Below the pieces are notes generated by a model. That model was not told the origin of the DNA and ran no database searches. It worked only from the letters and a program-made list of their open reading frames with translations. 34,827 bases of DNA from Bacillota bacterium (lineage in GTDB: Bacteria; Bacillota; DTU025). The stretch spans positions 1-34,827 of the forward strand of contig JAQVXE010000014.1 in NCBI GenBank assembly GCA_028709305.1, read 5' to 3'. Below, piece by piece: positions 1-34,827 of the stretch; positions within the stretch are counted from its first letter, which is position 1; every line of letters begins with the position of its first letter. The translations under genes and the position numbers were made by a program.

Positions 1-404
1 GGGATGGTCAACGCTTGACCGGGATAGATCCAATCGCTCAGCAATCCATTTGTGGCCTTCAGTGCGCTTACTGCAATGCCGTGCCGTTGCGCGATCAGGA
101 ACAGCGAATCTCCGCTTCTTACCGTGTACGCAGTACCTGACTGCCCATTAGGCGGATTTGATGAGGCTTGGTCTGGGATAGTCAGGATTTGCCCAGGATA
201 TATGATATCGCTAACCAAGCCATTCGCTGTACGGATGGCGCCAACTGTCACGCCGTATCGACGCGCAATGAGAAACAAAGAATCGCCCTGTGCCACTCTG
301 TACGCGGTGGCGGCGGCCCCGGCAGCGGATGCGACCAGGATTAGAGCTGCAAGAAGTGCAACTGTGAGGATGTACTTGCTATTGCTGTTCGTTCTGGTGT
401 TCAA
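1..404 (-). CDS. LysM-repeat protein, secreted (C-terminus beyond window edge)
   Basis: Reverse complement from TTG at 404 (SD GAAAGGAG just upstream) reads (M)NTRTNSNSKYILTVALLAALILVASAAGAAATAYRVAQGDSLFLIARRYGVTVGAIRTANGLVSDIIYPGQILTIP...TAYTVRSGDSLFLIAQRHGIAVSALKATNGLLSDWIYPGQALTIP: signal-peptide-like N-terminus plus two LysM repeats. Open at position 1. Confidence 0.9.
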   Translation of the reverse strand, partial: MNTRTNSNSKYILTVALLAALILVASAAGAAATAYRVAQGDSLFLIARRYGVTVGAIRTANGLVSDIIYPGQILTIPDQASSNPPNGQSGTAYTVRSGDSLFLIAQRHGIAVSALKATNGLLSDWIYPGQALTI

Positions 405-541
405 TAGTTGTAACTCCTTTCTCTGATAAACCTGGTTTGGAAGGGGGCTATCTTCCAGACTAACGGTGTATTCGTCAAAGAAAGGCGAGTTTCCCTGTGG
501 GAACTGATGGAAACAAGGTATGCTTCTAGATTGACACTCCT

Positions 542-558
542 CTATTTCAGTGAAATAG
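542..558. promoter_or_regulatory. 17-nt palindrome CTATTTCAGTGAAATAG upstream of the FNT transporter (candidate operator)
   Basis: Perfect 8-bp arms around one central base; directly follows a TTGACA (~532-537), so it overlaps a possible promoter spacer/-10. Confidence 0.45.
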
Positions 559-600
559 TTGGGGTGTGTCCACTTCCAACAGAAAAGGATGGTGTTCGCG

Positions 601-1419
601 ATGGCGTATAGGACGCCTTCGGAAATGGCGAAGGTCGTTGTCGATTCTTCAGTAGCCAAGGCTAATGCAGACTTTGCCAATCTGGCAATATTAGGTTGTC
701 TAGCCGGAGGTTTCATAGCTTTGGCTGGGGCAGCCGCCCAGACGGTTTCTCTGGGCCTTGGGTCTTGGGCGGGAGTAGGCACAGTCCGCTTCATATCTGG
801 TCTCATATTCTCAGTTGGAATAACAATGGTCATCATAGGCGGCGGCGAGCTTTTCACCGGGAATTCATTGATGGTCACTGGGCTTTGTGAGAGGCGCATC
901 ACCCTTGTTCAGCTCCTCCGCAACTGGGCTATAGTATATCTGAGTAATTTCCTCGGGGCCCTCTTGGTTGCCTGGCTCTACTACGAGTCAGACCTGTGGA
1001 TTACGCCCGGGATGGAGATTGCGAACGGATTTGTCAACACAGCAGTTTCAAAGGCCAACATGGCTTTTGGGCCTGCATTTGCCAGAGGAGTCCTGTGCAA
1101 CTGGTTAGTTTCCATGGGAGTCTGGATGTCGTACGCAGCTGCCGACGTAACAGGCCGAATCATCCCAACGGCGATGGCAGTTTCTGCATTCGTGATGTTT
1201 GGTGGCGAGCATTCGGTGGCGAACATGTTCTACATGCCTGCAGGATTCATGATTCAGGCGCGCATCAGCGGACTGCCTGCCCTTTCACTCCTTCCCAACC
1301 TGGCTTCAGTAACATTGGGAAACATAGTAGGGGGAGGATTGCTGGTGGCAACCATGTACTGGGCCGTGTATCTTCGCAAAGGGAGCCAGATCCAAAGCAA
1401 AAGCCCAAGCCGTAGGTGA
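601..1419 (+). CDS. Formate/nitrite transporter (FNT) family protein
   Basis: FNT-like composition with multiple TM segments (GGGELFTGNSLMV, NWLVSMGVWMSYAAADVTGRIIPTAMAVSAFVMFGGEHSVANMFYMPAG). Start at ATG 601 or ATG 589. Confidence 0.9.
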   Translation: MAYRTPSEMAKVVVDSSVAKANADFANLAILGCLAGGFIALAGAAAQTVSLGLGSWAGVGTVRFISGLIFSVGITMVIIGGGELFTGNSLMVTGLCERRITLVQLLRNWAIVYLSNFLGALLVAWLYYESDLWITPGMEIANGFVNTAVSKANMAFGPAFARGVLCNWLVSMGVWMSYAAADVTGRIIPTAMAVSAFVMFGGEHSVANMFYMPAGFMIQARISGLPALSLLPNLASVTLGNIVGGGLLVATMYWAVYLRKGSQIQSKSPSRR

Positions 1420-1430
1420 AAGCCATAATG

Positions 1431-1465
1431 ATACGGCGTCCGGCCGACAAGACCGGGCGCCGTAT
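1431..1465. terminator. Hairpin between convergent genes (bidirectional terminator candidate without a clear U-tract)
   Basis: ATACGGCGtCCGG ... CCGGgCGCCGTAT: 13-bp stem (one T-G wobble), loop ccgacaaga. Confidence 0.6.
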
Positions 1466-1495
1466 TCGCGTGCCACCGCCTGCGAGAGCAAGCTA

Positions 1496-1831
1496 CTATG
1501 ATTTTGGCACGTTGAGATTTGTCTGAGTCGTGTAGGTTGATCCTGTTTCAGTTGGGAAGGTGCCGGAGACTTGGGGTTTCAAAGCCTGTGCGAAACTGGC
1601 CTGTGCGCCAGCGACGGTCTGACTGACAAGGCTCTGCTGAGCGGCTGCAATCATATGCTTGACCATTTGGCCACCAATTCTGCCGGCCTCGCGGGCGGGA
1701 ATGTCACCCAGATATCCGCCATAGGCGTTATAGTCGATCCCCACCTGACTGGCTATCTCATACTTCATCTGGTCCAGAGCCTGACGAGCTTGGGGGTTGA
1801 GGATCCTATTGCTTCTGCTCCGTCTTGCCAC
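1496..1831 (-). CDS. Alpha/beta-type small acid-soluble spore protein (SASP) with C-terminal extension
   Basis: GTG start at 1831 after SD GGGAGG; MKYEIASQVGIDYNAYGGYLGDIPAREAGRIGGQMVKHMI matches the SASP alpha/beta pattern (KxEIAxxxGI ... G.VGG.MVK.MI). Confidence 0.9.
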   Translation of the reverse strand: MARRSRSNRILNPQARQALDQMKYEIASQVGIDYNAYGGYLGDIPAREAGRIGGQMVKHMIAAAQQSLVSQTVAGAQASFAQALKPQVSGTFPTETGSTYTTQTNLNVPKS

Positions 1832-2115
1832 AAAATACTCCTCCCTTCTAGCACTGAATGTGCTGCATGCGACTGCGTTTCTAGTCTGACCGTCGTTCAC
1901 AAACGTATACTAGAACTTTACGTCACCTAAGGAACTGACGTTTTTCTTGAGCGAACTTGGCGAGCAGAGACAATAAGAACCATATTGCTCATGAGCAGAC
2001 AACAGAATAGGCAACACCTTAGTGGCTCACATGCCACAATCAAACAAGAGCATCATCTGTGAGGCTTTTACTGGAAAACAGGTTCTACTTTCTCATGTGT
2101 TGCCGAAAAACTACA

Positions 2116-2784
2116 TTATCGACATGCTTCATCTTTGTCAAAGGGAATCCCCAATACCGCACGGCACGGAGACCCGTCGGCCCCCTTGAGGCGAAGCGGA
2201 AGGGCAATGAGCACGTATGGACCTGGGGCCACGGCTCGGAGATCGATGTACTCCAGTATTACCGTTCCTTCACTAAGAAGGGCCCTATGAACAGAGCCGT
2301 CCCCTTCTGCAGATTCGATGCTCATTCCTTCCGTTCCTATTAGTTTGGTCCTGCGCTCGATCAGTAGATGGGCTGCGCTCTGATCCAGGCATGCCTCATC
2401 CTTGCGGTCGCTGCGCGACGTTTTCAGGAGCAGCCTTGGTGGGTGATCCACTGGCAAACAACTGTCAAGGACCTCGCGGCAAATCCGCCCTTGGGCAGCT
2501 GTTAGGTCAATTACTAAGCACGGGCCGATTACGGCATCGAGCGGGACTTGATCTACTCCAGCAGCCCCTTCAATGAAATGTGCGGGCCCATCGATGTGGG
2601 TTCCCGCATGAGTGCCCAAGCTTACTTCAGTGACTTGAACACCATCTTCCAATATGGAGGCAGTCTTCGCGAACCGAACCTTCGGGTCGCCCGGCCAAAC
2701 ATTCATGGAGCTGTGAAGCTCTCTGGATATGTCAATAACCTTCTTGAACAACCTCCGTACCTCCGCGTCTTTCCATTTCCACAT
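2116..2784 (-). CDS. Cyclase family protein (kynurenine formamidase-like metal-dependent hydrolase)
   Basis: IDISRELHSSMNVWPGDP and GTHAGTHIDGPAHF (HxGTHxDxPxH). A TTG at ~2751 with a better-spaced SD may be the true start. Confidence 0.85.
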   Translation of the reverse strand: MWKWKDAEVRRLFKKVIDISRELHSSMNVWPGDPKVRFAKTASILEDGVQVTEVSLGTHAGTHIDGPAHFIEGAAGVDQVPLDAVIGPCLVIDLTAAQGRICREVLDSCLPVDHPPRLLLKTSRSDRKDEACLDQSAAHLLIERRTKLIGTEGMSIESAEGDGSVHRALLSEGTVILEYIDLRAVAPGPYVLIALPLRLKGADGSPCRAVLGIPFDKDEACR

Positions 2785-3021
2785 GGTTTTGTCTGCTCAG
2801 GAGTAATTCTTCATGCCCGTTGGCTCACCTGCCGAGGCGCACGAGTGCCCCTTTGCTCTCTAACGAATAGGTTGCTAGCGGAGAAGCGAGTGTCGGCACG
2901 TCATGCGTCATGTAGTATGACCCAACGATGAGATACAGGAACAGCCCTCATGACTGACGGTATCCATGGATGTGCAGCCAAGTAGCAGCATGGATCTTGT
3001 CCCAATAGTATGTAGGAGAGG

Positions 3022-3252
3022 GTGGAGGTCATGGAAGTTGCCTCAAAACTGCTGGTCTCATCTGACTTGCCCGTTCGCTTCCTGAGGCGGAGCAACTCGA
3101 ATGGAGAGTGCCCCCGCCTGATTTTCGAGCTTACGGAATTGGATACTATTGAGGAGACGATATGCCTGGCGCGAAGAGTAGCTCGATCGTTGGCAGCGTC
3201 GCATTCCTTCCCTGGAGGTTTCTGCCTGGAGATTGTGCTGCAAGCAGGTTGA
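3022..3252 (+). CDS. Small hypothetical protein
   Basis: ORF with an SD-like AGGAG upstream; amino-acid composition plausible; no family recognised. Confidence 0.35.
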   Translation: MEVMEVASKLLVSSDLPVRFLRRSNSNGECPRLIFELTELDTIEETICLARRVARSLAASHSFPGGFCLEIVLQAG

Positions 3253-3415
3253 GGATTGATTGGTCTCGAAAGGTTGGAACTGTTATGATAACATGATAAA
3301 GGAATCGAAAGCCGCTTCAGGCAAATAATGATATTGTACATTATCCAATGCCTTGTCATCCAATACGTAGTGGGCTATAGTAAAGGCAATGGACTTGCCT
3401 CTCGAGGAGGGGTCA

Positions 3416-3802
3416 TTGGAGGGAACTTGCTTGCAGGTCCTGTTTGTTGTTCTGAATGATACGACGCTCCTGGATGACGTCTTTTCGTCCTTTGTTAGGG
3501 CGGGTATAACAGGGGCCACTTGCATAGAAAGTGTAGGGATGGGCCGGGCTTTGTCGGAGATCGATAACTCGTCAATACCGATTTTTGCTGCCCTGCGACA
3601 TCATTTGAATGAGAGCAGGCCATACAATCGCACCATTTTTGCTCTCCTGCCTGACGAGAAGGTCGATGAAGCTATAGAGGCCGTGGAAGAGGTTGTGGGT
3701 GACCTTAGCAGACCTGGTGCTGGGGTCTTGTTCACCGTGCCCGTAGGAAAGGTTGTTGGATTTCCAAAGCGTCATTCTAGCCTTGACGAACTGGGGAAAT
3801 AA
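3416..3802 (+). CDS. PII-like (GlnB superfamily) regulatory protein
   Basis: LQVLFVVLNDTTLLDDVFSSFVRAGITGATCIESVGMGRAL ... RPGAGVLFTVPVGKVVGF resembles a PII-like alpha/beta fold with a GxGxxFxxPV-type loop. TTG 3416 has SD GAGGAGG; ATG 3389 is the alternative. Confidence 0.7.
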   Translation: MEGTCLQVLFVVLNDTTLLDDVFSSFVRAGITGATCIESVGMGRALSEIDNSSIPIFAALRHHLNESRPYNRTIFALLPDEKVDEAIEAVEEVVGDLSRPGAGVLFTVPVGKVVGFPKRHSSLDELGK

Positions 3803-3829
3803 GCTTCTGCGCCGGCGGAGAGGTTTGAT

Positions 3830-5002
3830 ATGAACAGTGTTCTTGCGATCAGTCTTCTCATGTTGAGCGGTGTCATGGCCGGGCGGGTGGTCGTCGGCTG
3901 GGGCGTGTCTTCAGTGGTTGGCTACCTCCTCGCTGGCATTGCTATTGGGCAGATATGGCCTGGTATTGTTGGGGTCATCACCCCTGCTGGGATAGCGTTT
4001 GCTTCCAATGTAGGACTGGCACTTATTGCCTTCGTAGTTGGAGGCGAACTTGAAGTTGACAATCTGCGTTCTCTTCCCCGCGGGGTGATTGGGATAGCCT
4101 GCATGCAGGCTATCGGTTGCCTGGCAGCCGTGGTTTCGGCTTGCGTGTGGCTAGGCCAGCCCCTCAGTTTCGGGCTAGTGCTAGGTTCTATTGCAGCTGC
4201 GACGGCGCCCTCAACGACAATAATGATTACTAGGAATTACAGAACTGAAGGCCCGTTGACGCGCGCTCTGCTTTCAGTTGTAGCAATAGATGATGCTGTT
4301 TGTCTTCTTCTCTATGCAATTTCGATTGCGGTCGCCAGAGCGCTTCCTGACGGAATTGCGTCGCAGTCGCCTTCCGGGGTGTTCGGTGTATTCCTTTGGG
4401 AACTCTTCGGAGCAGTGGTTGTAGGTGTCGTAGTTGGAATCGCAATGGGATTCTTCATAAAATATGTGAGAGGCGCTGATGAGCTTGTAGTTGTTGTGGT
4501 TAGCTCAGTTTTGCTAACAGCGGGCCTGTCGAGCAGGATGTACGTGTCGCCGATGATCAGCTGCCTCGTTCTTGGGGCAACCATATCAAACATGGTGGTG
4601 GGAAGCAGGCGGTTGTTCGCATCAGCGGACAGGTTCTCGCCCCCCATATACGTAATGCTGTTTTGCCTTGCCGGGGTGGGGTGTAGTTTCAACGCTCTGT
4701 TGGGTTCGCTAGGTCTTTTCGCCGCATATGCTGTTGCCCGAGCACTGGGAAAAGTAGTTGGGGCGGGCGCTGCTTCGGGGTTAGCCGGAATTGGAGGACG
4801 AATGGGGAGGTACATGGGTCTCTCACTTCTTCCCCAGGCTGGACTTGCGACAGGCCTGACAGTTGCTGCTGGAGTGGCTTTGCCTGGCCACTACAGAATG
4901 CTTGCCTCCATTGTAGTTCCGGGAGTGCTCTTGTTTGAGGCTGTGGGTCCTCCCCTGATCGTAATGTCATTGAGAGCAACTGGTGAGATCAATACTGAAT
5001 AG
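3830..5002 (+). CDS. Cation:proton antiporter, CPA2/KefB-NapA type (membrane part only)
   Basis: About 12 hydrophobic segments; VGWGVSSVVGYLLAGIAIGQIWPG, GLALIAFVVGGELEVDNLR, VVAIDDAVCLLLYA typical of Na+/H+ exchanger family members. Confidence 0.85.
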   Translation: MNSVLAISLLMLSGVMAGRVVVGWGVSSVVGYLLAGIAIGQIWPGIVGVITPAGIAFASNVGLALIAFVVGGELEVDNLRSLPRGVIGIACMQAIGCLAAVVSACVWLGQPLSFGLVLGSIAAATAPSTTIMITRNYRTEGPLTRALLSVVAIDDAVCLLLYAISIAVARALPDGIASQSPSGVFGVFLWELFGAVVVGVVVGIAMGFFIKYVRGADELVVVVVSSVLLTAGLSSRMYVSPMISCLVLGATISNMVVGSRRLFASADRFSPPIYVMLFCLAGVGCSFNALLGSLGLFAAYAVARALGKVVGAGAASGLAGIGGRMGRYMGLSLLPQAGLATGLTVAAGVALPGHYRMLASIVVPGVLLFEAVGPPLIVMSLRATGEINTE

Positions 5003-5056
5003 CCTTCTACAGAAGGCGTCTGGTGCTTCCAAAAGTGAAGTGGTTGGTGGTGTCAT

Positions 5057-7138
5057 ATGTTGGGGCGTAAAGCTCCCATGGGAGCTGATCAATCTACTGA
5101 CCTCACGCAGCCTTTGGTTGGCAGAGATGAGGTTGCGCGATTCACGAATGTAGGGGCGCTGTTGCTGAGGACTGTCATAGTAGTATGTTGCATCATGTTC
5201 GTGCTTAGAAGCCTATCGTTCACACCTGCAATCATCATCGCAATTGTGCCTGCAATAGCAACGGTCGCTGCGTTCAACAGGATTGCGAATAGCTACGGGT
5301 ATTCTCTGGCAAACAGTATTGCCACAGTATTCGACCTTGTACTGATTTCTGCTACGGTCTTCGTGACGGGCGGGATTCACAGTGAGGCCTTTCTACTGTA
5401 CTGGCTTGAGATTGTGGTGTACTCTCTCAATGTTGGTCTAGTTTCATGCGTGATTATGGGCATCGGAGCCGCTGGCCTTTACTTGTCTGCAACTTATGTT
5501 TCGTGGGCGAATGTTGGCGATGCTGGGCGAATCTTCGCTTACAGAGCCGGAGTGCTGGTGCTCTCAGGCTGTGGTGTGGGGCTGCTCGCCAAAGCCTATC
5601 GGACGTACTTGTCGGTTGCCAAGGCTGAACATCAGAAGACAGAGAAGCGCGATCATTGGGATCGCATATTGGCCAGAATCACCCGTGAGGTGAATTCCGG
5701 TTTGGACCCGCAAGCTACACTTGAATCGATAGTGGATGTAGGTCTTGATGTGCTGGAAGCTGAGGCGGGAATGATTGCTATCCTTGACAAGCAGGGCAGA
5801 TATGTGGCGAAGGCATGTCGGAATCTGCCGCCGGGTCTTTGCGGCTCTTCGCTGGAGCAGGGGCAGGGCGCCGTTGGACTAGCTATTGAGGAGCGGAGGA
5901 CTATCGCCATATCAGATTACCAGCATTACGATAGAGCCCTGACTGAGATAAAGGAAAAGGGTATCACCTCCACCCTCGCTGCGCCCGTCATAATGGGCTC
6001 GGAAGTCATCGGCGGCCTTTCGTTCGGCACTACCCGACCGGAGACGAGTTACACCGAAGAGGAGTGCGAATTCCTGGAGATCCTGGCCAGGCAGCTGAGC
6101 GTCATTATTGGGAATGTACGCCTTTTGGAAGAAGCAAGGCGCAGGGCGGATTACCTGTCTACCATCAACGAGATATCTGGTAGTTTTGCATCAGTCCTTG
6201 AGCCGGAAGCCCTATTCGAGAAGATCTATCGTGAAGTCCGCCGAGTCATCCCTATGGAAGCCTTTTTCGTGGCCACATATCATCCGCAGAAGCGCGAGAT
6301 AGAGCTGGCGTTCTTGATCGACGACGGCAAGCGCTGTCCGCCTACACGCTTCAAGTTAGATGACGGGCCTACATCCAAGGTAATAATGACAGGGAAGCCC
6401 TTCGTTGTTCATGTTGAGGCCCGGAATGACGTCGAGGGAGCCAGGTGGCTAGGGCACAATCCGGATCCGACGCGCTCAGGCATTATTGTGCCGATGAGGG
6501 TAGGGCCTCATGTGGTGGGAGCCATGTCCACTCAGAGCTACCAACCAAATGCATACGGCCCTGAGGAGATCGAGCTTTTGACGACGATTGCAGCGAGCGC
6601 TGCAATAGCTCTTGAGAATGCGCGGCTATACCAGACGGCGCGGGAGCTTTCCTTAACGGATGACCTTACAGACCTTGGAAATTACAGATTCTTCTGTAAC
6701 GCTCTGGAGCGGGAGATTGAGAGAGCGAAGCGAAGCGGTTCTCCGTTGTCATTGGTTATGATGGATTCCGACAGCCTGAAGTATGTCAACGATAGGTACG
6801 GACATGCCATAGGCGACATGCATCTGATACATCTGGCTGAGATGATGAGGGCAGTATCGCGCAAGTCCGACACTCTGGCAAGATACGCTGGAGACGAGTT
6901 CATGATCATTCTCCCCAATACCAGAAAGGAAGATGCGGGTGTCGTGGCGGAGCGCCTCCGCGGCCGGGTAGAGAACTCGCCACTATCTGTTGACGGATCG
7001 CCGGTAGTTACGACTGTAAGCATCGGTGTTGCTTCGTTCCCTGAAGACGGATCCACAGTGGACGAGCTTGTCAACGCTGTTGACACTGCTCTATACAAGG
7101 CAAAACGGCAAGGAAAGAACCGCGTAGTGTACACCTGA
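5057..7138 (+). CDS. Membrane-anchored diguanylate cyclase: N-terminal TM domain, two GAF domains, GGDEF domain
   Basis: TM-rich N-terminus; two GAF-like regions; C-terminal LTDDLTDLGNYRFF ... RKSDTLARYAGDEFMIILP, i.e. AGDEF active site and RxxD I-site five residues upstream. Confidence 0.93.
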   Translation: MLGRKAPMGADQSTDLTQPLVGRDEVARFTNVGALLLRTVIVVCCIMFVLRSLSFTPAIIIAIVPAIATVAAFNRIANSYGYSLANSIATVFDLVLISATVFVTGGIHSEAFLLYWLEIVVYSLNVGLVSCVIMGIGAAGLYLSATYVSWANVGDAGRIFAYRAGVLVLSGCGVGLLAKAYRTYLSVAKAEHQKTEKRDHWDRILARITREVNSGLDPQATLESIVDVGLDVLEAEAGMIAILDKQGRYVAKACRNLPPGLCGSSLEQGQGAVGLAIEERRTIAISDYQHYDRALTEIKEKGITSTLAAPVIMGSEVIGGLSFGTTRPETSYTEEECEFLEILARQLSVIIGNVRLLEEARRRADYLSTINEISGSFASVLEPEALFEKIYREVRRVIPMEAFFVATYHPQKREIELAFLIDDGKRCPPTRFKLDDGPTSKVIMTGKPFVVHVEARNDVEGARWLGHNPDPTRSGIIVPMRVGPHVVGAMSTQSYQPNAYGPEEIELLTTIAASAAIALENARLYQTARELSLTDDLTDLGNYRFFCNALEREIERAKRSGSPLSLVMMDSDSLKYVNDRYGHAIGDMHLIHLAEMMRAVSRKSDTLARYAGDEFMIILPNTRKEDAGVVAERLRGRVENSPLSVDGSPVVTTVSIGVASFPEDGSTVDELVNAVDTALYKAKRQGKNRVVYT

Positions 7139-7167
7139 GCCTTTTGAGGCTGTTTGGCAAGTGAATG

Positions 7168-8076
7168 CTAGATGAGTCTTCTGATATTCTCGCCTATGCT
7201 GCCTGGCAGCATGTGAGCGATAGGGAGCTCAAGAAGAGTATATACTCCAGGTTCGCTTTTGAGTGCGGCCCTAAGCGCTCCCAGCATTATCTGTGCGGTC
7301 GCTGAAGGGTTGCATATCTTCATGTGCCACTCAAAAATTTGGTTGGATGAAGCGCCTATGACCCCTTCTCTATTGATCCTCACGGCATGTTCGTTGTCTG
7401 CAAGCGGCTCCACTGATGCTACAGGGAAAACTTCTGTTTCGTCGCCGGCGAAACACGGATCTGACGTGATATCTTCAGCGATATCTTTGAAAGGTCTGGA
7501 ACCATCAGGCACCACATAGACTGCCCGCTTGTGTCTGCCTCGGCCTGCAGGCAATGTAATTGAGATCGCGTCAGCTACTCCTGGCACAGAACGCGCAACG
7601 ACGGAGTGCCCCATGCTCATGCCAGGTCCGAAGTTCGTGTAGGTCGTGCCCGTGGGCGCCGTTACTTCCATAAGAGCCCTTATCAAAGAATCAATGCCAG
7701 GATCCCAGCCTGAGGCTATTACCCCAACTGCCCGGCCCAAAATTGCTGAAGGTTGAAGGGCCTCTCTGTGAGCGCAAATGGCTTCTCCATGTATGTCGAA
7801 TGCATCGACCACATTGATCCCCGATTCCAGCAGTGAACACTCTACCTTCTCCAGTTCGCGCGTGGGCACACAAACTAGCGCAGCCTGAACCCCTTCTAGA
7901 TCAGAAACATTGGTGACCGCAGGAGCAGTCCAACCATTGCCCCGAAGCAGCTTGCCCGATGTGACCTTTCGCCTTACTATGCCGGCCAACTCGAAGTCAG
8001 GTGAGGCCGCCAGAGCGTCTGCCGCTGCTCGCCCCACGTTTCCATAACCGATAATGGCTGCTCTTGTGCGCTGCAT
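7168..8076 (-). CDS. ddh: meso-Diaminopimelate D-dehydrogenase
   Basis: AAIIGYGNVGRAAADAL, GWDPGIDSLIRALMEVTAPTGTTYTNFGPGMSMGHSVVAR, characteristic of Ddh. Confidence 0.92.
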   Translation of the reverse strand: MQRTRAAIIGYGNVGRAAADALAASPDFELAGIVRRKVTSGKLLRGNGWTAPAVTNVSDLEGVQAALVCVPTRELEKVECSLLESGINVVDAFDIHGEAICAHREALQPSAILGRAVGVIASGWDPGIDSLIRALMEVTAPTGTTYTNFGPGMSMGHSVVARSVPGVADAISITLPAGRGRHKRAVYVVPDGSRPFKDIAEDITSDPCFAGDETEVFPVASVEPLADNEHAVRINREGVIGASSNQIFEWHMKICNPSATAQIMLGALRAALKSEPGVYTLLELPIAHMLPGSIGENIRRLI

Positions 8077-8104
8077 TTGGCCTAAAAGCCTCCTCGTTTA
8101 TTAC

Positions 8105-8146
8105 GTACTCCAACAGGATTATATAATTAGTAGAGTACATCGTCCA
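8105..8146 (-). promoter_or_regulatory. Putative ddh promoter overlapped by an inverted repeat
   Basis: On the - strand: -35 TGGACG (8146..8141), 17-nt spacer, -10 TATAAT (8123..8118). GTACTC (8105-8110) / GAGTAC (8133-8138) flank the -10. Confidence 0.5.
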
Positions 8147-8164
8147 GATTACATGATATAATAA

Positions 8165-8653
8165 AACAGTGCATAATCCAGGTGCGCACTACCGGACGGA
8201 TTCGGAGGACTGTAATTGCAGGTCATTGCAGAACAGAGTGACAGGCGCAGAAAGTGCAGTGTTCATGCAGAATCGTGTTTCGTTGCAGCTCGGGTGCGAT
8301 GCGAGTCATCCACATCATGTGGAGCAGGTGTGGAGCCCTGCTCGGGCAGGGCATTGACCATCAGGCATCATCACGAGGATGCAACGGCTTTCGTTGGTCG
8401 TGGAAGCATTGGCGCTCGTTTGAACGCATCGTCTGGTGCTAAACGCTTTTTGCCACGCTTCTGTGATTGCACAGGAGAGCCATCTCATGGGGCGGCTGAG
8501 CCGGTTCGATTGATGTCAATGTGCGCTGGTCTAGATATACCTTCCGGAAGGCACTATGGTGCTCTTGCGGGTTGTGTTGTCCCTCTTCTTTCCCCAGTTG
8601 CAGCTTTGCTCCGCACGTTGGAAGCTGTGGGGGAACAGAGGGCCGTTTTTATT
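8165..8653 (+). ncRNA. Candidate ~490-nt non-coding transcript, unassigned
   Basis: TATAAT at 8157-8162 (weak -35), no convincing ORF, ends in a terminator-like hairpin. No known RNA family recognised. Confidence 0.3.
8581..8653 (+). terminator. Rho-independent terminator-like hairpin with T-tract
   Basis: CCCTCT / TTCCCC / CAGCTT pair with AAGCTG / GGGGAA / AGAGGG, followed by GTTTTTATTT. Confidence 0.65.
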
Positions 8654-9100
8654 TGACCATGTTTTCACATAAGTCAGATTCCTGCGGTTGCGGCCCACCC
8701 CGGGCCCAGCAGCGCTGTAATGCTAAACACCTTCCTGTCTCATAAAAGAGAGGAAATACAAGGGAGGTGTCGAAGTGAGCGTGTCGGGAACAACGTCGCG
8801 TCAGGAAGCTGTAGTTGTAGGAGAGTGGAGCCCCCATTTGAAGGCCTGACTTGCTGGTAAGTATCTGCGAGCCTATCCTGCTGACGGGGTGGCGGGAGCG
8901 GCTCGGCTAGCTGTCACAGGAAACTTGAAGGGGCATCAGCAAACTCCTGGAACAGAGAAACGAGGTGGAGACCAGAGTCTGTAATACTATTGCAAACCAG
9001 CCGATGAGTTGTGGTAGAGGGCCTTATGGGCCCAGTTAAACCGAGTAGTACCAGCTGGGGTACGGGTTACCGATGCAAAAACACAGGTTCATACAAGAAA

Positions 9101-9122
9101 GATTGTGAAAAAGGTCACGATC
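9101..9122. promoter_or_regulatory. Rex- or CRP/FNR-like operator upstream of the hydrogenase operon
   Basis: GATTGTGA-AAAAGG-TCACGATC; core TTGTGA-N6-TCACGA differs by one base from TTGTGA-N6-TCACAA. Confidence 0.5.
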
Positions 9123-9245
9123 AATGCAACTCTACGTTACCACATTGGACTGCACAAAGCAAGAATGGAGCAGATTATCGGCCCATGTGGCATGGAATAT
9201 GCACTCATGTTATTTCGAGTATTAGGGCCGGCAGAGGAGGTCGAA

Positions 9246-9746
9246 ATGTCGATGGGTTGCTGTGAATCCAAGTGCGCCGGCGATATCACGTCTGAGCAGT
9301 GGGCATTGGTGGACGAGATAATCGCCAAGTACAAGGGCCAGCGTGGCATCTTGATCCCGTGCTTGCACGAGGTTCAGGAAGCAGTGGGCTACCTTCCGCT
9401 TGAGGTTCAGGAGCGAGTGGCGGCGGGGCTTGATGTTCCGTTGGCCGATGTTTACAGCGTCGTTACCTTCTACGCGCTGTTCTCCACTACGCCAATAGGC
9501 AAGCACCAGGTGGGAATCTGCATGGGAACTGCATGTTACGTGCGTGGGGGCGACAAGGTTCTAGAGAAGGTCGAAGAGGTGTTGGGGATCAAGGCTGGAG
9601 AAACAACAGATGACAGGTTGTTCTCGATTCAGGTGATGAGATGCATAGGCGCCTGTGGCCTTGGACCGGTCATGACGGTTGATGACGACATCTATGCGCG
9701 CATAAAACCTGACCGTGTGGCTGAAGTTCTAGCGAAGTATTCCTAA
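9246..9746 (+). CDS. hydC: NuoE-like [2Fe-2S] subunit of NAD-dependent [FeFe] hydrogenase
   Basis: [75 protein letters not shown] before ATG 9246. Confidence 0.93.
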
Positions 9747-9784
9747 GAAGAATGGTAGAGCAAGGGAACGAGGGAGGAATACGA

Positions 9785-11578
9785 ATGGATTTGGTTAGAG
9801 CGCACGTCCTTGTCTGCGGCGGCGCGGCCTGTGTGTCCTCCGGATGTGCAGAGGTTCGCGAGGCCCTGGAGGCCGAGATAGCCGCAAAAGGCATTGAGCG
9901 CGAAATCAAAGTAGTCGTAACTGGATGCATGGGACCATGCGACCTTGGCCCCATAATCGTTGTATATCCTGAAGGCGTCTTTTACTGCAATTGCACGGCT
10001 GATGACGCCAGAGAGATTGTTGACGAACATCTTGTAAAAGGCAGAATTGTGGATCGACTTCTCTATGAGGAGCCAATGACCTCAGAGAAAGTGGAGACAC
10101 AGGAAGGGATGACCTTCTTCAAGCAGCAGGAGCGAGTGGCTCTTCGGAACACCGGAGTAATCGACCCGCTTGTCATAGATGAGTACATTGCCAGAGACGG
10201 TTACGCCGCACTCGGCAAGGCGCTGGCAGAGATGACTCCTGAAGAGGTAGTCGATACCATAAAGCAGTCGGGCCTTAGAGGCCGGGGCGGAGCGGGCTTT
10301 CCTACAGGAACCAAGTGGATGCTGACTGCCAAGGCTCCAGGTTCGCCCAAGTACGTTGTGTGCAACGCCGACGAGGGAGACCCGGGAGCCTTCATGGACC
10401 GATCGGTGCTGGAGGGAGATCCCCATTCAGTGCTGGAGGCAATGACCATTGCAGGCTATGCCGTTGGTGCAAACCAAGGCTATATATACGTAAGGGCCGA
10501 GTATCCTCTGGCCGTTGAGCACCTGCAGCATGCAATAGGGCAGGCGCGCGAATATGGCTTGCTGGGCAAGGATATTCTCGGTTCTGGATTTGATTTCGAC
10601 ATCGACCTTCGAGTTGGAGCCGGCGCATTCGTCTGCGGCGAAGAGACCGCTCTCCTGGCATCCATAGAGAGCCGGCGAGGCGAGCCCAGGCCCAGGCCTC
10701 CATATCCTGCTCAGTCAGGCCTCTGGGGACAGCCGACGCTCATCAACAACGTTGAGACGTATGCGAACATCGCGCCGATTATCCTTCGAGGGTCTGAATG
10801 GTTCTCGTCGATGGGGACTGAGAAGAGCAGGGGTACAAAGGTGTTTGCCCTTGCAGGAAAGATAAACAATACCGGTCTTGTGGAAGTTCCAATGGGAACG
10901 CCGCTTCGCGACATAATCTTCGACATAGGCGGAGGAATACCCAACGGGAAGAAATTTAAGGCTGCACAGACCGGGGGCCCGTCCGGAGGCTGTATACCTG
11001 CGGAGCATCTCGATACTCCCATTGATTACGAGTCTCTCAGGGCGCTCGGCACGATGATGGGCTCTGGAGGGCTCATCGTCATGGATGAGGACACCTGCAT
11101 GGTTGACCTCGCCAAGTTCTTCATGAGATTCATCCAGGATGAATCTTGTGGGAAGTGTGCTCCATGTCGCATAGGCACAAAGAGGATGCTTGAGATCCTT
11201 GATCGTATAACCAAGGGAGAGGGCAAGGAGGGCGATGTGGAACTCCTTGTCGAGCTGGGCAAGGAGATCATTGATACCGCCATGTGCGGGCTTGGTCAGA
11301 GCGCTCCGAACCCGGTGCTGTCGACGATCCGCTATTTCCGTGATGAGTATGATGCTCACATCAGGGACAAGAAGTGTCCGGCCGGCGTATGCGTCGCCTT
11401 CAAGCATTACTCCATCGACCCTGAACTGTGCAAGGGCTGTGGCATGTGTAGAAGGTCGTGTCCTGCCGGGGCAATCAGCGGTGAGGTCAAGAAGCCTCAC
11501 GTGATCGATGTGGACAAGTGCATCAAATGCGGAGCGTGCGCCACGGCTTGCCCGTTCGATGCCATCTCATTGCAATAA
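9785..11578 (+). CDS. hydB: NuoF-like flavoprotein subunit of NAD-dependent [FeFe] hydrogenase
   Basis: Thioredoxin-like [2Fe-2S] N-terminus ([20 protein letters not shown]), [32 protein letters not shown], two C-terminal 4Fe-4S motifs. Confidence 0.95.
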
Positions 11579-11598
11579 CTGAGGGAGAGTGGAAGTTG

Positions 11599-11760
11599 AT
11601 GTCTGTGCAACAGATACTAGCCATAGATGGCCTGCAAGTTCCGAAATTGCCTCTCCCTGAGCCTTCGCGGAACTTCAGTGAAATCAGACTTGGATTCACA
11701 GAAGACATGGCGGTAGCGGAAGCTGTCAGTTGCTGCCGATGTGACGTCCGCGAGCCGTAA
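11599..11760 (+). CDS. 53-aa CCxC microprotein between hydB and hydA
   Basis: ATG 11599 with purine-rich upstream sequence; MSVQQILAIDGLQVPKLPLPEPSRNFSEIRLGFTEDMAVAEAVSCCRCDVREP. The C-terminal half resembles the GltD-type N-terminal motif (E..LGxTE..A..EA..C..C). Confidence 0.75.
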   Translation: MSVQQILAIDGLQVPKLPLPEPSRNFSEIRLGFTEDMAVAEAVSCCRCDVREP

Positions 11761-11786
11761 GACCACGAGAATGGAGTGTGATAGGA

Positions 11787-13523
11787 ATGGGTGATGTTAC
11801 TCTCACCATTGACGGACGGCAAGTTACTGTCCCGGAAGGCACGAGCGTTCTCGAGGCCGCAGCACAGGCGGGCGTCAATATCCCCAGCCTCTGCTACCTC
11901 AAGGACATTAACGAAATAGGTTCGTGCAGAGTATGTGTAGTGGAAATCGAGGGAGCTAGGGCTTTAGCGGCATCGTGTGTGACTCCTGCAGCCAATGGAA
12001 TGGTAGTGCATACCAATACGAAGAGGGTTCGGGAGGCGCGCCGCGCAGTTCTAGAGTTGATAATATCTAACCATCCCTTTGAATGTCTTACATGCGTAAG
12101 AAGTGGTTCCTGCGAATTGCAGGATCTCGCCGAGGCCATGGGCATTAGGGAGATAAGGTTCGAAGGCGAGAAGGCCCAACACGCGGTAGACGAAAGCACA
12201 CCGTCGATAGTTCGGGATCCCGACAAGTGCATTTTGTGCAGAAGGTGTGTATCAGTCTGCGAGAAGGTGCAGGGAGTGTCTGCCCTTGGGCTTGCAGGGC
12301 GCGGGTTTGATTCCGTTGTGAGCCCTGCGGCTGAGCTGCCGTTGAATGATGTTGCTTGCGCCTTGTGCGGTCAGTGTGTTCTTGTATGCCCAACCGGAGC
12401 GCTGTCGGAGGTGGACTCGACAGGTGCGGTTTGGGAGGCGCTAGGAGATCCAAGCAAGCATGTAGTGGTGCAGACTGCGCCAGCAATTAGAGTCGCATTG
12501 GGCGAGGAGTTCGGAGCGGTCCCAGGGTCGATCGTTACAGGACAGATGGTTGCGGCCCTGCGCGCCCTTGGCTTCGACAAGGTGTTCGACACCAATTTCA
12601 CAGCTGACCTCACGATACTGGAGGAAGGCAACGAGTTGCTCAAGAGGCTCTCTGAAGGCGGCAAGCTACCAATGATCACATCATGCAGCCCGGGCTGGAT
12701 CAAGTTCATCGAGCATTTCTACCCTGACATGCTTGAACACTTGTCCACGTGCAAGTCGCCGCAGCAGATGTTCGGAGCATTGGCAAAAACGTACTATGCC
12801 GAGAAGGCTGGGATAGATCCGAAGGACATCTTTGTAGTGTCGATAATGCCTTGTACGGCAAAGAAGTTCGAGTGCACAAGGCCTGAGATGAGGTCATCCG
12901 GCTACCAGGACGTCGACGCAGTGCTTACCACAAGAGAGCTTGCGCGAATGCTGCGAGAGATTGGCGCCGACCCAACGGAGCTGGAGCCTGAGGAGTTTGA
13001 CGCTCCGCTTGGAATCGGCACAGGCGCCGCTGTGATCTTCGGAGCTACTGGAGGGGTCATGGAGGCCGCTCTCAGAACCGTGTATGAAGTGGTAACCGAG
13101 AAGGAACTCGAGTCCGTCGACTTCACCGATGTTAGGGGCTTTGAGGGAATCAAGGAAGCAGAAGTCGATCTTGATGGCACAGTTGTGCGCGTCGCGGTCG
13201 CCCATGGCCTTGGCAATGCCCGGAAGCTGCTCGACATGGTAAAGTCGGGCGAAGCGTCCTATGAGTTCATAGAGATCATGGCTTGTCCGGGCGGATGCAT
13301 CGGCGGCGGCGGACAGCCCATTGGGACAAACACAGAGCGGAGGCTGGAGAGAATAGAAGGCATATACGAGGCGGATAAGGCATTGCCGCTTCGCAAGTCT
13401 CACGAGAACCCGGCCGTTAAGGCCCTATATGAGGAGTTCCTCGGGGAGCCGCTCGGAGAGAAGTCCCACGAATTGTTGCACACGCACTACACGCCTCGTG
13501 GCAGGTGGCATTGGAGCAAGTAA
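11787..13523 (+). CDS. hydA: [FeFe] hydrogenase catalytic subunit (HydABC-type)
   Basis: N-terminal [2Fe-2S] domain, HPFECLTCVRSGSCELQ, two 4Fe-4S motifs; H-cluster motifs TSCSPGW, MPCTAKKFE, EIMACPGGCIGGGGQP. Confidence 0.97.
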   Translation: MGDVTLTIDGRQVTVPEGTSVLEAAAQAGVNIPSLCYLKDINEIGSCRVCVVEIEGARALAASCVTPAANGMVVHTNTKRVREARRAVLELIISNHPFECLTCVRSGSCELQDLAEAMGIREIRFEGEKAQHAVDESTPSIVRDPDKCILCRRCVSVCEKVQGVSALGLAGRGFDSVVSPAAELPLNDVACALCGQCVLVCPTGALSEVDSTGAVWEALGDPSKHVVVQTAPAIRVALGEEFGAVPGSIVTGQMVAALRALGFDKVFDTNFTADLTILEEGNELLKRLSEGGKLPMITSCSPGWIKFIEHFYPDMLEHLSTCKSPQQMFGALAKTYYAEKAGIDPKDIFVVSIMPCTAKKFECTRPEMRSSGYQDVDAVLTTRELARMLREIGADPTELEPEEFDAPLGIGTGAAVIFGATGGVMEAALRTVYEVVTEKELESVDFTDVRGFEGIKEAEVDLDGTVVRVAVAHGLGNARKLLDMVKSGEASYEFIEIMACPGGCIGGGGQPIGTNTERRLERIEGIYEADKALPLRKSHENPAVKALYEEFLGEPLGEKSHELLHTHYTPRGRWHWSK

Positions 13524-13613
13524 GAGGCAGCGTTGTGGGGCGCAGTCGAGGCAGCTCCCAACATGCAGCCTTCCATGTGCAGCATGGGATATAATAGTTC
13601 ATCAGAGAAGACT

Positions 13614-13644
13614 CGAGGGGCGCGTCAAGTTGACGCGCCCCTCG
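13614..13644. terminator. Perfect 15-bp inverted repeat downstream of hydA
   Basis: CGAGGGGCGCGTCAA-G-TTGACGCGCCCCTCG; no T-tract follows. Confidence 0.6.
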
Positions 13645-13774
13645 AATGCCTTGGCTGAATTTATGGGACAGAGCTTGAACTGACTGGCGAATATGGGCCA
13701 TACTAAGAATCAACGGGGAGAAGCCTTTCTCCCTATAAGCCAGTTCGGCGGAGGAGTGCAAGGAGGTTTGATCA

Positions 13775-15067
13775 TTGGACGAATGGTTCACTACGGATGA
13801 GTTACCGAATGGAATAGATCTTCACGTAATGCAGACTTCCAAATTCAAGAGCAACGCGATTACTGCGGTATTCTATTCGGATCTGACTGAGGATACAGTC
13901 ACACCTAACGCCATTCTGCCGGAGGTGTTGACCAGGGGCACGAGACGTTGGCCCAGAACCGCTGAGCTCATGCAGAACCTTGACAGCCTATATGGCACAG
14001 GTCTCTCTGCAGTTGTGGGAAAGATGGGCGAGAAGCATCTTCTCATCTTCTCCGTTGACGTGGCCAATGATGCATACCTGTCGGCAAATGAAGACTTGTT
14101 GAGCGAGGGATTCGCAATACTGCGCGACGTAGTGTTCGACCCGGTTCTGGAAGGCGGAGCATTTCGCCAAGATTACGTGGAACAGGAGAAGACTAACCTC
14201 AGACGTCGAATCGAGAGCATCATCGATAACAAGCTGGCCTATGCCTTCAGAAGATGCAATGAAGAGATGTTCAGGGGTGAACCGTATGCCATGCATAGGC
14301 TTGGCCGAGTTGAGGATATCGACGGCATTGGCCCTGAAAGCCTTCGCTTGTGGCATAGGCAAGCGGTCACGCAGCTCCCGTTGGACATTTTCGTAGTAGG
14401 TGATGTGGCCCGCGAACACGTATTGGAACTTGTGGGAGAGGTATTTGACATGAAGCGCGACCCGATGCCGTTTGAGGTGCCTGCTGGGGCTCAACATAGA
14501 GTGCCTGCTCAACCTAGAAGCGTCGTTGAGACTATGGACGTGAACCAGGGCAATCTGGTAATGGGTTATTCGACGGGCATCAATATCGCTGACCTGGATT
14601 ACCCGGCGCTTCTGATGGCCAACGGCATCTATGGGGCATATACGCATTCGAAGCTGTTTCAGAATGTCCGCGAGGGTGAAAGTCTGGCTTACTCCGTCTA
14701 CTCCGGCATTGATCAAAACAAGGGGGTCATGCACGTTTGGGCGGGCATAGCGCCTGACGCCATGGACAGGGCGGTCGAGATAATCGAGGCGCAGCTGGAT
14801 GATGTGAGATCGGGCAGGATATCTGATGACGAAGTAGAGAAGACTCGCAGGGCGATCGCAAGAGACATACGCATGATGGGAGATAGTCCGGTTGCCCAGA
14901 TAGACTATGCGATAGTCTCCAGGATAAATGGCGTTCAAGAGACGCCCGATGAGCTCTTGCGCCGCATCGAGTCGGTTTCTCTGGATGACGTAGTTCGTGC
15001 TGCCAACAGGATTCAACTCGACACAATCTACTTCCTACGTGATGAGGAGGACAATGTCGGTGCCTAG
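13775..15067 (+). CDS. M16-family peptidase-like protein without HxxEH (YfmF-like)
   Basis: M16-like sequence without an HxxEH motif, paired with a catalytic paralog; TTG 13775 preceded by SD AGGAGGT. Confidence 0.85.
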   Translation: MDEWFTTDELPNGIDLHVMQTSKFKSNAITAVFYSDLTEDTVTPNAILPEVLTRGTRRWPRTAELMQNLDSLYGTGLSAVVGKMGEKHLLIFSVDVANDAYLSANEDLLSEGFAILRDVVFDPVLEGGAFRQDYVEQEKTNLRRRIESIIDNKLAYAFRRCNEEMFRGEPYAMHRLGRVEDIDGIGPESLRLWHRQAVTQLPLDIFVVGDVAREHVLELVGEVFDMKRDPMPFEVPAGAQHRVPAQPRSVVETMDVNQGNLVMGYSTGINIADLDYPALLMANGIYGAYTHSKLFQNVREGESLAYSVYSGIDQNKGVMHVWAGIAPDAMDRAVEIIEAQLDDVRSGRISDDEVEKTRRAIARDIRMMGDSPVAQIDYAIVSRINGVQETPDELLRRIESVSLDDVVRAANRIQLDTIYFLRDEEDNVGA

Positions 15068-16355
15068 GATGGAAATTGCTCGGTCGGAACTGCTCAAAGA
15101 GGAAGTTGCCACTACCCGTCTCGATTGCGGTTTGGAAGTGTGCGTCCAGCGCAAGAAGGGGTATGCGAAGAAATACGGCGTGTTTGCCACAAGGTATGGA
15201 TCGCTCGATACAAGGTTCCGCAGAGCCGACACAGGAGAGGTTCTGGATGTGCCTGACGGGCTGGCCCATTTTCTCGAGCACAAGCTTTTTGAGGAGGAGT
15301 CAGGGTCGATTGATGACGTCTTCGCGGAGCTGGGTGCTTACTCAAATGCTTTCACAGACTATACAATGACTGGGTACCTGTTTTCCTGCGTCGATAATTT
15401 CGGGCCTTGCCTTGACACCCTTTTGGATTTCGTGATGAGACCCCATTTCACTGAGGCGAGTGTAGAAAAGGAGAAGGGGATAATCGAACAGGAGATCAAG
15501 AGGAATGAGGATTCGCCTGGTTGGCAAGCGGCTTACAGAATGCTGAAAGCCATGTATAAGCGTTTTCCTGTCCGCGTGGAAGTTGCGGGGACAGTTGATT
15601 CAATACGATCAATAGATCCAGAAATTCTGTACACGTGTTACAATACGTTCTATCATCCGTCCAACATGACGTTGTTCGTTGTTGGAGACACAGCTCCGGA
15701 CGAGGTGGCGGAGCGCGCGGCGGTGGCTCTTGGCGCTAGGGACTACGGGCCGGCGCCTGAGGTAGAACGCCTCTACCCGCAGGAACCGCGGGAGGTCGGC
15801 GAGAGGCGTGTGGAAATTAGAATGCCAGTGTCAGAGCCGTTTGTTTGCTTCGGGTTCAAAGACAATGATGTGGGACATGAAGGCGCTAGGCTCCTACGGA
15901 AGACCGTATGCATGGAGATGCTGCTCTACACGTTGATAGGACGAAGTTCTGAACTATACAACGAGCTTTACGAAGAAGGGTTGCTCGATCACACGTTCGA
16001 CTGGAACTTCGACTGCGACAAGGACTACAGTTTTGTGGTGTTCGAGGGGAAGAGCAACTCCCCTGATGCTCTGGTGGATCGCGTTTGCCAGGGGATAGAC
16101 GATTCTCTTGCCGCGGGCATCGACAGAGAGCTGTTTGAGCGAGCCCGCCGGAGCTTCACGGGTTCAGCGCTCAGAGCCTTCAACTCCTTAGAGTTCATAG
16201 CCTACAATTTCCTTGACTACCACTTCAGAAAGATGAGATTGCTTGACAGGGTAGGGGTTGCTGAGAGCATTTCGCTGGATGAAGCTACCGATCTCGGCAA
16301 GCGGCTGTTCGATCCTGAAATGCTTGTAGTATCTGCGGTGAATCCTCTGCAATAG
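15054..16355 (+). CDS. M16-family zinc metalloprotease (YfmH-like)
   Basis: GLAHFLEHKLFEEE (HxxEH); overlaps the end of the preceding paralog; SD GAGGAGG before ATG 15054. Confidence 0.9.
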   Translation: MSVPRMEIARSELLKEEVATTRLDCGLEVCVQRKKGYAKKYGVFATRYGSLDTRFRRADTGEVLDVPDGLAHFLEHKLFEEESGSIDDVFAELGAYSNAFTDYTMTGYLFSCVDNFGPCLDTLLDFVMRPHFTEASVEKEKGIIEQEIKRNEDSPGWQAAYRMLKAMYKRFPVRVEVAGTVDSIRSIDPEILYTCYNTFYHPSNMTLFVVGDTAPDEVAERAAVALGARDYGPAPEVERLYPQEPREVGERRVEIRMPVSEPFVCFGFKDNDVGHEGARLLRKTVCMEMLLYTLIGRSSELYNELYEEGLLDHTFDWNFDCDKDYSFVVFEGKSNSPDALVDRVCQGIDDSLAAGIDRELFERARRSFTGSALRAFNSLEFIAYNFLDYHFRKMRLLDRVGVAESISLDEATDLGKRLFDPEMLVVSAVNPLQ

Positions 16356-16381
16356 ATTCGCTGGCAGCAAGGGGGACAGAC

Positions 16382-17050
16382 ATGACGAAACTGCTTCTGA
16401 TCAGACATGGGGAGACCATGTTCAACCGCGAAAGACGATTGCAGGGATGCAAGGATGTTCCCCTCTCAGATCTCGGGGCGCGGCAAGCGGATGCCTGTGC
16501 AGGCTACATATCCTCCTTCAATCAAGGCAGGATCACGGCTGTGTACTCAAGCCCTCTCTCCAGGGCGTACATGACTGCCTGTGCTATTGGCAAGGCAATT
16601 GGGTCAAATGTGGTGACCGACGATCGTCTCAAAGAGATTGACGTTGGCGCCCTCGCAGGCATGACCTGGGATGAAGTAGAATTGGCATACCCGGATTTCA
16701 TGGCCGAACATGGATCTGACCCAATTGGAACCAGGTATCCTGGTGGGGAGAGCGTAGATGATGTTTCAGCGCGAGCTCGTGATCTAGCCAACACATTCAT
16801 TCGCGATCATGGCAACGAGACCATTGTCGTCGTTGGCCACGCCATTGTTTTGAAAGCTCTGATGTGCCACGTGCTCAAGTTGGAAGTAGCGAATCATCTG
16901 AGGCTTACGGTGGGCAATGCGTCTTTGAGCATTGCAAGTCTGTCCCGGGTGGACGGTGGAGTACATGGCAAAATCCTGCGGCTCAACGACAGGCATTTCC
17001 TTGAGGCGTTGCGCATTGACTCACCTCCAAAGAAGGTGTTGGAAGAGTGA
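16382..17050 (+). CDS. Histidine phosphatase family protein
   Basis: LLLIRHGETMFNRERRLQG, RAYMTACAIGKAI, IVVVGHAIVLKALM. Confidence 0.93.
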   Translation: MTKLLLIRHGETMFNRERRLQGCKDVPLSDLGARQADACAGYISSFNQGRITAVYSSPLSRAYMTACAIGKAIGSNVVTDDRLKEIDVGALAGMTWDEVELAYPDFMAEHGSDPIGTRYPGGESVDDVSARARDLANTFIRDHGNETIVVVGHAIVLKALMCHVLKLEVANHLRLTVGNASLSIASLSRVDGGVHGKILRLNDRHFLEALRIDSPPKKVLEE

Positions 17051-17127
17051 GCATGGGGCTCTTGAGGAACCTCGACATGTGTTTTTGGAACCTTCTTGGA
17101 GGTGTCACTCTTCGCCGAGGAGTCAAT
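17015..17127. repeat. Three interleaved inverted-repeat pairs spanning a gene end
   Basis: ATTGACTC 17015-17022 / GAGTCAAT 17120-17127; CACCTCCAAaGAAGGT 17022-17037 / ACCTTCTTGGAGGTG 17090-17104; GAAGAGTGA 17042-17050 / TCACTCTTC 17105-17113. Confidence 0.7.
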
Positions 17128-17253
17128 TCTCTGACAGGAGAACACGTCAGCGATATTGGGCTTCAGGCGGCATCCTATGACTGCTCTTGTGAAGTAGAGG
17201 AAGTTTGAGGCCAAACCGGCAAGCGAAGATATGTAATTGGAATCTGCAGGCAG

Positions 17254-18402
17254 GTGATGTGTTCAATGTACTGCGTGTCAGAAGAGCGCAGGCCCAGGGC
17301 CAGGGAGATAGGAATACAGACTGGGATTTTCTCGCCTGGAGAGCTGAATTCTATTACAGATGTATCTGGTGTCATGGTCGGCCATTGCACCGTATTCCAT
17401 GGAGAGGGCAAACTTGTTCCCGGCAAAGGTCCTGCCAGAACAGGCGTGACATCGATCCTGCCCCACAGTGGCAACGTTTTTCGCGAGAAAGTTCCAGGCG
17501 CAGCCTGTGTGTTCAATGGATATGGCAAGTCCGTGGGCCTTCAACAGATGAACGAAACGGGCACTCTCGAAACGCCCATATTGCTGACGAATACTCTCAA
17601 CGTTGGAATCGTCGCCGATGCTCTGGTTGAATGGTGTATCGAAAGGAATGATGACATAGGAATCACAACCAGCACTGTCAATCCTGTGGTCGGCGAGGTC
17701 AACGATGGTTACCTCAATGATATCCAGGGTCGACATGTGCGCAAGGAGCATGTATTTGCGGCAATAGAGGGCGCGAAACCCGGTCCGGTTGAAGAAGGCT
17801 CGGTTGGAGCGGGCACGGGAAGCTCCTGTCTTGGCTGGAAAGGAGGAATAGGGACGTCTTCCAGGGTTTTGCCGGAGAGTCTGGGCGGCTACGCAGTCGG
17901 AGTGTTGGTCCAGTCCAACTTCGGCGGCGTGCTCACAGTGGATGGCGTGCCCGTAGGCCGCAGACTTGGACGTTTTGCCTACCGGGACCACCTGGAGGAT
18001 TCCTCGTCGGAGCCGATTGAAGAGGATGGGTCAGTGATGGTTGTTATAGCTTCCGATGCACCGTTGGACCATCGACAGTTGAGGCGACTTGCGGCAAGGG
18101 CCAGTCTTGGCCTTGCTCGCACCGGGTTTTACGGCAGCAATGGTTCGGGCGATTTCTTCCTGGCTTTTTCAACGGCTCTGCGTATTCCCCACGAAGGGGC
18201 TGGAATGCTCAATGCTGATCTCGTGGCAAATGACGCCATGTCAGCTTTGTTCCTTGCAGTAGTAGAGGCGACTGAGGAGGCTGTCCTCAATTCAATGCTG
18301 AGGGCTACCACTGTGGTTGGGCGTGATGGGCATGTTGTTGAAGCCATTAACATAGCAGAGCTCTTGGATGTAATGCGCGAGTTCGGAAGGTTGGTCCGAT
18401 GA
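17254..18402 (+). CDS. P1 family peptidase (DmpA/S58-like)
   Basis: SITDVSGVMVGHCTV, GIVADALVEWCIE, VGAGTGSSCLGWKGGIGTSSRVLPE, GYAVGVLVQSNFGG. Confidence 0.92.
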   Translation: MMCSMYCVSEERRPRAREIGIQTGIFSPGELNSITDVSGVMVGHCTVFHGEGKLVPGKGPARTGVTSILPHSGNVFREKVPGAACVFNGYGKSVGLQQMNETGTLETPILLTNTLNVGIVADALVEWCIERNDDIGITTSTVNPVVGEVNDGYLNDIQGRHVRKEHVFAAIEGAKPGPVEEGSVGAGTGSSCLGWKGGIGTSSRVLPESLGGYAVGVLVQSNFGGVLTVDGVPVGRRLGRFAYRDHLEDSSSEPIEEDGSVMVVIASDAPLDHRQLRRLAARASLGLARTGFYGSNGSGDFFLAFSTALRIPHEGAGMLNADLVANDAMSALFLAVVEATEEAVLNSMLRATTVVGRDGHVVEAINIAELLDVMREFGRLVR

Positions 18403-18953
18403 TCTCACAAGGCTTTGCGTTCGATCCGCGTTTGCGTTTGATTCAGGCTATGAGCCCCAGTTATTCTTCTGGGAGATGATTGTGAAGGCCAGCATGCTTC
18501 TGCCCTTCATGCAACATTGCATATGCCCACACTAAAGTGATAGAATTAAGTAGGCGAAGCGTGCAAACGCCCCCCATTTCCGCCAAGGATCGGTGGGGTG
18601 TTGTCTATGCTCGTGCCGATGCCGGAGGCAGGCAATAATAGATTCTGGGGGTAGTCTGGCCTATGGCCATCACCACCATTGCTGGCGTATGGTACAGCGA
18701 AAACCAATGGTTGGCGTTTATCTCTGGTTTGACAAGAAGAATGATTTCGGTCTCTCCTGTGGCGGAGGCGGATCCTCTCCAGGTTGCAGCTACAGGTGTT
18801 GATAAGGGGCCGGTATCCTGCGTTTCTCGTGTCATGCTGGAGGCACCCAAGCGGTTGGTTGAACTATACGCAACTTGCTGCGTTTCAGCCTGCAAGGATT
18901 CATGGCGATTGCCTCCAGCGCACATCATTTTCGGCTATTACCTCAATATGTTT

Positions 18954-18980
18954 AGCCCGCACTTGTTTGCGGGCTTTCTT
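18954..18980 (+). terminator. Rho-independent terminator
   Basis: AGCCCGCA-cttgtt-TGCGGGCT followed by TTCTTGT. Confidence 0.75.
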
Positions 18981-19179
18981 GTATCCTTGCAGAGATATGG
19001 GTTATGACGAACTGCAACAGCACAGCTGAAAAGTGCTTTGCAGCTCACATTATCTAGATGAGCAGAGCCTCTTTCGGCGGCCAAGAACGGGTTGCAAAAG
19101 AGGGTGCCAGGCTCATTCTGGGGTCCGAGTGCAGTTATGCATTCTCGGCAAAGTAACTACTAGATGTGGAGGGGAGTCC

Positions 19180-19440
19180 ATGACTTCTGCGGCAAGCCCC
19201 GAGGTTCCAGTCCTCGTGAGGCACGAATGGTGTAAGGGCTGTGGAATATGTATCGCCATGTGCCCGAAGAAAGTTCTTGAGGCAGCACCAGACGGAAAAG
19301 CTACTGTAGCAAGACCTGAAGATTGCATCAAGTGCGAAACCTGTGAGATCATGTGCCCTGATTTTGCCATACGCGTGGTAGGCGGCAGATCCAAGGGAGT
19401 AGCGGAGGGAAAGGGGGACGTTGCTGGTGCCAGGGCGTAA
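19180..19440 (+). CDS. korD: 2-oxoacid:ferredoxin oxidoreductase, ferredoxin (delta) subunit
   Basis: CKGCGICIAMCPKKVL and CIKCETCEIMCPDFAI; SD GGAGGGGAG before ATG 19180; first gene of a DABC cluster. Confidence 0.92.
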   Translation: MTSAASPEVPVLVRHEWCKGCGICIAMCPKKVLEAAPDGKATVARPEDCIKCETCEIMCPDFAIRVVGGRSKGVAEGKGDVAGARA

Positions 19441-20569
19441 AGGCAGAGATTTGCGGTTATTGCAAGGCAATGAGTGCTGTGCGGAAGCTGCGATTTTGGC
19501 AGGTTGCACGTTCTTCGCAGGCTATCCAATAACACCTTCTACGGAGATCGCAGAGATTCTTTCTGAGAAGCTCCCGCAGGTGGGTGGGCATTTCATACAG
19601 ATGGAAGATGAGATAGCCAGCATAGCAGCGGTGATAGGCGCTTCGCTTACAGGCGCCAAGTCAATGACAGCTACGTCGGGCCCGGGTTTCTCCCTAAAAC
19701 AGGAAAACATCGGGTTCGCATCGTTCACGGAGATTCCATGTGTGATAGTCAACGTTCAGAGGACGGGACCCAGCACGGGTTTGCCTACTGCTCCGGCACA
19801 AGCAGACCTCATGCAGGCCAGATGGGGAACGCATGGGGACCACCCCATTGTTGCTTTGTATCCGTCCACTGTGCCTGAGGTATTCGATCTGACGGTGAAG
19901 GCATTCAATATCTCAGAACGGCTCAGGGTTCCGGTAATTCTTCTCATGGACGAGGTAGTGGGTCACATGAGGGAGAAGGTAGAGATACCTCACGTATCTG
20001 ACATCGAGATAATTAACAGGCCGCGACCTGACGTTCCACCTGAGAAGTATCTGCCATATGCCGCAGGCCCCGACGGTGTGCCTCCAATGGCGCCGTTTGG
20101 AACAGGATACAGATGGCATGTGACAGGTCTGTACCATGACGAGACCGGATTCCCCACGACAGCGGCCCCCAATGCCGACCGACAGATGAAACGGCTTTAT
20201 GCCAAGATAGAGTCGGCCGCAGAGGAGATTACTTTTACGTCGGAAGAGTCTCTTGATGATGCAGAGATAGTCGTGGTGGCTTGCGGGATTACTGCCAGGT
20301 CCGCTCGCCGAGGGGTAAGGCTTGCGAGAGAACGTGGAATCAAAGCAGGCATGCTCCAACTCAAGACGATCTGGCCGTTCCCATACGGCATAATAGGCGA
20401 CATTGCGGGCAGAGTGGAAAAGATAATAGTGGCTGAGATGAACATGGGCCAGCTTATCGGTGAGGTTGAGCGCGCAGCCTGTGGCAAGTGCGAGGTTGTG
20501 GGCTACTCCAGAGTTGACGGCGAACCCATAGCGCCTGCTGAAATAGTTGCGAAGATAGAGGAGGTGTGA
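19421..20569 (+). CDS. korA: 2-oxoacid:ferredoxin oxidoreductase, alpha subunit
   Basis: FFAGYPITPSTEIAEIL, MEDEIASIAAVIGASLTGAKSMTATSGPGFSLKQE, QRTGPSTGLPTAPAQADLMQARWGTHGDHP. Confidence 0.95.
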   Translation: MLVPGRKGRDLRLLQGNECCAEAAILAGCTFFAGYPITPSTEIAEILSEKLPQVGGHFIQMEDEIASIAAVIGASLTGAKSMTATSGPGFSLKQENIGFASFTEIPCVIVNVQRTGPSTGLPTAPAQADLMQARWGTHGDHPIVALYPSTVPEVFDLTVKAFNISERLRVPVILLMDEVVGHMREKVEIPHVSDIEIINRPRPDVPPEKYLPYAAGPDGVPPMAPFGTGYRWHVTGLYHDETGFPTTAAPNADRQMKRLYAKIESAAEEITFTSEESLDDAEIVVVACGITARSARRGVRLARERGIKAGMLQLKTIWPFPYGIIGDIAGRVEKIIVAEMNMGQLIGEVERAACGKCEVVGYSRVDGEPIAPAEIVAKIEEV

Positions 20570-20572
20570 CCG

Positions 20573-21397
20573 GTGGCAGTGCCTGTTGACAACTACTTGC
20601 GGAATCAGTTCATGCCACATATGTGGTGCCCCGGGTGTGGGCATGGGATTGTCCTTGGTGCCGTTCTGAGAGCCATCGGCAGATTGGATCTTCCAAAGGA
20701 TGAGGTATGCATAGTGTCAGGGATAGGATGTGCTTCTCGCGCACCTGGGTACCTTGACTTTAATACGGTTCATACAACACACGGACGGGCTTTGGCATTT
20801 GCCACTGGGATCAAGCTTGCCCGGCCGGATTTGCATGTGATAGTCCTCACAGGAGACGGAGACGCTTCTGCCATTGGAGGCAACCACCTGATTCATGCGG
20901 CGCGCAGAAACATGGGCATCACCACGGTCATGTTCAACAACTCGATCTATGGCATGACAAACGGCCAGTACTCGCCGATGACACCTAAGGGAAGATATGC
21001 TAGCACTGCACCGTATGGCAACGTAGAACGCAATTTCGACATGTGTGAGCTTGTCAAGGCGGCTGGCGGAAACTATGTTGCGCGCGCAACCACAGCCCAT
21101 GCCAGGCAGTTGTCGAACTATGTGGAACATGCGATTCAGACTCAGGGATTCGCCTTTGTGGAGGCTGTTACCCAGTGCCCGACGTACTTCGGCCGGAGAA
21201 ACAAGATGGGAACTCCGGTTGACATGATAGAGTGGTTCAGAAAGAACTCTGTTAACGCGGCTGCGGCAGCGAAGCTGGGCCCTGAAGAGCTGGACGGCAA
21301 GATCGTAGTAGGAGAGTTTTACCGAGGAGATGCTCCTGAGTACACCCAGGTGTACGAGGAGGTCATCAAGCGAGCAAAGGAGGCTGCCGCCAGATGA
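20573..21397 (+). CDS. korB: 2-oxoacid:ferredoxin oxidoreductase, beta (TPP) subunit
   Basis: MWCPGCGHGIVLGAVLRAI, TGDGDASAIGGNHLIHAARRN, NNSIYGMTNGQYSP. Confidence 0.95.
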   Translation: MAVPVDNYLRNQFMPHMWCPGCGHGIVLGAVLRAIGRLDLPKDEVCIVSGIGCASRAPGYLDFNTVHTTHGRALAFATGIKLARPDLHVIVLTGDGDASAIGGNHLIHAARRNMGITTVMFNNSIYGMTNGQYSPMTPKGRYASTAPYGNVERNFDMCELVKAAGGNYVARATTAHARQLSNYVEHAIQTQGFAFVEAVTQCPTYFGRRNKMGTPVDMIEWFRKNSVNAAAAAKLGPEELDGKIVVGEFYRGDAPEYTQVYEEVIKRAKEAAAR

Positions 21398-21936
21398 GAA
21401 AGGAAATCAGACTCTCAGGATATGGTGGGCAGGGGCTAATTCTGGCTGGGATAATCCTGGCGGAGGCGGCAATGCGCGATGGCTATGAAGTCGTTCAAAG
21501 CCAGAGTTACGGCCCGGAGGCGCGCGGTGGAGCCTCCAGGGCTGAGGTTATCATCAGTGATGAGCCGATAGACTACCCCAAAGTGACATCCCCAGACGTG
21601 CTGCTTCTCATGTCGGATCAGGCATGCAAGCGCTTTGCGGGAAGCGCGTGTGAGGGGGGAACAGTAATTGTTGATTCCGGACTTGTCACGTCTGTCCCCG
21701 AAACCCCTGGAATCGTACATGAATTTCCCATTACCGACATGGCTGTAGAGGCCACAGGCAGATCCATAAGTGCCAATGTGGTAGCTCTGGGCGTACTGAA
21801 TACTGTAGCAGGGTTGGTTTCTCCGGAATCCTTAAAGAAGGCGGTTTCGGCGAGGGTGCCTCGCGGCACCGGCGAGATCAATCTGGCTGCCCTTGGTGCC
21901 GGAATAGCCGCTTCTGAGGCGGCAGGTGTAGGATGA
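21394..21936 (+). CDS. korC: 2-oxoacid:ferredoxin oxidoreductase, gamma subunit
   Basis: IRLSGYGGQGLILAGIILAEAAM, QSYGPEARGGASRAEVIIS; overlaps the korB end. Confidence 0.94.
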   Translation: MRKEIRLSGYGGQGLILAGIILAEAAMRDGYEVVQSQSYGPEARGGASRAEVIISDEPIDYPKVTSPDVLLLMSDQACKRFAGSACEGGTVIVDSGLVTSVPETPGIVHEFPITDMAVEATGRSISANVVALGVLNTVAGLVSPESLKKAVSARVPRGTGEINLAALGAGIAASEAAGVG

Positions 21937-21999
21937 GAAGTAGAGAATATTAGATCTTAGGCCGACATTATCCAATGTAGTTAGGAGAGTGATGATCCA

Positions 22000-23187
22000 T
22001 TGGAGAACATTGCATTCGCAGCTAGGATGCACGATCTCGGCGGTGATGTCGTTCGCAACATGTTTCTTCTCACCGAGAACCCGGACATCATCTCTTTTGC
22101 AGGGGGTATGCCTTCGCCGGACGCGCTGCCTGCAAAACAGCTCCGCGAAATAGCCGATGAATTGATACGAGATGCCGGCAAGCAGGTTCTGCAGTACGGA
22201 ACAATTGAGGGCTATCAACCACTCAGAGAATGGCTTGCAGACCATGTTGCCAAACAGGGCATAGAGACAACTCCTGAGCGGGTGCTTATCACCTCAGGAG
22301 CACAACAAGGCATCGATCTGGCGGCAAAGTGCTTTATGAACCCCGGGGACTGCGTATTGGTAGAGCGACCTACGTATCTTGCGGCACTCACAATATTCAA
22401 GACATACGAAGTGGAATTTGGCTGTGTGGATTCGGATGACTATGGGATAATCCCAGAGTCGTTCGAAGAGGCGATTGTGCGCCATAATGCGAAAATGCTG
22501 TATGTAGTTCCTACGTTCCAGAATCCAACTGGAGTTACGCTTCCCGCTGAACGTAGGAAGGCAGTTGCCGAGATTGCCGGCAAGCATGGCGTGATAGTGG
22601 TTGAGGATGACCCCTACGCCAAACTCAGATATGACGGAGAGCCGGTGCCGTCCATCGCAAGCTACGACAAGAACGATGTTGTCATATTCCTGGGAAGCTT
22701 CTCGAAATTCATATCTCCAGGACTTCGTGTAGGATATGCGGTGTCTGCTCCGAAGATCCATGAGAAACTGGCCGAAGGGAAACAGACCACTGACTTCCAT
22801 ACTTCAAACCTCTCGCAGCGGATGATATATGAGTTCTGTACTCGTGGGCATCTTGAACCGCATCTTAAGTCGATCCGCAAGGATTACATAATCAAACGCG
22901 ATGCGGCGCTCAAGGCTCTCGACAAGTACTTTCCTGAGGGGGCCCGGTGGACACATCCGCAGGGCGGCTTGTTTATCTGGGTTGTGCTTCCAGAGCACAT
23001 CGATACCAACGAATTGCTGCCGAAGGCAGCCGCCAAGAACGTGGCATACATACCCGGCGTACCGTTCTACGCAGATGGCGGTGGAAAGAACGCCTTGCGC
23101 CTCAACTTCAGCAATGCCAGCCTAGAGCAGCTTGATAGGGGAATCAAGAGCTTGGGAGAGGTCGTAGCCGAAGCAATGGGCGTGTAG
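22000..23187 (+). CDS. PLP-dependent aminotransferase (LysN / 2-aminoadipate transaminase-like)
   Basis: ISFAGGMPSPDALP, LITSGAQQGIDLAAKCF, PTFQNPTGVTLP, FLGSFSKFISPGLRVGY. Confidence 0.92.
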   Translation: MENIAFAARMHDLGGDVVRNMFLLTENPDIISFAGGMPSPDALPAKQLREIADELIRDAGKQVLQYGTIEGYQPLREWLADHVAKQGIETTPERVLITSGAQQGIDLAAKCFMNPGDCVLVERPTYLAALTIFKTYEVEFGCVDSDDYGIIPESFEEAIVRHNAKMLYVVPTFQNPTGVTLPAERRKAVAEIAGKHGVIVVEDDPYAKLRYDGEPVPSIASYDKNDVVIFLGSFSKFISPGLRVGYAVSAPKIHEKLAEGKQTTDFHTSNLSQRMIYEFCTRGHLEPHLKSIRKDYIIKRDAALKALDKYFPEGARWTHPQGGLFIWVVLPEHIDTNELLPKAAAKNVAYIPGVPFYADGGGKNALRLNFSNASLEQLDRGIKSLGEVVAEAMGV

Positions 23188-23225
23188 AGTGCTTGCATAG
23201 GGAAAACTAGATCTTGATGAGCTGT

Positions 23226-23268
23226 GGACCCGGATGCCCCCGCCGTCGGGCGGTATGTATCCGGGTCC
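23226..23268. repeat. Strong stem-loop upstream of the maltokinase-like gene
   Basis: GGACCCGGAT (23226-23235) / ATCCGGGTCC (23259-23268), with inner CCGCC/GGCGG; no T-tract. Confidence 0.65.
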
Positions 23269-23295
23269 TCTGCAGCCTTGCGGAGGTGTGTCGCC

Positions 23296-24909
23296 TTGGC
23301 CCAGTTCTCCCCGGAAGAAGCATACTCGGCGGTCAAACCGTCAACGTTGGCGGTGGAACGGTGGTTCCGCCACAAGCTCATGGACGTGACGGAGTTTGAA
23401 ATTGTGGACTATGCCCAGCTGGAATCGGGACGATCCAGTGGCGAATCCCTCGTCCTTGGGATTCTGCGTTTTGAGGGGGCGGGCGACTACTTCGTTCCTC
23501 TTGTGATAGAGGAGGATATCGATATCGAGGGCTTGAGGTCTGAAGGGTGCGCTTTGTCCGGTGCCGTGGCTCAACGTGCGAAAGCCTACGGCGTTGTTGA
23601 GGGCGAATGTGACGGGAAGAGGGCGATACTTCTCGATGGCGCATTCCATCCCAGATACATCAATACCGTCCTGGACCTAATAGAGTCAGATGCAATTGTT
23701 AGGGCTCGAAGAGGGCAATTCCGATTCAGGAAGGTGGGAGGCGTTCGTTCTGGGCAGGGCTGGAGGATAGAAGAAGTAGGAGATGCCTACACCAACAGCG
23801 TAGTTATTGCCGAGCGAAGAAGCGCCTTCAAGACATTTAGGCTGATGAGTCCGGGCATCAACCCTGATGTGGAGGTCGGAGTTCTACTCGCCACCATGAC
23901 CGACTTCTGTGAGACGGCACGGGTGCAAGGAGAAGTTTCGTATGTTGATTGTCGCGGTGTGGAATATTCTGTGGGAGTGCAAACCGAAGAAGTCCCTAAC
24001 ATAGGTGATGCTTGGGAGCTGGTTGGAGCTGCTCTCGAAAACCTGACGAGGTCTATCGTGGCCGGGCGAGGAGCAGGAGACATAGAATGCTCAAATGTTG
24101 ACCCAATATTGTCGAGTGACGCGTCGTGGCAGCTTGGCGCAACTGTTGGCCGGCTTCACCAGGCTCTGGCTTCCATCAAGGCCCCGGGCTTTGGCATACG
24201 GAAAGCGGGGGCCGGGGACGTAGAGCTGTGGCGCAGGAAAGCGAAGTCTCGCGCCGCGAGGGCGCTTTCCGATATCTGCCATGCCTTGGAGTGCGGTTCC
24301 TTGGATGGCAGCATAGATGCGACAGATGCAGCCAGGCTTGTTCTTGACAGGAAAGAGACGATACTGGCTGCAGTGGAAGGAGGATCGTGGGGACTGACGT
24401 CTGATCTGGATAAGATTGGGATGGTCATGCGGTGCCACGGAGATCTCCATCTTGGGCAGACTTTGGTAAGGCCGGATGGGTTCTATGCCATCCTCGACTT
24501 CGAGGGTGAACCTTTGGCTTCGGCAGAAGAGAGGCGTGCCCTCACAAGCCCTGCGCGTGATCTGGCATGTATGCTCAGATCCTACAGCTATGCGGCAAAT
24601 GCGGCTTTGATTAGCGGTCGGACTGGCCGTGAAGCAGAATACCCGGGCGAAGTGGAGAGCATCCTTGACGATTGGGAGAACTGCGCCAGGAAAGCATTTC
24701 TTGAGGGCTACTACCATGAGGTATCTCGTGGACGTGTGGATTTGGTTCCCAAGATGATTGATGCAAGAGACGCCCTTGTAGCCTATTTTGAACTGGAGAA
24801 AGCTTTGTATGAGGTGAGCTATGAGCTGAATAACAGGCCAGATTGGGTCATAATACCCCTCAAAGGAATCGCTAGAATAATAGGCAACTTGGGAGGTGGA
24901 CGGCTATGA
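23296..24909 (+). CDS. Maltokinase-like phosphotransferase
   Basis: N-terminal LAVERWFRHKLMDVTEFEIVD, C-terminal MRCHGDLHLGQTLVRPDGFYAILDFEGEP with PARDLACMLRSYSYAAN. TTG 23296 has SD GGAGGTG; the track start at 23224 lies in the stem-loop. Confidence 0.87.
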   Translation: MAQFSPEEAYSAVKPSTLAVERWFRHKLMDVTEFEIVDYAQLESGRSSGESLVLGILRFEGAGDYFVPLVIEEDIDIEGLRSEGCALSGAVAQRAKAYGVVEGECDGKRAILLDGAFHPRYINTVLDLIESDAIVRARRGQFRFRKVGGVRSGQGWRIEEVGDAYTNSVVIAERRSAFKTFRLMSPGINPDVEVGVLLATMTDFCETARVQGEVSYVDCRGVEYSVGVQTEEVPNIGDAWELVGAALENLTRSIVAGRGAGDIECSNVDPILSSDASWQLGATVGRLHQALASIKAPGFGIRKAGAGDVELWRRKAKSRAARALSDICHALECGSLDGSIDATDAARLVLDRKETILAAVEGGSWGLTSDLDKIGMVMRCHGDLHLGQTLVRPDGFYAILDFEGEPLASAEERRALTSPARDLACMLRSYSYAANAALISGRTGREAEYPGEVESILDDWENCARKAFLEGYYHEVSRGRVDLVPKMIDARDALVAYFELEKALYEVSYELNNRPDWVIIPLKGIARIIGNLGGGRL

Positions 24910-26072
24910 CCAGCATCAAGCCGCCAGGGGTTACCATAATGACGCGCGAGTTTCCGCCTAACATCTACGGCGGGGCAGGAGTTCATGTTGATTACCTTTC
25001 ATCGCGCCTTGCACGCCTCATGGATGTTGAGGTCAGATGCTTCGGAGAGAGACCGTATGAGGAAGATGCCTTTCCGGTTCTCAGCTACAGCCCATGGTTG
25101 GAGATGTCGAAAGGCTCTGATCTGAAGCTTCAGAAGGTGTTAGATCCGCTCTCTGTCGATCTGGCCATGGTTCGGGATCCGATTGAGACAGAGATAGTGC
25201 ATTGCCATACATGGTACACATTTTTTGCGGGATACCTTGGAAAGATGTTATATGAGACGAAACTCGTGACTACGGTCCATTCTCTCGAACCTCTGCGTCC
25301 TTGGAAAGAGGAGCAGCTGGGCTCGGGATATGCCGTTAGCTCATGGATGGAGAAAATCGGGATAGAAAATTCTGACCGCGTTATCGCAGTCTCAAAAGAG
25401 ATGCGCGAAGATGTGCTGGAACACTTCAACGTGGATCCGGACAAGGTTGTTGTTATACATAACGGGATTGACTTGGGCAGATACCGACGGATTGACGATG
25501 CAAGTGCATTATCACAATACGGAATAGAGAAACCATATGTGCTCTTTGTTGGGAGGATTTCGAGGCAGAAAGGGATCATGCACTTGCTGGACGCGGCTGA
25601 GATGATCAGGCCGGGCGTGAAAATCGTGCTCATTGCCGGAACTCCTGATACCAAGGAGATTGAAGAGAAGCTTGGCGAGCGTGTTGCCAGCCTCGACAAC
25701 GTCATTTGGATAAACCGGATGCTTCCGCGTGAGCATGTAATCCAGCTCTATAGCCATGCATCGGTATTTGCATGCCCGTCAGTCTACGAGCCTTTCGGCA
25801 TCATTAATCTTGAGGCTATGGCCTGCGAGATTCCTGTTGTGGCATCGGCGGTTGGCGGAATTCCTGAAGTAGTTATGGATGGTGAGACCGGGTTCCTTGT
25901 TCCACCGGCCGACCCTCACGAGCTTGCGTCGGCTATCAATCGCATACTCGACTCAGAGGAACTTGGTCGAAAGTTTGGGAGCGCGGGAAGGCTTCGTGTT
26001 GAGCGCTACTTCTCGTGGGAGGCAATCGCGGAGCAGACCAGGGACATGTACTTGGAGATGCTCGGCGGCTAG
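24906..26072 (+). CDS. GT4 glycosyltransferase, GlgM/actinobacterial-type glycogen synthase-like
   Basis: [90 protein letters not shown]. Confidence 0.92.
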
Positions 26073-26144
26073 GAGCGCTGACAGAGTAGGCCTCTCGCAT
26101 CAAGAGTGCCAGCCAGAAGGACGAAGGGCCGATGGGACACAAAA

Positions 26145-26172
26145 GGCCTGGGTTTTGTGGGAAACCCAGGCC
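26145..26172. terminator. Bidirectional terminator between convergent genes
   Basis: GGCCTGGGTTT-tgtgg-gAAACCCAGGCC; T-rich on the - strand side (CCTTTTGT). Confidence 0.7.
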
Positions 26173-26253
26173 AGTCTTGTCAATGGCGTATTCTTATGAC
26201 CTGCAACTCATGGGCGAGTCTCCCCCGCGGTTGCCAGGGTGCAAGCGGGCACC

Positions 26254-26589
26254 CTACGAAATCTCAATGCCCTCTTCAATCAGAATGCTACATATCTTGG
26301 CGATCTTGACGATCTCGCCTGGCGTCCTGTTTGACACGGTGTCAACAAGGCGCTGGATTGCTAACTCCTGCTCGGTTTCGGGTGATGCAAAAAGCAATCT
26401 CATGTTCATATTCAAGCCATCAGCGATAGCCCACAGGGTTTGGAGTGAGGGACTCTTTTCGCCTCGCTCGATCTGCCCAATATAGCTAGGGTTGATGCAA
26501 CACTTCTCTGACAGCTCCTCCTGGGACATGCCCTGCCGAAGCCTTGCTTCACGTATTCTCTTTCCTAGGTTTCTCAATCTTTCATTCAT
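26254..26589 (-). CDS. XRE-family helix-turn-helix regulator
   Basis: LGKRIREARLRQGMSQEELSEKCCINPSYIGQIERGEKSPSLQTLWAIADGL. Start at 26589 or 26604. Confidence 0.93.
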   Translation of the reverse strand: MNERLRNLGKRIREARLRQGMSQEELSEKCCINPSYIGQIERGEKSPSLQTLWAIADGLNMNMRLLFASPETEQELAIQRLVDTVSNRTPGEIVKIAKICSILIEEGIEIS

Positions 26590-27009
26590 TTTTCCCAACC
26601 CCATGATCGATGGTAACTCGGACGGCAGTTTGGTGGAAGCATCTAGTAGCACAGGAGATTGAGGGAGAAAAGTGCTATTTGTATTGATGGCCTGATCGCA
26701 TGGGGTATGCTATGGGCACTTTCAAACGGGCAAGTATCATGCCTAATATCACCCATGAGTAATAGGAGAGGGCGATTCACTGCTTTTTGGTCTTGTGATA
26801 GGATGAACATCGTGATGCAATCCCTAGTGCCGTGAATGTTTGCGTGTTAGGGCTTGGGTTGAGTCTAGAATCATCCGGCTGCCCGAGAGGGGGTGGTTGT
26901 CGGCAACGCACCAGGCGGAAGCTGGCTGAGGGGTCCCAATTGAGTGACCCGCTCCATGGAGCCATGCATATTCAGCAAGCTAGAAGCCTTGATGTGTTGC
27001 CAGGTTGCG

Positions 27010-27375
27010 ATGGACAAGATGGTAGATAAGTTGTCAACGCAGGTCCAGAATCTTGGCGAGAGAATATGCTTTGGCAGCCGTGACCAAAGGGCCGGAGCCT
27101 GCATTGAACTCCAAGACGTGGCGAACAACCTGGACATTGTGCTCAACGGGAGAAATGTTCCCTGGAACACACACAGGCGAGCGCGCAAGCTTCTTGTGGA
27201 GATCTCATACCTGGCTGACCTTGCACGGCGGCTTGAACATTCAGACATGCTTTCCAGCCTGAGGGCTGTGCTGAAGTCGGAAACCACTGATGATGGCTGG
27301 CAAGCCTACCTTGGGATTGAAGCTCTGTTCTACGACATGGCTTCTGGCATGAAGTCAGCAGTATACGACGTCTGA
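27010..27375 (+). CDS. Hypothetical helical protein
   Basis: ORF of 121 aa from ATG 27010; amphipathic helical character; no family recognised. Confidence 0.55.
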   Translation: MDKMVDKLSTQVQNLGERICFGSRDQRAGACIELQDVANNLDIVLNGRNVPWNTHRRARKLLVEISYLADLARRLEHSDMLSSLRAVLKSETTDDGWQAYLGIEALFYDMASGMKSAVYDV

Positions 27376-27462
27376 GGCATGCGACATCTGTCGGCCTCAT
27401 CGCCTGAACCTGAGTCGGGTTTCAGGGAGTGGGCTGGTCCTGTCATGGCGGGCATTCACATC

Positions 27463-28536
27463 TCACCTGTTCAGGACCTCAAGTAGCTCGTATGTGACTG
27501 GACCCCCAGGCGCTGCTACTTGCACCGTGGATCCTGAGGGTTGCCCTATGATTGCGCGCCCAACCGGCGACTCGCTGGAAAGAAGGCCGTTTATGGCAGA
27601 CGCTTGTTCAGGCGGGACTATGAAGTACTCCATGTCCAACCCTAGTTCAACGTCGCGTATTCTCACGGTGGAACCGATCCTGGTTACGAGATCAGATTCG
27701 GTGTCCAGTCCTGCTGAGGCTGGGTAGAGGGTGGTAGCCAGCTTGGCTACGCCATGTGCGAGCTGCTCCGCCCCGGGGCCTGAAAAGAGCAGGCCCGCAT
27801 CAGACCCTTTTGAACGCTGGAAATTGGCTGTGGTCTCTAGTATTGCTTCGCAATTGCGTGAGGATATGGGAGTCGATCCCGAGCGGGCACGTGGAAGAGC
27901 AAGGTAGACGAAGATTCCACCTCCGCCATTTTCGTTGTGGCATACTGTCAGGGCCCGCATGATCTGGCGCCCTGTCTTTGCCATGTTGTCTGGGCCGATC
28001 GGAAGAAGGGGAAGCATCATGTAGTGCCTTGATTTCCTGACGATTCTGGCAGCTGCCTGAACTGCTGATTGATCGGCGAAGTTCACCACAAGGCCCACTT
28101 TTGCGGCTCCAGACCCTCCGGGAGGCAGATAGCTTTCTCCGACTATTGAGGCATGTGAGGCCTTAAATTGCAGTGTGACAAGGGTGCCGCCGAATAGGCG
28201 AATCAGGTGTCTGGCATAAGCGAGGCTGGCTCCTCGGCAAGGACTGGGGCCTGAAGCGGGAATGTCCACTCCATCGGCGAATCTGACTCGCACAAGCACA
28301 TCGACGGAAGATGGACCCTGTCTCGTTTCTGCACGTACTGGCTCTGTGCATGCAGAGAGAAACTGATTGCGCCAGTCACCTCTGCCAAATAGAAGGGTAG
28401 CTGGTACTTCGAGGCATCCGAGTTTCAGCTCGGAACAGGTTGACACATATCTTTGCATCCGTTCTCGAGGTGTTGAGCCTATAGGCGCACGCATGTCCTT
28501 GGGCGGCGAAGGCCTCCCTGAAAACCCGACTTTCAT
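27463..28536 (-). CDS. Unknown N-terminal domain fused to a GreA/GreB C-terminal domain
   Basis: C-terminus GSTVRIRDVELGLDMEYFIVPPEQASAINGLLSSESPVGRAIIGQPSGSTVQVAAPGGPVTYELLEV matches the GreA/GreB C-terminal pattern; N-terminal ~280 aa unassigned. SD AAAGGAGG gives best spacing to ATG 28536. Confidence 0.85.
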   Translation of the reverse strand: MKVGFSGRPSPPKDMRAPIGSTPRERMQRYVSTCSELKLGCLEVPATLLFGRGDWRNQFLSACTEPVRAETRQGPSSVDVLVRVRFADGVDIPASGPSPCRGASLAYARHLIRLFGGTLVTLQFKASHASIVGESYLPPGGSGAAKVGLVVNFADQSAVQAAARIVRKSRHYMMLPLLPIGPDNMAKTGRQIMRALTVCHNENGGGGIFVYLALPRARSGSTPISSRNCEAILETTANFQRSKGSDAGLLFSGPGAEQLAHGVAKLATTLYPASAGLDTESDLVTRIGSTVRIRDVELGLDMEYFIVPPEQASAINGLLSSESPVGRAIIGQPSGSTVQVAAPGGPVTYELLEVLNR

Positions 28537-28737
28537 TCCCATCGCCTCCTTTTAGGTAGAATGCCCAGATGAAGCAGGAAATAGTCACTTGAATTGCGCA
28601 ATTGTGCATCTGTTGTGCCTGCCGAAATATGGGCTTCACAAAGAGGCCATGAAAGCCGTTTGGGTCAGGCTCAAAGGAAAACGACGAAAAGAGTAGAAAA
28701 AAGCAGAAGGAGGATATTCACTGAGGAGGCTGGGTGG

Positions 28738-30693
28738 GTGCGTCATATTGCGAGCTGTCTGATTGCGCCGATTCTGGTAATTGTGGCGCTTGTTTGCTTT
28801 GCAGGATGTGTGGACGCTGGCGAACCATGGCTATTGCGTATTGAGCAAGGCGAGGGCTTCGCGGAAACGAAGGACGGCATAGTCTTCGTCGGCAATGAGC
28901 CTTTTGTTATGATGCGTTCACTTGCTGCAGGCTTTAGAGGGAACCTGACTTGGATAGAGCCGACCAAGGAATCTGTGTTTACTACAGATAGGGTGGTAGC
29001 GGTCTTCAAGGCAGGCCAGAAGAGCGCGCATATCAACGGGCAGTCAGTAGAGCTTTCGGCGCCACCTGATCTGTCCACCGGCCGAATGGCAATAAGCATA
29101 AATGACCTGGGGCTGATCGGCCTCAAGGCAAATGTGGACAGCGACGCTAAGGTCATAGAAGTCTCCTATCAGAGAAGTTCCGTGACCTCTGCTTCCTGGT
29201 CGGTGGAGGATGGAAGGGTCGCAATCATTGTCGAAGCTGATTATGGGTTCGAGTATTCAGACTTCGTGCTCATTCAACCTGACCGAGTCGTCGTCGACAT
29301 ACATGATTCCGTTCTGTCCCCATCATTTGAGGAATGCGCTGTTTCCTGTGGCGCTGTGGAACGTGTGAGGGCGGCCATGAACAGGCCGGGAGTTGTTCGC
29401 GTGGTCGTGGATCTTAATGCTCCGTTAGGATATTCGATATCTCTTGAACCCGGCCCGCCTGCGCAATTAGTGATACGCTTTAACATACGAATAAGCGAAA
29501 TGCTTGTTGATCCCGGTATTAGCATTCCAAGGCTGATAGTCAAAGGTGATGGTCCAATATCGTGCACCGCCCCGGCAAGAGATGAGGATGGCTTTTGGCA
29601 TACTAACATTACAGGAGCCACAATTGCAGGAAGCCTTACCAATATCACCGGGGAGATTGGGGCAGTTGACTGGGTGAAGGCCTCTCAGCTCGACGTGGGC
29701 ACGGCGAGAATTGAACTTGGCTTGAAGGAAGGATATTCGCCTATTTTGCGTCCTCCCGGATCCGACAGGAGCGAGCTGGTTTTTGACATAGCCCTTACTG
29801 TGTCGGAGATAAAGATATACGATGAACAGGGATGCACTGTGACGAGGATTGCCACGTCGGGGCCGGTGGAATTCAAGTCATTCAGGCTCCCGGATCCCGA
29901 ACGCGTCGGAGTTGATTTGCCCGGGGTGTGGGCAGGCGGATGCGGCTCTCTTTCTGTAGGGTCGACTGGGGTCCAACAGGTGAGATTTGCTCAATATACC
30001 GCCGATATTGGCAGGGTAGTGTTGGATCTTTCGCCCCAGGCTGCCAGGTGGGCACATTCTGTGCAGGTCTCGGCAGATAAGACGGAGGTTACTATTCGAG
30101 TGGGCAATTCGCCTATATACGGACGTACTGTTATGTTGGATCCGGGCCATGGAGGATCGGATCCGGGCACCGTCCATGGCGACCTCTTCGAGAAGGACAT
30201 CAACCTGGATATTGCGTTGCGAACAAAGGATCTTCTGTTGGAAGCAGGAGCGATTGTTGTCATGACCCGCGAAGACGACTCCGCAATTCCGCCTGCCGAC
30301 AGGCCAGTCATGGCCAATGAAATGAAGCCTGATGTATTTCTGTCGATCCACTGCAATTCAGTGCTTAATGTCTTCCCATGTGGCACTGAGACATACTACT
30401 ACAACATGGTACCCTATAGCCAGGAGTTGGCCACGCAGGTTCACTCTTGTCTGCTCAAGGAGATCATGTTGGTGGACAGAAAGGTCCGGCGCAAGGATTA
30501 CTACGTTCTCCGCGTAACAAACGTGCCGGCTGTGCTTGTGGAAGTAGGATATTTGTCGAATGAGGAGGAAAATGGGAAGCTGCGTCAACCTGAGTTCAGG
30601 CAGAAAGCCGCTCAGGGGCTGATTAACGGGCTTGCAGCCTACCTTGACAGCGATATCTTTGCCAAATGGCGAGAAGAGGCCAAGAGCAAATGA
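28738..30693 (+). CDS. N-acetylmuramoyl-L-alanine amidase (Amidase_3) with AMIN domains
   Basis: GTG 28738 after SD GAGGAGG; signal-like HIASCLIAPILVIVALVCFAGCVDAGEP; two AMIN-like regions; TVMLDPGHGGSDPGTVHGDLFEKDINLDIALRTKDLL ... VLVEVGYLSNEEE. Confidence 0.93.
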   Translation: MRHIASCLIAPILVIVALVCFAGCVDAGEPWLLRIEQGEGFAETKDGIVFVGNEPFVMMRSLAAGFRGNLTWIEPTKESVFTTDRVVAVFKAGQKSAHINGQSVELSAPPDLSTGRMAISINDLGLIGLKANVDSDAKVIEVSYQRSSVTSASWSVEDGRVAIIVEADYGFEYSDFVLIQPDRVVVDIHDSVLSPSFEECAVSCGAVERVRAAMNRPGVVRVVVDLNAPLGYSISLEPGPPAQLVIRFNIRISEMLVDPGISIPRLIVKGDGPISCTAPARDEDGFWHTNITGATIAGSLTNITGEIGAVDWVKASQLDVGTARIELGLKEGYSPILRPPGSDRSELVFDIALTVSEIKIYDEQGCTVTRIATSGPVEFKSFRLPDPERVGVDLPGVWAGGCGSLSVGSTGVQQVRFAQYTADIGRVVLDLSPQAARWAHSVQVSADKTEVTIRVGNSPIYGRTVMLDPGHGGSDPGTVHGDLFEKDINLDIALRTKDLLLEAGAIVVMTREDDSAIPPADRPVMANEMKPDVFLSIHCNSVLNVFPCGTETYYYNMVPYSQELATQVHSCLLKEIMLVDRKVRRKDYYVLRVTNVPAVLVEVGYLSNEEENGKLRQPEFRQKAAQGLINGLAAYLDSDIFAKWREEAKSK

Positions 30694-30709
30694 AGTCTGA
30701 TAGCCGGCG

Positions 30710-30739
30710 TTGTAAGTCCTGGCGATGTAAGAGTATAAT
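30710..30739 (+). promoter_or_regulatory. sigma-A-like promoter immediately upstream of murI
   Basis: TTGTAA (30710-30715), 18-nt spacer, TATAAT (30734-30739). Confidence 0.65.
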
Positions 30740-30745
30740 AATCAC

Positions 30746-31588
30746 ATGCAGTACAGAAGTATAGGCGTTTTTGATTCGGGAGTAGGCGGCCTCACTGTGG
30801 CTAGGGCGATTATGGAAGCCATGCCGGGCCAAGACATTATCTACTATGGAGATACTGCTCGGATGCCTTATGGGGATAAGCCACCCGAGGAGATAATGCG
30901 TTATGCGCGACAGATAATAGAGTTCCTTATTGGACGTGGCGTGGGTGCAGTGGCGGTGGCGTGCAATACGTCATCTGCGATCGCTGTGCCTGTCATAGGA
31001 CGCGATTTTGATGTGCCTGTGGTAGGAATGATTGAGTGCGGCGCAGCTGCAGCTGCGGAGGCTTCGCGTTCAGGCCGAATAGGCGTCATCGCAACAGCCA
31101 ATACGGTGCGAAGCGGAGCCTACTCAAGGGCAATTAGGGGCATGCGTCCGACTGCCCGTGTTGTGGAGCAGGCGTGTCCAATGCTTGTGCCCATGGTTGA
31201 GCGCGGGGAAGTCTCTGGGCCTGATGTTAGGAATGCCCTTTCAGAATACCTCCAACCGCTGCTAGAAGCGAATGTTGACACGATCGTCTATGGTTGCACC
31301 CACTATCCGTTTCTGGAGGCTGAAATACGGGCCATGGCCGGCGCTTCAGTCGCCCTGGTTGATCCCGCCATAAAAGTTGCATCGGCTGTCAAGGCAGCTA
31401 TTGGAGAAGATGGATCTAGGCAGACGGGACTGCCTTCCTTCGTGACCAGCGGAGACCCGAGCGCCTTTGCTGAACTGGTCAGTACTTTGCTCGGCTGGAA
31501 GATGCAAGAGGTTGAACATGTAAATCTCGACGCGATAGGGGCTCATGCGGGGGAAGGTGACATGCTAGGTCGCCCAGATCGAGCATAG
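30746..31588 (+). CDS. murI: Glutamate racemase
   Basis: IGVFDSGVGGLTVARAI, YYGDTARMPYGDK, VACNTSSA, YGCTHYPFLE. Confidence 0.96.
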   Translation: MQYRSIGVFDSGVGGLTVARAIMEAMPGQDIIYYGDTARMPYGDKPPEEIMRYARQIIEFLIGRGVGAVAVACNTSSAIAVPVIGRDFDVPVVGMIECGAAAAAEASRSGRIGVIATANTVRSGAYSRAIRGMRPTARVVEQACPMLVPMVERGEVSGPDVRNALSEYLQPLLEANVDTIVYGCTHYPFLEAEIRAMAGASVALVDPAIKVASAVKAAIGEDGSRQTGLPSFVTSGDPSAFAELVSTLLGWKMQEVEHVNLDAIGAHAGEGDMLGRPDRA

Positions 31589-31610
31589 AGGTGTTGGGAG
31601 GCATGTTACT

Positions 31611-32441
31611 GTGGCCGTGCTCAGGCTCACAATTCTCGGAAACCAGGGTCCGTATCCGGGCCCGGGTGGGGCATGCTCGGGATACCTTGTAAGATCCCAG
31701 GACGCTTCAGTCCTCGTAGATTGCGGCCCCGGAGTCATGTCAAAGCTCGAGGAGCAGATCGACCTTCCTTCCCTGGACGCGATCGTCATCAGCCATTATC
31801 ACCCAGATCACTACTCCGACTTTTTGACCATGCGCTATGCGTTCCATTACATTGACTCAAGCGGAGGAATGAATCGTCCTGTGACGCTGGCGCTTCCTCT
31901 GGTCGGCATGGAATGGTTCTTGCAGGAGATTGTCGCCACGGGCTACAGGCATTTGTTCGAAATTGTCCCCATAGAACATGGAACCCGACTCAGGGCAGGC
32001 GGCCGAGATTCCGGGCTGATCATGGACTTTAGGCAGATGAGCCATGCTATTCCGAGCTTTGGAGGGATTGTCTACGCCGGCAAGCCTGTGGATGGTGCAA
32101 GGGCGCCCCTTGCCTACACATCAGACACTGGACCCTGCGAATCATTGGATGGAATGGCCGGAAGCGCATATGCACTTCTGGCTGAGGCGTCATTGCTGGA
32201 CGGGGACTTGCGGAATAAAGTGCCAGGCCACCTCAGTGCAGCAGAGGTGGGCAGGGTTGCTGCAGAGCATGGAGTGGGCCGATTGCTGCTCACTCATTTG
32301 CACCCGGCCAATCTGCTGGAAGAGTCGGTTCGAGAGGCGAGCGAAGCATATGGCGGAGAGGTAGAAGTAGCTGCCATGGGGAAGACTTATGCCCTGAACG
32401 CACCGCCTTCTGAGGAAATGGAGGATGAGCATGAGATCTGA
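31611..32441 (+). CDS. MBL-fold metallohydrolase (RNase Z-like)
   Basis: [58 protein letters not shown]. Confidence 0.92.
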
Positions 32442-33180
32442 TGGAAGAGGATTGGACCACACGCGTCCTGTCAACATAACGAGGCATTACATAAAGCACG
32501 CCCCAGGCTCAGTATTGGTGGAGATGGGTGACACAAAGGTTCTATGCGTTGCAACATACGAGGAGAGGCCTCCGATGCACACCAAAGGCACAGGGCTAGG
32601 CTGGATTACTGCGGAGTATGCGATGCTTCCTCGGGCGACGATTGATCGGACGCCAAGGGAGAGGAATAGGGGAAGAATCGCTGGACGCTCCCAAGAGATA
32701 CAGAGATTGATAGGAAGATCCCTTAGATCCGTGGTTGACATGGAATCTCTGGGCGAATGTACGATATGGATAGATTGCGACGTTATTCAGGCAGATGGCG
32801 GCACGAGAACGGCTTCTATTACAGGAGCATATGTTGCCCTGATAGACCTCTTAGATTCTATGGAACAATGGGCAGGGAAGCCTCTTCCGGTCCATGATTT
32901 CCTGTCGGCGATAAGCGTTGGAATAGTAGATGGGGAGCTGATGCTTGACCTATGCTATGTTGAGGATTCCCGTGCCTCGGTTGACATGAACGTGGTAATG
33001 ACCGAAGGGGGCAGGTTTGTCGAGGTTCAGGGAACGGCTGAAGGCGAGCCGTTCAGCAAAGAGGACCTTGATTCAATGCTCAAGCTGGCTGAAAAGGGCA
33101 TCAAGAAGCTGTGCGCGCATCAGCGTGAAGCGCTGGGAGTGGTTGCTGAAAGAATAGTCGGCAGTGAGAAGAGCAAGTGA
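32425..33180 (+). CDS. rph: Ribonuclease PH
   Basis: [78 protein letters not shown]. Confidence 0.96.
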
Positions 33181-33776
33181 GGCGGCTGGTAATAGCCACG
33201 AGGAATCGTGGCAAGCTTGAGGAGATCAGGCAGATACTGTCGGATCTGAACATCTCCGTTGAAAGCTTGTCCGACTACCCGGGCATTGAGGAAATAGAAG
33301 AGACTGGAGAGACTTTCAGAGAAAATGCCCTCGAGAAGGCGATCACTGTCGCAAAGCACACAGAACAAGTTGTTTTGGCAGACGATTCCGGGCTTGTTGT
33401 GGATGCCTTGGGGGGTGCTCCGGGAGTCATGTCGGCAAGGTATGCAGGTACCGGAGCCTCCGACAGCGACAGATACAGGAAGCTCCTCGCAGCGATGGAA
33501 AGCGTGCCGGATGACCAGCGCACAGCGAGGTTCATGTGTGTGGTGGCAATAGCGACCCCGGAAGGCCGGACGTGGACTGTAGAGGGGAGTGTAGAAGGGG
33601 CTATCACAAGAGAGCCTCGGGGGAAGGGCGGGTTTGGCTATGATCCCGTTTTTCTCGTGCCGGAACTGGGACTGACATTTGCTGAAATCGATGCGAAAAC
33701 CAAGAATCACATGTCCCATCGCGCACGGGCTCTTGCCAAGTCTGTTCCAATGGTTGAAGAGGCCTTGAGCATTTGA
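33177..33776 (+). CDS. rdgB: XTP/dITP diphosphatase (RdgB/HAM1 family)
   Basis: [60 protein letters not shown] start overlaps the rph stop. Confidence 0.96.
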
Positions 33777-33801
33777 CGCGCGCCTAGCCGTATGGTAAAC
33801 T
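33773..33801 (+). promoter_or_regulatory. Promoter of tRNA-Pro
   Basis: TTGACG (33773-33778), 17-nt spacer, TAAACT (33796-33801); the -35 overlaps the rdgB stop codon. Confidence 0.7.
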
Positions 33802-33810
33802 CGTATTGTT

Positions 33811-33887
33811 CGGGGCGTAGCTCAGTTTGGTAGAGCGCATGGTTTGGGACCATGATGTCGCAGGTTCAAATCCTGTCGCCCCGACCA
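33811..33887 (+). tRNA. tRNA-Pro (anticodon TGG), CCA encoded
   Basis: Acceptor CGGGGCG/CGCCCCG + A + CCA; anticodon arm CATGG-TTTGGGA-CCATG; T-loop GGTTCAAATCC. Confidence 0.96.
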
Positions 33888-33916
33888 GTCATTGAAAAGT
33901 GTTCATAGGTCCATAA

Positions 33917-34184
33917 AGGTAATGATGGAGAGTAGTAGGCTGGGAGTTGCCCAGGCAGGGAGGGTGCGCCGCGACTGAAAGCGCCCCTGGGGATGCCCGG
34001 CGCGAATTCACTCCTGAACCGCACGCTGAAAGGCACACGTATGTGGCCTGGTAGGCGCCGACGGGAGCCTCCCGTTACAGAGGCAGGGCATGAAGCGTGC
34101 CTGTAAAGAGGCCTAACGGCGAAAATGGGTGGTACCACGTAGTCCACGACTTGCGTCCCATACGCATAGTCGTGGACTTTTTGC
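33917..34184 (+). promoter_or_regulatory. T-box riboswitch leader, probable Phe (UUC) specifier
   Basis: Stem I with k-turn (GGTaatgatGGAG / CTCCtgaACC), loop-E AGTA/GAA, specifier GAA-TTC-A; T-box sequence ATGGGTGGTACCACG (34125-34139); terminator AGTCCACGACT...AGTCGTGGACTTTTT. Confidence 0.92.
34141..34184 (+). terminator. T-box terminator hairpin
   Basis: AGTCCACGACTTGCGT-ccc-atACGCATAGTCGTGGACT followed by TTTTT. Confidence 0.92.
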
Positions 34185-34217
34185 TATATACAGGACTTTT
34201 TGGAGGCGTGCTTATCG

Positions 34218-34827
34218 GTGTCACGGAAGCGGGCGAAGAAAGTGAGGCTCGACGACTTGCTCGTTGAGCGAGGGCTAGTCGAGGACTTGAAAAGCGCAAG
34301 AGCGTGGATCATGTCGGGAAACGTAATCGTCGATGAAGTGCGGGAAGACAAACCGGGAACGCCTGTAATGGCCGATGCAAGTATCAGGATCAGGGGCAAG
34401 GGCATCCCGTTCGCCAGCAGAGGTGGGCTGAAACTCTCGGCTGCCCTTGACGCGTTTGGCGTGGACGTTGAGGGCAGGATAGTGCTGGATGCGGGCGCTT
34501 CCACAGGCGGATTCACAGATTGCCTCCTATCGCGAGGCGCTGCGTATGTATACGCAGTTGATGTAGGCTTCGGCCAGCTTACAGGCAAGCTGCGCCAGCA
34601 TCCTCGTGTTGCTAACATGGAAAAGACCAACATTGGGGACATTGTGCCGGGAGAACTTGACCCTGCGCCCAACATGGGAGTCATCGACCTGTCCTACTTG
34701 TCGCTGTCGATTGCGGTTCCAACTGTAGCCAGGTTGCTCATGAAGTCTGAGTTCGGGGTCGAGCCGGAAATCATCGCACTTGTAAAGCCCTTATTCGAGG
34801 TGGCGGCGGCAGGCCCTGATCTTGGGT
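34218..34827 (+). CDS. tlyA: TlyA family rRNA methyltransferase (S4 domain + FtsJ-like), truncated at window edge
   Basis: VRLDDLLVERGLVEDLKSARAWIMSGNVIVD, PFASRGGLKLSAALD, VLDAGASTGGFTDCLLSRGAAYVYAVDVGFGQL; GTG 34218 after SD GGAGG. Confidence 0.95.
   Translation, partial: MSRKRAKKVRLDDLLVERGLVEDLKSARAWIMSGNVIVDEVREDKPGTPVMADASIRIRGKGIPFASRGGLKLSAALDAFGVDVEGRIVLDAGASTGGFTDCLLSRGAAYVYAVDVGFGQLTGKLRQHPRVANMEKTNIGDIVPGELDPAPNMGVIDLSYLSLSIAVPTVARLLMKSEFGVEPEIIALVKPLFEVAAAGPDLG

Follow-up and report, generated by a model that had tools for sequence, protein, structure and literature searches.

A gene on the minus strand of contig JAQVXE010000014.1 from a Bacillota bacterium (GTDB lineage DTU025), analyzed here as a window of 34,827 nucleotides, raises the question of what a GreA/GreB C-terminal domain does in a protein that otherwise does not resemble a Gre factor. 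An earlier note, made from the letters of the DNA, had suggested an enzyme or a regulator tethered to RNA polymerase (RNAP), with about 280 residues of a different fold, perhaps a xylose-isomerase-like TIM barrel, in front of the Gre domain. We place most weight, at a probability of roughly 0.5, on a protein that would dock at the RNAP secondary channel, carry a non-catalytic barrel in place of the Gre coiled coil, and compete with GreA.

From its first ATG, the open reading frame spans 27463-28542 (minus strand, 359 amino acids). The second ATG (28536) is preferred as the start because the AGGAGG sequence lies 8 nt from it, as opposed to 2 nt from the first ATG at 28542, and because most orthologs begin there in the ortholog alignment; the coordinates 27463-28536 originally assigned to the gene are therefore correct. 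Comparison with an 84% identical ortholog gave a dN/dS of 0.23 for the N-terminal domain (N-domain) and 0.04 for the C-terminal domain (C-domain). Given these values and the presence of orthologs in two bacterial families, the open reading frame is a real protein under purifying selection and not a chance occurrence. G+C content is flat over the region around the gene. The features used below are as follows, with residues of the fusion protein counted throughout from the first ATG (28542):

27463..28536, minus strand: fusion gene, endonuclease IV-like barrel (predicted) plus GreA/GreB C-domain, 357 amino acids from the second ATG
28545..28550, minus strand: Shine-Dalgarno sequence AGGAGG, spaced 8 nt from the downstream ATG (28536)
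27694..28536, minus strand: N-domain, residues 3-283, putative degenerate endonuclease IV-like TIM barrel with metal ligands lost (from profile comparisons and low-confidence models)
28405..28536, minus strand: residues 3-46, predicted to form the first beta-alpha-beta unit; its motifs VGFSGRP and LGCLEV are shared with endonuclease IV-like proteins
27757..27798, minus strand: predicted last strand and start of the last helix, residues 249-262, GLLFSGPGAEQLA, matching the ESP..E.DA segment of endonuclease IV-like proteins
27475..27681, minus strand: GreA/GreB C-domain (PF01272), residues 288-356
27544..27579, minus strand: Gre binding loop, residues 322-333, SSESPVGRAIIG (from alignments; PMC7527559)

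The C-domain is recognized directly by Pfam, as residues 288-356 match PF01272 (GreA_GreB) with 59.7 bits (E=2.8e-16, cut-off 26.9). The earlier note had read the last ~70 residues in this way and had made its proposal depend on a PF01272 match at the C-terminus, which is present above the cut-off. Solved structures of GreA, Gfh1, and Rnk also align with this stretch of the protein. The coiled coil with two acidic tip residues (PF03449, GreA_GreB_N) is absent from the fusion protein, as had been claimed; the sole PF03449 match in the whole genome is an ordinary GreA of 158 amino acids. Similarly, the best NCBIfam models, which are those for GreA, remain far under their cut-offs because the C-domain alone matches, and the full-length GreA model reaches 48.7 bits at best of the 145 needed.

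In Gre factors, the C-domain attaches to the beta' rim helices of RNAP, and the S121P substitution in E. coli GreA leads to loss of RNAP binding (PMC7527559). In our alignment, S322 of the fusion protein occupies the position of S121, and S322, E324, S325, P326, and G333 of the binding loop are invariant in 9/9 fusions aligned, which span two classes. Invariant columns are about four times richer in the C-domain (50%) than in the N-domain (13%). Because the binding-loop residues are invariant, the C-domain is rich in invariant columns, and the S121P substitution has the effect described, we consider docking at the secondary channel likely and tethering of the protein to RNAP plausible. Coiled-coil residues also contribute to binding of E. 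coli GreA (PMC7527559), so the lone C-domain may bind RNAP weakly. In a tree of C-domains, every fusion falls on one side of a branch (support 81/87), a grouping that is weakened by the length of this branch.

Unlike the C-domain, the 283 residues at the N-terminus are not recognized by any model of Pfam or NCBIfam, and PDB profile searches with the N-domain returned nothing. The Pfam AP_endonuc_2 model (PF01261) has no match in the window protein and reaches 23.2 bits, against a cut-off of 31.1, in a distant member. Profile comparisons were then made between groups of proteins. The profile of the distant group aligned to that of 28 endonuclease IV-like proteins with an hhalign score of 80.6, as compared to 15.1 ± 2.8 for column shuffles (reached by 0/200), and with a probability of 97% (98% in global mode), so the N-domain of the distant members is firmly predicted to be an endonuclease IV-like barrel. 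The window group is connected to the distant group by a score of 33.1 (shuffles 14.5 ± 2.4, reached by 0/200), and a global-mode alignment of the two groups stays collinear across 264 columns (69% probability). Compared directly with the whole endonuclease IV-like set, the window group scores 17.2, which was reached by 30/200 shuffles and is not significant, and comparison with PF01261 proteins from the same genomes, including canonical endonuclease IV, yielded nothing. Against the nearest endonuclease IV-like subgroup, the window group scores 30.8 for the last strand (shuffles 14.4 ± 2.4, reached by 0/150) and 30.8 for the first beta-alpha-beta unit (shuffles 9.9 ± 2.1, reached by 0/150); both scores are optimistic, as the subgroup was chosen after the whole set had failed and the first segment was chosen after its motif had been seen.

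The stretches MKVGFSGR and LGCLEVP, quoted in the earlier note as hints of a barrel, correspond to the predicted first two strands, for which the endonuclease IV-like match lies beyond every shuffle. Among 628 ORFs of the examined loci, the motif G-x-[AS]-G-x-P was found only in fusions, in endonuclease IV-like proteins, and in an antisense frame overlapping the fusion gene. AlphaFold models of the full-length protein and of the N-domain alone, with the window protein and its nearest relative as the only input, are of low confidence (pLDDT 40 and 48, respectively). They alternate strand and helix roughly like a (beta/alpha)8 barrel, which is no proof of the fold, and the hits of Foldseek searches with them included both TIM barrels and Rossmann-like folds, all with E above 0.001. 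The window N-domain is tied to endonuclease IV-like barrels by profile comparison, by two motifs in collinear positions, and by gene order, and it is very probably a xylose-isomerase-like, specifically an endonuclease IV-like, TIM barrel. The original hunch of such a barrel, offered as weak and speculative, is supported by the match of the distant members and by the link of the window N-domain to them. Canonical endonuclease IV is encoded by a separate gene in the window genome, and several Bacillota genomes (L082, L085-L092) have an endonuclease IV-like protein that stands alone and is distinct from this canonical one.

Fusion orthologs (38-84% identity) are present in 9/9 genomes sampled from two families of the window genome's order (G000-G007 and G008) and in 0/3 genomes of the order's third family; the G006 copy contains a run of unread bases (N). 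The N-domain is also found in both sampled genomes of another class of the phylum. G050 encodes a full fusion of 378 amino acids (PF01261, E=6.5e-5; PF01272, E=5.9e-19, 68.3 bits), while in G091, which has a sub-threshold PF01261 match, a contig edge cuts off the N-domain, and any C-domain would lie beyond it. The N-domain profile has no match in the other 388 of the 399 genomes sampled, all from this one phylum, and a protein combining the barrel with a Gre C-domain is rare among the bacteria sampled.

In both families, the fusion gene has a fixed neighborhood, being divergent from a run of AMIN-amidase, murI, (MBL), rph, and rdgB, and flanked on the other side by glgA, a maltokinase-like gene, and a MocR-like gene wherever the contig extends far enough. 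In the distant class (2/2 genomes), it shares a contig with, and diverges from, a run of gltX, amidase, rph, and rdgB; this gene order, common to both classes, supports the orthology of near and distant members. In the order's third family, the MocR-like gene is followed directly by amidase, rph, and rdgB, and the fusion gene and glgA are missing. Within the window, the MocR-like aminotransferase-type, putative maltokinase-like, and glycogen-synthase-type glgA genes form a block (22000-26072, plus strand) that is kept in the two families; at this place, the third family has neither glgA nor the maltokinase-like gene. An XRE-type HTH gene (PF01381; 26254-26652, minus strand) accompanies the fusion gene in most loci and, in L028 and L029, lies ~80-100 bp downstream on the same strand, where the two may form an operon. 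Additionally, a 143-aa ORF (26944-27375, plus strand), which no family matches significantly, has conserved counterparts (32-73% identity) next to the fusion gene in L003, L025, L030, and L031.

Whether the barrel could be an enzyme was addressed with eight positions (His, Asp, and Glu) that we take, by analogy with endonuclease IV, to bind metal. None of the eight varies among the 28 endonuclease IV-like proteins, 2/8 are kept in G050 (the Glu of strands 5 and 8), and 0/8 are kept in the window protein, where every position is replaced or falls in an alignment gap, although single positions are uncertain since the mapping runs through the G050 intermediate and some are gapped. In the GLLFSGPGAEQLA segment (residues 249-262), for example, the metal-binding Glu of endonuclease IV-like proteins is replaced by Ser. 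The overall loss of metal ligands in the window's branch appears clear from the alignments. An enzyme that is still active while tethered to RNAP, using new catalytic residues, would find some support in the two ligand positions retained in the distant branch and in the invariance of barrel strand-end residues and the C43/C65 pair in the window's branch, but is very unlikely because the family's metal-binding positions appear to be lost there. "Enzyme" in the original enzyme-or-regulator guess is therefore not supported, and "regulator" would be its better half. A related alternative would keep the barrel as a nucleic acid grip without catalysis, with the Gre dock bringing it to stalled or backtracked polymerase as a repair or surveillance factor, for example to hold the extruded RNA 3' end or to mark a lesion. 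The nearest relatives of the barrel are endonuclease IV-like proteins, and a few N-domain residues (GxSGRP, C43, E45, R58, Q60, C65, and T66) are invariant, which may represent a binding site or just the core. However, the predicted ligand face and strand ends of the barrel show no significant excess of conservation (p=0.16), no nucleic-acid-binding residue was identified in it, and the neighborhood of the fusion gene displays no link to repair genes; we regard such a factor as quite unlikely.

According to the reading that we favor, docking by a non-catalytic barrel protein, the N-domain very probably descends from an endonuclease IV-like (xylose-isomerase-like) TIM barrel and appears to have lost its metal site. 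The C-domain would sit where the secondary channel opens, on the beta' rim helices, and this dock would hold the bulky, non-cutting barrel at the channel mouth. With no tip reaching the active center, the protein could not stimulate cleavage as Gre does, and it would instead be a competitor or plug that displaces GreA, serving as an anti-Gre or channel-gating regulator, as proposed for Rnk. It is unlikely that the C-domain now serves as an FKBP-like protein-protein module and has given up RNAP binding, with the barrel acting elsewhere: the long branch separating the fusion C-domains from GreA and the lack of a coiled coil to support binding are consistent with this, but the residues of the Gre binding loop do not vary among the fusions aligned from the two classes, and the PF01272 scores remain high, at 59.7 and 68.3 bits. 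A counter-invader defense function is extremely improbable and was rejected as the main reading. Its precedent is the conflict systems combining GreA/B-C, TPR, and PIN, in which the Gre C-domain is fused to unrelated domains, mostly as standalone genes (PMC8195603), and the present protein similarly carries this domain on an unrelated one. In contrast to those systems, it has a single architecture at one fixed chromosomal locus and lacks TPR, PIN, and effector domains (Pfam matches neither TPR nor PIN in the window protein or the G050 fusion). It also matches no PADLOC model and nothing in plasmids, phages, or viral contigs, and its one conserved chromosomal place with flat G+C is unlike that of mobile, patchy defense genes.

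Similar to GreA and GreB, the fusion has a C-terminal FKBP-like domain (PF01272) with a conserved binding loop, but it has a ~280-residue barrel-like domain instead of the coiled coil (PF03449) and acidic cleavage tip. With Rnk and Gfh1 it shares a Gre-type C-domain and an N-terminus predicted to be unable to stimulate cleavage, making it a candidate GreA competitor; however, both possess a coiled coil, short in Rnk and full in Gfh1, and neither has a barrel. The order of motifs is that of endonuclease IV-like barrels (PF01261), with G-x-[AS]-G-x-P in strand 1, LGLxCMExx in strand 2, and an ESPxxExDA-like motif in strand 8, whereas the apparent lack of metal ligands and the joined Gre C-domain are not. 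To our knowledge, the bacterial secondary-channel factors described so far consist of a globular dock and a coiled coil or helix reaching into the channel. Fusions of the Gre C-domain are known, and its combination with the barrel was not found described: the openly licensed literature yielded no description of the architecture, and PADLOC, NCBIfam, and Pfam contain no named family for it; the already characterized family that the earlier note had considered it might turn out to be did not appear in these sources.

A conserved chromosomal barrel protein with a Gre dock would show that the dock is a reusable RNAP-targeting module in ordinary cellular proteins, and its reuse would then extend beyond the proposed conflict systems. 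The fusion would also provide a small case for studying recruitment by the dock alone and the effect of a bulky, non-cutting domain at the channel mouth. We suggest only tentatively that a pseudoenzyme repair-type barrel on a Gre dock could form a ligand- or nucleic-acid-responsive gate of the secondary channel that operates without a coiled coil; if true, this would be a new way for proteins to use the channel. The PF01272 survey of the 399 genomes produced at least about 150 matches, and further Gre fusions are possible beyond the matches listed. Among those listed is a GreA C-domain match in a 389-aa open frame (G190:C1:976715-976933), which may be another fusion or merely an open stretch upstream of an ordinary GreA.
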